DNA from: an uncultured Thermogutta sp.
GTDB lineage: Bacteria; Planctomycetota; Planctomycetia; Pirellulales; Thermoguttaceae
Length of the DNA stretch: 64,000 bases
Direction of reading: 5' to 3'
NCBI GenBank assembly: GCA_937128505.1
Contig: CAKZMM010000110.1
Location: 1 to 64,000, forward strand
Positions 1 through 64,000 of the stretch are shown piece after piece (positions within the stretch are counted from its first letter, which is position 1; the number at the start of each line of letters is the position of its first letter). Both the position numbers and the translations under genes were made by a program. The notes under the pieces were generated by a model. It had not been told where the DNA came from, made no database searches, and was given only the letters and a program-made list of their open reading frames with translations.

Positions 1-37
1 GGCCATCCAGAGTCACGCGTCAACGTCGACCACAGAC

Positions 38-90
38 TACTTGGACTCTGACGTACTACTTGGACTCTGACGTACTATTTGGATTCGGAC
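38..90. repeat. 19-bp tandem duplication plus decayed third copy
   Basis: Two identical 19-bp units lie head to tail at 38-56 and 57-75 (core TTGGACTCTGACG). A degraded third copy follows at 76-90. No gene spans it. Confidence 0.9.
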
Positions 91-186
91 TCCCTGGCAC
101 CGGGCCCCAGCTTTTCGAGAAGTCCTCCAGCACCGGACGTCCGGGCGGTGGCGCTTGGCGTTCCCATCGCGCCATGTCCCTTGTCG

Positions 187-233
187 TGGACGAATTTCCG
201 ATGTGCCTGGAGTTGGACGAGTTTCCGTTGTGC
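187..233. repeat. 20-bp direct repeat, period 27
   Basis: Units at 187-206 and 214-233 (TGGACGARTTTCCGWTGTGC) match at 18 of 20 positions. It looks like an older member of the same class of short duplications seen across the window. Confidence 0.8.
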
Positions 234-1062
234 TTTTATCTTGAACGATCTCCTTTCGCTTTTGGACCGCACACCTATTTTCGGCAAATGGGCCATACAA
301 TCCGCAAACTTTTTGAAATCATTAAACCCTACTTTGCTTGCCCGAACTAAAAGAGGCTAGAAATCCTGGCAAAATCGCCTCTAATGGGCTGCTTTGGACA
401 AGGCGGGGGAGCTACTTTTGTAACCGCTCAAGTGATTTAGGTGGGGAGGGTTTCGGGCACATCGTTCTTGCGGAGCCGAGATTGGTGGTCGAGCTTGCGC
501 TAGCCGTCGTGCCGTGGCAAGCTTTCCAGCGGAATCTTGCCGAGCGCGGGTGAGGCGACTTTTCGATCAAACCTTTTGGGGGACACTTCCCTGTGGGCAC
601 AAGGCCGGTATAGAACGGCTTCCGCCACATCTTTGGGAGCAACACACTTCCCTGTTAACACTCAGTCGGTGCTCACCCACCATCAGAAGACGAGGAAAAG
701 CACCTCACTAAATATGTCATTTTAGCAAACATTTGACGGCAGTAGGCGAGGGTACGCCATGAGCGATTTGTCCCGACATGATTTCTCCCAATCGTGATGG
801 CATGCCGTGGGAATATCACAACTTTTCTGCCTCTTCAAATCGCTTTTCTACATGGATTGGTGTGGGTGTTGCAAGTTCCGCCATCCCTCACGAGGACTCC
901 GAATCCTTATTTACCCCATTCGATAACTAAACTATTTGTGAGCCAAACTACCTAACGGGAGAATGAAACAAGTATTCCCGGGTGTAGTCTCGCGTGTATT
1001 CTCGGGGCGTTGCATGTCCTTGGAGCGATAACTGGCAAAATAAAGCGTAGGTTCCTGCGAAC

Positions 1063-2469
1063 ATGCATCTCTCTTTTCTGCCACTAGAAGAGGAGTCCCG
1101 TGGTCCCGGCCCAGACCTGGGAGGCACTTCTGCCATCGAAATTGCTGCGAGGCACCCTCATCTGGTGGGTCAACTTCGGAGGCTAACGGGGTATTGGTCG
1201 GAAAGGCTTTCCCAGAAAACCCATCTACTTTGTCAAAAGGTGGGCATAGTGGGAGCGGGGTTAATGGGCTGTTCGATCGCGGCGGTGCTTGTTGCAACTG
1301 GTCGCCGCGTAAAGCTTGTGGAAAAAGACCCCGCGGCTCGCGAAATAGCCTTGCACCGGGTCGCGTACTTCCTTTCTCAAGTAGAACGCATCCCCCACAA
1401 TGCCGATTGCCCAGAGGATACCTCCAAAAGGTCCCGAGAGCTCTGTGAGATTACCGATCGGCTTGCCGAACTTCGGGACTGCGATTTGGTGTTGGAATGC
1501 ATCGTCGAGTCGCTTCCGCGAAAAAAAAAGTTGCTTTCGGGGTTAGAACCCCTTCTGCCGCCCGAGGTAGTCCTCGCCACCAATACCTCGTCCATTGCAG
1601 TGGGGGAATTGGCCGCGGTACTGCGTCGCCCCGAGTCATTCTGTGGGATACATTTCTTACATCCGGTCGTGAAGTGCCCTGTGGTCGAGGTTGTAGCTTC
1701 CCAGAGCACAGCCGAGGAAACGCTGGCCCAGGCAGCTTCGTTTCTTCAAGAGTTAGGAAAATTGCCCGTGCCGGTCCCAGATGGCCGCGGCTTTATAGTG
1801 AATCGAATTCTCTTTCGTTGGTTTGTGGAAGCCTTGACTGCCCTGGACCACGGTTTCGGTAGGGAGCTCATCGAGGAGGCAGCTCGGCAACTCGGGTTTG
1901 CATGGGGCCCCCTGCGTATTCTCGACGAAATCGGGCTCGATCTTGCGCTGAGAGTGGGCCGTCTGCTACAAGATCCATTACGAGATCCATTCAATCTCAA
2001 CCAACGCGGCATGAGAATCCTTTCGGAAATGATCCAGAACCAACGGCTGGGCCGAAAAACGGGCGTGGGTTTTTTCTCTTATGATTCCGGGATCCCCGGG
2101 GAGGGAACCCAGGAAGGCTGGAACGCTCCGACATTCGTGAGACATGAACCCCCTCGGCGGTCTTTGGGTCAGGAGTCTCTCCACGGTTCTCTCACCGACG
2201 CTTTGTGCTCGCGATACATGCTGAGTATGGCGGCCGAAGCACTGAGGCTTATTCACGAAAACTTGGTGTTTCATCCCGGGGATATCGACGTGCTTAGCTC
2301 GTTTGGGTTGGGTTATGATGCGCAATGTGGCGGTCTTCTTTATGCGGCGATTCAACGCAGTCAATCTTGGCTCAGTGAAGGGCTGCCACCTGAATTTCTT
2401 CCGGCAGGGATGAATCTCGCTAGGTTCAAGGATCTTGCCGTGGGCCTCGGCAATGTGGTTTATGATTAG
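1063..2469 (+). CDS. 3-hydroxyacyl-CoA dehydrogenase family protein
   Basis: It probably oxidises L-3-hydroxyacyl-CoA to 3-ketoacyl-CoA with NAD in fatty-acid beta-oxidation or a butyryl-CoA-type pathway. The Rossmann motif GIVGAGLMG is at residues 61-69. NTSSIAV (about 174-180) and GIHFLHPV (195-202, with H197 as the likely catalytic His) are family signatures. After the NAD domain come two C-terminal 3HCDH-type helical domains (about 245-345 and 380-460), the arrangement of the dehydrogenase half of FadB/FadJ. The enoyl-CoA hydratase half is absent. The first 59 residues before the Rossmann fold are unusual and unrecognised. No strong ribosome site precedes the ATG, so the true start is uncertain. 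It stands alone between two gaps. The family is sure; the substrate is unknown. Confidence 0.9.
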   Translation: MHLSFLPLEEESRGPGPDLGGTSAIEIAARHPHLVGQLRRLTGYWSERLSQKTHLLCQKVGIVGAGLMGCSIAAVLVATGRRVKLVEKDPAAREIALHRVAYFLSQVERIPHNADCPEDTSKRSRELCEITDRLAELRDCDLVLECIVESLPRKKKLLSGLEPLLPPEVVLATNTSSIAVGELAAVLRRPESFCGIHFLHPVVKCPVVEVVASQSTAEETLAQAASFLQELGKLPVPVPDGRGFIVNRILFRWFVEALTALDHGFGRELIEEAARQLGFAWGPLRILDEIGLDLALRVGRLLQDPLRDPFNLNQRGMRILSEMIQNQRLGRKTGVGFFSYDSGIPGEGTQEGWNAPTFVRHEPPRRSLGQESLHGSLTDALCSRYMLSMAAEALRLIHENLVFHPGDIDVLSSFGLGYDAQCGGLLYAAIQRSQSWLSEGLPPEFLPAGMNLARFKDLAVGLGNVVYD

Positions 2470-3201
2470 TAGTACAGTCAGCAGCGACGTGCCTTCCCGG
2501 TCGCAATCGCCGTTGCTGAAATCTATTGAGTCGGCAGGCCGGGCAAGCTTCCGCATGTTGCGAGATCCTCGCTAATAACGCAATGGATCCAGCGGATGCC
2601 CAGGGGTAAAGGGCTTGAGCAAACCATCCGTTTTTTGGGGAGCGTATCTGCTACAAAGAGGTCGGAGGTTGATTTTATTGGTTCAACGCCGATTTGCGCA
2701 ACGGTCAAAGTACTTAAGTCGCGTAAAAGCTCGGTGAAACACGCCGAGTTGGGGAGCCAATCTTGAATCTTCTAGCCCCGATCGTAGGGAGTTAAAAAGC
2801 TTCTGGCCCTTAACGAGGCAAGAGCAAACGTGTTGGCCACTGAGGACTTGCAGTAAGAGAAAATCAGAAAAAGCTTCTGCCCTTGACGGGGTACACGAAC
2901 GGTTCACAATTGAATTCGATCGCCTCCGGGGATTTATGAAAAGTATATCAGTCGGATTTGCACGGGTGGAATTCGGCGGAAATGGTGTTCAATGAAGTGA
3001 TCCGGTCGCAACCCGGAGCCATTCTCGAAAACGCGTAACTGGGGCAGAAAAGCGACGGATTGGCTAACTGTGATTTCCGGATAGCGTATGGCGTCTCAGC
3101 ATGGTGAGGGTTTTGCCTCAAAATTTGGCAGTCAAGGATGAGAGGCGAAGGCGGCTGGAAAAATGGGCCGATCCCTCATGCTTGATCGGAGGGAGCAAGT
3201 T
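2470..3201. other. Gap without a recognisable gene
   Basis: About 730 bp between the dehydrogenase and ispD. Only short unsupported frames occur, and I see no repeat or RNA. The last bases hold the ispD ribosome site. Confidence 0.5.
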
Positions 3202-3942
3202 GTGGCAAAAGTAAGTGTGATTCTCCCGGCCGCAGGGCAAAGTCGCCGTTTCGGCGACAAACACACCAAGAAGCAATTCGCTTTACTCGACGGTCGACCG
3301 GTGTGGATTCATGCCGCGGAGCGGTTTATCAATCGGGAGGATGTCATCCAAACTCTGCTGATTATCGCGGCGGATGACCGCGAATATTTTCAACAGAAAT
3401 TCGCCAGCAGCGCAGCTTTGTTGGGAATCGAGGTGGTCATCGGTGGCAAAGAGCGATGCGACTCGGTTCAGAACGCCCTGACGCGAGTCAAGGAAGAAGC
3501 CGAGCTGATTTGCGTCCACGATGCCGTCAGACCATGCGTGGCTGAACAGTGGATCGATCGGGTGTTTGAAAAAGCGGCTCAGACCGGCGCAGCAATCCTT
3601 GCCATTCCGATCACCGGGACCTTGAAGCGGGTATCCGCAGATCGCCTCGTGGAGGAAACGGTATCGCGGACCCAACTGTGGGAAGCGCAGACACCGCAGG
3701 TATTTCGGCGCGAATTGCTTTTGAAGGCTTATGCACGCCGGGGTGACTTTTTGGCCACGGATGACGCCCAGCTTGTCGAAAGAATGGGGCACCCAGTGCA
3801 CGTGGTGGAAGGCTCGGTGATTAACGTGAAAATAGCTACGAAGGAAGATCTCCGTTTGGCCGAGCAAGCGCTCAAAATCATGCCGAAGCCGCCGATCCGC
3901 GGCCCTCTGCACCCGTTTGCCGGGGAAGATCTCTGGCGTTAA
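3202..3942 (+). CDS. ispD: 2-C-methyl-D-erythritol 4-phosphate cytidylyltransferase
   Basis: It transfers CMP from CTP to 2-C-methyl-D-erythritol 4-phosphate, the third step of the non-mevalonate isoprenoid pathway, in the cytosol. The N-terminal nucleotide-binding motif PAAGQSRRFG with the following KKQF and the signature VHDAVRP are intact, and the length of 246 residues fits the family. I chose the GTG at 3202 because GGAGGGAG precedes it by 6 bases and the protein then begins a few residues before the PAAG motif, as in other IspD proteins. An ATG at 3163 in the same frame would add 13 residues but lacks a clear ribosome site. No ispF follows, so the isoprenoid genes are dispersed here. 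Confidence 0.94.
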   Translation: MAKVSVILPAAGQSRRFGDKHTKKQFALLDGRPVWIHAAERFINREDVIQTLLIIAADDREYFQQKFASSAALLGIEVVIGGKERCDSVQNALTRVKEEAELICVHDAVRPCVAEQWIDRVFEKAAQTGAAILAIPITGTLKRVSADRLVEETVSRTQLWEAQTPQVFRRELLLKAYARRGDFLATDDAQLVERMGHPVHVVEGSVINVKIATKEDLRLAEQALKIMPKPPIRGPLHPFAGEDLWR

Positions 3943-4290
3943 GGGGCACCGATGCAGTTTCGCAAAGCGGGGAAAAACCCTCGGCGGGTTCAGCCGCCTT
4001 GCCTCAGAAGGGAGTTGCAGAAGGGAGTTTCCGCCCGTAAGCGGTGGATCCCGCAACTTGAGGTGAAGTCAATTTCTTACAATGTAGACGAACTTCGGAT
4101 GCCTGATTGGATTAAAATCAGAGTTGCACACTTACGTCACTCGTAGTTGAAAAAAAATTGGGATTTCAAGCTCTACTCACGGTTGAAAGGAAGTTGGAAT
4201 TTCAAGCTCGGGCCGTTCTCTTTGTCTTAGAAGGGGGTGGTAAACCCCCGCGGTCATTTCACGGCTTATTGGGTGGATGGTGTTGCGGGA
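3943..4290. other. Gap between ispD and tyrS
   Basis: About 350 bp. It contains the 36-bp-period repeat at 4146-4209 and otherwise nothing I recognise. I found no T-box-like leader for tyrS. Confidence 0.5.
4146..4209. repeat. 28-bp direct repeat, period 36, upstream of tyrS
   Basis: Units at 4146-4173 and 4182-4209 match at 24 of 28 positions and share the right end ATTTCAAGCTC. The copies have drifted mainly by A/G changes. They lie in the probable tyrS leader. Confidence 0.85.
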
Positions 4291-5574
4291 ATGGAAGACA
4301 TATTCGCCGAATTGAGCTGGCGTGGACTGATTCATCAAACCACCGACGATGCACGCCTGCAAGGTTGGTTGCTGGAAAAGCCGCGGACCTTGTACGCCGG
4401 TTTCGACCCCACGGCCGACAGCCTCCACGTGGGACACCTGCTGGGAGTGCTGATGCTTCGGCGATTTCAAAAGGCAGGTCACCGTCCGATCGCGCTAGTG
4501 GGGGGAGCCACCGGGATGGTCGGTGATCCAAGCGGCAAGTCGCAGGAACGACCGCTTTTGGCCCTCGATGTGCTGCGAGCGAACGTGGAGGCGATTCGCC
4601 AGCAATTGGCTAAGTTTTTGGACTTTTCCTGCGGCTCTTCGAGCGCCTTATTGGTGAATAACTACGATTGGATGGGACGCATCGGCTATCTGGAATTCCT
4701 TCGAGAAGTGGGCAAGCATTTCCCGGTGAATGTGATGTTGGCAAAGGATTCGGTCCGAATGCGGTTGGAACGTGCCGATGCCGGGCTCAGCTATACCGAG
4801 TTCAGTTATATGCTGCTTCAGGCGTATGATTTCGTCCATCTGTACCGAGAATACGGATGCGAGCTGCAAATCGGCGGCAGCGATCAGTGGGGAAACATCA
4901 CGGCGGGGATCGATCTGGCGAGGCGGATGCATGGTGTGCAGTTGTACGGGTTGACGTGGCCTCTATTGACCCGAAGCGATGGCGGTAAAATGGGCAAGAC
5001 CGAATCCGGAACCATCTGGCTCGATCCGCAAAAAACTAGTCCGTATCGGTTTTATCAATACTGGATCAATACCGACGATCGCGACGTCCTAAACTGGTTA
5101 GCGTATTTTACCGAGATTGGCCGTGAGGAATGGGAGCAGCTAGCCGCCGAACACTCGCAGGATCCTGCTAAGCGCACTGCTCATCGTCGATTGGCCGAGG
5201 AGTTAACCCGATTGGTTCACGGCCCCGAAGGTTTAGCCGCCGCGGAACGAGCAACCGGCATTTTCTTCGGCGAGGAAATCTCGGAAGTTGACGACCAGCA
5301 GCTAGAAGATATCTTCGCCGATGTACCCAGTGCGTCTTTACCCCGATCGGCCTTGAGCGACGAGGGCTTGCCTCTTATCGACGCGTTGGTGGCAGTAGGA
5401 CTGGCCAAGAGCAAAAGCGACGCGCGGCGTATCATTCAGCAAGGCGGGGCTTACGTGAACAATCGCCGGGTCATTCAGTTGGAAGCGCGATTGTCATCGG
5501 GCGATCTTGCCGGCCAATCTATCTTGATACTTCGCACGGGAAAAAAAAGCTACGGACTTCTCCGATTTAATTAG
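4291..5574 (+). CDS. tyrS: Tyrosyl-tRNA synthetase
   Basis: It charges tRNA-Tyr with tyrosine in the cytosol. As a class I synthetase it shows a HIGH-type motif HVGH (residues 46-49) and a KMSKS-type motif KMGKT (about 233-237). An S4 RNA-binding domain occupies the last 70 residues (about 358-425). The ATG at 4291 gives 427 residues and the usual opening MEDIFAELSWRGLI. An in-frame GTG at 4237 would add 18 residues not typical of the family. The stop codon is unusual: the last 20 coding bases are tandemly repeated, so the TAG is built across the junction of the two copies (see the repeat at 5554-5593). Protein length is unaffected. Confidence 0.97.
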   Translation: MEDIFAELSWRGLIHQTTDDARLQGWLLEKPRTLYAGFDPTADSLHVGHLLGVLMLRRFQKAGHRPIALVGGATGMVGDPSGKSQERPLLALDVLRANVEAIRQQLAKFLDFSCGSSSALLVNNYDWMGRIGYLEFLREVGKHFPVNVMLAKDSVRMRLERADAGLSYTEFSYMLLQAYDFVHLYREYGCELQIGGSDQWGNITAGIDLARRMHGVQLYGLTWPLLTRSDGGKMGKTESGTIWLDPQKTSPYRFYQYWINTDDRDVLNWLAYFTEIGREEWEQLAAEHSQDPAKRTAHRRLAEELTRLVHGPEGLAAAERATGIFFGEEISEVDDQQLEDIFADVPSASLPRSALSDEGLPLIDALVAVGLAKSKSDARRIIQQGGAYVNNRRVIQLEARLSSGDLAGQSILILRTGKKSYGLLRFN

Positions 5575-5593
5575 GACTTCTCCGATTTAATTA
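5554..5593. repeat. Perfect 20-bp tandem duplication over the tyrS stop
   Basis: Identical 20-bp units at 5554-5573 and 5574-5593 (GGACTTCTCCGATTTAATTA). The first is the tyrS 3' end and the second is intergenic. The present stop TAG joins TA from copy 1 to G from copy 2. With a single copy the frame would end in TAA at the same codon, so the duplication was neutral for the protein. Confidence 0.95.
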
Positions 5594-5609
5594 AAGGGTC
5601 GGAGGGATC

Positions 5610-6404
5610 ATGGGAACTGACTCGATCGATTCGAGGGCATCTTCAGGGGATCGGGCGGCTCGGCTTGGCCACCGCGGCTCCCCGCGCAAGGAAAGAGTCG
5701 CTCCGCATGATCGATGGATTAGTCCGTGGCGGCGGTTTTTTCGATTGGTACTCACCACGTTCCTGATACTCATTTTTTTGGGGGCAGCCATCACCTTGAT
5801 TGTCGCGTGGGTTTTATACCGTGCGCTCACTTATGTCCCGCCATTTTTTGCGGAACGGCTCGGCGAAAGAAGAGAAATTTGGAAGGAGCCAAGTGACCAA
5901 TTCCTTCAGCGAGCTACCACCCTTGGGAATCTGATTCGCAAAAAACAGCCGTGGGAGGGGGTTTTTTCCGAGGAACAAATTAACGGTTGGTTAGCGCTCG
6001 AGTGGCCGGCGCAGAAGCCGCAGTTCACTGACTTTGAGCTCGGAGAAACCCGGGTCCAACTGGCCGATAACCGCGTTCTTGTGGGGACCGATGTCACCTT
6101 TAAATACTTAAAAGGTGTTTTTTGGCTCCAACTAGAGCCGATCCTTGCAGAACCGAACTACCTTTTGATTCGCATCCGTGACGCACGATTAGGCCGGTTG
6201 CGGCTTCCGATGACCTGGGTTACCGAAGCCTTAACCCGAGTGGTTACCGACGTAAATCAATCTCACCATTGGCAGCAGATGGACGCGGATCCCGTGCTAG
6301 CGGTGCGATTCGACTTCACGGAGCAGTTGAAAGGACGCCGTCCCCAATGGACACAACTCCAGATCAGCCCCGGTCAGCTCTATCTGGCGGGGACCACGGA
6401 GTAA
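5610..6404 (+). CDS. Single-TM conserved hypothetical protein
   Basis: Function unknown. A basic cytoplasmic tail of about 45 residues leads into one membrane helix (about 46-70, rich in L, I and V). The remaining 190 residues would lie outside the membrane and are predicted mostly beta and alternating. The segments FSEEQINGWLALEWP and the following beta-rich stretch recall DUF2140/YpmS-like or LptC-like envelope domains, but that is only a resemblance. A ribosome site GGAGGG precedes the ATG by 5 bases. It follows tyrS by 35 bp and may be co-transcribed with it. Confidence 0.75.
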   Translation: MGTDSIDSRASSGDRAARLGHRGSPRKERVAPHDRWISPWRRFFRLVLTTFLILIFLGAAITLIVAWVLYRALTYVPPFFAERLGERREIWKEPSDQFLQRATTLGNLIRKKQPWEGVFSEEQINGWLALEWPAQKPQFTDFELGETRVQLADNRVLVGTDVTFKYLKGVFWLQLEPILAEPNYLLIRIRDARLGRLRLPMTWVTEALTRVVTDVNQSHHWQQMDADPVLAVRFDFTEQLKGRRPQWTQLQISPGQLYLAGTTE

Positions 6405-6711
6405 ACCGTCTTCATTGGGCGTGAAACAAGAAGCCTTTGCTGCTCTTGGTGAAAGAAGGGGTTGATGATCGATTCTTGCGACCGCCCATTGAGCCGTCCC
6501 AGCGTACCCTCGCCAACTGACGGAGAAAGCTGCCCCCCGGGCGGTGGAAAGTCGAGAAGTCCCAAGAACGCCCGGGTAAGGTACCCATTGGATGCCCGAG
6601 ACCGGTTGATCCGCGGCTCTTTCCGTGGAGTTAGTGTCGTTCTTGTTAAGACATTACGGTGCAGGCTCGTTCAATACTTCAACTCCGGCTTTTCCAGAGT
6701 CCCTCCTACCT
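6405..6711. other. Short convergent gap
   Basis: About 300 bp between the ends of two convergent genes. A GC-rich stretch near 6530-6545 could fold, but there is no T-run to support a terminator call. Confidence 0.4.
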
Positions 6712-7410
6712 TTAAGCCCCGCCGATATCCTTTAAGGCCGCCTCAAGCTGGGTAGCCATCTCTGCTGCGGCGGTTGTGGCCAGCACTGGTATGGCGATCC
6801 GCTGTACCCCTTCGCGCAGGTAAAAAGAGACGAGTGGTTGCGTTCTTTGGTGGTAGATATCCAGCTTCTTTCGGATGGCTTCGGGGTCATCATCATCGCG
6901 ACCTGTGCGGTCGCCGCCGACATTCCCTCGAATCCGCTCCGCCACCACGGCCGCTTCGCACACTAGTTCCACGACAAACCGCACCTTGACGGTTGGTTGC
7001 AAGGCGATAGCCTGACCCTGATGCCGAGGCACACCGTTGAGAATTAACCACTCGCCCTGCCGCAAGTTTTCCCGACGCAAAAACCAAAGCAGCAATTTCT
7101 CGGCCAGATAGAAGTGCGAATCTTCCAAGAGTGCTCCGCTCTGGAGGACGCCGCGAATGAAGTCGCGCTCCTCGCCGCACAAAGGCGGCCCATCTGGCCC
7201 CGGCTCGATGCTGGCCCGAAGCTGTGCCCCAAAATCAAAGTGCACTGTTCGCCTCCCTGCCAGCCCATAAGTAGCGAGATATTGCCCCAGTGGGGTCTTT
7301 CCCGAACCTGTCGGCCCGAGAATGAGTAAACCGGGTTCGTGCGGAAGGACCAGCGTCGCCTCCTTCTGTGCCGAATGCTCGGGATGCTTCTGCATCGCTT
7401 CACCCACCAT
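6712..7410 (-). CDS. Adenylate-kinase-like nucleoside monophosphate kinase
   Basis: It probably moves the ATP gamma-phosphate to a nucleoside monophosphate. The P-loop GPTGSGKT is at about residues 32-39. The motif LILNGVPRHQGQA matches the adenylate kinase LxDGxPR region. GGDRTGRDDDDPEAIRKKL followed by YHQRTQPL matches the end of the LID and the YxxxTxPL helix. The LID is short, and the P-loop reads GKTPLG instead of the canonical GKGTQ, so this is a divergent branch; the substrate may not be AMP. A 24-residue N-terminal extension precedes the first strand. Starts at 7410 (ATG) or 7395 (ATG) are both possible. It stands alone on its strand. Confidence 0.8.
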   Translation of the reverse strand: MVGEAMQKHPEHSAQKEATLVLPHEPGLLILGPTGSGKTPLGQYLATYGLAGRRTVHFDFGAQLRASIEPGPDGPPLCGEERDFIRGVLQSGALLEDSHFYLAEKLLLWFLRRENLRQGEWLILNGVPRHQGQAIALQPTVKVRFVVELVCEAAVVAERIRGNVGGDRTGRDDDDPEAIRKKLDIYHQRTQPLVSFYLREGVQRIAIPVLATTAAAEMATQLEAALKDIGGA

Positions 7411-7992
7411 CAAGTTTAGAAGGTTTTATCGCAAGGCCGTGGGCCGCTACGGCAACGAGATTCCATAAGAGGCATGAACGCCCACGGCTCGGTTGCGGAA
7501 TTTTCGGGCTTGGTCATCAAACCTCTCATCGGAGCGGAAGGCAAGGTTCGCCGCAATCTTAATCCAAAATCCTTAACAGGGGCCCGAATACGCTCCCTTC
7601 TCTAAGACGTGACCACCAATGGGCGATAGGTCGCGGCAGTTAGGCGCCGTGCAAATTGCTCGGTCCGTTTGCCCTCCGCAGCTTCCACCAAAGTACCTTA
7701 TCTGATTCCTATTCTCGGCCTACAAACCAATAATCCGCAAGGCTGCACTGCCTGCGGAGTTTGCCGACACCCCAGGCGGCACATACTACCAGAAATCGCC
7801 GACTTCGGCACCGCGATCGCTTCGAGGCGACCACCACGTTTCAAGGGTTAAACCGCTACCCTTCTGGAGCCCGCATTGTAGCCACCTTCGGAAGGTTATG
7901 ACGGCGGGTTGACACGAACATCCTCGGCGGCGGACCTGCGCTCATCTTTCAGGACGCCCGGTACACAGGGCGGTTTTCCACCCCTACCACGC
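7411..7992. other. Gap without a recognisable gene
   Basis: About 580 bp between two minus-strand genes. I see no repeat, promoter or terminator that I can defend. Confidence 0.45.
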
Positions 7993-10900
7993 TCACCAAT
8001 AGTGGAACTGCGCTGTGGCCATGCAGTCGCGATCTGCCTCAAGCCGCACCCAATGGGCCGAAAAAGACGAGGGAAACTCGAAGGAAACGCTTTCACCGGG
8101 CGGCACTTCCACAGTGGTGAAGCTCTGCCACGCTTGTCGGGTGGTGGTCGGGTCCACATCGATACGGAAGCGGATCGGCTCCGACTCGAGGTGGCTGAGC
8201 TCCAAGCGCTTGTTTTCAAAGCCGTACATGAGAAACGGATCAGACGGCACCCCTCCTTTCACCCTGCTTGCAAGCCAGGGGCCGCCCTTGCCCGTGGGTT
8301 TGGGAAGTTGCCAAAGGTCGTCCGTCTTGCCCAGCCACAGACACAGGTTACCATCCCGAAGAATTCTGGGACCAACGGCGGGCAAAACCGCGGGTCCCGA
8401 AAGCACTAAAAGCCCTCGCCATGACCCGAAATCGCTGATAAGCCGTCCATGGGTGCAAATGGGTTGTATGCTCCAGGCATAAGGAAGGCCGGAAACCTCG
8501 TAGAAAATCCCGTGGGTATCCAGCAACAGACGCTCCGTTTCCACTTCCCGCAATCTCGGCAGGTACTTGGCCCAGCATCGGTCATAATGCGCGGAAGCCT
8601 TCGGGAGTCGAATGGTTGACCATCGCCCTCCCAAATCTCGCACTTTCAGTAGTGCTGAGGTCGCATCCCATCCCACTGCCACGACAGTTTCACTCATCGA
8701 TCCCAGGTTGCACACTTCGGCATAAGCCGCGCGATCCACAATCCGCCACCCTCCCGGCGTCTTTTCCGCGAGAATTCCCGCCGTACCATTGGGGTTCATT
8801 CCGGCAATAATCAAAGAGGAACCCACCTGATGCCCGGCCCTAAAACAGAGCTCCTGCCCGCCTAATCCAAGCTCCTGCTTCAGATCAAAAACCGCCACCA
8901 CACAGCTTTCCCTAAGCTCGACATGCTGTAACAGCCCTGTAATCGTAAGCAGGAACATTCGCCTTTCCGGCGCCGAGGGGTCACGGATGGTAGCGACAAT
9001 CGGATGGCCACACAGTCCTTCGACCAGTTTCACCTCTCCCCGCTCACTGACGCAGTAAGGTCCGATGCTTAGCGAGGAACCGACCATCTGGCGGTTCAAT
9101 CCCGGGGGTATCGCCCCGGCTTTATCAGGGGCGGAGAAACCCTCTGCGATACGAAGTTGACTATCTACTTGAAAGAACCCTGCAGGGGAAATGCTCCCAT
9201 CCACGGCAACGTGCGTTACGAGGCACCATAATCGGTCGGCCAGCGGGACAAAGCACGTGGCATTGCCGGCAACAGATTCCTTCACCGGAGCAAACGCCGA
9301 CAGGAGAGTATCATTTCGGCGATATGACGCATAAGCGCGGCCACAACAAAGTTGTGCTGTTAACCGGGCTGGGCGATCGGCGATCAATCGCAGCCAGATG
9401 GCCGGCATTTCGTCCGGGATCATCCAGCACGCCATCCGCTGCGGACCAACCTGTAGCCGATTCACCTCCTTCCACCCACCGGAACCATCGGGATCGATTT
9501 CCACCCGGACGTTGACCAGCTGATCCCCGCGATCCAGCTCGCCCGGGGTTTCTACCACAACACCCAAATTCTCCGAAATCGGGCTAATTTCCAGGGGGAT
9601 ACCCTCCGGATCAAGGGGCTGCACAAAACACAAATGGGGCACGCCGTAGTGGCCGCGATCGTTGCGACCACTATGTTCCGGTATTTCCACTTCTCCCGCG
9701 GGAAACTCCGCATGGTGAATCTTATCGGTGTATATCTGATCATGTTCCCAGGTTAGTGTCATTTCTGTAGGTTGCCATCGAGATGGCAGAACGGGTTGAC
9801 CCCGGTCATGCACCGATAAGTAAACCACCACCGGCCGATTTACGGAAAAACGGAACGGCGTTCCCGGCCGTTCCATACTGCCGCGGCGGACGCTTACCCG
9901 CCACATCCCGCGGAGGAGTGACGGACATTCCACCACAGGAAATCGATCGGCACATCGGTAAAATTCCGAAATTTCCTTGGTGGGAAAGACGAACAAAGTC
10001 CGATGGCGATAACCTCCGACAAGCAGCGGTTCGGAGGGTTCGCCGGGCTTCACCAGGTCGCGGCACCAGGGTCCCCCCCACCCACTCGGTTCGCCCCAGT
10101 TTTCAAGCTGCTCTACTGTTCCAAACCACAAATTGGATTGAGGTTGGCCACCGGCCCGATGGCGGTGCCCCATCGAAGAATTTTGATTTCCTGCAAGCAC
10201 CAAATGCTCACCCCAACGACAAAAATCGGGAACGATTCGCAAATGCCCTGCCAACGGCTCGAGGCGAAGATGTTTTTCACCAAAGCCCTCTTCCATTCGC
10301 CAGAACATACCGTGCATATCCACCATCCAATGCTGCGGAGTGATACGCCGAATTCGCGGCCATTCGGTGCACCACGCGTGATCATGGCTTTCGCTACCTT
10401 TTAGCAAGCGATAATGCCGCCATTGGCCACCGGCCAAGACCGATAGGATGACCGACGCCCGGTCCCAGCCAACCGCCCAAAGGGGGCCCGCATCCTCCGC
10501 TATCGCTTCCACGCCATGAGCGGTCGTCACGTCGCAGTAAGCCGTCTGACGAATGACCCGCCACTTGTCCCCGTCCCATTCCGCCAGCCGTCCGGAACCG
10601 AAACCCCGAGCTACATCACCGCTTTCATACGTGTTATTCGCTACTACCAAACGCCCTTGCGACGTATAAGCCCCCTTGAAATGCGACCGACCATTGATTC
10701 CCAAAGCTTCGCGGCTCAAGTCGAAAAGCACACGACACTGAAGATTGTGCACTTCAACCTCGTACAACTTTCCCTCCATGGCTTGGGCATAGACAAGCCG
10801 GGACGGATCCTTCAAATGTCGGGCAAACGCGGTGACACGCTCACCCACAAGACCGGCAATCACCCGAACGTTTCCCCGATGGTCGATGGCATATGGTCCG

Positions 10901-11283
10901 ATAAAAAGTTGATTCGATTCGCGGTGGATAAGGCGTCCTGCATGCGTACCGACGACGCTTTCCGGACGTTTCTGAATGCGGAGGTGGCGGTCAATCTCAT
11001 AAAGACCCACTCCTGCCCCGGCTTTGTGCGCCACATAGCTGATATACCAGAGCCGATTCGCCCACGGTACCACGGCACCGATCCCGCATTCGCTCCACGA
11101 ATCGCTTAAAGCGGCCAAACGCGGGTAAATTCCCCCAAAACAGGGGAACGTTGCTTCGAAAGTAGTGTGCGGCCCCGACGACACCACGGCCTCGCCTCCA
11201 CTTGCCGAAGCCGATCTTCCCGCTTGGGCGCCAGCCAAAAGAAATAACCCAATCAAGGTAGCTACGATCAACCGTTTTTGCAT
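7993..11283 (-). CDS. Large secreted protein with an internal duplication
   Basis: Function unknown. A signal peptide (MQKRLIVATLIGLFLLAGAQA) shows export. The 1096-residue protein is two copies of one unit of about 450-550 residues. Each copy opens with a beta-propeller-like series (LW.ISYVAHK / LWCLVTHVAV; LFIGPYAID / LSIGPYCVS) and has a matching core (AVGWDRASVIL / AVGWDATSALL; MVDMHGMFWRM / LLDTHGIFYEV). Each ends in a beta-sandwich with IWLRLIADRPARLTAQL or HWVRLEADRDCMATAQF. No catalytic motif is evident. The fold suggests a cell-surface or carbohydrate-related protein, but that is inference. The ATG is preceded by GAGG at good spacing. It is unlinked to its neighbours, with gaps on both sides. 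Confidence 0.85.
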   Translation of the reverse strand: MQKRLIVATLIGLFLLAGAQAGRSASASGGEAVVSSGPHTTFEATFPCFGGIYPRLAALSDSWSECGIGAVVPWANRLWYISYVAHKAGAGVGLYEIDRHLRIQKRPESVVGTHAGRLIHRESNQLFIGPYAIDHRGNVRVIAGLVGERVTAFARHLKDPSRLVYAQAMEGKLYEVEVHNLQCRVLFDLSREALGINGRSHFKGAYTSQGRLVVANNTYESGDVARGFGSGRLAEWDGDKWRVIRQTAYCDVTTAHGVEAIAEDAGPLWAVGWDRASVILSVLAGGQWRHYRLLKGSESHDHAWCTEWPRIRRITPQHWMVDMHGMFWRMEEGFGEKHLRLEPLAGHLRIVPDFCRWGEHLVLAGNQNSSMGHRHRAGGQPQSNLWFGTVEQLENWGEPSGWGGPWCRDLVKPGEPSEPLLVGGYRHRTLFVFPTKEISEFYRCADRFPVVECPSLLRGMWRVSVRRGSMERPGTPFRFSVNRPVVVYLSVHDRGQPVLPSRWQPTEMTLTWEHDQIYTDKIHHAEFPAGEVEIPEHSGRNDRGHYGVPHLCFVQPLDPEGIPLEISPISENLGVVVETPGELDRGDQLVNVRVEIDPDGSGGWKEVNRLQVGPQRMACWMIPDEMPAIWLRLIADRPARLTAQLCCGRAYASYRRNDTLLSAFAPVKESVAGNATCFVPLADRLWCLVTHVAVDGSISPAGFFQVDSQLRIAEGFSAPDKAGAIPPGLNRQMVGSSLSIGPYCVSERGEVKLVEGLCGHPIVATIRDPSAPERRMFLLTITGLLQHVELRESCVVAVFDLKQELGLGGQELCFRAGHQVGSSLIIAGMNPNGTAGILAEKTPGGWRIVDRAAYAEVCNLGSMSETVVAVGWDATSALLKVRDLGGRWSTIRLPKASAHYDRCWAKYLPRLREVETERLLLDTHGIFYEVSGLPYAWSIQPICTHGRLISDFGSWRGLLVLSGPAVLPAVGPRILRDGNLCLWLGKTDDLWQLPKPTGKGGPWLASRVKGGVPSDPFLMYGFENKRLELSHLESEPIRFRIDVDPTTTRQAWQSFTTVEVPPGESVSFEFPSSFSAHWVRLEADRDCMATAQFHYW

Positions 11284-11610
11284 GACACATCCTCGCTTTT
11301 ATGCCAGTGAGCAAACCGGCAGCATTAGCGGGCCAAAAAATCGAAGCTCTGCGGACCGAGAGCAAAAGACTTTCTCCATTTAAAATGCGGGAATTCCGGT
11401 TGTCAAAAAAAGAAAACTCCCTATTGCGAGAGCGTGCGATCTTGAGATGGTTGTCTTGTGTGCACTAGAGATCATGGGTGCGCTATACATCGACCGTGTC
11501 TCTAAATTCGGACGAAAAATCCATCGCACCTTCAAATTATGATCCTCAGTGCACCGCAACAGTCAGTTCCAGGACTCTTGCATGCTACCGGAGGTTCGGG
11601 CTTGACGTAC

Positions 11611-11697
11611 CAAGACCCGCAGTTTTCGGGATGAGACACCCAATCGCCGTGGAACTGGATTCCTAACGTTTCAAGACCCACGGTTTTTCGGGCGAGA
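11611..11697. repeat. 26-bp direct repeat, period 61
   Basis: Units at 11611-11636 and 11672-11697 begin CAAGACCC and share TTTTCGGG followed by GAGA. They differ at a few positions. Confidence 0.75.
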
Positions 11698-11807
11698 GCG
11701 TGGCGCACGCAGGAAAAGGATCCCCTATATGCAAGAATTGCATTTTGGCGATGCTAGAAATCGATGGGGATATCGTCGATGCCGGTCGTCAGGTGTGATG
11801 TATCCGC

Positions 11808-11899
11808 GAACCTTCATGCCGATGATGGGTGACGGCGATCTGGGCGTTAAGCCGACACAATGGTATGGTGTCTCCATGAACCATCATGCCGGTCATGGG
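11808..11899. repeat. 22-bp direct repeat, period 70
   Basis: GAACCTTCATGCCGATGATG at 11808 and GAACCATCATGCCGGTCATG at 11878 match at all but three positions. A further partial copy GATGCCGGTCGTC lies near 11778. Confidence 0.75.
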
Positions 11900-12103
11900 G
11901 CCCATAACACTCGGCGACATTCGAGCGGTAGCCCCATAAGCCGAAAAAGCCTTCCGGCCCATATGCGGTGCGGAATACCGCATTGAGCGTGCCCGAAAGA
12001 CTTTTTCCCGGATATTCAAGGCAAGTTTTCGACACAAAGCCGCTATAAAGCTGCGCGGTGTTGCATCCTTTCGGCGTGCCACTGGGCGTCTTTGGAAGCC
12101 AAA

Positions 12104-14242
12104 TCACTGAACTTCCAAGGCCATCAAGTATTCATCACGAGCCTTTTGCAACTGGGCCTCTCGATCCTTCAGCTCTGCCACCCGGGCACGAAGTTTTTCG
12201 ATCTCGGTTTCCTGATCAGTAAACTTCTTCACATAGTTTTTGTAAAGCTCGCTAGCACGGTCGAGTTGGCCCATATTGGCCCGAATGCGCTCTTGGTCCT
12301 CAAAAATTTCTCTAATCTTCGTCTCACAGACTACTCTCTCCTGCTGCACAAGAGCAATTTCGTGATTTCGCCGCATGACCTCTCGCAGGGCCTGCTTGAC
12401 AGGCTCGCTGACCTGTTTGGCGGAGAGATAAATTGCGACCATCCCCTCATTCAAATCGGTTAACGCGACCTGTTGCGAGCGGATCTGCTCCTCGCGGACC
12501 TCCAGCCGCGTAGGCTCCTCCGAACTCACATCGACGCCGAACCGATAGTGGCTTCGCGTCTTTTCCTCCGCTTCTTTCGGTTCGACCAAAGTCCAATTAG
12601 GATCGATCGGATAATCGATCAACACATGCCGCCGACCTTCCCCGGAATATTTCAGCGTATACTGCCGACTTCGGACGGCCTTCCGCATGCTGATCAACAC
12701 TCCCCTGGCCAGCCGTACGGAGAGTAATTCATCGGGGGCGGATGCGGCCTGCCAAGCTACTTCTGTTTGGAGATCTACAGCGTAACTGATCAAACGTTCG
12801 GAACCCGGCGGAATATCTGTAATCTTCGCATCACCGGCGTAAGCCCCGCCCTCAAAGACCGTAATCGGTCCTTGTGTCCAGTATGTGTTAGTGTCGTTTT
12901 TAAGCCTCAAACCAGCCAACGGATATTTTGAATGAACAGTTTCGTTGTAGATGGAAAGCCGCCGGCAGGGAACCTCGGCCACTACGATGGGCAACATGGC
13001 GGATTGTTGACGGTCGATGCGGACTGGAAAAGCGATTTCATACCGGAAGAATTGCCCGAGATCGACTGCCTCGGCAGCGGAGCGAACCGACCGGCCCAAA
13101 GCGTCGATTTCAAGCCCCAAACGCGCCTCCGCCTCCAGCGATTCATCCGCGGCACGTCTCTTTTGTCTTTCGGCCAAAGCACGTCCACCGCCGAATCCCC
13201 CCAGCCCCATCGGCGCTGGCGGGGCCGCTTGCAAACCTGCTTCGGCCAACTCCCCCGCTTTCCGCACTTCTAAAGCTTGCTCGTACGCCTGCCCCCGAAT
13301 CGACTCATAGAGTTCCAGTTTTTCCTCCGGCCTCCTGATATAAAGGGGCTCATAGAGATTCATCGTAAAGGAAATCGGCCTCCCGCTGACCAGTGCCAAC
13401 CTCACATCTCGCCAGTCTTCGTCCGTGGTGTTCTCCACGATGGCCCAGCCTTGCAAAAGCCCCCGCTCCCCTTCGTCTAGAACTAGCCGGTAACTCGTCT
13501 TCCAAATGGGGGCCTCCAGGATATAGCCCAGTCGAATCCGCCGTCTCCCCTCGCCGCGCAGAGAAATGGAAACGACCTTTTTGGTGACATCGTGCGCCCC
13601 CGCCAGTACCTCCAAGGCGCGGCGGAAATCACGGTCCACCACTGGATCACAGAAGCGGATTCGCGAAACCGACTCGAGCGGAACCGTCCGCAGCCCCTCA
13701 TCGGTCATCAAGTTCAATCGCACTTTGGTCACGATTCCCATTTCGTACTTCTCTTGGACCTCCTCGGTGCTGACGATGGCACCGGAAATCGGTTGCGGCG
13801 CCTCGATTTCTACCCTCTGGCCACGAAGTTGGAGCAGTAGCTGCGCCACACTCGACGGTTCTGTTAAATCCACCGCAAAGCTCTTAAGAGTTTTGGTGAT
13901 GGGATCCTTCGACGTGTAACTAACCGAGGTTATTTGCCCGCCGTCCAAATCTTCTATGACGAGGCTCTTAAGCAGGTCATTGATGGCTTCCGTTCGAAAA
14001 CGAAATTCGATCTCTCGATTCCCCTCGATCGTGCCTCCATGTTCGAAGTAACCTACCCCGGAGCTGAAAAGCACTACCCGGGTCACGGGCAACGGCCGAT
14101 CTTCCGTGCCTTGGCCCACGCTCTGCGCCGAAGAAAGCATACCCATGAAAATGCCCCCTAAAAAGCAGACGGCTGATGCGAGACCACAGAAAAACCGCTC
14201 CAAAATTCGTTGCCCCTGCAAAAGCGGATTTGTCCCCACCAT
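12104..14242 (-). CDS. DUF4139 domain protein, exported
   Basis: Biochemical role unknown; DUF4139 proteins are predicted envelope proteins. The opening LPVTRVVLFSSGVGYFEHGG followed by EFRFRTEAINDLLKSL and the later YILEAPIWKTSYRLVLDE are typical of this family. The C-terminal 120 residues are a strong heptad-like coiled coil. A hydrophobic stretch near the N-terminus (about residues 22-40 of this form) acts as signal or anchor. I moved the start to the ATG at 14242 because GGAGGAGAAG lies just before it. The longest frame, to 14290, adds 16 residues with no ribosome site. A glycine-rich linker GLGGFGGGRA lies near the middle. The gene stands alone. Confidence 0.88.
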   Translation of the reverse strand: MVGTNPLLQGQRILERFFCGLASAVCFLGGIFMGMLSSAQSVGQGTEDRPLPVTRVVLFSSGVGYFEHGGTIEGNREIEFRFRTEAINDLLKSLVIEDLDGGQITSVSYTSKDPITKTLKSFAVDLTEPSSVAQLLLQLRGQRVEIEAPQPISGAIVSTEEVQEKYEMGIVTKVRLNLMTDEGLRTVPLESVSRIRFCDPVVDRDFRRALEVLAGAHDVTKKVVSISLRGEGRRRIRLGYILEAPIWKTSYRLVLDEGERGLLQGWAIVENTTDEDWRDVRLALVSGRPISFTMNLYEPLYIRRPEEKLELYESIRGQAYEQALEVRKAGELAEAGLQAAPPAPMGLGGFGGGRALAERQKRRAADESLEAEARLGLEIDALGRSVRSAAEAVDLGQFFRYEIAFPVRIDRQQSAMLPIVVAEVPCRRLSIYNETVHSKYPLAGLRLKNDTNTYWTQGPITVFEGGAYAGDAKITDIPPGSERLISYAVDLQTEVAWQAASAPDELLSVRLARGVLISMRKAVRSRQYTLKYSGEGRRHVLIDYPIDPNWTLVEPKEAEEKTRSHYRFGVDVSSEEPTRLEVREEQIRSQQVALTDLNEGMVAIYLSAKQVSEPVKQALREVMRRNHEIALVQQERVVCETKIREIFEDQERIRANMGQLDRASELYKNYVKKFTDQETEIEKLRARVAELKDREAQLQKARDEYLMALEVQ

Positions 14243-14869
14243 TCTTCTCCTCCATTTCCCCAACAAGTATTCGTTCTTCTCGTTCGCCAACCATTCCCGT
14301 CAAGCTGTGCCACTTCGATCGCCAAATCGCCCATCCTGCTCCCTTCACCGACCGGCGACCTAACGCCCCAATTAGCCGGTTATTCACGACCAGTGCAGGG
14401 TCCCTTGCATGGCATAAAACGGGCTATTTCCTCCCAAAGGGATATTCAAACGTTCGACTGCGGCATATGGCAAAACCTCTCAGCCCAGGCGCTATTCGCC
14501 GTGCTTTGCCCTTTAAAGGCTAGCTTACCGAAAGCGCTACCACCTCAAAAAAGCACCCGAAGATTAGACAAACGTTAGGCCGCAAAAGTTCCGAGGATTT
14601 TCGCTCGAAAAATCGTATCCTGTACTTCTAAGAAACGTACTTCCTAAGAAACAGTTTACCCAATAGCGTTAAAAAATGGAAAACGCGTGTCCGCTGAGCA
14701 AAAACTCGCGAAAAAGCCGCGGAAACAAATTCTGATGCGCGTTCATGTCAGATGGCTGATTTGGGCTTTATAGCAGGTCCGTGGCGCAGGCCCACGGTGG
14801 GGACTCACGGTATTGGCTCACCGTGTAGGATTACCGTGTCCGAATAAGTTGTAGGATTATGGTGTAGGA
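14243..14869. other. Gap upstream of the DUF4139 gene
   Basis: About 630 bp. It holds the short duplication at 14622-14652 and, at the right edge, the repeats running into the end of tgt. Nothing else is recognised. Confidence 0.45.
14622..14652. repeat. 15/16-bp tandem duplication
   Basis: GTACTTCTAAGAAAC (14622-14636) is followed directly by GTACTTCCTAAGAAAC (14637-14652), differing by one inserted C. Confidence 0.85.
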
Positions 14870-14873
14870 TTAC
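14823..14873. repeat. Triple short repeat at the tgt 3' end
   Basis: TGTAGGATTA occurs three times, at about 14824, 14850 and 14863. The last copy contains the tgt stop codon when read on the minus strand. It is another case of a duplicated gene end. Confidence 0.8.
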
Positions 14874-16075
14874 AATATTGAAGGGCCTACAGCGCTCGAA
14901 TTCTCGTCGCGCCACAACGCGAGTTTTTCCTGACGGAAATCCTCGAATCTGCCCGCCGCTATCGCTTCCCGGCATTCGGCCATCAACCGCTGATAAAAGG
15001 TGATGTTATGAATCGAAAGAAGAACAGGCCCTAACATTTCCTTGGCCATGAAAAGATGACGGAGGTAAGCCCGGCTGAAGCGGCACGCCGGGCAAGAGCA
15101 ATCTTCCTGAAGAGGTCGCGGATCCTGGGTATGTTGTTGGTTGCGGAGTCGGAGAATACCCTGATGGGTAAAAGCCGTGGCATTTCGGCCGTTACGTGTC
15201 GGAAGCACACAATCGAATAAATCCACGCCTGAGCTAACCGCTTCCAGGATATCTTGAGGACGCCCCACCCCCATTAGGTACCGCGGCTTGTCATCGGGGA
15301 GCAACGGCGCCACCAATCGCACCACTTGGTACATCTCTTCCGGCGACTCGCCGACACTCAGTCCCCCGATCGCATAACCGTCGAAATTCATCTCCACCAG
15401 ACGCGCAGCACACCACTCACGAAGCGATCGATCCAATCCCCCCTGCACGATTGCAAAAAGACTTTGATTGGCCGGTCGGGTCACTCGTTGACAGCGTTCG
15501 GCCCAATGAATCGTTCGCTCGGTTGCGGTTCGGAGTCGTTCCTTGTCGGCCGGCAGTGCCACCACATCGTCTAAGACCATGGCAATATCGCTGCCGAGGA
15601 CAGCCTGAAGTTCCATCGCACGCTCGGGGGAAAGTTCCCAGCGTGAGCCATCGATGTGCGACCGAAAAATCGCCCCCTTGTCACTCACTTCCACAAGCTG
15701 CGCAAGGCTATAGAGCTGAAACCCGCCGCTATCGGTGAGGATCGACCTCTCCCAGCCCATGAACCGGTGCAGCCCACCTACTGCCCCGATGACCTTTTCC
15801 CCGGGCCGAAGCATAAGGTGATAAGTATTGGCCAGAATCATTTGGGTGCCAGTGGCGCGTAGGTGCTCGGGCAGAATTCCCTTGACCGTGGCCTGGGTAC
15901 CAACGGGCATAAAGGCCGGGGTTTCGACCAGTCCATGAGCGGTCTGGAGCTGCCCGCGTCGAGCTGCCGTGTGCCGATCGGTACATAACAGTTGGAACTT
16001 CACGGACTGGGCCACTCTCGAAAAAAGTTGCTCGTAGGAGTAGTGCGCGGCTTCAGGAGCCGCAAGGCTGGGCAA
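14870..16075 (-). CDS. tgt: tRNA-guanine (queuine) transglycosylase
   Basis: It exchanges guanine at the wobble position of GUN-anticodon tRNAs for the queuosine precursor preQ1. The (beta/alpha)8 protein of 401 residues shows the general base in TDSGGFQ (D115) and the nucleophile in FDCVLPTRNGRN (D288). The zinc site CSCPAC with a distal His (C327, C329, C332, H357) is complete. The TTG at 16075 has GGAG six bases upstream. GTG codons at residues 21 and 25 would give a start closer to the usual MKFxL opening, so the N-terminus is open. It is a single gene with no queuosine partner nearby. Confidence 0.95.
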   Translation of the reverse strand: MPSLAAPEAAHYSYEQLFSRVAQSVKFQLLCTDRHTAARRGQLQTAHGLVETPAFMPVGTQATVKGILPEHLRATGTQMILANTYHLMLRPGEKVIGAVGGLHRFMGWERSILTDSGGFQLYSLAQLVEVSDKGAIFRSHIDGSRWELSPERAMELQAVLGSDIAMVLDDVVALPADKERLRTATERTIHWAERCQRVTRPANQSLFAIVQGGLDRSLREWCAARLVEMNFDGYAIGGLSVGESPEEMYQVVRLVAPLLPDDKPRYLMGVGRPQDILEAVSSGVDLFDCVLPTRNGRNATAFTHQGILRLRNQQHTQDPRPLQEDCSCPACRFSRAYLRHLFMAKEMLGPVLLSIHNITFYQRLMAECREAIAAGRFEDFRQEKLALWRDENSSAVGPSIL

Positions 16076-16340
16076 GTCAAGCTCCGCAATCCTACCGCGG
16101 CTAAGAACAAGATTTAGATTTCAGAATAAGAATCGGCAGCAAGGGGCCGCAAGAGCCCTCTTGCCGGCGGCCGGCGGGATAATAGTCTGGTTCCTAAAAT
16201 CCTGCCCGATCTTCCGCTCAGGGAAAAAATTCCCGTTGCCTCAGCTCAGAAATGAAACCCCTTGCCTCGGCTCAAGGAAGCTCCCCCTACTTTAGACTGG
16301 CGAAGTCTCCCCCTTTGTTCAGCTCAGGGCGGAATCCCCG

Positions 16341-17345
16341 TTATGATTTCGGCACCACCGCATGAGCCGCCAGCGTCGAGGCTTCACCACCTAGGTCCGT
16401 TTCAATGCGAATGGTCCGCAGAATTCGGCCCACGTCGCTCCCCGGGGTAAAACTCACGCGGACAATGTGCAGTTTTTTCGGCGTATCCGTGCCCGTCAGA
16501 TCGAACGAAAACCCCTCACCATCTGCCTCGATCCTCAGGATCCGAAACGGCTGGTTTGCCCGGATGACAAGCTGCCGAGTAATCGTCTCCCCCGGTTTCA
16601 CCGTTCCGAGAAACAATGACGAAGGATTCACCGCTACCGGAGCCTCGACCATGGCCTCCACCGGTACCACAACCTGTCGCCATTGGCGATCATTCGTCGT
16701 CAGCACGACATGATCATGCAGGGGCCCCGCCGGAGCCGAATCTCTCAAGGTGATCTTCAGCTCGTATTCGACGGCACCTCCGTGCCGCTTTATCTCCCGG
16801 AGTACAACCGCAAGATGTGGGTTTTCTGTGGAGGCCGAATAAACTTGCCAGCTCGGATTTCCGTTCCGGGCAATTCGCACCGTCCGTTCCGCAGTGGTAC
16901 CTTTCGTTACCGTGCCGAACTCCGCACTCCCCGGTTCGAGCGAGATTTCGGAACGGACCGTTCCCCGGGTATGCAACTGGACTTGCGCCGGATAGGGTAG
17001 ATCAAACTTCACCGTGATGGTGGCCGACTTAGTTCCGAGGAAAGCCCGGGTATTAAACGTGGCAACAATCGCTCCTTGTTCGTAGGTTTTTAGAAGCGGC
17101 TTTTCGATTCGGACCGATGTGCACGAGCAATTGGAATGGACCGAGGCAATGCGAACGTCCTCCAAGTAAATATTTCGGAGAACGAAACGGAATTCTGCTT
17201 TCGCCCCCCAAGCAACGGTTCCGAAGTCGTGCTCTGTGGTCTCGAACATCCGGCGAGCCCATTCCTGCGAAAACCCCCACTCCCCGGGGAAGCTAATCAA
17301 CGCCAACAGTAGCGAGAAAACTGCTCCGGTGGCACGTCGGGTCAT
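16341..17345 (-). CDS. DUF1573 domain protein, exported
   Basis: Function unknown. The 334-residue form begins MTRRATGAVFSLLLALIS, a clear signal peptide, and has GGAGG eight bases before the ATG at 17345. The longer frame, to 17489, adds 48 residues without a ribosome site. After the signal comes the DUF1573 hallmark HDFGTV and, about 30 residues on, NCSCT (C73, C75). DUF1573 is an ASH/MSP-type immunoglobulin-like domain. At least two further Ig-like repeats follow (SAEFGTVTKGTTAERTV and LFLGTVKPGETITRQLV). The protein is predicted to be periplasmic or surface-located. It is common in planctomycetes and Bacteroidetes, usually without a known role. It stands apart from tgt by 265 bp. Confidence 0.87.
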   Translation of the reverse strand: MTRRATGAVFSLLLALISFPGEWGFSQEWARRMFETTEHDFGTVAWGAKAEFRFVLRNIYLEDVRIASVHSNCSCTSVRIEKPLLKTYEQGAIVATFNTRAFLGTKSATITVKFDLPYPAQVQLHTRGTVRSEISLEPGSAEFGTVTKGTTAERTVRIARNGNPSWQVYSASTENPHLAVVLREIKRHGGAVEYELKITLRDSAPAGPLHDHVVLTTNDRQWRQVVVPVEAMVEAPVAVNPSSLFLGTVKPGETITRQLVIRANQPFRILRIEADGEGFSFDLTGTDTPKKLHIVRVSFTPGSDVGRILRTIRIETDLGGEASTLAAHAVVPKS

Positions 17346-19206
17346 CGTAAAAACCTCCGAGATCCACCTCGGACTATCGATACGAGCCAAACGGCTCGGG
17401 CCTTGGCAGATCGATGCCGGGCTTGGAATCCAAATCGGGACTGGATTGTATTCTTTGATGTGGGCTTCACCCATTGCGGGATTTATCAATCATCAGCCGC
17501 TGGCGAAAGGTGGATTTCCTTTTCGCCAATATCTCGCGGCGACTGAAACGACCGATTTTGAAGCTCAAAAGGGTAAGGCAAAAAATCTTGTAATTTCTTT
17601 TACTCATGTTTTACTCAAATAACATACCTCACCGTTACTATAATTTGCATTTTAAAAAACATTTCTAACCGATGGTGTCCCGGAATCCGTCCGTCCGCGG
17701 CCGAACGCGGCAATGCATTCTTGACTGGGAACCGGCGATCCTTATTCGTAACGCGGGGTGCTGAGAGCGATGCGGCCCCTCGGCTACCGCCCCGGAGTGG
17801 TAACCCAATTAAAATAAATCCAGTATGGTCGTAAACATAGTAATGACCGATAGCGAAAAGCCTCCAGGTAAAGCGGATGAAGGGCTACGGCTTGTTGCTT
17901 TGTGTTTCGTTTAAGATTGGCGGTAACAGCAAAATCGACTGTAGCGAAGCGTACGAAAATGAAACCCAAAAACATGATGCGAGGTAAACGAGGGATTTTA
18001 TGATCACCATATAGATGATAAATATAGCACATCTAGGCGCGGCTTAGTGTGAGTTCTCGAATTTCGGAGGACTTCCCCTAGGCATGGGTTCGAAAAATTT
18101 GGGAGTCGAATAAACATTAGGTAAAACGGATTAACTTAATTCGGAAGCTTCCCCTTGGGGGGTTTGGGGGTGGCTGCAGGAGACAAACGACGAGAAAGTC
18201 AGAGAAAGCCCCTAGAAACAAATTGGAGCCGATGACCGAAGATTGTGGTAATCGGTCATAATCGGGAGTCTCTGGCCGGGGAAGTAAAATACCGTCCGCA
18301 GGAACTGCTACCAAAGGATTGTGCAGCATTTTGCCGGTGGTAGTTGACAAAATCGCGCGGACACTGGAGCCGCCGAATGAGAGCAGCTCACAATTTACGC
18401 AATGCGAGGCAGGAATTCTAAACCTCGAAATCTCTGAGCCTTGAAAACTGTTGGACTCCGAGATTTTTCGAAAATGATCGATCACCTCTCAGGGCGTCAT
18501 TTCAGCCGAATCCGTCGGGAAGCCCGACCCAAGAATCGCCCCTCGTAAGGTTTACCCGTGCAAGAGGGCCGAAAAGCTTGTCTAGTGAGTCGCAAGGCTT
18601 GATCACAGGTCGGTTCTTGCGAATTGAGTCGAAATATCAACCGTTCTGATAAGGTAGTTCGTCACCTTGATCTTTGTGTAAGATAACGTAACCGCGGCGT
18701 CAGCCCGACGAGAATAAAAAGCCCGACGATAAAAATAAAAAGAAGAGAAACTCAGCCGTTGGTTCGACGCATGAGTCCCCGGGCGGCCTTTGCGGGCAGA
18801 AGTACTTCGGCACGGTACGAGAACACAAAAAGGCACACCAACAACTTGGCAAACACGGGTAGACACAAAAACTTGGCGCGCACGAGTAATCTACACAAAA
18901 GAGGTGACTGGTTCGAACACTTTAAGAGTTGAGACCATTCGCCAACCCGGAAAGCATGCTTAGTGAACGTTTCATTTGCGGTGTGATTCTATTCGGCCCC
19001 TAGATGATTGGGGACTAACTTTCTCCAAATCTTTAAATCTCTTAATCTTGGGAAAGCTTCGTGGGTAAGCTCCGGCATCATTCCTCGACGATATCCGATG
19101 TAACTTCAAAGGGACGTGTGCAGCACGACTAGGAACCCCACCGTTGAGGCTTAAGTTAAGGCTTTAGATCGATTGCTCACAACTCCGTATTGATAGGCCG
19201 TATCGA
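17346..19206. other. Long gap before ffh
   Basis: About 1.86 kb with no protein I can support. It contains one spaced duplication (18843-18888) and scattered A/T-rich stretches. I looked for an SRP RNA upstream of ffh and did not find its conserved GGAAGGAAGCAG core. This is the largest empty interval in the window. Confidence 0.5.
18843..18888. repeat. 19-bp direct repeat, period 27
   Basis: AACTTGGCAAACACGGGTA (18843-18861) and AACTTGGCGCGCACGAGTA (18870-18888), each flanked by ACACAAA. Confidence 0.75.
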
Positions 19207-20688
19207 ATGTTTGAAGCACTGCAAGAGGCACTAGGAAATGCGATTAGGACACTGGCTGGCCGCGGCCGGCTCACCGAGGCCAACATGCGGCAGGGTCTGC
19301 AGATGGTCCAGCAGGCTCTATTGGAAGCCGACGTGAGTCTTCCGGTTGTAAAGGAGTTCGTTAGCCGCGTCGGTGAGGAGGCGTTAGGCGAGAAGGTCCT
19401 TAAATCTTTAAACCCCACGCAACAGCTTGTGGGGATCGTGTACCAGGAGCTGGTACGGCTCATGGGCCCGGTGGACCACACGCTGCATCTTCGCCCGGGC
19501 TGTGGTGTGTTGATGCTCTGCGGATTGCAGGGGTCTGGCAAAACCACGACGTGTGCCAAGCTGGGACGGCTGCTTGTGGAGCGGGGACGTAAGCCGCTGC
19601 TGGTAGCCGCAGACCTCCAGCGACCGGCCGCCATCGACCAATTGGAGCTCCTCGGCCAAAAGGTGGGAATTCCGGTTTTCGCAAAACGAGACACGCAGAA
19701 CCCCATCATCGTTTGCCGCGAAGCCGTCGAGTATGCCCGCCGAAACGGCTACGATGCTGTCGTGCTCGATACCGCCGGTCGTCTGCACGTCGATGAGGAG
19801 CTCATGCGGCAGCTAAGCCAAATCGATGCGCAGATCGGTCCGGATGAAGTTCTTTTCGTTGTCGACGCCATGACCGGTCAAGATGCCGTCAACAGTGCCA
19901 AGGCCTTCAACGAGGCTTTGGAATTAGACGGCGTCATCTTGACCAAATTGGACGGCGACGCGCGCGGCGGGGCGGCGCTATCGGTCAAAGCAGTCACGGG
20001 GGTTCCCATAAAGTTCATCGGTACCGGCGAGGGAGTGGACGCTTTAGAGGAGTTTCACCCGGATCGAATGGCCAGCCGTATCCTCGGCATGGGGGATGTG
20101 CTCACGCTGGTCGAACAAGCGCGGCGCCGTCTGGACGAGGAAGAGATGCGAAAACAGCAGGAGGCGCTCCTCAAAGGGCGATTTACCCTCCAGAATTTCC
20201 GTGATCTTTTGAGTCAGACGCAGCGACTTGGATCGCTGACCAAGCTGATGGGATTAATTCCCGGTATGGGCTCGTTCGCTCAAATGATCGGTGACGCGGA
20301 CGCAGACGAGCAAATGCGTCGTGTGCGCGGAATGATCGACTCGATGACCCCGGAGGAAAGGGCAAACCCTCGGATCATTGACCAGAGTCGACGCCGACGA
20401 ATTGCAGTCGGAGCCGGCGTGGAACCGCACCAGGTTAGCGAACTAATTAAGCAATTCGAAGGAATTGCCGATCTCATGCGGCGGATGAGTGAAATGGGAT
20501 TCCGCGGCCGGCTTCAGGCTTTTCAACAGCTCAGCCAAATGTTTGCGCGAAACCCCGATGCGGTCATCGTCAAACAAAAGAAAGGCACCGGCAAACGACT
20601 TACCCCGGAGGAACGGGCCCGACTTCGCAAACAACGCGAGCGCGAGGAGCGCCGTCGGCGGCGGGAAGAAAAAGGGAAAAAGCGCTAA
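19207..20688 (+). CDS. ffh: Signal recognition particle protein Ffh
   Basis: It binds signal sequences of nascent membrane proteins and, with SRP RNA and FtsY, targets ribosomes to the membrane. The N domain has ALLEADV. The G domain carries [10 protein letters not shown] (about 105-114), DTAGRLH and [10 protein letters not shown]. The methionine-rich M domain runs from about 325 to 450 (LMGLIPGMG, the [13 protein letters not shown]-binding motif). The final 35 residues are an exceptionally basic tail of K, R and E, longer than in many homologs. Length is 493 residues. The ATG at 19207 lacks a strong ribosome site but fits the usual MFEAL start. Confidence 0.97.
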
Positions 20689-20741
20689 GCTCCCAGCTGG
20701 CGAGAGTCAATATTCCATCAAATTCTCGCTTTTCTTCGTAG

Positions 20742-20787
20742 TTTCTTCCTAAACAAGCACTTTCTTCCTAAACAAGCACTGTTTAGG
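20742..20787. repeat. Perfect 19-bp tandem duplication with adjacent hairpin
   Basis: Identical units TTTCTTCCTAAACAAGCAC at 20742-20760 and 20761-20779. The second unit forms a 7-bp inverted repeat with what follows: CCTAAAC (20767-20773) pairs with GTTTAGG (20781-20787). No T-run follows, so I do not call a terminator for ffh. Confidence 0.93.
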
Positions 20788-21195
20788 AGAAGTGTCCATA
20801 CCCCCCGATACTGGATTTACGTTAGGTCTACATTCGCCCTACATTTTCCCCGTTTTTCTTCCACTCTTACCTCGTTTTCTATAAGGTGCTCTTTCCCACG
20901 TTTTTAGGGCAAAACCTGTTTCAACATTTTCGGATCTATTCTTAGTGACTCGAGGTTTGAAATTGCCCATCTGAGAGACCACGCCGCTTGAAAGGAAATT
21001 AACTTTATCGTTTCCATAACTAACGAAATGATCGTAGTGAAGCAATATTGTGCGTTTCAGCAACGGGGCCGCAGAGGGTCAGCATTTCCATTTCATACAA
21101 TGTTTACTGAGGATTGTCTTGGTCGAAGGTGATTTGAATACTTCTGGGGCACGATCGGAAAAGTTTTCGCCGGGTTCGCCCGTCCTATACCCCTA

Positions 21196-21227
21196 CATCC
21201 GATATGATGTTATGCATCCGATTTGAT
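21196..21227. repeat. 13-bp direct repeat, period 19
   Basis: CATCCGATATGAT (21196-21208) and CATCCGATTTGAT (21215-21227). Confidence 0.75.
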
Positions 21228-21739
21228 CTTACTGCATGCATTCAGGGACGGATTTACCCGAATTTGACATACCACGGGAGTTTTTGGCAGCTCCGGTGGG
21301 CTTGGCGAAACTAACGCGAGCTGTCAAGATTAGGTTTTTGCCCGAGAATTGGTCGAAAGTTATGGGATGATGAACCCAAACGGAGGTACTGACCTAGGCC
21401 CCGTCCCGACCGGCGTTTCGTCCGAATTGTAAATGGTTAAAGGTCACACTTTTATAGGGTGCGGGGAAAGGAACCGCAGGCGCACAGCTCCTGACCGTGG
21501 ATTCGATAAAACCTTGATACATTACCTTTTGAACGATTTTTCCTTGCTAGGATTTGTTACCGCCAACATTTCGAAAAAGCCGTTGCAATTCGAAAAGGCA
21601 TCTGCAATTAAAAGTGCTGGGTAGTACACAGGTTAGACGAACACTCGGGGGCCGGGCTTTATATACGGTACTCGGCGACAGTATCAAAAGATCACAGGTA
21701 AAAATGTTATGTTGTAAGTGAACTTTCGAGGAGTCGGTC

Positions 21740-22132
21740 GTGGCAGTTCGAATTCGAATGAAGAAATTGGGGCGAAGGCATCGGCCTTTCTACCGCATTT
21801 GTGCCATGGATGCTCACGCTCCGCGGGATGGTCGAGAAATTGAAGTTCTCGGCACTTATGACCCAATGGTCCGGGATCCAGATGCGAGAGTCGTCCTGAA
21901 ACTCGATCGGATCACCTATTGGTTGAGCGTCGGGGCTCAACCTACGGAAAAAGTACAAATACTGCTCAAAAAATACGGGCCCAATGGAACAAGGCTCGAG
22001 CAGCAGAAAGCAGCTTTAGAACGTTTGGCTCAGCAACGGGCTCGGCGGGCCAGCTTGGCGAAAGCAGCCGCAAGAGCTGCCCCCGCTTCAGAGGCGGACA
22101 ATCAGTCGACAGAGGAGAAACCGACTTACTGA
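21740..22132 (+). CDS. rpsP: 30S ribosomal protein S16
   Basis: A structural protein of the small ribosomal subunit. The opening MAVRIRMKKLGRRHRPFYRICAM and the following EVLGTYDP are diagnostic. The S16 core ends near residue 85 and is followed by a 45-residue tail rich in A, R, Q and E, making the protein 130 residues; such tails are common in planctomycetes. The GTG start has GAGGAG six bases upstream. It heads the reduced rpsP-trmD-rplS-yraN cluster. The gap of 376 bp to trmD and the absence of rimM suggest separate transcription. Confidence 0.97.
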   Translation: MAVRIRMKKLGRRHRPFYRICAMDAHAPRDGREIEVLGTYDPMVRDPDARVVLKLDRITYWLSVGAQPTEKVQILLKKYGPNGTRLEQQKAALERLAQQRARRASLAKAAARAAPASEADNQSTEEKPTY

Positions 22133-22508
22133 TAGAAACCCGCACGGCGGTACCGCCCTGAAGTGGTCTCCGATTTATGTAGCATCCAACTCGGGTCTGC
22201 TTGTTCGGGAATTACGCCGCGGAGTTAGCCCGAACAATCGTAGCTGGGCTCGTTGCTGCCGATCGCATCCCGGGTTCATTGCGGCGAGAATCCGGATGGC
22301 TTCTGGCCACGTGCGATTCGAGAAAGCGGTCGCCGAAAGAAAGTGGAGGATCATTTCCGGGAATATTACGGTAGAATTACCAGCAATCCGGTAGTCGAGG
22401 TTGCGTGAGAGGCTGCAGATTCAAAACGGCAGGCAAATCCTCAGAGGAACAATTTTGTGACTCAGGCCACGATGCAATCCTAGACCGAACGCGGGTAGAG
22501 TCCTCGGC
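22133..22508. other. Gap where kph/rimM would be expected
   Basis: In many bacteria rimM, often with a KH-domain gene, sits between rpsP and trmD. Here 376 bp hold only one open stretch of about 60 codons on the plus strand (about 22180-22370, including AAELARTIVAGLVAADRIPG). It has no good start and no match I know. Confidence 0.45.
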
Positions 22509-23306
22509 ATGCGGTTCGATGTGCTCACCCTTTTTCCCGAGATGTTTCGGGGTTATCTGGACGAAAGCGTTCTGAAACTGGCCATCGCCGCGGGTCTCGT
22601 GGAAGTTCATCTGCACAATATCCGCGATTGGGCCACGGATAAGCATCGAACGGTGGACGACAAGCCGTACGGCGGCGGTCCGGGGATGATCCTTCGCGTT
22701 GACCGGGTGGTTCCATGCGTGGAAGCCGTGCAGCAAATGGGCCCGCCGGGGCACCTGATAATGCTGACACCTCAAGGGCGGCGATTAACCCAAGAAATTG
22801 TTGAAGAGTTGGCTCGTTATCCCCGCTTAATTCTGCTTTGCGGCAGATACGAAGGATTCGATGAACGAATTCGACTGATGCTTCAGCCGGATGAAATCTC
22901 CATTGGCGATTACGTACTCAACGGCGGGGAAGTGGCGGCAATGGTCATCATCGACGCCGTGATCCGATTGGTGCCGGGAGTTTTGGGTGACCCCGAGTCG
23001 TCGCAGGAGGACTCCTTCACCGGGCCGGGAAGATTGTTAGAGTATGCCCAGTACACGCGGCCGCGGGAATTCCGCGGCTATCGGGTCCCCGAAGTGCTGT
23101 TGAGCGGGAATCATCAAGAGGTTGCCAGGTGGCGTTGGGCCAATCGGTTGGAGCGCACACGGCAACGGCGTCAGGATTTATTAACGCAACTTCAAACGGA
23201 GCGCGACCTGGGTTGTGGTGAGCGGAATTCGACGATCGATACTGACCTACCCGGTTCCGCCGATTCCGTAAAGTACAAGCCTTCCGAGGGAGACAAAAAT
23301 TCTTAG
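22509..23306 (+). CDS. trmD: tRNA (guanine-N1)-methyltransferase
   Basis: It methylates G37 at N1 in tRNAs with a G at position 36, using S-adenosylmethionine, which prevents frameshifting. SPOUT-family motifs are intact: FDVLTLFPEMF at the start, GGGPGMIL, LLCGRYEGFDERI and SIGDYVLNGGE, where the knot binds the cofactor. The helical C-terminal domain follows, with a tail of about 20 extra residues beyond the usual 245. The ATG gives the usual MRFDVLT opening although the upstream ribosome site is weak. Confidence 0.97.
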   Translation: MRFDVLTLFPEMFRGYLDESVLKLAIAAGLVEVHLHNIRDWATDKHRTVDDKPYGGGPGMILRVDRVVPCVEAVQQMGPPGHLIMLTPQGRRLTQEIVEELARYPRLILLCGRYEGFDERIRLMLQPDEISIGDYVLNGGEVAAMVIIDAVIRLVPGVLGDPESSQEDSFTGPGRLLEYAQYTRPREFRGYRVPEVLLSGNHQEVARWRWANRLERTRQRRQDLLTQLQTERDLGCGERNSTIDTDLPGSADSVKYKPSEGDKNS

Positions 23307-23425
23307 TCCGCAACAGCCGACTTCAACAACAGGTCGCGTTGGCAATTCAGGAAGCTCGGTCGGCGGCAAGATTCTTCCGGCTTGGCTCAATCAGAGGTGC
23401 GAAAGAATCGAATTGAGGTCTTACC

Positions 23426-23875
23426 ATGAGTGAGCAGTTGATAAGAAAGGTAGAAGAAAGATTTTTGAAAGCAGAGCCCCCATGTTTTGAAATTGGCGAC
23501 ACAGTAGAGGTTCACTGCCGAATTGTCGAGGGGGATAAGGAACGGATCCAAGTCTTTAGCGGAATGGTGATTGCCCGAAGCGGCTCCGGAACTCGCGAGA
23601 TGTTCACCGTTCGTCGCATTGTTCAGGGGGAAGGAGTCGAGCGAAAATTCCCGCTTCACTCGCCGATGATTGCCAAGATTGTGGTACGTCGGTCCGCGGT
23701 GGTGCGCCGAGCCAAACTTTACTTCCTGCGTGAGCGCGTTGGAAAGGGAGTACGTCTGCGTGAGCGAAGGCGCACCGAGGCTATCGCCCAGGAAGAAGCA
23801 AAGCCGAAAAAGACGCGAGGCCGGAAAAAGCGCCGTCAGGCCGAGGCCGCAGCCTCTACACAGAATAGCGAATAG
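23426..23875 (+). CDS. rplS: 50S ribosomal protein L19
   Basis: A structural protein at the subunit interface. FEIGDTVEVHCRIVEGDKERIQVFSG is the L19 core, followed by FPLHSPMIAKIVV and RRAKLYFLRER. The last 35 residues form a K/R- and A-rich extension (KKTRGRKKRRQAEA) absent from short L19 proteins. GAGG lies eight bases before the ATG. It follows trmD by 119 bp, the usual order. Confidence 0.97.
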   Translation: MSEQLIRKVEERFLKAEPPCFEIGDTVEVHCRIVEGDKERIQVFSGMVIARSGSGTREMFTVRRIVQGEGVERKFPLHSPMIAKIVVRRSAVVRRAKLYFLRERVGKGVRLRERRRTEAIAQEEAKPKKTRGRKKRRQAEAAASTQNSE

Positions 23876-24211
23876 ACCGACACTCCCCGCGGATGCGAGC
23901 ATCCCTCGGATATTCATCAAGTTGAATCCGCGGCTTCGCGGCTATTGAAAGTGATCCCGGTGGTTTCGCGATCATCCAAAAGAGTTCAAGTTTAGCGCGC
24001 ATGTACCCGGTTTGACGGAGCGAGGTGGTCGGAGTGTTTCATCTTGGCCGTAGGAGCATTCGTTTCGCCCATCATCGGCCGCTTAGATTCCGGACCGACA
24101 GTTCCCGGTACCTTTGGCAACTTTTTCGTCAGGCGGGGTGCAGCGTGCCGGCGTTGATCGGATATCTTGCAACCCTGGACGAAAAGCCCGGTAGCGTTCT
24201 AGGTTTGTCCC
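23876..24211. other. Gap where rnhB would be expected
   Basis: About 340 bp between rplS and yraN. A 70-codon GTG frame at 24025-24237 overlaps the yraN start. It has a passable upstream GAGG but no recognisable protein, so I do not annotate it. A short GC hairpin CCGCGGCTTCGCGG lies near 23927-23940. Confidence 0.4.
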
Positions 24212-24631
24212 GTGAATTCTTCAGCCGGTTGGGATAAATGGTTACGGCCGCTACGAAGACTCATGGCGAATTTATGGCCGGGCACGCTTGGGCTTAGAGG
24301 AGAGTTTCTGGCGGCCAACTACCTTCGTCAAAAAGGGCATCTGCTTCTGGCTCAGAGGTTTCGCACGGTGCATGGCGAAATCGACCTGATCAGTTTGGAC
24401 GGAGATGTCGTCGTCTTTTCAGAAGTGAAAACTCGGTCCGATACGGACATCCTCCGGAGTTTGGAGCGGATCGATCCCGCCAAGCAAAAAAGGATGATCG
24501 GTTCAGCGCGCTGGTTTCTACGACGATCGCGGATGGAGGATCGCTCTTTCAGATTCGATGTGATCGTCGTGATCCAACCAAAGCAGGGAGATCCGCAAAT
24601 TGTGCACTTCCCGTATGCCTTCTCCGAGTAG
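24212..24631 (+). CDS. YraN/UPF0102 family endonuclease-like protein
   Basis: Role unproven in the family; the fold is that of Holliday-junction resolvase/restriction-type nucleases. The signature is clear: GLRGEFLAANYL, then HGEIDLISLDGDVVVFSEVKTR, which supplies the E, D and ExK metal-site residues. Length is 139 residues, near the family norm of about 120. The start is uncertain: GTG 24212 gives 17 residues before ATG 24263 (MANLWPG), and either fits. Its place after rplS matches the common rplS-rnhB-yraN order with rnhB missing. Confidence 0.9.
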   Translation: MNSSAGWDKWLRPLRRLMANLWPGTLGLRGEFLAANYLRQKGHLLLAQRFRTVHGEIDLISLDGDVVVFSEVKTRSDTDILRSLERIDPAKQKRMIGSARWFLRRSRMEDRSFRFDVIVVIQPKQGDPQIVHFPYAFSE

Positions 24632-24822
24632 AAAGAACTGTCTGGGGTATAATTTTTGTTGCTGCGGTTTCCTTAGCTCTTTTTAGGGGGAAGCGGCCTG
24701 GGTCGTCTAACCATCCGCCCAGGCGTGAATCATCCCAAACCGAATTGGGTTGTGCAGTAGCGACTACCGTCCTGAAATCCGCAAAACGGAGGTGAAAAGG
24801 CAGGCTGCGAACACCACGCAAA

Positions 24823-26151
24823 CTAACGCGGGTTTGCGGCCATTCGCGTATCTGAGCCCGTGGTCGACCCTCCGTCTAAGGGAAGCCACTGAAGAAGCCA
24901 AATCGCGCGGCCGGAAGCAGGTACCCGATCACCCTCTGGGCCGACCAAAGCATTGACCACGGCGGAAAAAGGTACCGATTGCACGGCCGGTTGAGCCAGG
25001 ATTGGGCCCGCTTGATCTCGGAGCACGATCCCCGCGGAAGTCCCGCTACAGCGCCCGGTGATCCGAACACCAAATCGATCCCACGAGAATCCGACGGCCA
25101 ACTGAGTAAAAGACACCACTTGCTCGGGCGAAAGCCTCAGCGGTACTGCCGGCATCGCCATTTGGCGGCTCAACTCGTAGATCAATGAGGCACTGCATCT
25201 CCCGGGACCGACTTCCAGGTAGCCCCGCGCTTCAGTAACCTGCCCCGCTTCAAATCGGGCCATCTCCAGGTGAACGATGGCATGCCCCTCCAGACGGTGG
25301 CCGAGAAATTGGGAGGAAATCCCGGAAAGAGGAACCTCGGTCCATCTACCGGCCAGTTGCCCAGTGGGTCCGTCAGCACCGGTGTGCACCCAAATGAAGC
25401 CTTGAAAGGTGCTAGCCGCGCCCAGTTCGGCAAATGCCGGGACTGCTTTCGCCAGGACTCTGCACGGCAACTGGGCACTGCCGGTGTGGATCCCGTAGGC
25501 AAGCGAACTACCTTCTTCCTCCTCATGACGCACCAATCGAATGTGGACCGGTTGACTACCCTCCGATTGAGCCAATTGGAAATGAAAGTCAGCCTGGGTC
25601 ACCGGCCCCAGCTTTTGGATCGTTCCTTTCACCTTTGGAACGGCAAACTCGTAGGGGGAAGCAATCGTGGCCTTGCCAACGGTCACATCGATCCGCCGCA
25701 CACCGCCATGCGATACCCCGCGAAGCCCGCGAGAAGCTAGCTCTCGCCAATTGGGCAAGTGCGCTAAATCGATTTTCGCGTCGACAAGGTGGACGGAAAC
25801 GGATTTCTCGCCTTGCAACCTGCCGCCAGTTCGAGAAGACAGTGGGGCTATTTGCTTTGGATCGTCAAATCGGATTTGAACGTGCGAGGATTGGAGGAGA
25901 ATGGCCCCTCGATCCGGATCTTGGAGGTTTACTTCCCGAAAACAAATCACTCCCGGGCGAGGAAACTCCAAGCCACCGATTTGGAATCGGACTGCAAGCC
26001 GATCGCCCAACCATTCTGCCCACTGGTCGCGGTAATACAAAGTGCGAGCCCACCATCCGGTAACGAGAATCGTAACAGCAGGAAAAACGCCGAGTAGCCA
26101 AAATGCGGCCGCCCAAAGAACGCGTTTCAACCCGAATCTTCGGAAGAACAT
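24823..26151 (-). CDS. AsmA-like membrane-anchored hypothetical protein
   Basis: I do not recognise a named family with certainty. One N-terminal membrane helix (about residues 10-33) precedes about 400 residues of beta-rich sequence with no Cys cluster or catalytic motif. The stretch YRDQWAEWLGDRLAVRFQIGGLEFPRPGVICFREVNLQDP resembles the start of AsmA/DUF748-type repeats found in envelope lipid-transport proteins. The middle and C-terminus (YLEVGPGRCSASLIYELS and so on) are compatible with that fold. The ATG at 26151 follows AGGG closely. It is separated from aroC by a 593-bp gap with a 22-bp repeat array. Confidence 0.72.
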   Translation of the reverse strand: MFFRRFGLKRVLWAAAFWLLGVFPAVTILVTGWWARTLYYRDQWAEWLGDRLAVRFQIGGLEFPRPGVICFREVNLQDPDRGAILLQSSHVQIRFDDPKQIAPLSSRTGGRLQGEKSVSVHLVDAKIDLAHLPNWRELASRGLRGVSHGGVRRIDVTVGKATIASPYEFAVPKVKGTIQKLGPVTQADFHFQLAQSEGSQPVHIRLVRHEEEEGSSLAYGIHTGSAQLPCRVLAKAVPAFAELGAASTFQGFIWVHTGADGPTGQLAGRWTEVPLSGISSQFLGHRLEGHAIVHLEMARFEAGQVTEARGYLEVGPGRCSASLIYELSRQMAMPAVPLRLSPEQVVSFTQLAVGFSWDRFGVRITGRCSGTSAGIVLRDQAGPILAQPAVQSVPFSAVVNALVGPEGDRVPASGRAIWLLQWLPLDGGSTTGSDTRMAANPR

Positions 26152-26744
26152 CCCTGTTCGCTATCCTGCGGGGACGGTGATCGACTTACTTCACGATTTG
26201 ACATTCCGACGATTGAGGCCCCCTTGGCCCCGCAAGTTTTTGCCGAGGAGGAACTTTTTTATCCCGAGCTGGAGTTCCGAGTGGCTGGCCAAATACAAAA
26301 GATTACATCCAACCAATTGATGGGTCATCAGAATCGTTTTTATGTCTCTTATTCTTCCTAGCTTTTCTATCCTTCCCAAATCTTCCATTCCTGCTTCCAG
26401 AATCTTTTCACGAATTGTGTATTTTTACGTTACATATAGTTCCAGATACTTCTTGTTTCCGCTTCCCCAATCGTTTACTTCTGCTTCCCGAATCGTGAAT
26501 TGCCACCTCCCAAATCGTCCGTCGTCGTCACCTACTTTTCCCGCAGCGGGGATGATCCTCGGCATAGGTCGATGGAACTGCCCCTGAAGAAATGAAAAGA
26601 ATTGGAGGATCCACTCGAAGCCCAAATCATGGAAAAGATGTTCGGAGATTTTTCAACCAGCGATATTGAGGCTGTCAAGGTCTCGGAAACGAACGTCTGT
26701 GAAAACGGGTGGTGTGCGAGGATCCTCCCAGGCCCCTCCCGCTT
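26152..26744. other. Gap holding a 22-bp-period repeat array
   Basis: Between the divergently read neighbours' control regions: upstream of the AsmA-like gene and downstream of aroC. The array is listed separately. The rest shows no gene. Confidence 0.5.
26371..26518. repeat. Array of about five 14-bp units spaced at 22 bp
   Basis: Units near CTTCCCRAATCGT start at 26371, 26393, 26461, 26483 and 26505. Neighbouring units are exactly 22 bp apart, and a decayed one lies near 26439. The consensus is GCTTCCCNAATCGT on the plus strand. The strand is strongly pyrimidine-rich. The spacing equals about two helical turns, as in iterons or cooperative binding sites. It is not a CRISPR array. Confidence 0.7.
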
Positions 26745-27908
26745 CTAATTTGATTTGCTAACGATTCCCAAATGTTCCCGAGCTAGTTTACAAAAATTCT
26801 CAAGGTTAGATTTAATTTCCGTGATCGTGTCTCCCCCAAATTTTTCCAAAATTGCCCGGGCAATCTCAAAAGCTACCACATTCTCGGCAATGACACTGCA
26901 TGCGGCAATTGCACAAACATCGCTGCGTTCATAGGAGGCCGGTTGCGACTCTTTGGTGTGGAGATTAACCGATGGAAGCGGCTGGGCCAAGGTGGAAATA
27001 GGCTTCATCGCCGCGCGGATGACCAAGGTCTGTCCATTGGTCATTCCCCCTTCCAACCCTCCGGCACGATTGCTCGGGCGAACAAAGCCGAGAGACCGGC
27101 CGGCGGCATCCTCGGGCCGATAGGTAATCGGATCATGCGCCGCCGAGCCCCGTCGCATAGCCAATTGAAATCCGTCGCCGATCTCTACCCCCTTAATGGC
27201 TTGGATAGCCATCACGGCTTGGGCCAAACGGCCGTCGAGCCGCAAGTCCCATTGGGTGTGGGAACCGAGACCGAACGGGACGTTTTCTACACGAACTTCC
27301 ACAACGCCGCCGAGCGTGTCCCCTTCCTTACGGCACCAATCGATTAGGGCGATGATTTCAGCTTCGCGGAGAGGATCGACAAGGTAAAGTTGGCTGGCGT
27401 CCCGGCGGCTTCTCAGTTCTTCCAATGAACTCGAGACCGCCTCGGTCATGATTGGGCCAACACCAACCACGTAACCGAGCACCCCGATCTCTAATTCCCG
27501 CAGCAACTGTTTCGCTAAAGCCCCAGCTGCCACCCGGCCAACTGTCTCCCGAGCACTGGCCCTTTCCAAAATGGGCCGGATACCCGAGAGAAATTTCACG
27601 GCCCCGCTCAGGTCGGCATGACCGGGTCGCGGAGAGGGAAGATCATCTAGTCGATCAAGTCGATAATCTTTGTTGGCAATCCAAATCGCGAGTGGACTTC
27701 CGATGGTGACGCCGCGATAAACGCCGGTAAGGATCTCCGCGGCATCCGATTCCAATCGCTGCCGACCCCCGCGGCCATAGCCGCCTTGCCGCCGCGAAAG
27801 TTCGCGGTTAATCGCCTCGATATCCACCCGAATTCCGGCAGGAAAACCTTCCACCAATGCCAGAATTCCTTTGCCGTGCGATTCTCCTGCGGTCCGATAA
27901 TTGAGCAT
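26745..27908 (-). CDS. aroC: Chorismate synthase
   Basis: It converts 5-enolpyruvylshikimate 3-phosphate to chorismate, the last common step of aromatic biosynthesis, using reduced FMN. The N-terminal GESHGKG, the central RASARETVGRVAAG and the third signature RSDVCAIAACSVIAEN are all present. The FMN-site segment SNRAGGLEGGMTNGQ is intact. Length is 387 residues, normal for the family. AAGG precedes the ATG by seven bases. It stands alone on the minus strand. Confidence 0.97.
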   Translation of the reverse strand: MLNYRTAGESHGKGILALVEGFPAGIRVDIEAINRELSRRQGGYGRGGRQRLESDAAEILTGVYRGVTIGSPLAIWIANKDYRLDRLDDLPSPRPGHADLSGAVKFLSGIRPILERASARETVGRVAAGALAKQLLRELEIGVLGYVVGVGPIMTEAVSSSLEELRSRRDASQLYLVDPLREAEIIALIDWCRKEGDTLGGVVEVRVENVPFGLGSHTQWDLRLDGRLAQAVMAIQAIKGVEIGDGFQLAMRRGSAAHDPITYRPEDAAGRSLGFVRPSNRAGGLEGGMTNGQTLVIRAAMKPISTLAQPLPSVNLHTKESQPASYERSDVCAIAACSVIAENVVAFEIARAILEKFGGDTITEIKSNLENFCKLAREHLGIVSKSN

Positions 27909-28535
27909 AATCTACCTTTTCGATTTGCGATTAACTTCTTATAGGGTGAGGATCCACAGACCCAAGTAGCGATCAATACGTCTTTAGAGGCTGTGTCGAG
28001 CTACTCAAGGTAAAACTATTGCTAAGATCAAGATTATTCACCGGCCGATCGGCAGGTATCGAAGGAACCTTATCTTCACAAACTTTGCCATTTTATCAAC
28101 TTTTGAACGCAGTCCGAAGGCAGGATGCTCCCAAAAAAAGATCTAAAGAAATGTAGCAATGATCTCGGGCACGATCTCTTGCGGCGAAACTGAATCGCAA
28201 TATTGCGGGGTATCCCGGGGACTGAGCGGGGAGTCGATTCTCTGACGTCAGGTTTCCACTATGCTGTGCCTCGGTCACACTTTCCCTTCTGCCGGATCGG
28301 TCCGTCGGTCAGGACGCAAACCCGCGGAGCGTAGCTCCAGGGCGGAACTCCCTCGGAGTAAGTGGTTTAAGAAACCGGTACACCGGTCTTCACGCAGTGA
28401 AATCAAAGCTGCAATGCGGTCTTTAAACGCAGCTGCTTTTCTTTTCGCGTCGATCCCTTTTTATTCAAAGAGGTGGGAGCTCGACGCTAAAATTAGGACA
28501 AGACGCCTGATAATCGGCCGAAATAGGACTTCATT
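27909..28535. other. Divergent gap between aroC and the FHA gene
   Basis: About 630 bp that must contain promoters for both genes. I could not pick a convincing pair of promoter boxes, and no RNA or repeat is evident. Confidence 0.45.
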
Positions 28536-29234
28536 ATGGCGTTGATTAACTTGCGAGTTTTAGATGGTCCCGATCGCGGCGCGGTTTTCGAGAACCTTCC
28601 CACGCCGGTAACCGTAGGTCGCGAAGAAGGTAATCATGTCCAACTTCGAGATGAACGGGTGAGCCGGTATCACTTGAAAATCCAAGAAGATCAAGGCCGG
28701 CTTGTCTTGACGGATCTCCAAAGTACAAACGGCACACGGGTCAATGGGGAGGAAGTGCAAATATGCCGATTGCGGCCGGGGGATTTAATTCTCATCGGCC
28801 GCTCCGTCCTCCTTTTCGGATCTCGTCAAGAAATTCTCGAACGCTTGGCGGAACTGCGTTCGGCCGATCTTTCGGGAGCGGTGCCCTTGGGCGATTTGAG
28901 GGAGGGACATTTAAGCACGTCGTTTGCTTTAGAGCGGGAATTTCAGGATGGCACCAGCCCCGATTTGTACGGCCCCCTCCATGTGCTTTTGCCGCCGGAG
29001 CTTCCTTCCGGTTTAGGCCCGGGACAAGCCGCCCAGCTTGTCGAACTTTTGCAATACATCCATTTGCGCCTGCGAACAATCGTTCGTTCTTGTAAGATTC
29101 AGGCCTTTTCCGAGCAGGTGATCATGGATCACCGGACCTGGCAGAATCTTCTGGACCTATACGATCGCATTGCCGGATACCTCGAAAAGGGGGGAGAACC
29201 CAGCGGCGCAGATCCGGATGATTCGGCGGATTGA
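28536..29234 (+). CDS. FHA domain protein
   Basis: It probably binds a phosphothreonine peptide, so it is likely part of a Ser/Thr kinase signalling path. The FHA domain fills about residues 1-97: VGREEGNHVQL, SRYH and the hallmark STNGTRVNG, then RPGDLILIGRSVLLF. The remaining 130 residues are mostly helical, with no recognised domain. The ATG has AGGAC upstream. No kinase gene is adjacent. It has no signal peptide and should be cytosolic. Confidence 0.9.
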   Translation: MALINLRVLDGPDRGAVFENLPTPVTVGREEGNHVQLRDERVSRYHLKIQEDQGRLVLTDLQSTNGTRVNGEEVQICRLRPGDLILIGRSVLLFGSRQEILERLAELRSADLSGAVPLGDLREGHLSTSFALEREFQDGTSPDLYGPLHVLLPPELPSGLGPGQAAQLVELLQYIHLRLRTIVRSCKIQAFSEQVIMDHRTWQNLLDLYDRIAGYLEKGGEPSGADPDDSAD

Positions 29235-29357
29235 TCAGGAGCTCAAATGGGGTTCTCAAGGCTACAAAATACTTCTCGAGGCCTCAGATCGAAGCCTCCA
29301 ATTGCCCGGGGGGTGACTTGCGGCCGATCCCAAAAGCAAGAAGTAGCGAGAAGTACC

Positions 29358-30344
29358 TCACTCCGAAAGCTTAACCCATTCGAGGCTTAGATCCAGGGCC
29401 GTTGCCGAATGGGTGAGCGCCCCCACGCTAATTCGTTCTACACCTGCCAGAGCCACTTCTCGAACAATTTCCAGGGTAATCCCCCCAGAGGCCTCCAGTT
29501 GAACGGCCGGATTGAGTCGATTGCGTAGCTGGGCAGCATGGGCCAGTTCATCGGGGGTCATATTATCGAGCAAAATAATGTCGGGACCGGCAGCAAGCAC
29601 GGACTCCAAATCCTCCAGACTCTCCACCTCAACCTCGATCAAAAGCCGTGTTTTTCCTTTCGGAGAAGCATCCTCCCCAAAGGCGGCGTGTTGGCACAGA
29701 TAATCGCGTGCCAAGGTCACAGCTTTGGCAGCTAATTGCCCATGGGTAGCCTGGGGATAAAGTCCGCCGAGGATTGCCAAGTGATTGTCTTTGATCAGGA
29801 TCCCCCCAAATAGCCCGAGGCGATGATTCCAGCCGCCCCCGCACCGAACCGCGTACTTCTCCAGCCGGCGAAAACCCGGCGTAGTCTTTCGCGTGTCGAA
29901 TATTCGGCTCCGGGTGCCGGCAACAGCCTCAACATATCGGCGGGTCAAGGTTGCAATTCCCGAAAGCCGCCCAACGATGTTCAGGACCACCCGCTCTGCG
30001 GAAAGGATCCCCCGAGCCGGTCCGCGAATATACCCCACTACGTCTCCGGCAGCGACCGTCTGACCATCTCGGCGGATCGGTTGCCATCTCAATCGGCTAT
30101 CGACTTGCGAGAGTATCTCCGGAATGGCCGGAAGACCCGCAAGTACGCCGTTTGCCTTGGCAATCATGACGGCACTACCGACGGCATTCTCGGCGACTAG
30201 CGCCTTTGCGGTGACGTCCTCGGATGGGCCCAAATCCTCCCAAATCGCAAGGCGCACCAAGTCCCTGAGATCTTTTTCGATTTGATGATCCCAGACTATT
30301 TGCTCGAACTCTACCGCCGGTTGACACGGATCAAAAAATTCCAT
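29358..30344 (-). CDS. nadC: Nicotinate-nucleotide pyrophosphorylase (carboxylating)
   Basis: It makes nicotinate mononucleotide and CO2 from quinolinate and PRPP, the entry step of de novo NAD synthesis. The key motifs are DTRKTTPGFRRLEKYAVRCGGGWNHRLGL, which binds quinolinate, and KDNHL. ILLDNMTPDEL and EASGGITLE complete the PRPP site. I prefer the ATG at 30344 because GAGG lies five bases upstream; a GTG two codons earlier opens the longest frame. An insert of about 15 residues (CQHAAFGEDASPKGKTR) sits between two barrel strands. nadA and nadB are not in the window. The NAD salvage genes are 4 kb away on the other strand. Confidence 0.96.
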   Translation of the reverse strand: MEFFDPCQPAVEFEQIVWDHQIEKDLRDLVRLAIWEDLGPSEDVTAKALVAENAVGSAVMIAKANGVLAGLPAIPEILSQVDSRLRWQPIRRDGQTVAAGDVVGYIRGPARGILSAERVVLNIVGRLSGIATLTRRYVEAVAGTRSRIFDTRKTTPGFRRLEKYAVRCGGGWNHRLGLFGGILIKDNHLAILGGLYPQATHGQLAAKAVTLARDYLCQHAAFGEDASPKGKTRLLIEVEVESLEDLESVLAAGPDIILLDNMTPDELAHAAQLRNRLNPAVQLEASGGITLEIVREVALAGVERISVGALTHSATALDLSLEWVKLSE

Positions 30345-30569
30345 GGACACCTCGGCGTCGAAGGGAATTTGCCGTTTCCGGCCGATATGCTCGCACCGCC
30401 TCCTCCAACTTCCACTTCACAAAAATCATCAGATGAACGATCTCTTTGCAGGACTTACAGAGGGAATCTTTGGAAGAATCGAGAAAATTCACTTTTTCTC
30501 GGAAATTTTGCCCTTTTGCACCTCGAGCACCTCGGCCGATCGCTCCCCGCGATGGTATGGTGCCTGAGT

Positions 30570-30601
30570 GGCCCATGAACTCCTTAAAGGCCCATGAATT
30601 C
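30570..30601. repeat. 13-bp direct repeat, period 19
   Basis: GGCCCATGAACTC (30570-30582) and GGCCCATGAATTC (30589-30601). Confidence 0.8.
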
Positions 30602-30720
30602 TCTCGAAGGGAAATGCATGCGCGTCAAGTGCGCCCATCCGCAAAAAGGTCGAAATATCGCACAAATCGGTCCGAAGGGTATTTGCGCGTACGTCAACTT
30701 ATTAAGCAAAAGACGGAATC

Positions 30721-30743
30721 CTCTCTTTGCGAGCTCTCTTTGC
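30721..30743. repeat. 10-bp direct repeat, period 13
   Basis: CTCTCTTTGC at 30721-30730 and 30734-30743, perfect but short. Confidence 0.6.
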
Positions 30744-31352
30744 CAGGGGTGGTGGTGAAAACTTACCGAATTATGCCGACATCCTTCCGCGATCCTCTTT
30801 GCCCTTCAACCGAATCGTGGCGGACAACGGGCTTCCCGGGAAGCTTTTCCCGGAATGGATCTGCAAATTCATCTTGTTTCATCTGGTAACAAGACATTTT
30901 ATGGAATGATTAGCTGGCTGAGATCGGAGTCCGGGCTGCCCGTTCGAAACGAGTGAGGGCCCCGATTTGGCTTCAAAAATGGAACACAACATGAGGCTTT
31001 CCTAACCTGGAGAGGCATCTTAAATTTTCGTCCACACCCGACGGAAGCTCCGCCGGCATGTGCACGATTTAGTCGGCTCGACCGTCTAATGTTTAAAGCA
31101 CAGGGGTGATCCCGCTTTTTTCGCTCGCATTTTTCGAAGCAAATTCTGTAAGTTTACTGAGGAATTTTACCCTGCAATTCATAGATTCAGGTGCTCATTG
31201 TACAGAGCAATTCCTTTTTTCAAAGCTAAATAGTTTGTTTACTTTGTTTATGAATAAGCAACCCTCGCAATTACACGCGGAGAGCGGGACACTATGGGCT
31301 ACACGTCTTGCGAAACAAACTCATGCAATTCGGCAGTGTTTACCCTACGAGA

Positions 31353-31400
31353 TACGAGAACGGTTCAGCCGCAACATACGAGAGCCTTTTAGCCGCAACA
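31353..31400. repeat. 24-bp tandem duplication
   Basis: Units at 31353-31376 and 31377-31400 share TACGAGA and the right end AGCCGCAACA, with a few differences between. Confidence 0.88.
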
Positions 31401-31485
31401 TACCAGGTTCGAAAGACTTAAGCAAAACTCAGATACAGCGGAAATTAAACTCAGACAAAGCCGACGAGTTTTCCAGGAGAACATA

Positions 31486-31956
31486 GTGCCATTGGGAGAG
31501 TCAAAAAACCCTGTAACTCAGGGGCAAAAGCCAGAGCAAAATCTACCGGAATTACCCGCGGATGAGGCGGGGCAAGCGCGTGGGTCTACCGACGCGTCGA
31601 CCGTCGGATGGTTCTTCCTACGCCCGTCCCATCAGCTCGTCGTGGCCCTCGGTATTCTGATTGCATTGGCATTCATGGTGCCGTGGCTCTACCAGATTAG
31701 CCGGGATCGGTGGATACCGGTTGAGCCCCGCCCCCATTTGGCCGCCAAATTCCTCATCGATATCAACACGGCCAACTGGGCGGAACTCGCCCAACTGCCC
31801 GGGATAGGGGAGGTTGTCGCGCGGCGAATTGTTGCCCATCGGGAGAAACATGGTCCGTTTCGGTCTCACGAGGAGCTTTTGAAGGTTTCGGGGATCGGGC
31901 CGAAGACTTTCGAGCGTATCCGTCGGTATTTAGCGCCCATTAAAATTCCTCCGTAG
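31486..31956 (+). CDS. ComEA-like helix-hairpin-helix protein
   Basis: It probably binds DNA at the outer face of the membrane, as ComEA does in natural transformation; the role here is inferred. The 156-residue protein has a 50-residue polar head, one membrane helix (about 49-70, LVVALGILIALAFMVPWLY) and a C-terminal HhH pair. The HhH region begins DINTANWAELAQLPGIGEVVARRIVAHR and continues FRSHEELLKVSGIGPKTFERIR. The start is GTG with GGAGA six bases upstream. No comEC or pilus gene adjoins it. The long N-terminal head differs from short ComEA proteins. Confidence 0.88.
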   Translation: MPLGESKNPVTQGQKPEQNLPELPADEAGQARGSTDASTVGWFFLRPSHQLVVALGILIALAFMVPWLYQISRDRWIPVEPRPHLAAKFLIDINTANWAELAQLPGIGEVVARRIVAHREKHGPFRSHEELLKVSGIGPKTFERIRRYLAPIKIPP

Positions 31957-32277
31957 ATTCGCTTCCATTCCATGGATTTGCTCGCCCCAAGAATCGGTTA
32001 CTTATGTAGCAAACAGGTCAAAATGAGTTGTTTTGGAGTGTGCCACTTTTGATTTACATGATTTGTTTGTTTTAGCTTTGCCAACCGACGGCGCTTTGCC
32101 CCCGGAACCCGTTCTTCTACAAGTCAACTGGAGATTGCCTGCTTTTTGACACTTCTTGACGGTGTCTCTTGAAATGCAGGTTAAGTGACGGTTCTGACCT
32201 CCGAGAAAATGTGACCTTAAACAAATCTGACCTTAAACAAATAAGGACGTGGGCAAAACCGAGCACTGAAGGGCTTT
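31957..32277. other. Gap between comEA-like and esterase genes
   Basis: About 320 bp, ending with the 16-bp duplication at 32212-32243. No promoter or terminator is clear enough to call. Confidence 0.4.
32212..32243. repeat. 16-bp tandem duplication upstream of the esterase gene
   Basis: TGACCTTAAACAAATC (32212-32227) followed by TGACCTTAAACAAATA (32228-32243), one mismatch. It lies 35 bp before the start codon, so it is probably in the leader. Confidence 0.9.
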
Positions 32278-33270
32278 ATGATGACATTAAAAAGCATTTT
32301 AGTTTGGTTTAATCAAAGTGTGATATTGAAGAGATACTTTGTTTACAAAACATCATCCAGTTTATGCGTAATGATTGTCGGATTTGTGGTCTTAGCTGGG
32401 ACGACTGGTTCACTCTCGGCTGAGCCGGTCTCGGAGCTTTTGTGGCCGAAGGGCGCTCCCGGCGCCTTGGGAGAAAGACCGGAGGACAAACCGCAACTCA
32501 TAATCTATCTGCCCGATCCGGCGAAAAGTGTCGGCACAGGGGTGTGCATTTGTCCGGGGGGTGCTTATCGGGTGCTGGCCATGGACCACGAAGGCCATCA
32601 GATTGCCCGATGGTTCAACTCGTTAGGAGTGGCAGCGTTTATCGTCGATTATCGGCATCGCGGGAAAGGCTACGGTCACCCAGCACCCATGCTCGATGCC
32701 CAGAGGGCCATTCGGCTGGTTCGCAGCCGAGCTGAGCAGTACCGGATTCACCCTAATCGAATCGGAGTCATGGGGTTTTCTGCCGGTGGGCATTTGGCTT
32801 CTACGGTGGCTACCCATTTCGATCTTGGCAATTCGAATGCTGAGGACCCGGTGGATCGGGTGAGTTGCCGACCGGACTTCGCCATTTTGTGTTATCCGGT
32901 GATTGTCTTCGGGCGGTTTCAAGAGCGTCACCGATCCCAGGAGAATCTTTTGGGCGAAAACCCTGACCCGGCGTTAGTCGAGAGTCTGTCGAACGAAAAG
33001 CAAGTGCGTCCTGATAGCCCCCCCACCTTCCTTTTCCATACGGACGAAGACGCGGGCGTGCGTCCTGAGCACAGCATCGAGTTTTATTTGGCATTGCGTC
33101 GTGCCGGGGTACCGGCGGAACTACACATCTTTCGCGTGGGGCGGCATGGGCTGGGTTTGGCAAGCCAGGTTCCCGGTACATCCCTTTGGCCAAAATGTTG
33201 CGAGGCGTGGATGCAGAACCTTGGCCTTTTGACCCCCATTTCCGCCACACAGCCACTGGGGAGCAACTAG
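32278..33270 (+). CDS. Secreted alpha/beta hydrolase, esterase type
   Basis: It probably hydrolyses ester groups, perhaps acetyl groups on polysaccharides, outside the cytoplasm. After a long N-terminus with a hydrophobic segment (about 30-48, MIVGFVVLAGTTGSLSA) comes the BD-FAE/acetylxylan-esterase pattern. ICPGGAYRVLAMDHEG is the oxyanion region and GFSAGG the nucleophile elbow (Ser about 168). HTDED (Asp about 257) and GRHGLG (His about 283) complete the triad. The family matches secreted planctomycete sugar esterases. The first 30 residues before the signal look untranslated or odd, so the start could be Met 32 instead. The substrate is not shown by the sequence. Confidence 0.87.
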   Translation: MMTLKSILVWFNQSVILKRYFVYKTSSSLCVMIVGFVVLAGTTGSLSAEPVSELLWPKGAPGALGERPEDKPQLIIYLPDPAKSVGTGVCICPGGAYRVLAMDHEGHQIARWFNSLGVAAFIVDYRHRGKGYGHPAPMLDAQRAIRLVRSRAEQYRIHPNRIGVMGFSAGGHLASTVATHFDLGNSNAEDPVDRVSCRPDFAILCYPVIVFGRFQERHRSQENLLGENPDPALVESLSNEKQVRPDSPPTFLFHTDEDAGVRPEHSIEFYLALRRAGVPAELHIFRVGRHGLGLASQVPGTSLWPKCCEAWMQNLGLLTPISATQPLGSN

Positions 33271-33933
33271 GGACATAGAACCGTCGTCGCAGCGCTGGAT
33301 GACCGGTATACCTGGATGCGACGGTGATTTATTGTGATGGCGAAAGAAGAAGGAAAAAGATAATCCTCTGCGTCCATGCGAGCTTAAACAGAAGCGGGTT
33401 GCGGCACCCGAATATTTCTTCCCTATTCCTCCCTTGCAGATTTAGCTTGTTTGCTCTCTTGGCGAGGTGAGCATTCGTGCGACCGCCGAAAATCATTTTG
33501 TAGGTTCCCTCGGGTCTTATTACGTTCTTCCGGTTGGGTTTTCGGCATTTGTTCCGCTTTAAGCGGGCCGCGCGATAACGTCGGAAGACCTAAAGCAACT
33601 CGAGTTGAACCCAAGGCCCAGCGGCCAATGAAGCCCCTGCCGCCAACTTACCGGACTTACGCAACTCTGGAAATTGGCATCGAATAAGTGGAACGGCAGC
33701 AACCCTGTCCCCTGGCTGAAATAAACCTAGGGACGGTATCCCAGCAACTTCTGTAAAGCGGAGCAGCCGGCATCGGAGCGGCGAATCATCTTCACTTTTT
33801 CAAAGAGTCGGCATAACTTACCCTTGATAAAATTGCTAAAGGTATTCTCGCGTACACACGCCGGTCGAAATTACGGCGCAAGATGATTTCTCTCGCTAGC
33901 CCGGATCCCACCACTTGAGCAAGAAAGCGGAGG
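33271..33933. other. Gap before pncB
   Basis: About 660 bp without a supported gene. I looked for an NAD-linked riboswitch or operator upstream of pncB and saw none I can defend. Confidence 0.45.
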
Positions 33934-35409
33934 ATGATGGGTGAATTGATTCATGAGCTTTACCGGCCCGCTTTGGGCCTCCTCACCGACTTTTATGAGC
34001 TGACCATGGCCTATGGCTATTGGAAGGCGGGTATCGCGCAGCGACGTGCCGCTTTTCATTTGATCTTTCGCAATAACCCTTTTCGCGGAGGTTTTACGAT
34101 CGCCTGCGGCTTGGCCACTGCGGTGGAGTTGATCGAGCGGTTCCGTTTTGAGCCCGCGGACCTGGAGTGGTTAGGAGATCTGAAGGGACGTGACGGTCGG
34201 CCGCTTTTTGCTCGGGAATTCCTTGATTATCTGGGGGGGCTTCGCTTTTCCGCAGATTGCGACGCGGTTCTGGAAGGAACGGTGGTTTTTCCCCACGAGC
34301 CCTTGCTCCGGATGGTCGGACCGCTGGTGGAATGTCAATTGCTGGAATCTGCGTTGCTCAATGTGATCAACTTCCAAACTTTGGTAGCCACCAAAGCGGC
34401 AAGGATTGTGTTGGCCGCCCGCGGAGCTCCCGTGTTGGAGTTCGGTTTGCGGCGGGCTCAGGGGATTGACGGTGCGATTTCGGCGGCTCGCGCAGCCTAC
34501 GTAGGGGGGTGTGTCGGTACCTCGAACACCTTGGCGGGAAAGCTCTTGGGTATACCCGTGCGGGGTACGCATGCTCATAGCTGGGTCATGTGCTTTGAAA
34601 GCGAACTGGAGGCTTTTCGGGCTTACGCTCAGGCCATGCCCAGTAACTGTATCCTTTTGGTCGATACTTATCAGACACTTGAGGGGATCCGCAATGCGGT
34701 GAAGATCGCCGAGGAACTCGCTCAGGAAGGCTATGAGCTGGTCGGAGTCCGGTTGGATTCAGGCGACCTGGCGTACCTAAGCCAGGAGGCGCGCCGAATC
34801 CTCGATGAGGCGGGCCTGAAAAAGGCTATCGTCGTGGCATCCAACGAACTGGACGAGCAAATCATCGCCTCTTTGCACGAGCAGGGGGCGAAAATCGACG
34901 TTTGGGGAGTCGGCACCAAATTGGTAACCGCCTTCGATGAACCGGCGCTCGGCGGGGTTTACAAACTAACGGCCTTGGAAGGGCCGGATGGCACCTGGCA
35001 GGATAAGGTCAAGGTCTCGGAGCAGGCCGTGAAGTCGTCTACCCCGGGTATTCTTCAAGTTCGCCGGTTTTTCCGTGGCGAAGAAGCGATGGGGGATTGC
35101 ATTTACGATCAGCGGTACCCGTTGGAGGACGGTTGCATTATTGTAGACCCGGCAGATCCGACCCGTCGAAAGACGCTTCCGGCCGGGTTGCCTTGGGCCG
35201 AACTTTTGGTGCCTATTTTCCGGCAGGGCAAATTAGTTGGCCCGTTGCCCAGTTTGGACGAAATTAGGCAGCGAACTCAAAAGCAACTATCGCAGTTTCA
35301 TCCGGGCATTAAGCGGTTGGTGAATCCCCATCAATATCCCGCAGGTTTAGAACTGAATTTGCACGAACGCAAATTCCGAGCGATCTTGCAACAACGAGGT
35401 TACGTGTAA
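33934..35409 (+). CDS. pncB: Nicotinate phosphoribosyltransferase
   Basis: It makes nicotinate mononucleotide from nicotinate and PRPP with ATP, the salvage entry to NAD. The N-terminal [15 protein letters not shown], the central EFGLRRAQG and RGTHAHSWV (H213 is the likely phosphorylated His) are typical. [13 protein letters not shown] and [22 protein letters not shown] define the PRPP site. Length is 491 residues. GGAGG precedes either ATG 33934 or 33937. Its TAA overlaps the nadE ATG by one base, so the two are translated from one message. Confidence 0.96.
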
Positions 35410-37430
35410 TGACGCTCATTCGCGTGGCCGGTGCGGCCTTAAATCAAACTCCCCTAGATTGGGACGGCAATCTGACGAATATTCTCCGCGCAATCGAGAT
35501 AGCGCGTCAAAGCGGTGCAAAGCTTCTCTGTCTGCCCGAGCTTTGCATCACCGGTTATGGCTGCGAAGATACGTTCCATTCGCCGAGTGTCCATCGGTTT
35601 GCCTGGGAGGTGCTTCGCTCGGTCTTGCCAGCCACCGAGGGGATGATTGTCGCTTTGGGACTTCCCGTCTGGCATAAAGGGGGCCTTTTCGATGCGGCTA
35701 GCCTTGTGGTAAATGGTCAGGTGGTCGGGTTTGTGGCCAAGCAGCATTTAGCCAGTGAAGGATTGCACTACGAACCGAGGTGGTTCAAAGCTTGGCCGGA
35801 AGGCAAAGTGGATGAGATTCGGCTCGATGGTCGCTGTTACCCCATCGGTGATTTAGTTTTCGACTGCGGCGGGATCAAGATTGGTTTTGAAATCTGTGAG
35901 GATGCATGGGTGGCTCAGCGTCCGGGGGCCAATCTAGCGCGTTTGGGGGTCGATTGCATCCTTAATCCGAGTGCCAGTCATTTCGCCTTCGGAAAGCTGG
36001 AAATCCGTAAGCGCTTTGTCGTGGAGGGCTCGCGAGCTTTTCACGTGAGCTATGTGTACTCGAATCTTCTCGGCAATGAAGCTGGGCGAATCATCTATGA
36101 CGGCGGCGTGCTCATCGCTTCCGGCGGTCGACTGGTGGCCATGGGTCCCCGGTTTTCTTTTCAACCCGTGCTGGTGACCGCGGCGGTTGTCGATGTAGGG
36201 GTGAATCGAATGGATCGAGCGAGGGCCGGGAGTTTTCTGCCCCAATTGGGGGCCGGCTCGAGCCAGGAAGTGCGTCTGGAGTTCTCTTGGCCGGAAATTG
36301 ATCCGGAACCCAATATCCTCCATATCCCCAAGTGGGAGACGGGGCCGAATGTCAAAGAAGAGGAGTTTTTCCGAGCGATTACCTTGGGCCTATTCGATTA
36401 CTTGCGGAAGAGCCGCTCCCGGGGATTCGTTGTCAGCCTAAGCGGCGGGGCGGATTCCTCGGCGACAAGCTGCTTGGTGGCTTTGATGGTAGAAAGAGCC
36501 ACCGCAGAGCTGGGGATGGACGGCTTTCGCAGGAGCCTGCCGTACATCGAAGGCCTCGCCTCCTGCACGGATTCTCGGGCATGTGTGAGGACTTTACTTT
36601 GGTGCATTTATCAGGCCAGTCGCCATAGCAGCGCGGAAACTCGACAGGCCGCGGAAACCGTGGCGGAGGCAATTGGGGCCCGATTTGCCAGCGTACAGAT
36701 CGACGATGCGGTGGAGCATTATGTGCGGATCGCCGAAGGACTTTTGGGGAGAACGCTGAATTGGGAAACCGACGATTTGGCCCTTCAGAATATTCAAGCC
36801 CGGGTTCGCGCCCCGCTGGTGTGGCTGCTCGCCAATCTCGAAGGCAAGTTGCTTTTGGCTACCGGAAATCGCTCCGAGGCTGCGGTGGGCTATGCGACCA
36901 TGGACGGCGACACTTGCGGGGGATTGAGCCCGCTTGGAGGAATCGATAAGGCGTTCCTGCTTGGCTGGTTGGTGTGGCTGGAGAAAGAGGGTCCTGAGGG
37001 ACTGCATCCGATTCCCGCTCTGGCGGTCGTCAATCGCCTCCTGCCGACTGCCGAGCTGCGTCCCCAAGAAGCAGGGCAAACCGACGAGGCGGACCTCATG
37101 CCTTATGACGTGTTGGATGTGATTGAGCGGGCGGCCATCCGCGACCGAAAATCCCCGGTCGAAGTCTTTCGTGGTCTAAGGACCCACTTTCCCCATTGTT
37201 CGCCGGCTCAGCTGGCGACTTGGGTCGAGCGTTTCTTTATCCTGTGGTGCCGCAACCAATGGAAGCGCGAGCGTTACGCCCCGTCGTTCCATTTGGACGA
37301 TGAAAATTTGGATCCCAAGACTTGGTGCCGATTTCCAATCCTTTCAGGCGGCATGAAACGTGAGCTTGATCAACTGCGGCAGGTCTTCGCCGAAACTAAC
37401 GCCGAAAAAAGCCTCACGAACCCACGATGA
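35409..37430 (+). CDS. nadE: Glutamine-dependent NAD synthetase
   Basis: It amidates nicotinate adenine dinucleotide to NAD, using ammonia freed from glutamine. The N-terminal nitrilase-type glutaminase (about 1-270) has the triad E44 (LPELCITGYG), K111 and C163 (FEICEDAW). The C-terminal synthetase has the PP-loop SLSGGADSS (about 341-349) and ATGNRSEAAVGYATMDGDT. Length is 673 residues, normal for the two-domain form. TAATG overlap with pncB implies coupled translation, and pncB supplies the upstream step. nadD is not nearby. Confidence 0.97.
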   Translation: MTLIRVAGAALNQTPLDWDGNLTNILRAIEIARQSGAKLLCLPELCITGYGCEDTFHSPSVHRFAWEVLRSVLPATEGMIVALGLPVWHKGGLFDAASLVVNGQVVGFVAKQHLASEGLHYEPRWFKAWPEGKVDEIRLDGRCYPIGDLVFDCGGIKIGFEICEDAWVAQRPGANLARLGVDCILNPSASHFAFGKLEIRKRFVVEGSRAFHVSYVYSNLLGNEAGRIIYDGGVLIASGGRLVAMGPRFSFQPVLVTAAVVDVGVNRMDRARAGSFLPQLGAGSSQEVRLEFSWPEIDPEPNILHIPKWETGPNVKEEEFFRAITLGLFDYLRKSRSRGFVVSLSGGADSSATSCLVALMVERATAELGMDGFRRSLPYIEGLASCTDSRACVRTLLWCIYQASRHSSAETRQAAETVAEAIGARFASVQIDDAVEHYVRIAEGLLGRTLNWETDDLALQNIQARVRAPLVWLLANLEGKLLLATGNRSEAAVGYATMDGDTCGGLSPLGGIDKAFLLGWLVWLEKEGPEGLHPIPALAVVNRLLPTAELRPQEAGQTDEADLMPYDVLDVIERAAIRDRKSPVEVFRGLRTHFPHCSPAQLATWVERFFILWCRNQWKRERYAPSFHLDDENLDPKTWCRFPILSGGMKRELDQLRQVFAETNAEKSLTNPR

Positions 37431-38441
37431 AAAGTGGTCTTACGCAAGTCACTTGGTACTACGCAAGTCACTTGGCACCTCGCTAGCACAATCATTACTT
37501 CGTGATTTTGTGAGGAGGAAAATTCGCGGCAAGAAGCGGGCTCTTTTCCCCACTTCCCTCATTCTCCAGCTGGGAAAGACGCTCGCCTGCAAGATGCCCG
37601 GGGAATTCACGAGTTGATTGCTCCTGCAACAGGATCCATGTGAAGAGTAGTGGGCCTAGAGCCTCTGTTGCGGAGCCCCCAAATCTTCTAAAAGCAGTCC
37701 GTGCCGTACTTTTCGCGGTATCGTCCTTTCGGCTCTTATCCCCACTTCCTTTTCCATACACTTTTTGTCGGATCAAGCTTTGGGGTGCCATCATGCTTTT
37801 GAAAACCTTCATGGTTTCAGGTAGCGTCGTTTCTTTACCGAGCCTCATACAGGGGTGGAGTATCATGGTTTTGTCTGGTTCCGGGCTTGCGTTACCCCCC
37901 CTTACATGTCCACCTCGTTACGAAGGAAACCGCATCGCTTGGGGGAGTACGAAACATCGTGTGCCCACGCGAAGCCCGTATCCGGATTTCCGCCTCCGGC
38001 GAAAAACCGGGGCTTGAAATCGATCAAGCCAAGTTGGTTTTTGCGGATTCGTGGTGTATCATGCGCTTTTGATCCTCACAAAATCTCGGGACGCACCGAG
38101 CGGTGTGGAGCTGAGTGGCAGGCGGCCACGAAAATTCGCGAAACCCGGCCCAAAAGCCGGTACTTGGGATTTAGGACCTCACGGTGCAAATTATTCAGTA
38201 CTCCGTTTTTTAGTTCTACGGTGCTCGGTTTAAGAGAAATCAGCAAGTTCGGCAGCCGTGTCGTCGGGATCAGCGCAGTAGCGTGCGGCAAGTCGTAAAT
38301 CGAACGCTTCGGTATTCGGTGAGAATGTACACCGGCAGCCGCGGTTGGTGGTCGGCAAAAGGTGAGCAAACGGAGAAAAAACAAGCAAACGAAGATTCGA
38401 AACGCCGGGCGAAGTTTAAATTCAGGGAAAGGAGATCGATA
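37431..38441. other. Gap after nadE
   Basis: About 1 kb with a 19-bp tandem duplication right after the nadE stop (37441-37478). No gene is supported. Confidence 0.5.
37441..37478. repeat. 19-bp tandem duplication downstream of nadE
   Basis: TACGCAAGTCACTTGGTAC (37441-37459) then TACGCAAGTCACTTGGCAC (37460-37478), one mismatch. It begins 11 bases after the nadE stop. Confidence 0.93.
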
Positions 38442-38888
38442 ATGACACGCCCAGAAAAAGCTGTGGAACTATTCTCGCAGGGCTATGCTTGCTCTCAAGC
38501 GGTCTTGGCAGCCTACGCACCGATGTTAAATCTCGACCCAACCCTGGCATCACGTTTGGCGGCGGGTTTCGGTGGTGGCTTCGGTCGTTTAGGGGAGGTT
38601 TGTGGGGCCGTTTCTAGTGCCGTAATGATCTTGGGACTGCGTTATGGACCAAGTAACGGGGCGGACACCGCCATGCGGGAAGAGGTCTATCGCAAAGTCC
38701 AAGAGTTCGCACGACAGTTTGTAGAAAAACATCAGTCCATCCAGTGCCGCGATCTCATTGAGTGTGATATTAGTACTCCAGAAGGCTTCGCCCGGGCACG
38801 ACAAGAAAATCTCTTCCGCACCGTTTGCCCCAATTTTGTGCGATCCGCAGCCGAGATCCTCGAAAAGATGTTAAGTGCCGGCTCCTAA
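38442..38888 (+). CDS. C_GCAxxG_C_C family redox-type protein
   Basis: Function is not established; family members carry conserved cysteines and are thought to be redox- or metal-linked. The 148-residue protein shows GYACSQAVLAAYA (C17), FGGGFGRLGEVCGA (C54), C102 and C108 and C129. The usual GCAxxG part here reads CGAVSS, so it is a slight variant. I chose ATG 38442 with AAAGGAG eight bases upstream. The longest frame, from 38283, adds 53 unlikely residues. It lies upstream of the LptF/G-type permease by 131 bp. Confidence 0.88.
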   Translation: MTRPEKAVELFSQGYACSQAVLAAYAPMLNLDPTLASRLAAGFGGGFGRLGEVCGAVSSAVMILGLRYGPSNGADTAMREEVYRKVQEFARQFVEKHQSIQCRDLIECDISTPEGFARARQENLFRTVCPNFVRSAAEILEKMLSAGS

Positions 38889-39019
38889 CGAGCGGAATGC
38901 GGAGAAGTGTGTGGGCTGACTGGCGGAGTGATGGCTCGGCAAGCTCAAGCCGAGCCGCCCACAGTGGATGAACGTTGGTTTGCTTCGAAAGTTCCTTCAA
39001 GATCTTTCGGCCCGAGGAC

Positions 39020-40162
39020 ATGAAACTGCTTGTCCGTTACTGTTTGCAGGAACTGCTCGCTACGATTGTAGTTGCCTTGGTGATCAGTTGTTTGATCCTC
39101 GTTTTGGCCATGGGGATGCGGGAAGCATTACGACACGGGCTTTCCCCCGGTCTTATGCTTCGCACGATGCCGTATCTCCTGCCGCAGACTCTCGCCATCT
39201 GCATTCCGATCTGTCTGCTGCTGGCCATCACCCTGGTTTTCGGTCGGATGGCGGGTACCAATGAGCTGCTGGCCATCAAAGCCTTGGGGATTTCGCCCAT
39301 GGTGCTCATTATCCCGGTCCTGACCGCCTCGGTTTGGGCCGGTTTGATCGTCGTTGGCCTGATCGAGTTCAACGCGGTCCGGGGAACCCGCCAAATCCCG
39401 CGATTGGTTCTCCAGTCCTTAGCCGAGGTGGCCTATACGAAACTGCGGGTGGATGGGGCATTTCAGAGCCCGCTTTTTTCGGTCGTCGTGAAACGCGTCA
39501 ATGGCACCATTTTAGAGGATGTGGTTTTGACGATTCCTGCCCGGGAGGGACTTCCGGAGATTACCATCACTGCGGAGGAGGCGGAGCTGCTCACAGACCT
39601 GAAAAGAAACGAATTAATCGTCCGATGTCGCCGGGGGGAGGTTGAAGCGGGCTTCACGAAAAGGGCTCGCTTCGAGGATACACTCGAGCAAGCACTCCCG
39701 CTGGATGTTCCCCACCAACGGATCCGCCGCGAATGGCTTTCGCTGGCAGAGATCCCAGAAACCTTGTTGCGCCTCGAGCGGGAATGGGCCCATTTGCGGG
39801 AGCGTTGGGAGCGGGAGCGTAGCAGCGGTCGGCCGTCGGCCGCTCTTCAGGAGCAGCTCCTTGAAACAGAGCAGTTGTTGCGCCGGATTACCGTCGAGCC
39901 CTTCCGCCGTTGGGCGAATGCCTTTAGCTGCCTCAGCTTCGCGCTGGTGGGAGTGCCGGTGGCGATCTCCTGGGGCAAAGAAAACCCTTTGGCCAGTTTT
40001 TTTGCCTGCTTTGTGCCGATTTCGATACTCTATTATCCCCTGATGATGTTTAGCGAAAACGTTGCCGTCAGCGGTATTGTTCCGCCGATTGGTGTCTGGC
40101 TTGGAAACGTGCTTTTGATGGTGATCGGCGGTTACCTTTTGAGGGGCGTATTGAGCCGGTAG
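39020..40162 (+). CDS. LptF/LptG-type permease (YjgP/YjgQ family)
   Basis: It is probably the inner-membrane part of the lipopolysaccharide or lipid export ABC system. Six membrane helices are visible: three at the start (about 9-33, 53-78, 94-120), then a periplasmic beta domain, then three more (about 300-320, 327-350, 358-378). The order and the SxLFA-type turn fit LptF/LptG. A charged helical insert of about 45 residues (LREREWAHLRERW and on) precedes the fourth helix. I moved the start to ATG 39020, with CGAGGAC just upstream. Only one such gene is present; the partner must be elsewhere. I cannot tell LptF from LptG. Confidence 0.88.
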   Translation: MKLLVRYCLQELLATIVVALVISCLILVLAMGMREALRHGLSPGLMLRTMPYLLPQTLAICIPICLLLAITLVFGRMAGTNELLAIKALGISPMVLIIPVLTASVWAGLIVVGLIEFNAVRGTRQIPRLVLQSLAEVAYTKLRVDGAFQSPLFSVVVKRVNGTILEDVVLTIPAREGLPEITITAEEAELLTDLKRNELIVRCRRGEVEAGFTKRARFEDTLEQALPLDVPHQRIRREWLSLAEIPETLLRLEREWAHLRERWERERSSGRPSAALQEQLLETEQLLRRITVEPFRRWANAFSCLSFALVGVPVAISWGKENPLASFFACFVPISILYYPLMMFSENVAVSGIVPPIGVWLGNVLLMVIGGYLLRGVLSR

Positions 40163-40731
40163 ATCGCAATCCATTCGGTGGCGCGGAAGGGCGGCCAAGG
40201 AATCGTTCGGCAAATACTCTTCAAACTACTTTCGGCCTATTTCCCCGCAGCCCCTCCTTTTTTGTCTCCCTCCAGGTCTCGTGCGATTCTAAGGCGAATC
40301 TTTTGTGAGTCTCTTCTAGCGGAAGAAATGCGGAATGCTGGAGATCGAATCGGCGCGAAAGGTGGAGGGATAAATGGCGAGTTTCGCGTGGCGACAAAAT
40401 TCATTAGCGTTATGATCATTTGAAAAATTAGAATTGCGAGGCTAGACCGGGGGGCTACCACCGGGTTGATCCATCTTCCCGATTAGCCTAAACTATTGGT
40501 TTTTCCCCACCGCGTGTTTTTGACCGAATACCTACAGGCTGAAGCCGCGCAAGAGTGAGACGTGCGCCGGGCGTAATGCCCAGTGGAGCTTCTGATCGTC
40601 AAATGCCAACCGAAATTTTCGCGGCCCTAAGTACTGCGGTTCTCCGAAGGTCTTACTTAAGGGCATTGTACACCAGCGCTACAAATGCAGTCGGGAATAA
40701 ACAAAACCTTAAAGCTAAAGAGGTCATTCAG

Positions 40732-40763
40732 TAGGTGGCCTAGAAGATAGGTGGCCTAGAAGA
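40732..40763. repeat. Perfect 16-bp tandem duplication
   Basis: TAGGTGGCCTAGAAGA at 40732-40747 and 40748-40763. A looser repeat of AGAAGAAACAAG follows at 40758 and 40786. Confidence 0.92.
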
Positions 40764-40929
40764 AACAAGCTTTAAAAGAAAACTTAGAAGAAACAAGGAT
40801 CAAAAGAACACAGAAACAGCCAAAAACCTGATGAAAGGAAAAAACGAAAGAAATGTAAGAAAAAGCATATGACAGCACAATTAGGTGTAAGGAAGGGGGG
40901 GTTTCTGTGCTACAAAGAAAGTTTCAGCC

Positions 40930-41016
40930 GGCGCAAACCAAACGGATGATACGCTGATTATACATGTCCGAATTATCGGAGAGACTCCGCCGAACGAGGG
41001 CGCAAACCAAACGGAT
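40930..41016. repeat. Perfect 18-bp direct repeat, period 69
   Basis: GGCGCAAACCAAACGGAT at 40930-40947 and 40999-41016. The following bases remain partly similar. Confidence 0.88.
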
Positions 41017-41458
41017 TATATGCGGATGATCCACGGATAACTTTTGGCTCCGCGGGAATTGACCAAGGCGTCCGATTCTCGGTTGCAGCCGTGCTGGGTG
41101 TCGCCAGGTTTGCCGCCGAAGCCGTTGAACTTGCTATCGATGCCATCGCGGCACGTATTTAACTGTGGGATAAGTCGGTGCCGATATGCCAAAGCCGGCT
41201 TTTGGTAGACTTTCAAAGATTAGCAGCTTTAACTAGCGTTTCTGCTTTTTTATCCCTGCTACCAGACCGCTTCAAGGCTTACGAGCCATCGGTAGGGTGG
41301 ATTGTAAAGGCCGATTAAGGTTCGTCGGGTTCGAGTAGCGCTGTGCTTCGAATGCGAAAGGCGCCTCGCGAAATGCCGTACGTACAACGTCGGAGTTAGC
41401 CCCGCTTGACCGTGCGTGAGGCAGTTTTGATCACCGTGTCTTGCTAAGGGGATGAGCC

Positions 41459-42397
41459 GTGTTAGCCGCTATCGAAAAAGCCGAAATCCTGATCGAGGCC
41501 TTGCACTGGATCCGGCAATTCCGTGGCAAAACCACGGTGATTAAACTCGGCGGCAGTGTCATGGATAATCGTACCGCACTCGATGGATTGCTACTGGACA
41601 TTGTTTTCATGGAAACCGTGGGGATGCGGCCCGTGGTGGTGCACGGCGGGGGCGCGGCTATCTCCAAAGCCATGAGCGAGGCCGGGCTCGAAGTCCGCTT
41701 CGTTCAAGGTCGGCGATATACATGCCCTCGAACTTTAGAAATCGTTGAACGGATTCTCGCAGGAGAAGTCAACGACTATCTGGCCGAAAGAGTAGCGGCT
41801 TTGGGTGGAAAGCCCGCCCCGCTTAATTTTCGCACCACGCCGGTTTTATTCGGCGAGCGATTGACCCTCGCGGATAAGGAGGGTCAACCGATCGACTTGG
41901 GCTTCGTCGGTCAAGTAACGCGCGTAGATGTGGCGGTCATTCAGGCCCATACGGCTGCCGGGGCGATTCCCCTCATCCCATCGATGGCCCTAGGACCCGG
42001 CGGCGAAAAACTCAATGTCAACGCGGATACGGCGGCGACCGCTGTTGCCCAAGCCCTTCAGGCCGAAAAGTTGGTGTTTCTCAGCGATGTGAACGGCGTC
42101 CGGCGCCGAGCGGACGATCCCCAATCACTAATTCCGTCGCTCTCGGCGAAAGATGCCCTTGAGCTGATCCGTTCCGGTGCGATCGAGGGCGGAATGATTC
42201 CGAAGGTGCAAGCTTGTTTGAATATCTTGGCCCGTGGGGTGCGGAAAGTTCATATCATCGACGGGCGGATCCCTCATTCCATATTACTGGAAATCTACAC
42301 CAGTCAGGGGGTCGGAACTGAAATCTTTGCCGACGAGACTCTCATGAGCACGGAACGGCCCCAGCCTGTGGAGGCGGTTGCGGCTCAAGGAGGCTAA
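41459..42397 (+). CDS. argB: Acetylglutamate kinase
   Basis: It phosphorylates N-acetylglutamate, the second step of arginine synthesis. Amino-acid-kinase motifs are present: [44 protein letters not shown] and [11 protein letters not shown]. Length is 312 residues, with a short extra tail after FADETLM. The GTG start has AAGGGG eight bases upstream. argD and argF follow with separate gaps of 690 and about 250 bp, so these are probably three transcripts, not one operon. argC, argJ and argG are not here. Confidence 0.96.
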
Positions 42398-43084
42398 GCC
42401 GCGGCGCAAAAAACTTTGAGGGGCCCGCCGTCTGGACACGATATCTAGCTTGCCATATTGGCACATGATTGGACGCCTCAACCGAGGCCAAACTGTCGTT
42501 TTAGGGATTGGCGTACTAGCGATATTTTGTGTTTTGTTCTCGATCCCCTTTCCATGATAGCGGGGAGAGTGTGGAGAGAAGTCCGACCGGTTACGTGTAG
42601 TTTAAGCCGCATGGCCAGTGATTCACGCGGAGATGCATCTTTCGTGGAGATTATGTTCAGTACGGCTCTAATTTGCGCGTGCTGCCCCATTTGCTTTGGG
42701 TGGATAACCGGTTGATGATGAATCAGGAAGAAGGGATCCGGCTGCCTCCGCAAGGACTGGCTTTTGCTTCACATTTTCCGAGGAGCTTTAAAGCCTTTAC
42801 AAGAGTCGGCGTGAGACAGGCGAGTCTTTGACAAATCGTCCTCGGTCGCAATGAGGTTTGCATAAAGTGATCAAGGTGGCACAAAGAAGGAAAATTGGGT
42901 GCGAAAGCTAGCGCGGGGGTGGCTAAACCCACGAAGTGCAAACCATTCGCCGGCAAAGAAATGCAAGAAATTTTTAAATCGAAAGAGCAAGGGTTTGAAT
43001 CGGTCGGAAATAGGCGTTTCTTGGAATTCCGTCACCTGACTATAGTTGGCACCCTAACTTTAATGGAGAAAAAACAGGTAGCCC
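42398..43084. other. Gap between argB and argD
   Basis: About 690 bp, with no supported gene. I looked for ARG-box-like palindromes and saw none I could trust. Confidence 0.45.
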
Positions 43085-44302
43085 ATGTCGACCTCTTTGC
43101 TTTCGGAAGCGGCGGAGTTAAGCTCTCAACAAATCATTGAACTTTTCGACCGATACGTGATCGGCAATTACCGTCGGTTCCCGGTAGCCTTGGTTCGAGG
43201 CGAAGGCTCGTTTGTTTGGGATGCCGAAGGACGCCGATACCTAGATCTTTTTCCCGGCTGGGGTTGCAATTTGTTGGGGCACTGTCCCCCGGCGGTGGTC
43301 GAGGCAGTTCGGGAGCAGATGGGCAAGCTGATTCATGTCCCGAACACCTGGTACACCGAGCCGCAAGGACGTTGGGCTCAACTTCTGAGCGAGCGGAGTT
43401 TTGGCGGTAAAGCCTTTTTCTGCAATTCGGGAGCGGAGGCGGTCGAAGCGGCCATCAAACTGGTTCGATTGCACACGCCGAAAGGCCGATACAAGATCAT
43501 CACCTTCGAAGGAAGTTTTCACGGTCGCACGATGGGTGCCCTCTCGGCTACGGCACAACCAAAGTATCACGAGGGGTTGGAACCGCTAGCAGCGGGTTTC
43601 GTTTATGCACCTTGGGGGGATCTGCAAGCGGTTGCGGATTTGATCGATGAACAGACCGCCGGGATTCTCATCGAGCCGGTTCAAGGAGAGGGTGGCATCC
43701 GCATTGCCCAGCCGGAATTCTTGAAGGGCCTCCGCCAGTTGGCCGATGAGCATCAGTTGTTACTGGTGTTTGACGAAGTGCAAACGGGCTGCGGGCGCAC
43801 CGGTCGGTGGTTTGCCTATCAGCATTTCGATGTCGTCCCCGACATCATCACTTTGGCCAAAGGGGTCTGCGGGGGTTTGGCCGGGGGTGTCATGCTGACC
43901 AAACCGGAGATTGGCCCGAGCTTACGCCCGGGGATGCATGCCTCGACTTTTGGGGGGAACCCGATTGCAGCCCGGGCCGGAGTCGCCACGATTCAAACGA
44001 TCGAACGGGAGGGATTGCTGCCGCACGTGCAGGAGCTGGAACAGCTTTTCCGTGAGCAACTCACCGACCTCCAGAGCCGCTGCCCGCTGGTCCGAGAGGT
44101 GCGCGTTCTGGGGGTGATGATCGGGGTAGAGCTTGCGATCGACGGAGCCCCTATCGTCCAAAAGTGCTTGGAACGAGGCCTCTTGGTCAATTGCACCCAG
44201 CAGACGGTGATCCGCCTTTTGCCTGCGCTCAACTTGACGAAAGAGCAAGCTCAAGAAGGCTGTGCCCTTCTAAGCGAGGTCATCATGAGCTTTTGTGGAT
44301 AG
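43085..44302 (+). CDS. argD: Acetylornithine aminotransferase
   Basis: It moves an amino group from glutamate to N-acetylglutamate semialdehyde with PLP, in arginine synthesis. Class III aminotransferase marks are clear: [57 protein letters not shown] and TLAKG, with K259 as the PLP lysine. The final [15 protein letters not shown] is diagnostic. Length is 405 residues. It may also act on other omega-amino acids, but the place beside argB and argF supports argD. Confidence 0.95.
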
Positions 44303-44548
44303 GAGCTCGGCATAGCTTTACGGAAGTCTGCTCCCAGCAACTCTGCACCCAAAGAATGAATGAAATCGGCTTTCTGCTGGAGCGTCAAAACCAAAGCCTT
44401 CAGCAGGAGCGAAGACCTAGAAACTCCCAATTCCCAGAAATAGCAACTTGTGCTAAATTTGCGGATTTCCGGAGGTCAAAGCAAAGAAAAGTAGACGAAA
44501 TTTTGCCTAATGCTAACTCCTTGTGAAACGATCGTCGGAGTGCCTCGG

Positions 44549-45511
44549 ATGCATTCCAATTCGATAAAGCCTCGGATTCGCCATCTGTTGACGGTGGAGT
44601 CGTTGTCGCCAGACGAAATCCGGATGATTTTTCGCATCACGCGCGAGCTCAAAGCACGTCGCGCCCAGGGCATTGCTTGTCCGTTTTTGGCAGGTCGTGT
44701 GCTGGCTCTGCTTTTCGAAAAGCCGTCGCTCCGCACGCGGGTAAGCTTCGAAGCAGGCATCGCTCAATTGGGGGGGACATCGCTTTATCTCGGGGCGGAA
44801 ACCGGCTTCGGTAAGCGGGAAAGTTCCGTCGATTTTGCTCGGGTCCTGGGACAATACGTCGATCTTGTGGTGATCAGAGCCTTTTCACACGAAACGGTGG
44901 TAACCTTCGCGCAGCACGCCGGCTGTAGTGTGATCAATGGGCTAACCGACCATGCGCATCCCTGCCAGGCCTTGGCCGATCTGTACACCATTGAAGAGCA
45001 TTTCGGCACCTTGGAGGGCCAAACCATTGCCTGGGTAGGCGACGGGAATAACGTCGCACGCAGTCTCGCGATGGGCTGTGCCAAACTTGGCGTCCGATTG
45101 ATCATGGCCACCCCCTCCGGCTATCGATTTTCTGAGCAGTATGTGTCCCAACTCCGCCAAGCCGGCATGACCGCCGGGCCGGAGGTCGTCGACGATCCGG
45201 TGGAGGCAGTTCGCCAGGCATCGGTCGTTTATACCGACGTTTGGACGAGCATGGGTCAGGAGGCGGAAACGGAGGAACGTCGCCGGGTCTTTGCGCCGTA
45301 TCAGGTGAATAGTCGCCTCATGTCCTTCGCCCCCAAGCAGTCCGTGTTTATGCATTGCATGCCGGCTCATCGCGGTGAGGAAGTGACCGACGAAGTCATC
45401 GACGGACCGCAGAGCATTGTCGTGATTCAGGCAGCCAACCGAATGCACGTTCAGAAGGGAATCATGGTTTGGTTGCTGAATCTGGCCGATGCGCTGCTCT
45501 CCGGCAGCTAA
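44549..45511 (+). CDS. argF: Ornithine carbamoyltransferase
   Basis: It joins carbamoyl phosphate to ornithine to form citrulline. The carbamoyl-phosphate loop reads EKPSLRTRVSFE, a Leu-for-Thr change from the usual STRTR. HPCQALADL and the Cys-containing HCMPAHRGEEV are intact. I chose ATG 44549, with GGAG eight bases upstream; the longer frame from 44510 has no ribosome site. Length is 320 residues. It ends 35 bp from the end of pheT, read on the other strand. The tail-to-tail spacing leaves little room for a terminator. Confidence 0.95.
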   Translation: MHSNSIKPRIRHLLTVESLSPDEIRMIFRITRELKARRAQGIACPFLAGRVLALLFEKPSLRTRVSFEAGIAQLGGTSLYLGAETGFGKRESSVDFARVLGQYVDLVVIRAFSHETVVTFAQHAGCSVINGLTDHAHPCQALADLYTIEEHFGTLEGQTIAWVGDGNNVARSLAMGCAKLGVRLIMATPSGYRFSEQYVSQLRQAGMTAGPEVVDDPVEAVRQASVVYTDVWTSMGQEAETEERRRVFAPYQVNSRLMSFAPKQSVFMHCMPAHRGEEVTDEVIDGPQSIVVIQAANRMHVQKGIMVWLLNLADALLSGS

Positions 45512-45546
45512 ATAACCCCAAGGCGCAGGGGCGAATGCATGCGTCC

Positions 45547-47943
45547 TCAACGCAAGATGATCTGCCGGCTCCCAAGGAACCGGAGAAAAGCCTGTCGAAA
45601 TCCTTCGATATCTTCGCTCGTAATCGTCCGGTCGGCTAGCCCGATCCAATAACGGAAAGAATAGCTGGCTTTGCCTTCCGGAAGCCCGCGCCCGGTGAAA
45701 ACGTAAAGGAACTCGCGGCGAAGGATTAGAGGATGCTGGAACTGATCCAACTCCGCTTCCAAGGCCGCGAAGCCTTCTGCGGGATTCCATAGCAGAGAAA
45801 AATCCTGCCGTGATCCGGGAAACTCCGGAGGCATAACGTATCGAGGTGCCGGCCAGATTATCCCCAGAAAATTATCCAGGCATAGCTCGAACCAAACGAT
45901 TTGGCCTCCGCCAGGAGCGACCGCCTCAACGATCTCCCCTTCGAGCACGCCCATTTCCCCTAGCACTCGATCGCCTTGAAGGATCTGGAGGCACCGATCG
46001 GCAAGTTGCCAAGGGGCTTGCCCCTGGACCAATTTCCGAAAACGCAGCGGCTCACCTCCGAAAAGCTTTCCCAAATCTTGTAGTGCTCCTTTAACACTTA
46101 AGAAATGCTGCTGGATGTCCCGTCGTTCCGCCGTCGAGAAACTAATCCCTCCGAGCGAAGTCCGCTCATCACACGCCCCGCCGCTTGCAAGTCGATAGAC
46201 TTTCCCGATTTCAAAGAGGCGAAATTCTTCCCGATTTGCCCGGTTCCGCTCCACAAGTCCGAGGAGGTTTGGTATCAGTGTCGTGCGTAACAAGCGACTA
46301 TGCTGCGCGATGGGATTCCTGACGACCATGCAATTCTTAGGCTCGAAACCCAACTGGCCCAACAGTCGATCGTCCATCCAGGCGTAAGTTTGGACTTCGC
46401 AAAATCCATGACCGGCAGCCAAAAGCCGCCGAGCACGGTGCTCCAACCGCAGCTGGTCGTTACGCCGCAAAGGTCGCAGCGGAAAGGTCGGCATCTTTGC
46501 CGGAATATTGTCGTAGCCGTAAATCCGCAACACCTCCTCAACGATATCCGCGGGGATGGAGATATCTTTCGAACTACGAAACGGGGGGATACCCACTTGC
46601 AATCGCCCATCGGCAAATACTTCGGCGCGGAAGCCGAGTCGCTCGAGGATCGCCACAGCCTCCTCCAGCGGGATGCTGGTTCCCGCAAGCTTTTCGAGCG
46701 TTCCCGGTGCCAGCTCGAGGGGGCGATCTCGCTCCGCCAGATCACCCCCCACGGTAAATCGGCTGGTTACCTGGAAATCGCTCGTTGCCTCTTGGAGCAA
46801 CTGCACCAATCGGGCCACACCGATTTTCACATTCACCGGCGGTTGACTTTTCTCGTAACGTTGAGCCGATTCCGTTCTCAAATCCAGACGTACCGAGGTG
46901 CGGCGAATTCGCGACGCTTTGAAATTCGCGCTTTCCAAAAGAATTCTTTTGGTTTCAGGCCGGACCTCCGTTTCCAAACCGCCCATTACTCCCGCCAATG
47001 CCACCGGTTTTTTCCCGTCCCAAATGAGAAGGTCTTCCGGTAAAAGCTCTCGGGTTTGTCCGTCGAGAGTAACGAATTGGCCATGCCTTCCCAAGGGCGC
47101 CACGCGAATTTCGCGGACCAAGTCGCCATCGAAGGCGTGCATCGGCTGGGCAATCTCCCCCATCACATAGTTGGTCAAATCGACCATGAGGTTGAAAGTT
47201 CGTTGTCCCAGCGCATGAAGCCGCCGTTGAATCACAAGCGGCGAAGGTTGACCCGCGCGAACCGTTATTGCAAGGCACCCGTAACAGGGGCAATTCTCCA
47301 GGTCTTCCACGACCAAATCCACCGGCGGGAGCGAATCGAATTGGCTCAAATCTGCAAGCGGCAACGGTCGCAAAGGACGGCGGAAAATCGCGGCTAATTC
47401 CCGGGCAAAAGCATAATGGCCCCAGAGGTCGGGCCGATGGGTGAGACTTTTATTGTCAATTTCCAGAAGGATATCTTCTTCCGGAATCAGTTCAGCCAAG
47501 GGCGTCCCGGTGGCCAAATGATCCGGAAGTTCCACGATCCCCTCATGCCAGCGACTCCAACCCAGCTCCTTCGCCGAACAAAGTATCCCTTCGCTGCGAT
47601 GCCCAGCTAGCTCAACCACCTCCACCGGCTGCCCATCGGCCAAGTGCACCCCTGGCGGCGCGAAAGCCGACTTCAATCCGACCCGACAATTCGCGGCACC
47701 GCAAACGGTCACGAATCGGCGGTTCCCACAATCTACTTGTGTCTTTCGCAGGAGTGTGTCTCCGGTTTGAGCCACCGGCTCAACCTCAATGATTTCCCCC
47801 ACCACAATTCCGTGCACCGCGCGTTTGATGCGGTGCCACGACTCGACCTCCGCCGTGCACATCGTCAGCCGATCGGCGATTCGATCGGGCTCTAGACCGT
47901 CCAAATCCACGAAATCGGAAAGCCAATCCAAAGATACTTTCAC
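45547..47943 (-). CDS. pheT: Phenylalanyl-tRNA synthetase beta subunit
   Basis: Together with PheS it forms the alpha2-beta2 enzyme that charges tRNA-Phe. The 798-residue protein has the EMAP-II-like tRNA-binding domain (about 40-150), B3/B4 editing (about 215-390), B5, the synthetase-like core (about 480-680) and the C-terminal anticodon-binding FDX-ACB domain (about 700-795, FPGSRQDFSLLW). The GTG start has GGAGG nine bases upstream. It follows pheS by 119 bp, with the duplicated pheS end in between, so the two are probably one transcript. Confidence 0.97.
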   Translation of the reverse strand: MKVSLDWLSDFVDLDGLEPDRIADRLTMCTAEVESWHRIKRAVHGIVVGEIIEVEPVAQTGDTLLRKTQVDCGNRRFVTVCGAANCRVGLKSAFAPPGVHLADGQPVEVVELAGHRSEGILCSAKELGWSRWHEGIVELPDHLATGTPLAELIPEEDILLEIDNKSLTHRPDLWGHYAFARELAAIFRRPLRPLPLADLSQFDSLPPVDLVVEDLENCPCYGCLAITVRAGQPSPLVIQRRLHALGQRTFNLMVDLTNYVMGEIAQPMHAFDGDLVREIRVAPLGRHGQFVTLDGQTRELLPEDLLIWDGKKPVALAGVMGGLETEVRPETKRILLESANFKASRIRRTSVRLDLRTESAQRYEKSQPPVNVKIGVARLVQLLQEATSDFQVTSRFTVGGDLAERDRPLELAPGTLEKLAGTSIPLEEAVAILERLGFRAEVFADGRLQVGIPPFRSSKDISIPADIVEEVLRIYGYDNIPAKMPTFPLRPLRRNDQLRLEHRARRLLAAGHGFCEVQTYAWMDDRLLGQLGFEPKNCMVVRNPIAQHSRLLRTTLIPNLLGLVERNRANREEFRLFEIGKVYRLASGGACDERTSLGGISFSTAERRDIQQHFLSVKGALQDLGKLFGGEPLRFRKLVQGQAPWQLADRCLQILQGDRVLGEMGVLEGEIVEAVAPGGGQIVWFELCLDNFLGIIWPAPRYVMPPEFPGSRQDFSLLWNPAEGFAALEAELDQFQHPLILRREFLYVFTGRGLPEGKASYSFRYWIGLADRTITSEDIEGFRQAFLRFLGSRQIILR

Positions 47944-48029
47944 CGATGTTGCCTCCGCATCTGAGTGCTTGCTCGAGGGGCATCCGGCCCAGATACCCCT
48001 CGGGCACCGGGCGACCGCTAACCGCCTTG

Positions 48030-48089
48030 CTCAGAAAACCATGGGAAACTGTTCGCACAGCCTCAGAGAACCACGGGAAACTGTTCGCA
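48030..48089. repeat. 28-bp direct repeat over the pheS 3' end
   Basis: Units at 48030-48057 and 48062-48089 match at 26 of 28 positions, period 32. The right-hand unit is the last codons and stop of pheS. The left-hand unit is a free copy in the pheS-pheT spacer and lies out of frame with pheS. Confidence 0.93.
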
Positions 48090-49103
48090 GAACCGCAGGT
48101 CGCCCGAATTAAAGAGCCGAATGTCCGGAATGCCGAACTTCAGCATGGCCAGCCGCGTCAAGCCCATGCCGAACGCAAACCCTGTGAACTGTGTCGGATC
48201 CACTCTCCCGTATTCAAGCACCTTCGGGTGAACTAAGCCGCAGGGGATGAGTTCGATCCAGCCACTTTGCTTGCACACCGAGCAACCCACACCGTCACAG
48301 AAAGGGCACTGCTGATCCAATTCAAAGCCCGGCTCCACAAAGGGGAAAAACCCGGGTCGCAGCCGCACCTTGACCTCCCGGTGAAACACCTCGCCCAATA
48401 GCGCCTTCATCACCGCGATCAGGTTCGCCACGGAAATATCCCGATCCACCAGCAAACCTTCCAGTTGATAGAAGGTATTCTCGTGGCTGGCATCCATCGC
48501 CTCGTAGCGAAAACAGCGGCCGGGGAAAATGGCCCGTAACGGCGCCCCAAACTCCTCCAGCGCCCGCACCTGATTAGCCGACGTGTGGGTCCGGAGGATC
48601 ATGCCGTTATCTAGCCAAAAGGTATCCTGCATATCCCGGGCCGGATGATCCGGCGGGATATTGAGCGCATCGAAGTTGTAGTACTCCGTTTCCACCTCAT
48701 AACCGGTAAGCACCATGAAACCCATCCCCTGGAAAATGTCCTCCAGCTCCATTTGGACCAAGGAAATCGGATGCAAGCTTCCCACACGCCGTTCGATACC
48801 CGGCAACGTCACATCAAGCCGAGCCCGACTCGCTTCGGCGGCACGAGCTGCTTCCCTAGCCCGCGCCTCTGCCAGGGCTTGCTCGATGCTCTCCTCAGCC
48901 CACCGCTTCAAACTATTGAGCTGACTTCCCCAATGGCGGCGATCCTCCGGTGTAAGACGGCTAAAGCCCGTTTCTTTGGCCAAAAGAGTAATTTTTCCTT
49001 TTCGGCCCAGAAAACGCACGCGGATTTGCTCGACTTCATCTAGTCGCTTGGCGCTTCCCAAAGCCGCCTGAAGTTCGTTTCGAATTTCTTGCCAGGGTTC
49101 CAC
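48063..49103 (-). CDS. pheS: Phenylalanyl-tRNA synthetase alpha subunit
   Basis: Catalytic subunit that activates phenylalanine. The N-terminal coiled coil (about 1-90) is followed by class II motifs: HPISLVQMELEDIF, RTHTSANQVRAL, FPGRCFRYEAMDASHENTFYQLEG and the final GFAFGMGLTRLAML. A cysteine-rich insert CPFCDGVGCSVCKQSGW (about 275-291) sits before motif 3; such a CxxC/CxxC insert is known in a subset of bacterial PheS proteins and may bind zinc. The GTG start has AGGGGA upstream. It is first in the pheS-pheT order. Confidence 0.97.
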   Translation of the reverse strand: MEPWQEIRNELQAALGSAKRLDEVEQIRVRFLGRKGKITLLAKETGFSRLTPEDRRHWGSQLNSLKRWAEESIEQALAEARAREAARAAEASRARLDVTLPGIERRVGSLHPISLVQMELEDIFQGMGFMVLTGYEVETEYYNFDALNIPPDHPARDMQDTFWLDNGMILRTHTSANQVRALEEFGAPLRAIFPGRCFRYEAMDASHENTFYQLEGLLVDRDISVANLIAVMKALLGEVFHREVKVRLRPGFFPFVEPGFELDQQCPFCDGVGCSVCKQSGWIELIPCGLVHPKVLEYGRVDPTQFTGFAFGMGLTRLAMLKFGIPDIRLFNSGDLRFCEQFPVVL

Positions 49104-49690
49104 TTCGGAGTTCCCCTATCTTGCATGCGCACAACCTTCTTGCATAGAACGCTATATTTGTGACCTGGACGAGAAAAATGGTCAAGAGCCAAAGTCGCCG
49201 CCTCAGGGCCAGCATTCTCAAGAGAGCCTAAAGCGGTAACACAAAGCTCGGGATAGAGGCCGAGCCGCTTTCCCTAAAACACAGGCAGTTCTCCCAGTAA
49301 AAGTTGAGCGAATTTGCCCAAGGGGGCGCGGCGTCATAAATCGTTTAGGTCACCAAGGGCCCCTCGGGCAAGAAGCGATCGCTCGGGCTGCAAGGACCCC
49401 TGTCCTTACTTGACTCGACCGCCCCTGAGGCGAAAACATAAACTCGCCCCATGGCGGAAGATGTTCTTGGCCCGTGAGCAATCCCACGGATAAGTGGGCA
49501 AACCCACGGAAGAAATTGGCCGAACCGCCTGGAGGATGGCGGTGGCGCCGCTTCCGATTGCTCACCAGCCGGGGGATGGGATCTGGGGAAGCTTAAACCA
49601 GCGCAACGGTAGGCTTGATTTCGCATCCGGCAACACACTTCCGCCGGGGCGATTTAGAAGTAACCTCCGGAAAAGTGGCCGGGGGCAAGC
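49104..49690. other. Gap between pheS and the first cassette
   Basis: About 590 bp. CCCACGGA recurs at 49484 and 49503. No gene or terminator is clear. Confidence 0.4.
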
Positions 49691-51493
49691 CTACCGGTCC
49701 GGGTACCAGGAAGCCACGATACCGCAGTTTTCCACCACAAGGATGCGTCGATTCGCACCGATGTGGTGAATTCTTTCCACCGGCCCAGCGTGCCAGCGGA
49801 TTTCAATCCAGTCGGCTTCGGCAGATTCGCCTACGCCGAAGTGGAGGCAGGTTCCAAAATGGCTCTGATAACCACGGCCGCTATGGACTTCGGCCCATTG
49901 AGTCAAATTGCCGGTTGCCACCCCCACCTGCGAGCCCACCGCGTCGCGATTGCCTGTGCGACCAAGAAGGACGATTTGAAGCCAATGCCCGGCCGGAGAC
50001 GAGTCGTTCCGCAAGATGGTCGGTTCGCGACGGGAGTTGAGCACCACCAGGTCGACCCGGCCGTCGTGATCCAGATCATCGGCGGCAACACCCCGGCTGC
50101 TCCGCCGCGGCCACAAACCGTCGCCGGCCAATCCGGTAATATCGGCAAAGCGGCCTTGGCCCGTATTCTCCAGAAGTAGATTGGGCGCCTCGTACAGGCC
50201 GGTGGAATCGAATTGTTCGATATTATCTTGCAGGTGACCGCAGGCGACAAAGAGGTCGCGGTCTGTGTCGTTATCTGCATCGAGGAAGGCAACGCCCCAG
50301 GTGACATGGGCAAAGGTGCTTGCCCCGGCACCGGCCTGAATCGTCACGTCTTCCAGAGCCTCGCCCCTCAAGTTGCGATAAAGTACGGCCAGTTCCCGGG
50401 CGTAGGAGGTGCCGTAGAAATCCAGCCATCCGTCGAGGTCATAATCGCCGCAATCGATTCCCATGCTCCCTAAGGCACGGCCGTCGGCATTGAAAGCACC
50501 TCCGAGGCGTAGCCCCTCTTCGCTGAAGTGTCCGCGGCCATCGTTGATGAAGATGAAGTTACCCGCTACATCGTTGAGGACGAAAATATCGGTGTCGGCA
50601 TCGCGGTCAAAATCGGCGCAAATCATCCCCATACCGGTTCCGGCATAAGCCGCGATGCCTGCCTCCGCGGTAATATCGGCGAAAGTACCGTCGCCATTAT
50701 TGCGGAAAAGCAGATCACCCTCGGGCATGAAATCCATCGGTCCCGGATATACGGGAAATCCCCCGGCCGTACGCTGGGGATGCCGATTGAGATCTACCTG
50801 CACGTAATTGGCCACATAGAGATCAAGATCACCGTCGAGTTCGATATCCAGAAAAGCGGCTCCCGCTCCCACTCGATCACCTGCCGACAACTGCGTCTCG
50901 GCCGTTACATCGCTGAATGTTCCATCACCGTTATTGCGGTAGAAGACATTGGGGCCGAAGTTATTGACATACAGGTCGCCGAAACCGTCGTTATTGTAAT
51001 CGCCCACGGCGACACCAAGGCCGAAGCCGAGATCGCCGACCGCTGCGCCGACCGTGACGTCGACAAATCGCCAGCCCCCCAAATTGCGGTACAAGGCATT
51101 GCGGGATAGCTCGGTGACGGACGGATGACCCGGCAACGGGGCACCGTTGAGAAAGTAGATATCGATCCAACCGTCGCCGTCATAATCGAACGTGGCAACT
51201 CCCGCCGTGACCGTCTCCACGATGTACTTTTGACCACTACTGCCATCGGTATGTCGCCAGGTGATGCCGCTCCGGGAGGTCACATCGCGGAAGTGAATCG
51301 GATAGCGCGACCCACGGAGCTGCGGAAAAAGGTAGATCCCCAACACTCCGGAAACTGCCACGGCCAGGCATGCTACGGCAATGGGCCTCCACCCCCAGAG
51401 GGCCATGTTGCTTTTCCCTCGAAAAACCGCGTGATTAAAAGCCCGAAAACGCGCGAAGAAACCCGTATACCCGAATCGCAGAAACCTTCTCAA
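49691..51493 (-). CDS. CRTAC1-type calcium-loop propeller, cassette 1
   Basis: Function unknown. After a membrane helix (about 34-56) comes RHTDGSSGQKYIVETVTAG, then seven FG-GAP/VCBS blades. Each blade carries a Ca-binding loop of the DxDxDGxxD kind: FDYDGDGWID (102-111), GDYNNDGFGD, LDIELDGDLD, ADFDRDADTD, GDYDLDGWLD, LDADNDTDRD and DDLDHDGRVD. An ASPIC/UnbV domain closes the protein (GSQVGVATG ... EVHSGRGYQSHFG, about 515-580). It should be anchored with the propeller outside. An ATG at 51406 has GAGGG upstream and may be the true start. It lies 26 bp after the TPR gene on the same strand. Confidence 0.9.
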   Translation of the reverse strand: MRRFLRFGYTGFFARFRAFNHAVFRGKSNMALWGWRPIAVACLAVAVSGVLGIYLFPQLRGSRYPIHFRDVTSRSGITWRHTDGSSGQKYIVETVTAGVATFDYDGDGWIDIYFLNGAPLPGHPSVTELSRNALYRNLGGWRFVDVTVGAAVGDLGFGLGVAVGDYNNDGFGDLYVNNFGPNVFYRNNGDGTFSDVTAETQLSAGDRVGAGAAFLDIELDGDLDLYVANYVQVDLNRHPQRTAGGFPVYPGPMDFMPEGDLLFRNNGDGTFADITAEAGIAAYAGTGMGMICADFDRDADTDIFVLNDVAGNFIFINDGRGHFSEEGLRLGGAFNADGRALGSMGIDCGDYDLDGWLDFYGTSYARELAVLYRNLRGEALEDVTIQAGAGASTFAHVTWGVAFLDADNDTDRDLFVACGHLQDNIEQFDSTGLYEAPNLLLENTGQGRFADITGLAGDGLWPRRSSRGVAADDLDHDGRVDLVVLNSRREPTILRNDSSPAGHWLQIVLLGRTGNRDAVGSQVGVATGNLTQWAEVHSGRGYQSHFGTCLHFGVGESAEADWIEIRWHAGPVERIHHIGANRRILVVENCGIVASWYPDR

Positions 51494-51519
51494 GCCGACA
51501 CCCGATTAAGGCTCGAGCA

Positions 51520-53070
51520 TCACTCGAGCGGCGTCCCCCCCGAGAACTCCAACTGAACCAATCGCTGATGAAACGCGGCGTAGCGGGAATCGCCGGGATC
51601 CAACTCGGCGGCCCGGGCCGCTGCCTCGATGGCTTTCCGATGCTGACCTGCTGCCCAATAACTGCGGGCCAAAAGATGGTAACTCGCGGCCTCAGGGTGC
51701 GATCGAACTAACTTTTCGGCCAACTGGACTGCTTTCTCCGGCGATCGACCAAACTGCAAGTAAAGCTCGATTAAGCCCATGAGCCCCTCGGCCCGATCGG
51801 GAGCTAATTGGCAGACTTGTAAGTAATCGCTTTCCGACTCCTGGAAGCGGCCCAAATTCGCGCGGAGCGCTGCGCGATTCATCAGATGGGTGGGATTACC
51901 CGGCTCAAGTTGGCAGAGTTCTTCGATGACGGATCCGAGGGCTGAGAGGTCCTTTCGCAGGACAAATAAGTCGGCTAGTAGCAGGCGACATTCCACATGT
52001 TTTGAGTCCACCTCCGCGGCGCGACGCCAATCTCTTTCAGCTTGCTCCAGGTTGCCCTTGCCGAGGTAGATCCGCCCTGAATCCGTATAGGCTGACGCGA
52101 GACTGGTCTCCAAACTTTCGATATCGTCATACTGCCGCCGTTTTTCCTGGTGTCCCTCGTGGAAAGCAGTTTGCAGCACCTTGCATCGGGCGAAATAAGT
52201 TTCGGCTCGATTATGATCGCCCTTTTTCTGGGCGATCTTCGCGAGGCTATGCCAAGCTTGATAGTTGTTCGGCGATAGTTCGGTGACACGGGTGAAAAGT
52301 TCCTCTGCCCGGTCCAACTCGCCTAGAAGCCAATAAGCATGGCCCAGATAAAAATAGCCGGCTGCATGCTGAGGATATCGGGCGATTTGTTCTTCCAGCA
52401 CGGTAACCGCTTCGCGTGGCTGCCCCAAATTGATCCAAGCTTCGCCGAGTACCACCCGAACATCCGATATCGCAACGCCAAGTTCTATCGACTTTTTGAG
52501 CCGCTCCATTGCCTCCCGATATGAGCCCCGCTTAAAAAGATCGAAACCGATCCAATAGTACGGTTCGGCCATCTCGGGAGCAATTCGAATGCATTCAAGC
52601 CAGCAAGCCACCGCTCGATCGCGACTGAGGAACTTGTTGAGGATCAGACCGCGAACGAACATGGCTTGGGGGTCGCCGGGATAATCCGCGAGCAATCGGT
52701 CGGCCAAAGCGACGGCCTCCCGGTGTAAAGGCCCCAAACCGGCAAGCTCCTCAGGAGAAATGGGAGAAATAGCCGACGGAATCGGTTCGGCGGATTCCTG
52801 CGCCAGTTCCGGGGTATTACCCACTTTAGCCCAAAATAACCGAAACATTCCCGCCGATAAAAGGAGAACCGCCCCAATCACGAGGATTGCCGGCCGAATG
52901 ATCGGCCGCTTTGGCGTCGACACTCGGGGGGAACTACCCGCTGCACCGGAAGGCTCTCTAGGGCTTGCCGAAAGCAGATGCGCCGCAGAAGAATCTGCGT
53001 GCTCCCCTGTCGCCACACGATTATACGTTTCGGGCGGATACGCTTCTGGTGCCACCGACCGTTTCCCCAA
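51520..53070 (-). CDS. Membrane-anchored TPR protein, cassette 1
   Basis: It probably scaffolds protein contacts outside the membrane, perhaps for the propeller encoded next. A 55-residue polar head precedes one membrane helix (about 60-80), then about ten TPR units (for example AWINLGQPREAVTVLEEQIARYP and YFYLGHAYWLLGELDRAEELF). A conserved mid-protein block KRRQYDDIESLETSLASAY is shared with the cassette 2 and 3 TPR proteins. The frame opens with TTG at 53070; a GTG five codons on has GGGGAA at better spacing. Its stop is 26 bp before the propeller frame, so the two are one operon. Confidence 0.88.
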   Translation of the reverse strand: MGKRSVAPEAYPPETYNRVATGEHADSSAAHLLSASPREPSGAAGSSPRVSTPKRPIIRPAILVIGAVLLLSAGMFRLFWAKVGNTPELAQESAEPIPSAISPISPEELAGLGPLHREAVALADRLLADYPGDPQAMFVRGLILNKFLSRDRAVACWLECIRIAPEMAEPYYWIGFDLFKRGSYREAMERLKKSIELGVAISDVRVVLGEAWINLGQPREAVTVLEEQIARYPQHAAGYFYLGHAYWLLGELDRAEELFTRVTELSPNNYQAWHSLAKIAQKKGDHNRAETYFARCKVLQTAFHEGHQEKRRQYDDIESLETSLASAYTDSGRIYLGKGNLEQAERDWRRAAEVDSKHVECRLLLADLFVLRKDLSALGSVIEELCQLEPGNPTHLMNRAALRANLGRFQESESDYLQVCQLAPDRAEGLMGLIELYLQFGRSPEKAVQLAEKLVRSHPEAASYHLLARSYWAAGQHRKAIEAAARAAELDPGDSRYAAFHQRLVQLEFSGGTPLE

Positions 53071-53220
53071 TGAATCGCGGCGCTAGAAGTTTGATTAGAA
53101 CAGCTGGCCCAAGGCCTTAACTGCGAATCGGATTTCCGACCACCACACCAATCTTACTTTGGGATGACCGAGAATTAAACGGATATAACGGTTCCACCCT
53201 AACCTCTGAGGATTCATTCA

Positions 53221-53248
53221 CGAAAGATTTCTAACGGCGAAAGATTTC
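53221..53248. repeat. 11-bp direct repeat, period 17
   Basis: CGAAAGATTTC at 53221-53231 and 53238-53248, perfect. Confidence 0.7.
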
Positions 53249-53852
53249 CAAAGGTTTTTTAAAATACCCCCGTTCGACGCCACCGCGATTGGCTCTTCCC
53301 GTATCTCTCCATGACCTACTTTGGGCATCCGGTCTCAACACTTCTTTAATTCTTTAACCCGCTTATTTTCCGACCGATAAGATTTTAATGAGCCTTTACG
53401 TGCTTGTTACATTATGAAGGTCCGGGTGACGACATTACCGGAAAAAAGCCGTTAAAAGTCGTTTATTTTCCTTAAACAAGATTTTCCTGGAACGAACGAG
53501 CCGGTTTGGTCTCGGCCGCAAAATCGAAGAATAAACTCCCGGCCCTTCGATTTGTGCGTTTGGCCTGGAGGCACGGGAGCAATCCAGCTACCCCCGAACT
53601 CCCTTGCGGCGCAAGGACGATGCAGTTCCCCCCTTCGATCACGGCCCAGGATCGTTATATTACCCCACGGCGGAGTCCCCTGCAAGCACTTTCTCAAACA
53701 ACTGGGCATTTCATTTGTTAAGGGTCCGTGCTGCCGGGACCACCGTAATAGAACTGAAAAAAGAGTAGTAGAAAAGATGTAGTATAAAAAGATCATACAA
53801 AATCGGCCTCTAAAGAAGGGGTGAATCGGACCCGAAAGCGGGGGTTTGGCCC

Positions 53853-53884
53853 AGCGGGACTAGGAATTAGCGGGACTAGGAATT
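53853..53884. repeat. Perfect 16-bp tandem duplication
   Basis: AGCGGGACTAGGAATT at 53853-53868 and again at 53869-53884. Confidence 0.93.
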
Positions 53885-54113
53885 TGACGAAATTTTTGGT
53901 GCGAGCGGGGCTATCCCTCGCATGAAACGCACTCAAAGTTTTTTCTTTGAATCGTTTCTTGGGTTCGGAATCAGGACCGAAAGATCTCCATTTCGGCAAA
54001 TTTTTTCGCGACTTTACCGCCCACTAGGCCGGTTGTAATCCGCACGGCGGCGAAGCTTGGGGGGCTTTACCTCGAAAAAACAGAAAATTTGCAAGCAAAA
54101 TAAGTTTAGAGAG

Positions 54114-54142
54114 TTGACTTTGCTCAGGAAAAACGCTATAAG
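54114..54142 (+). promoter_or_regulatory. Near-consensus housekeeping promoter for the DUF1559 gene
   Basis: TTGACT (54114-54119) and TATAAG (54137-54142) are 17 bp apart, close to the sigma-70 consensus. Transcription from here would leave a 5' leader of about 240 nt before the ATG at 54389. It is the best promoter I see in the window. Planctomycete promoters are poorly defined, so this is a motif call. Confidence 0.7.
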
Positions 54143-54388
54143 GGCAAATGCTTGGGTGGTTATCCTGCTAGCGGTGTTTTTTCGGGGGCAATGTAAAGAG
54201 ATTGCAGTTTCGAAGGGCCCCGCCGTCTAAAAGGCTGATGCCTCAATCGGCGTTCCCGGTAACTCGATGTGCGTGTTTTCGAGTTTAGGGGGCAAGTTCG
54301 AGTCCCGTAATGGATATGTTCAGCGAAGCTGTGTGCTGGTGTATTCTGTCCTCAAAACCCTTCACTTTGTACTTTGGGGGAAGTCGCC

Positions 54389-55435
54389 ATGAAAGTTCGC
54401 TCTCGTAGACGCGTCGGGTTTACGTTGGTAGAGCTGTTGGTAGTCATCGCGATCATCGGCATTTTGATCGCACTTTTGCTCCCTGCGGTCCAGGCTGCTC
54501 GGGAGGCCGCACGGCGGAGCCAGTGTACGAATAACTTGAAGCAGGTCGGTTTGGCCATCCACAACCACCACGACATTCACAAGTTCTTGCCCACCGGGGG
54601 GCATGGCTGGGAGGACTTCCCGAGCTTCACGGGCGATGCCAGCAACAATTACATCGGCTCTCCAGAAGTAGCCCCACAACAGGGTGCCGGTTGGATGTAC
54701 CAAATCCTCCCTTATCTCGAACAAAAGTCAGTCCACGAAGGAGCCGGCAAGACGGGTATTGCCCGGGTTTGGGAGCCGATGCAGTACGCCATTCCTGCGT
54801 ATTACTGCCCAAGCCGCCGTGCAGCCAAGCCGGATTATTACAGTGGTTCACCCCCGCAGAACCGTTACCGAATGACGACAGTTTCGCAGCCCTCCAATAT
54901 TTATGTCGGCAAAAACGACTATGCAGGTTGCTGCGAAAATGAGTGGTGGAACTGGGGAGACCTTCTGGATGCCTTCGGTGGGAATTCCTCCGCGGCAGAT
55001 GCCGCGTTCCCCCAATATTCTTGGAACGGGAGTGGTGCGATTGTGCGCACCCGCTGCCCCACAGGCTACACGGGGACCGACCGCGAGTGCCGCGTGCTAA
55101 CCTTGTCGGATTTGCGAGATGGAACCTCGAATGTCGGCATGGTGGGCGAAAAGCGGCACAGCCTCCGGACCATTCCGGGCAACCCTGGTTGGGATAATGA
55201 GGGCTATATCTGCGGTTGGGACTGGGACGTGGTCCGCCGCGGAAATTACCGGCCAATGCCGGACCGAATCGATTCCGGCGATCCGGAGCCGCGTTTTGGC
55301 TCCTCGCATCCGGCGGGCGTGAATATCCTTTTGGGCGACGGGTCGGTGAAGTTCATCCCCTACACAATCGATATCTTGACTTTCGCCCGAATCTTCCATC
55401 GTGCTGATGGGCAAACGGTCGAAATACCGCAGTAA
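54389..55435 (+). CDS. DUF1559 protein with prepilin N-terminus
   Basis: It probably assembles or is displayed through a type II/IV pseudopilin path; DUF1559 proteins are abundant in planctomycetes and their role is unknown. The cleavage site is RRVGF-TLVELLVVIAIIG, cut after G, with the E5 residue, then a hydrophobic helix and the family linker REAARRSQCTNNLKQVGLA. The globular part has paired cysteines (YYCPSRR, CCENEW, CPTGYTGTDREC). FGSSHPAGVNILLGDGSVKFI closes the domain, as is usual. I chose ATG 54389, with GGGGGAAG six bases upstream. The lipoprotein gene follows by 151 bp. Confidence 0.93.
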   Translation: MKVRSRRRVGFTLVELLVVIAIIGILIALLLPAVQAAREAARRSQCTNNLKQVGLAIHNHHDIHKFLPTGGHGWEDFPSFTGDASNNYIGSPEVAPQQGAGWMYQILPYLEQKSVHEGAGKTGIARVWEPMQYAIPAYYCPSRRAAKPDYYSGSPPQNRYRMTTVSQPSNIYVGKNDYAGCCENEWWNWGDLLDAFGGNSSAADAAFPQYSWNGSGAIVRTRCPTGYTGTDRECRVLTLSDLRDGTSNVGMVGEKRHSLRTIPGNPGWDNEGYICGWDWDVVRRGNYRPMPDRIDSGDPEPRFGSSHPAGVNILLGDGSVKFIPYTIDILTFARIFHRADGQTVEIPQ

Positions 55436-55586
55436 GCTTTGCAAATTTGCGGATTTGCGCGTTCCGGTGGTGCCTTTACGTGTTGTTTCTGTGCGTATAG
55501 TGTCCCTCTGAATCGCGAGTCAAAAAGAAGTTGCATTAGCCGACCCGCGAAAGATCGGTCATAGCAACATTGGAGGAAGGGAGATT

Positions 55587-56069
55587 ATGTCCAGGCAGTA
55601 TGGGCGTTGGAGTGTGCTTTGTTTGCTCTTGGTGGGACTGGCCGGTTGTGGCGGCATGGGCGAGCGGCTGGTGACAATCAAGGGCAGGCTCGTAGAAGGC
55701 GGCCAGCCGGTCCGGTTTGAGGGTCAGGAATATCAAGTCGGAGTAGCCCGGGTTGAAGTGACCTTCTGGCCTGTCGACAGCGCCGGCAAGATGGTGGCGG
55801 GTGGCCAGTCTTGGAGTACGAGTGTTCAGCCGGACGGTACGTTCGTGATGGACGGTGCCGGCAAAGGTATCCCGGCGGGCCGTTATAAGGTAGGTTTGCG
55901 CCATACCGGGGCCCAACAACAATATGACCCGCAGGATCCTTCGATGAAGGAGCACGGGGGCGACTTGTTCCAAGGGAGATTTACCATGGACAAAACGCCT
56001 TTCGTGTTCGACTTAAACACCAATCAAGAGGTCACCTTGGATATTGGCCAAGGAAACCCGGGTAGTTGA
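55587..56069 (+). CDS. Small lipoprotein paired with DUF1559 protein
   Basis: It is predicted to be lipid-anchored and of beta-sandwich (carboxypeptidase-regulatory-like) fold. The signal MSRQYGRWSVLCLLLVGLAG ends in a lipobox LAG-C21. The segment VTIKGRLVEGGQPV, a conserved WPVD and the later PDGTFVMDGAGKGIPAGRYKVGL match the transthyretin-like protein that commonly follows DUF1559 genes. GGAGG and a further GGGAG lie upstream of the ATG. No function beyond envelope location can be read from it. Confidence 0.88.
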   Translation: MSRQYGRWSVLCLLLVGLAGCGGMGERLVTIKGRLVEGGQPVRFEGQEYQVGVARVEVTFWPVDSAGKMVAGGQSWSTSVQPDGTFVMDGAGKGIPAGRYKVGLRHTGAQQQYDPQDPSMKEHGGDLFQGRFTMDKTPFVFDLNTNQEVTLDIGQGNPGS

Positions 56070-56978
56070 GCATTTAGCTCAGCGAGAAAAGCTCCCCTTT
56101 GTCGAAAAGGAGGGACATTTCGCCGCTCATTGTCAGGACTAGCGTTCGTGCAAGGAAGCAGTAAAGGAAGAATTATTAGTAGAAGAGTACGAAAGAGCCA
56201 TTAGATTCCGTGTGTGACCTCGAAGGGGCGAGGAATTTTCGGGGTTAGTTTGCTCCTGATTTTGGCAAGTCAATGCACCGCCGGAGGGGTACTTCGGCGG
56301 TGCTTTTTTTATCGGCGTGTCGTCCAATGGTGATGCATTTGCCATCTTTATAAGGGGGTATCGGGGCGTAAATTGCTGTCTGTACTTTGTGGTGTCTCTC
56401 ATGCACGCCAGTGGAAGGCGACCATTGGAGGTTCTCGCTTGGAAGTACTGGCTTCCAGAGAGGTTTTAGCGGTTTTATGTCGGGCGATTTGGCGGTTTAT
56501 AATAGATTCGAGCGGGGTAGGCAAGTGCGCTTGAGCCGATGTCCGCGCAAGCCGTTTGCTAGGACATTTCCAAGTATTTCGAAAATCGGAAGGCCCTAAA
56601 GCGCTCGCCGGAAGATTGGGAGGATCATTCCCGATGATTGGTCAGCTTTGCATCTTTTGCCTGTGGCGGAGTCAAGCGGTGGTAATGGCAGCGTCACACG
56701 GCCTTGAAATAGCACCTGCTTATGCCCCAGTGTAGCTCGGCTTGTTTACCCTTAGGGAGTTGTTCCGGATGTATCGCACGTGATTTTGATCCACAAGGAT
56801 TCTCCGCGAGTTTTTCGCGGCGAACATCCCGATGAAAAATGAGGAAACGCGTGGGCGGTACTTGCATGTTATCTAGAGGGAGTTCGTTTTCAGGCAACCT
56901 TTCGCGCGAGATTCCACGAAACTAGAGGGTTTTTGCCCGGTACAATCATGTAAATGATCGCTTATGTTGGACGGGGTC
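56070..56978. other. Gap with terminator between lipoprotein and cassette 2
   Basis: About 900 bp. The terminator at 56275-56310 lies 205 bp after the lipoprotein stop. Between the stop and the terminator no gene is seen, so the transcript has a long 3' end or a small RNA lies there. TACAAT at 56941-56946 could be a -10 box for cassette 2, but no good -35 partner exists. Confidence 0.5.
56275..56310 (+). terminator. Rho-independent terminator
   Basis: A GC-rich stem GCACCGCCG (56275-56283) pairs with CGGCGGTGC (56295-56303) and extends by further pairs toward a small loop. A run of seven T follows at 56304-56310. It is a strong plus-strand terminator, most likely for the DUF1559-lipoprotein transcript. 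Confidence 0.92.
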
Positions 56979-58463
56979 ATGAACCAGCAGGTCAATTCCG
57001 CCGATCCCGAAAAGCCCTCGCAGGTCGAAAAAACCGCCGCAGATAGTGGGGCTCGGCGGCGAGTTTCGCGGCAATTTTTTTGGGGTTTAGGGTTCGCTTT
57101 TTGCTTGGTTCTACTTGGCGGTGTTGGTGTAGGGGTTTATCTGCGGGGGGAAGGCTTGCCAGGAATTTGGGGGTGGCTAGAGCAAAGCCCGGCGATAAGT
57201 TGGCTCGTCGGTTCTCGGGACGAGTGGCAGGCGGTATCTCCGGAGATTCAGGTGATCCGATCGGAGGCCTTGGCCGTTGCGGAGCGTTTGCGAAGGCGAT
57301 TCCCCGGCAGTGCCGAGGCGATGTGTGTGTATGGACTGGTTTTGAGCCACTTCGGAAAGCTTACTTCGGCTGTACGAGCCTGGAAGCGATCGTTGGCTTT
57401 GTTCCCGGGTTACCCGGATGCTTGCTACAGTTTGGGGGAGGAAGCACGCTTGCGGGGCCAATTGGAGGAAGCTTCGTCGTGGTTCCGGCGTGCTTTGGAG
57501 ACGGATCCCAACCGGGCAGACATCCGGCTCTCCTACGCCAAAGTCCTCAGCCAGTTGAGCAAAACGGAGGAGGCCGTCACGCAATTTGCGGCACACTTGG
57601 AGCTTTCCCCGGAATCCGTGGAAGGATGGTTCGGACTAGGGCAAGTGTACGCTCAGCAGGGCCGGCTTCATGAGGCGAAGCAGTGTCACTTGCGTGCGTT
57701 GGCCATCGATCCGAAGGCTAAGCCCGTGTATTATGCCTTGGCCACCGTGTGCGATCGCTTGGGGCACAAAGGAGAAGCGGCGCGTTATCGTCGCGAATTC
57801 GCAGCCTTAGAAACCGCAGATCGGATGCCCGCCGAGGGACGCCGGCATCCGTACGACGATTTGAAGGCTGCCCGGGAAGCACTGGTGGCAACCTACGTTG
57901 AAGCGGGAAAAGTCTACGCGGCTTACGAGGATCCATCAAGTGCCGAGGAGCATTGGAAGCGGGCAGCGGCCCTTAATCCGCAGGAAATCCAGGCGCGCTT
58001 GGCACTGGTTTCCTTGTACGAACGACAGGGCCAATGGGGAGAAGCCTTGTTGCGGCTCGAGGAGCTGAGTCAAGCTCATCCGGAGCAAGCCAATTTCCAC
58101 CTTGCTTTAGGAATGAAGTATGTCCAATTGCGGCGGTTGGAGGATGCCGAGCGGAGTTTCCGCCGCTTTGTGGAGCTACGTCCTGAACGGTTCGAAGGAT
58201 GGATCGCATTGGCTCAGGTTTATGCTTATGAGAATCGGAACTTAGAGCAAGCATACGAGGCGGCCCGAAAAGCGGTGCAACTCCAGCCTACGGCTGCCAA
58301 CTATCAAATGCTGGCTCAAATTTGCGAGCGGCGTGGGGATTTGCAGGCAGCCATCGCCGCGGCCAAACGGGCAATGGAGCTGGAGCCACGACAACAGGAA
58401 ATTCGGCAACTGTTTGCGCGACTTCAAAGCAAATGGCGCCAGTCCATCCCGAATGAAAATTAA
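56979..58463 (+). CDS. Membrane-anchored TPR protein, cassette 2
   Basis: Paralog of the cassette 1 TPR protein with the same layout: a polar head of about 30 residues, one membrane helix (about 34-55) and about ten TPR units. Repeats include YSLGEEARLRGQLEEASSWFRRALETDP and AWKRSLALFPGYPDACYSLG. The conserved block RRHPYDDLKAAREALVATY separates the two halves. I chose ATG 56979, with GGACGGGG upstream; an ATG five codons earlier lacks it. It precedes a propeller gene on the same strand, but the gap of about 450 bp contains a short duplication and could hold a second promoter. Confidence 0.88.
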   Translation: MNQQVNSADPEKPSQVEKTAADSGARRRVSRQFFWGLGFAFCLVLLGGVGVGVYLRGEGLPGIWGWLEQSPAISWLVGSRDEWQAVSPEIQVIRSEALAVAERLRRRFPGSAEAMCVYGLVLSHFGKLTSAVRAWKRSLALFPGYPDACYSLGEEARLRGQLEEASSWFRRALETDPNRADIRLSYAKVLSQLSKTEEAVTQFAAHLELSPESVEGWFGLGQVYAQQGRLHEAKQCHLRALAIDPKAKPVYYALATVCDRLGHKGEAARYRREFAALETADRMPAEGRRHPYDDLKAAREALVATYVEAGKVYAAYEDPSSAEEHWKRAAALNPQEIQARLALVSLYERQGQWGEALLRLEELSQAHPEQANFHLALGMKYVQLRRLEDAERSFRRFVELRPERFEGWIALAQVYAYENRNLEQAYEAARKAVQLQPTAANYQMLAQICERRGDLQAAIAAAKRAMELEPRQQEIRQLFARLQSKWRQSIPNEN

Positions 58464-58911
58464 TGCAACGGTCAACGGGGGGAACCACCTTTGAACTTGG
58501 ATGCGGGGGCGTATCCGCCGGGCGGATCTTACTGAGTTCCCACGCCCCATGATAGCAGGCCTTACCGCGTTGCACCGACCTGCGTGCCTTTCGTTATTAC
58601 CAGAGGTAAGTCTTGCTGTGTGATATGAACCAATGAGTGCTGCGAGCTACGGGGGAATGTCGGTAGGGCAACTCGAATAATGATCTGTTCCGGCTGACCT
58701 GGTGTACTCACCAGGATGAATGTGTCGCCCCAGGATGAGTGTGTCCTCATGATTCGGGGTGGGTGATTGGCCGCGATGTGATCTTCTTTCGGGGCTTTTG
58801 GGGAACCGCAAAGCTCCGGAATTCGGGAACACATCACTCGTGCCCCCAGAAGAGTCCGAAAGCAGGGGACAAGCGGCGAATTCGATCGCCAAGCATCCTC
58901 AACCATCTGGC
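58464..58911. other. Gap between the cassette 2 genes
   Basis: About 450 bp, or 295 bp if the propeller begins at GTG 58759. It contains the duplication at 58711-58745. Confidence 0.45.
58711..58745. repeat. 16-bp direct repeat, period 19
   Basis: CCAGGATGAATGTGTC (58711-58726) and CCAGGATGAGTGTGTC (58730-58745), one mismatch. Confidence 0.9.
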
Positions 58912-60723
58912 ATGGATTGGGCGGGCAAGATTATGAATTTCCGAGCTCTTTGGATGGGTGCAGGACTGGGGCTATGCGGCATGATCGCTGCGGTTTTCGG
59001 GGTATCGTGGATGATTTGGCGGCCCCTCAGCAATACCCGGGAGTTTCCGGGAGCAATTCTACTGGAAGACATCACAGAAAAAACCGGGATAACCTGGCGA
59101 CACACCGACGGTAGCAGCGGACGGCGATACATCGTTGAAACCGTCACCGCAGGCTTAGCTAGCTTCGACTACGATGGTGATGGGTTGATCGACATTTACT
59201 TCCTCAATGGAGCCCTTTTGCCGGGTTGTGAGCCGCTGGGGGAGTTGCCGCGGAATGCCCTTTACCGCAATGGCGGAAATTGGCAATTCGTCGATGTGAC
59301 CGAGGCGGCAGGTGTTGGCGATACAGGATTTGGATTAGGTGTGGCAGTCGGCGATTACAACAACGACGGTTTTGGCGATATATATGTCAACAATTTCGGC
59401 CCCAATGTTTTCTACCGCAACAACGGAGATGGTACCTTCAGCGAGTTGACTGCTGAGGCAGGGGTGGGCGCCGGAGATTTAGTCGGTGCGGGAGCTGCCT
59501 TCCTCGATATCGAAGCCGACGGCAATTTGGATCTGTATGTGGCCAATTATGTGAACTTTTCTTTTGAAACGTATAAACCCCACATCGTGGAGGGGCGGCA
59601 CATCTATCCGGGCCCGATGATTTATGACGGCGTAAACGACATCTTGTACCGCAATAATGGCGATGGAAGTTTCAGCGATATTACGCAGGAGGCGGGAATT
59701 ATCGAGGACGGCGCCGGTACGGGCATGGGAATGATTTGTGCTGACGCGGATCGGGACGGCGATACCGATATTTTTGTCCTCAACGATGTGGCCCATAACT
59801 ATTACTTCGAAAACGACGGTTCCGGCAAATTCTCCGAGGTGGGGATGGTGCGGGGGCTGGCCTTCGACTCGCAGGGCCGCTATTTGGCCAGCATGGGCGT
59901 GGATTGTGCCGATTACGATAATGACGGGTGGCTGGACTTTTTCCACACGGCTTATTCCGAGCAGCAGCCGGCCCTTTACCACAATAGTGGTCAGGGGTAT
60001 TTCGAGGATCGCACCACCCTGGCTATGCCCGGTACTTCCGCTTATCCGTACATCAATTGGGGGACAAACTTTGCGGATCTCGACCTCGACGGCGACCAAG
60101 ATCTATTTCTTGCCAACGGCAACACTCAGGATAATTTGGAAACGCTTGCCGAGCACATCACTTATCATGCTCCCAACTGCGTGCTCATGAATTTGGGGAA
60201 TGGAATCTTTCGCGAGATCACGGCCGAGTGCGGCAGCGGTCTTCTACCCGAATATAGTAGCCGAGGATCGGCCGCCGACGATTTGAACGAAGATGGGCTG
60301 GTAGATTTAGTGGTGCTTAATGCCCGGGAACGTCCCACGGTAATCCGGAATATTTCGCCGGCGAGGGGGCAGCACTGGATCCATGTGAGCTTGCTTGGCA
60401 CCCGCGCATCGCGAGATGCCGTGGGTTCCCAAGTGACCGTGTGGATAGGGGACCGGCAACAAGTCAAAGAGGTTCATAGCGGGCGGAGTTATCAAGGGCA
60501 TTGCGGATTGCGCTTGCATTTCGGCTTGGGCCCGGCCGCGGAGGTGGACCGAATCGAAGTTCGCTGGCTCGGCGGCCCGACTCAGCAGTGGGAAAGAATC
60601 CCGGCAAATCGTTGGGTCATTCTCATTGAGGGTCAAAAGGAACCGATTTTCGTGCCGCCATACTCGGGGTCGAAGCCGGGAATCACGGATCGAATATGGC
60701 AGGTCCTTTTTGGATCAAGGTGA
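58912..60723 (+). CDS. CRTAC1-type calcium-loop propeller, cassette 2
   Basis: Close paralog of the cassette 1 propeller. A membrane helix near the start (MGAGLGLCGMIAAVFGVSWM) leads to RHTDGSSGRRYIVETVTAG and seven calcium-loop blades (FDYDGDGLID, GDYNNDGFGD, LDIEADGNLD, ADADRDGDTD, ADYDNDGWLD, ADLDLDGDQD, DDLNEDGLVD). The ASPIC/UnbV domain follows (GSQVTVWIG ... EVHSGRSYQGHCG). I prefer ATG 58912 (603 residues), which matches the paralog length, although no strong ribosome site supports it. A GTG at 58759 would add 51 residues. Its end overlaps the cassette 3 propeller end by 41 bp, on opposite strands. Confidence 0.88.
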   Translation: MDWAGKIMNFRALWMGAGLGLCGMIAAVFGVSWMIWRPLSNTREFPGAILLEDITEKTGITWRHTDGSSGRRYIVETVTAGLASFDYDGDGLIDIYFLNGALLPGCEPLGELPRNALYRNGGNWQFVDVTEAAGVGDTGFGLGVAVGDYNNDGFGDIYVNNFGPNVFYRNNGDGTFSELTAEAGVGAGDLVGAGAAFLDIEADGNLDLYVANYVNFSFETYKPHIVEGRHIYPGPMIYDGVNDILYRNNGDGSFSDITQEAGIIEDGAGTGMGMICADADRDGDTDIFVLNDVAHNYYFENDGSGKFSEVGMVRGLAFDSQGRYLASMGVDCADYDNDGWLDFFHTAYSEQQPALYHNSGQGYFEDRTTLAMPGTSAYPYINWGTNFADLDLDGDQDLFLANGNTQDNLETLAEHITYHAPNCVLMNLGNGIFREITAECGSGLLPEYSSRGSAADDLNEDGLVDLVVLNARERPTVIRNISPARGQHWIHVSLLGTRASRDAVGSQVTVWIGDRQQVKEVHSGRSYQGHCGLRLHFGLGPAAEVDRIEVRWLGGPTQQWERIPANRWVILIEGQKEPIFVPPYSGSKPGITDRIWQVLFGSR

Positions 60724-62857
60724 TTCGCTGATCTACGGGCAAATCGCTCCAGGATTCGGGGGGACTCCCCAACCAATAAACCTCGACCTTTTCGATCCTT
60801 TCGGCTCGTCCCAATCCGAAGTGGAGCCGGCTGCCGAAGTGGCTCTGATAGCCGCGACCGCTGTGGACCTCGGCGGTGTAGCGGCGGCCGCCGGCGACAA
60901 CCTCGACCCGGGTACCTACGGCTTCTCGATTCTTTTCTCGCCCGATGAGTCGAATTTGCACCCAGTGGTTTCCCAAGCAAGGAGAAGTGTTGCGGATGAT
61001 CGTCGGATGATCGCGAGAATTGAGCACGGCGACATCGAGCCGGCCGTCATTATCCAAATCATCTATAGCAATGCCGCGGCTGCTGAATTCTGGGCGTAAT
61101 CCGTCGCCACATGCTTCCGAAAGATTGACGAATTTGCCGCGTCCGATATTCCGCATCACCACATTCCGCACGCGGTAACTGGTGGTATCATCGTACAATT
61201 CGACATTATCCTGCAAGTGACCACAGGCAATAAAAAGATCGAGGTGTCCATCGTGGTCGAAATCACCAAAGCCTGTGCCCCAGGTAACATGCTGGTAGGT
61301 ACCGAGCCCCACCCCGGTGGCGCGCGTGACGTCCTCGAAGAATTTCGTGCCGGTATTGCGATAAAGGGCGGGTAATTCGCTGGAATAAGAGGTTTGGAAT
61401 AGATCGAGCCAGCCATCGCCGTCGAAATCACCCGCATCGACCCCCATGCTGGCCAGCTCCATTCCGTCGATGTTATAGGCGACCCCGAGGTCGAGGGCCA
61501 CCTCCTCAAATCGACCATTTCCGTGGTTTTCAAAAAGGAAATTCCCGCGGACATCGTTCATCACGGCGACGTCGCTGTCGCCGTCGCGGTCGTAGTCCAA
61601 AGCGACAATCCCCATGCCCGTGCCTTTATGTTTGCCGATGCCGGAGCTGAGGCTTTCGTCGCTGAAACTGCCCTCGCCGTTATTACGAAAGAGGATATCC
61701 GCCTCCGGGTCGAAGTCCTTGGGGCCCGCATATCGCGGAATACCGTCCACGACGGGCACCTTGTTGTCGGTGAAACGAAACCGCATGTAATTGGCGCAGT
61801 AAATGTCTAGGTTGCCATCGACGTCATAATCTAGAAAGCAGACCCCGGCCCCCACCTTGGTTTCCGCGGGGATTCCGTTGCCGGTGGCGACCTGGGCCAG
61901 TTCGGTCACATTGCTGAAGGTGCCATCCCCGTTATTGCGGTAAAGAACATTTGCCCCGAAATTGCTGATGTAAACATCGCTGAAGCCGTCGTTATTATAA
62001 TCGCCGACAGCAACCCCAAGACCGTACTCTTGATCACCGACGGCTGCCTCCAAAGTGACCTCGGCGAACTGCCAATTGCCCAAATTGCGGTACAAAGCGT
62101 TGCGGGGCGGCTCCGCGGTGGGGGGATAGCCCGGCAGGGGGGCACCGTTGAGAAAGTAGATGTCGATCCAACCATCGCCGTCATAGTCGAACGTGGCTAA
62201 GCCAGCGGTCATCGGCTCGATGACCCAGCGTTGCCCGCTGCTACCATCGGTGTGGCGAAAATGAATTCCGACTTGCCCTGAGAGATCCTGAAATTGGATG
62301 GGTGCCGGCTCTGCCGCTTTTGCACTCCCAGGGCCGGCCGCCACCAACCACGCAATCAGCAGGCTGGCCAGCAAGCTGCAAACCAATCGGCTGCCGACAG
62401 GTGGATTACATATTCGAGTTTTGCCGATAGAAAATCCACCCAGTAGAACTTTGTCGGCAAATGGTGCAGCTTTGCCCACAAGAGGACTAGCACGTCGGCA
62501 ATTAATTCGTATCATCCCTTGCGAACCAGAACCGATCGCGGATTTTCGATATTCGATTTTTGGCTTGGAAAAGTTTTCGCCGGGTAATGCGGCCCGAGGT
62601 ACTTGTTGGCAAGTTGCACCGAGCCGCTGGAGCAAAGAAAGATGATTCTGCACCTGGGGGCGGACCGATGTTTCGCTACCCACCGCGCCTTTGTTACCGG
62701 CTCCTGGAACCGGCGCTGCCGCAGGGGTTTCCTCCCAGGGAAAAGCGGTTTGAGCAGCGGAACGGATCACCATTTCTTCCTCTTGCCCAAACTTTAGGCT
62801 TTTGCAAAAGCTTTTTCCGTGGACAAACCCGGTTCGTATTCGCCCATTAGCGTTCAT
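60683..62857 (-). CDS. CRTAC1-type calcium-loop propeller, cassette 3, long N-terminus
   Basis: Paralog of the other two propellers, with seven calcium-loop blades (FDYDGDGWID, GDYNNDGFSD, LDYDVDGNLD, LDYDRDGDSD, GDFDGDGWLD, GDFDHDGHLD, DDLDNDGRLD) and a full ASPIC/UnbV domain. Unlike them, a 155-residue polar region precedes the hydrophobic segment CSLLASLLIAWLVAAGPGSAKA (about 163-184), which looks like a cleavable signal ending in AKA. The ATG at 62857 overlaps the TPR frame by 11 bp, suggesting coupled translation. An internal start (for example Met 115) is possible, and then the extension would be absent. Confidence 0.87.
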   Translation of the reverse strand: MNANGRIRTGFVHGKSFCKSLKFGQEEEMVIRSAAQTAFPWEETPAAAPVPGAGNKGAVGSETSVRPQVQNHLSLLQRLGATCQQVPRAALPGENFSKPKIEYRKSAIGSGSQGMIRINCRRASPLVGKAAPFADKVLLGGFSIGKTRICNPPVGSRLVCSLLASLLIAWLVAAGPGSAKAAEPAPIQFQDLSGQVGIHFRHTDGSSGQRWVIEPMTAGLATFDYDGDGWIDIYFLNGAPLPGYPPTAEPPRNALYRNLGNWQFAEVTLEAAVGDQEYGLGVAVGDYNNDGFSDVYISNFGANVLYRNNGDGTFSNVTELAQVATGNGIPAETKVGAGVCFLDYDVDGNLDIYCANYMRFRFTDNKVPVVDGIPRYAGPKDFDPEADILFRNNGEGSFSDESLSSGIGKHKGTGMGIVALDYDRDGDSDVAVMNDVRGNFLFENHGNGRFEEVALDLGVAYNIDGMELASMGVDAGDFDGDGWLDLFQTSYSSELPALYRNTGTKFFEDVTRATGVGLGTYQHVTWGTGFGDFDHDGHLDLFIACGHLQDNVELYDDTTSYRVRNVVMRNIGRGKFVNLSEACGDGLRPEFSSRGIAIDDLDNDGRLDVAVLNSRDHPTIIRNTSPCLGNHWVQIRLIGREKNREAVGTRVEVVAGGRRYTAEVHSGRGYQSHFGSRLHFGLGRAERIEKVEVYWLGSPPESWSDLPVDQRITLIQKGPAIFDP

Positions 62858-64000
62858 TTTTCGACCGCAAAAGTGTTTCGTAAGTTGGACCCAAAAGGGG
62901 ATGGTCTGGCTGAAGTTTCAAGGCTTCCTCGACGGCAGCAATCGCCCCGGGTCGATCGCCGGACTTATCGCGAACGGCTGCCAAAGCCAAATAGTTTTGC
63001 ACGGTGGCGGCAAGCTTGGCAGCCGTTTCCGCAAACTTTATAAGATCTTGGACCGAGTGGCCATACTGCAAGGAAAGGTCGACGAGGGCCGTGTAGGGTT
63101 CTGCCCACTGTGGAGCTTTCTCGATCGCTGAGCGTAACGATTGCTCCGCCGCATCAAATTGGCCTAACCGTGTTTCGACCTTTCCTTTGCGGTACCAATA
63201 ACCGGGCGTTTCCGGGGCAATGCGCACCAAGGCCTCCCATTGTTCCAGGGAATCGAAGAGCCGATCCTGCCGCTCGTAATGCTCGGCAAGGGCAAGGCGA
63301 CAATCGACCGATTGTGGCGCGATCGCGGAACCCCGAAGCCAATGGGCCTCCGCTTTTTGAGGATCGCCGAAGCTTGCGTGAACATTGCCGGCTGCGAAGT
63401 GATAGCTGGCCGCCAGTTTTTGCTGTTGAGGTAAATCCAGATAATGCCGACTGCGTGCGCGGTCCGCCTCTAAATCCTTCTCTTTAAGTTCCTGGAATTT
63501 TTGCCGCCATTGACGAGACTCTTCCCGCAGACCTAATCGGGCGCAAACCATGGCCAAAGAATGATAGGCGGCCGTGTAGGTCGGATCACATTTGACGGCC
63601 ATTTCATGGGCGGATTTCGCCTCTCCATCCCTGCGGAGTTCCAGGAGCGCTTGTCCAAGCCAATAGTGACTATCTGCGGCCAAGGGGAATTGGCTGACAT
63701 ATTGACGCGCTGCTGCCAGAGCTTCCTCCGCCGAACTTTGCCTGAGGAGGACATCAACCAAGAGGCTGTGGGCTTGACCGGCATACGGGTCCAATTGCAC
63801 GGCTTTGCGGAGGTGCCGGATGGCGGCCTCGAAATCCCCCCGATCTGCCGCCACTAAGCCCAGACCCGTGTATGCCGGAGCAAAATGCGGGTTAATTTCA
63901 ATCGCTTTTTGCCAGTGGCTCTCCGCCTCGCTGCTACGACCATGACGGTTATAAAGGAAAGCAGCCAACGCGTAAGGCTCGGGCCGATGGGGCAATTGCC
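62847..64000 (-). CDS. TPR protein, cassette 3 (N-terminus outside window)
   Basis: Partial: the frame stays open to the right edge, so the anchor and first repeats are not seen. About 382 residues show tandem TPR units (YTGLGLVAADRGDFEAAIRHLRKAVQLDP, YWLGQALLELRRDGEAKSAHEMAVKCDP). The shared block SRHYLDLPQQQKLAASYHFAAG and the following GDPQKAEAHWLRGSAIAP match the cassette 1 and 2 TPR proteins. It overlaps the start of the propeller gene by 11 bp. Confidence 0.88.
   Translation of the reverse strand, partial: QLPHRPEPYALAAFLYNRHGRSSEAESHWQKAIEINPHFAPAYTGLGLVAADRGDFEAAIRHLRKAVQLDPYAGQAHSLLVDVLLRQSSAEEALAAARQYVSQFPLAADSHYWLGQALLELRRDGEAKSAHEMAVKCDPTYTAAYHSLAMVCARLGLREESRQWRQKFQELKEKDLEADRARSRHYLDLPQQQKLAASYHFAAGNVHASFGDPQKAEAHWLRGSAIAPQSVDCRLALAEHYERQDRLFDSLEQWEALVRIAPETPGYWYRKGKVETRLGQFDAAEQSLRSAIEKAPQWAEPYTALVDLSLQYGHSVQDLIKFAETAAKLAATVQNYLALAAVRDKSGDRPGAIAAVEEALKLQPDHPLLGPTYETLLRSKNER

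Follow-up and report, generated by a model that had tools for sequence, protein, structure and literature searches.

The minus strand of the window, the whole 64,000-nucleotide stretch of DNA that was analyzed, encodes at 7993..11283 a 1096-aa protein (ORF P0001, ATG start) that consists of two copies of one unit. We put at about 50% the probability that this protein is a secreted and probably glycan-degrading enzyme, belonging to a family unnamed in the libraries we searched, in which unit 1 is active and unit 2 is non-catalytic. In the models the basic unit is a beta-propeller, seven-bladed by our count, that ends in a small beta-sandwich; some Planctomycetota still encode it alone, and two copies of it were fused once. 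Unit 1 retains a conserved pocket, located mainly on one propeller face, and would be the active part. In unit 2 the scaffold persists and much of the pocket has been lost; this copy is a probable non-catalytic partner that may hold the substrate or stabilize the protein. The window genus and one other have a full-length unit 2, and in the other collected lineages the copy is about three blades shorter.

Build and predicted fold of the two-unit protein

An earlier note, made from the sequence, had described a secreted protein made of two copies of one unit with propeller-like and beta-sandwich parts. We split the protein at residue 660 and compared its halves. They aligned over 402 columns (29.6% identity, E 4.6e-45), and the sandwich regions of both halves gave a separate match of 57 columns (29.8% identity, E 4.5e-6). 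The Smith-Waterman score of the halves was 408, compared to a maximum of 56 among 300 shuffles, which ruled out a chance resemblance. Because of this score and the two matches, we conclude that the duplication is real. The motif pairs that had been quoted for it (AVGWDRAS / AVGWDATS and DMHGMFW / DTHGIFY) are present in the translation. The claim of secretion holds as far as the hydrophobic N-terminus carries it: approximately aa 1-25 (11209..11283, minus strand) read by eye as a putative signal peptide, and on that reading the protein is probably secreted. Beyond the earlier note, the two copies are unequal, the insert domain of unit 1 is common to other proteins, and most of the collected relatives have a shortened unit 2.

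Unit 1 spans about aa 46-655 and unit 2 aa 660-1096, with all features on the minus strand. The propeller of unit 1, which carries the conserved pocket, was delimited by its unit-profile match, the model and conservation (aa 49-433, 9985..11139), and the small beta-sandwich of this unit by the half-versus-half match, the model and the unit profile (aa 586-646, 9346..9528). Between them lies an extra domain, the insert domain (aa 447-575, 9559..9945), which unit 2 does not have. Unit 2 consists of a full-length propeller in which much of the pocket is lost (aa 671-1008, 8260..9273; model, unit profile and conservation), followed by its own small sandwich (aa 1025-1095, 7999..8211; half-versus-half match and model). 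An 820-bp gap (11284-12103) separates the gene from the next one and holds one two-copy 24-nt repeat only; in the adjoining 728-aa protein (12104-14290, minus strand), the middle part alone had a match, of DUF4139 / MuiA type and below threshold. The whole 64-kb window contained no tRNA and no Rfam match at the gathering threshold.

Structures of the halves were predicted from alignments of six rows, taken from the window and two other same-genus loci only. In both models, four-stranded blades come one after another and a small beta-sandwich closes the unit, so the halves share one propeller-then-sandwich layout rather than having unrelated folds, in agreement with the parts proposed earlier. 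The unit 2 model reached a pLDDT of 83.7 and a pTM of 0.85, and the unit 1 model, insert included, 74.6 and 0.68. The number of blades, seven, is a by-eye count from the strand lists, and the best structural matches are also seven-bladed propellers. For unit 2, at least 50 propeller-type matches were listed at Z 17.6-19.0; these include virginiamycin B lyase (2z2o; Z 18.9, rmsd 3.7, 263 aligned residues) and the lectins PLL4, PLL5 and PLL (Z 17.7-18.5). For unit 1, virginiamycin B lyase was the top one among the matches listed (Z 21.6, rmsd 3.9, 270 aligned residues), and WD40-type and other propellers followed within about two Z units. Foldseek and VIA returned generic propellers, and no ulvan or rhamnose-glucuronate lyase was described among the best 50 matches listed per search, an absence that carries no weight against a relationship to such lyases. 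Since the propeller fold is common and the matches are generic, WD40s and lectins included, the fold says little on function.

The family had not been recognized when the sequence was first read, and library searches bore this out. The 1096-aa protein had zero matches in Pfam (E<=0.1) and NCBIfam, and searches of the PDB by sequence and profile gave nothing better than E 0.12. Sixteen family members showed only scattered weak Pfam matches, with PLipase_C_C in two (best E 0.0025) and Dockerin_1 in one (E 0.0027), and their best NCBIfam match was at E 0.042. By eye, a 1153-aa open frame at one locus (L017) ends in C-terminal dockerin-like repeats and a PEP-type anchor. Nothing on the two-unit propeller family came up when the literature was searched for propeller lyases, for Thermogutta and for the evolution of propellers; the family, on these searches together with Pfam, NCBIfam and the PDB, appears to be undescribed.

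Two same-genus relatives (L021 and L022) are 53-55% identical to the window protein across nearly the whole length. With the own genome counted each time, 70 of 119 genomes of the host's taxonomic family had a match, as did 40 of 392 in a phylum-wide sample (a few via fragments). Among 40 related genomes 18 matched; one of these (G018) did so by the insert domain alone, so that 17 of the 40 count for the protein family. One relative is from Bacteroidota, on a Spirosoma plasmid (33% identity over 59% of the query), and viral contigs yielded none. From the fetched loci, which are only part of all matches, we kept 79 distinct family proteins. Eleven of these are single-unit proteins, the single-unit homologs whose search had been proposed. 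A first unit is present in the other 68, and all but one of these (67) also have a second. One protein, truncated at a contig end, shows unit 1 only (L010), and another is a fragment with an incomplete unit 1 (L048).

The insert domain of unit 1 matched no Pfam family. It recurs near the end of a FAD_oxidored (PF12831) protein (L074, 1588-3942) and inside a GH30-like protein with a Glyco_hydro_30C match (L076, 1361-3445), and two further loci (L018, of the FAD type by eye, and L133) also carry it. Among the 79 family proteins it is present in six, three of the window genus and three with a short unit 2 (L004, L043 and L045), and a two-unit protein outside the 79 (L129) has it too. The domain may be older than the window genus or may have been inserted more than once, and these ~105-130 aa may represent a new accessory domain of carbohydrate-related proteins.

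The conserved pocket and its fate in unit 2

Conservation was assessed in 11 single-unit and 67-68 first-unit sequences. At 33 positions the same residue occurs in at least 95% of both the single units and the first units, and 16 of these positions are D, E, H, K, R, N, Y or Q. The pocket residues of the unit 1 propeller comprise E65, Y83, R117, R149, E170, H201, K203, N217, D274, T306-E307-W308, R310 and D353. Of the 16 charged or polar positions, 13 lie on the top side, compared to 66 of 123 background positions (hypergeometric P 0.016, with strands named by hand in a medium-confidence model).

Retention of the 16 positions was then scored in the six full-length second units, with gaps taken as not kept. 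Half of them (E65, H120, R149, E170, H201, K203, N217 and E307) are kept in at most one of the six, and five (E175, D274, R292, R310 and D353) in five or six. R117 persists in four, the window protein included, Y83 in three and H156 in two. Judged from these alignments, unit 2 retains much of the scaffold, and much of the pocket, but not all of it, has been lost. The location of the conserved residues mostly on one face, along with the loss of eight of 16 from unit 2, points to a unit 1 that, on the model, looks like the active part and a unit 2 that would be its non-catalytic copy.

FoRham1, a gum arabic rhamnose-glucuronate lyase, is described together with PL24 and PL25 as a seven-bladed propeller lyase (PMC8377490); in FoRham1 and PL24 a His serves as base and acid and an Arg neutralizes the uronate, and the Pfam family of FoRham1 is given as BNR_4 (PF15892). 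Our models, their best matches and the by-eye strand count give a seven-bladed propeller here too, with conserved His, Arg and Tyr and a putative one-face site, features that it has in common with these lyases. At the level of sequence conservation, the family has an invariant His and an invariant Arg, as would be needed for the base/acid and neutralizing roles in such lyases. Unlike PL24, PL25 and FoRham1, the proteins studied here have a C-terminal sandwich, a duplicated unit and, in the family, additional invariant Glu and Lys. No BNR_4 match was found in 16 family members at E<=1, which bears on FoRham1-like members only. By analogy, the His/Arg/Lys/Tyr/Glu pocket resembles those of seven-bladed lyases and would suggest lyase-like chemistry. 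The acidic invariants E65, E170 and E307 are as compatible with a hydrolase as with a lyase.

Tandem-propeller glycosidases are known from GH74, in which the catalytic acids lie in the cleft between the two propellers. Like GH74-type glycosidases, the window protein has two propellers in one chain; unlike them, it has lost much of the pocket in one propeller and carries a small sandwich after each. No Pfam match to any GH family was obtained, either with the 1096-aa protein at E<=0.1 or with the 16 members.

Gene neighborhoods and the putative glycan substrate

The neighbors of the window copy are housekeeping-like (IspD, TyrRS, an adenylate kinase-like gene and TGT). On the opposite strand, upstream of the two same-genus copies (L021, 3-6198; L022, 27-7051), are genes for a ~1297-aa WbsX/GH99-like + esterase protein and a heparinase II/III-like protein; the domains were scanned in L021, and the L022 orthologues are 65-67% identical. 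Among the genes called in window positions 1-24000, none except that of the 1096-aa protein matches these loci. Within about 8 kb of other relatives we found GH101, PL8, a sulfatase and CBM9, and also a gene of melibiase type and a number of regulators of the IclR, AraC or XylR type. On a Spirosoma oryzicola plasmid (NZ_CP089539.1; L053, 10140-17397), a TonB-dependent receptor (SusC), RagB/SusD and the relative, annotated 'hypothetical protein', follow each other in this order on the same strand, and the relative starts 44 nt behind SusD.

In a comparison of 37 neighbors, hand-picked from the called genes within about 8 kb and unmatched to controls, with the 20 of 28 picked controls that were scanned, glycan-related genes made up 8/37 and 2/20, an enrichment that is not significant (one-sided Fisher P 0.24). 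Counting GH, PL, WbsX-type and sulfatase neighbors only gave 5/37 (P 0.53 against the controls). An all-against-all comparison of neighbors returned mostly shadow frames of the family gene itself, and seven recurrent or nearby genes were scanned for domains after it. From the gene context described above, we infer a glycan link for the family; the sharing of the insert domain with a GH30-like protein and the weak Dockerin_1 match in one of 16 members also count toward it.

An alternative is a non-catalytic surface glycan-binding protein, whose lectin-like propellers would hold polysaccharide for neighboring enzymes or importers. A gene behind SusC-SusD often encodes a surface glycan-binding protein, the Spirosoma relative occupies just this place, and PLL4, PLL5 and PLL are among the fold matches of unit 2. 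This gene order was seen in the Spirosoma plasmid, which carries the one Bacteroidota relative found; the window's own genome had no SusD match, and the conserved pocket is enzyme-like. Near-invariant E, H, R, K and Y residues mostly on one face suit an enzyme better, and a plain binder would be expected to tolerate substitutions more easily. We consider pure binding unlikely, though the better placed of the alternatives.

The protein might instead be an enzyme whose substrate is no polysaccharide, such as a lactonase or, like virginiamycin B lyase (Vgb), a lyase that cleaves a small cyclic compound. The window copy lies among housekeeping-like genes, and Vgb heads the listed fold matches of unit 1. 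This match is practically tied with that to a CPF polymerase-module subunit (Z 21.1, less than one unit below), one of the unrelated propellers, and unlike the shared propeller fold, identity to Vgb is low, at 11% in the structural alignment. By sequence, no convincing Pfam or NCBIfam match placed the protein with Vgb, and PDB sequence searches brought up no such chain. The SusC-SusD linkage and the genes around the two other copies of this genus speak for glycans, and we regard a non-polysaccharide substrate as rather improbable. A glycan-degrading enzyme with an active unit 1 is the reading that we prefer.

Origin of the two-unit form and shortening of unit 2

A profile of 499 positions, which we derived from the 11 single-unit sequences, extends over most of unit 1 in complete proteins. 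In six of the 67 two-unit proteins, three from the window genus and three from a second genus in its taxonomic family, the profile match of the second unit begins at position 54-67, and unit 2 is full length. In the other 61 it begins at position 271 or later, which leaves positions 61-260 uncovered, a stretch that we read as blades 2-4. The linker of these short proteins measures 110-136 aa (57 of the 61 used). Compared with full-length unit 2, it matched blade 1 and, past a jump, blade 5, weakly and in collinear order (hhalign probabilities of 53% and 59%); with the single-unit alignment, the probability was 81% for the blade-5 part and only 3.6% for the blade-1 part. The best reading of these alignments is that short unit 2 arose by an internal loss of about three blades with approximate ends, and the direction of change would be blade loss rather than gain.

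A tree of the shared C-terminal half was computed from 107 sequences remaining after thinning at 80% identity, with 100 FastTree bootstraps. First units formed one group in 100/100 bootstraps and second units one group in 99/100, which shows that one duplication or fusion underlies the collected two-unit proteins. These separate, well-supported groups agree with the old age that had been proposed for the duplication. Single units are placed between these groups without forming one of their own (3/100), and the first units other than those of full-length proteins were grouped in 27/100. Short second units were grouped in 76/100, and with this support blades may have been lost more than once. 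We rejected the idea that unit 2 is a recent copy of unit 1, because the N-half of the window unit 2 is not close to the window unit 1. It is very improbable that the window genus acquired its full-length unit 2 anew at a late stage, through recombination with unit 1 or with a gene for a single unit: the N-half of full-length unit 2 does have a long branch, next to two proteins of the single-unit type (support 0.75), and the single origin of short second units reached 76/100 only, but full-length unit 2 falls outside the unit 1 group in both halves (0.965 in the N-half tree; unit 1 at 100/100 in the C-half tree), its N-half shows no recent unit 1 copy, and the full-length second units of two genera group together in the C-half tree (91/100, four sequences after thinning). 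We conclude that there was one old duplication or fusion of two related units, of which the window genus keeps the fuller state.

We hold it possible, if somewhat doubtful, that these proteins make up a new propeller polysaccharide-degrading family, with a living series that leads from a single active unit, through the addition of a full-length silent copy (the window genus and one other), to a copy minus about three blades. If this is right, the family, which has no name in Pfam or NCBIfam and has matches in 40 of 392 phylum genomes (the own genome counted) and on one Bacteroidota plasmid, would be a testable candidate for a new carbohydrate-active family, and its three architectures would offer a natural series on how a duplicated enzyme domain becomes a non-catalytic partner and on the loss of propeller blades.
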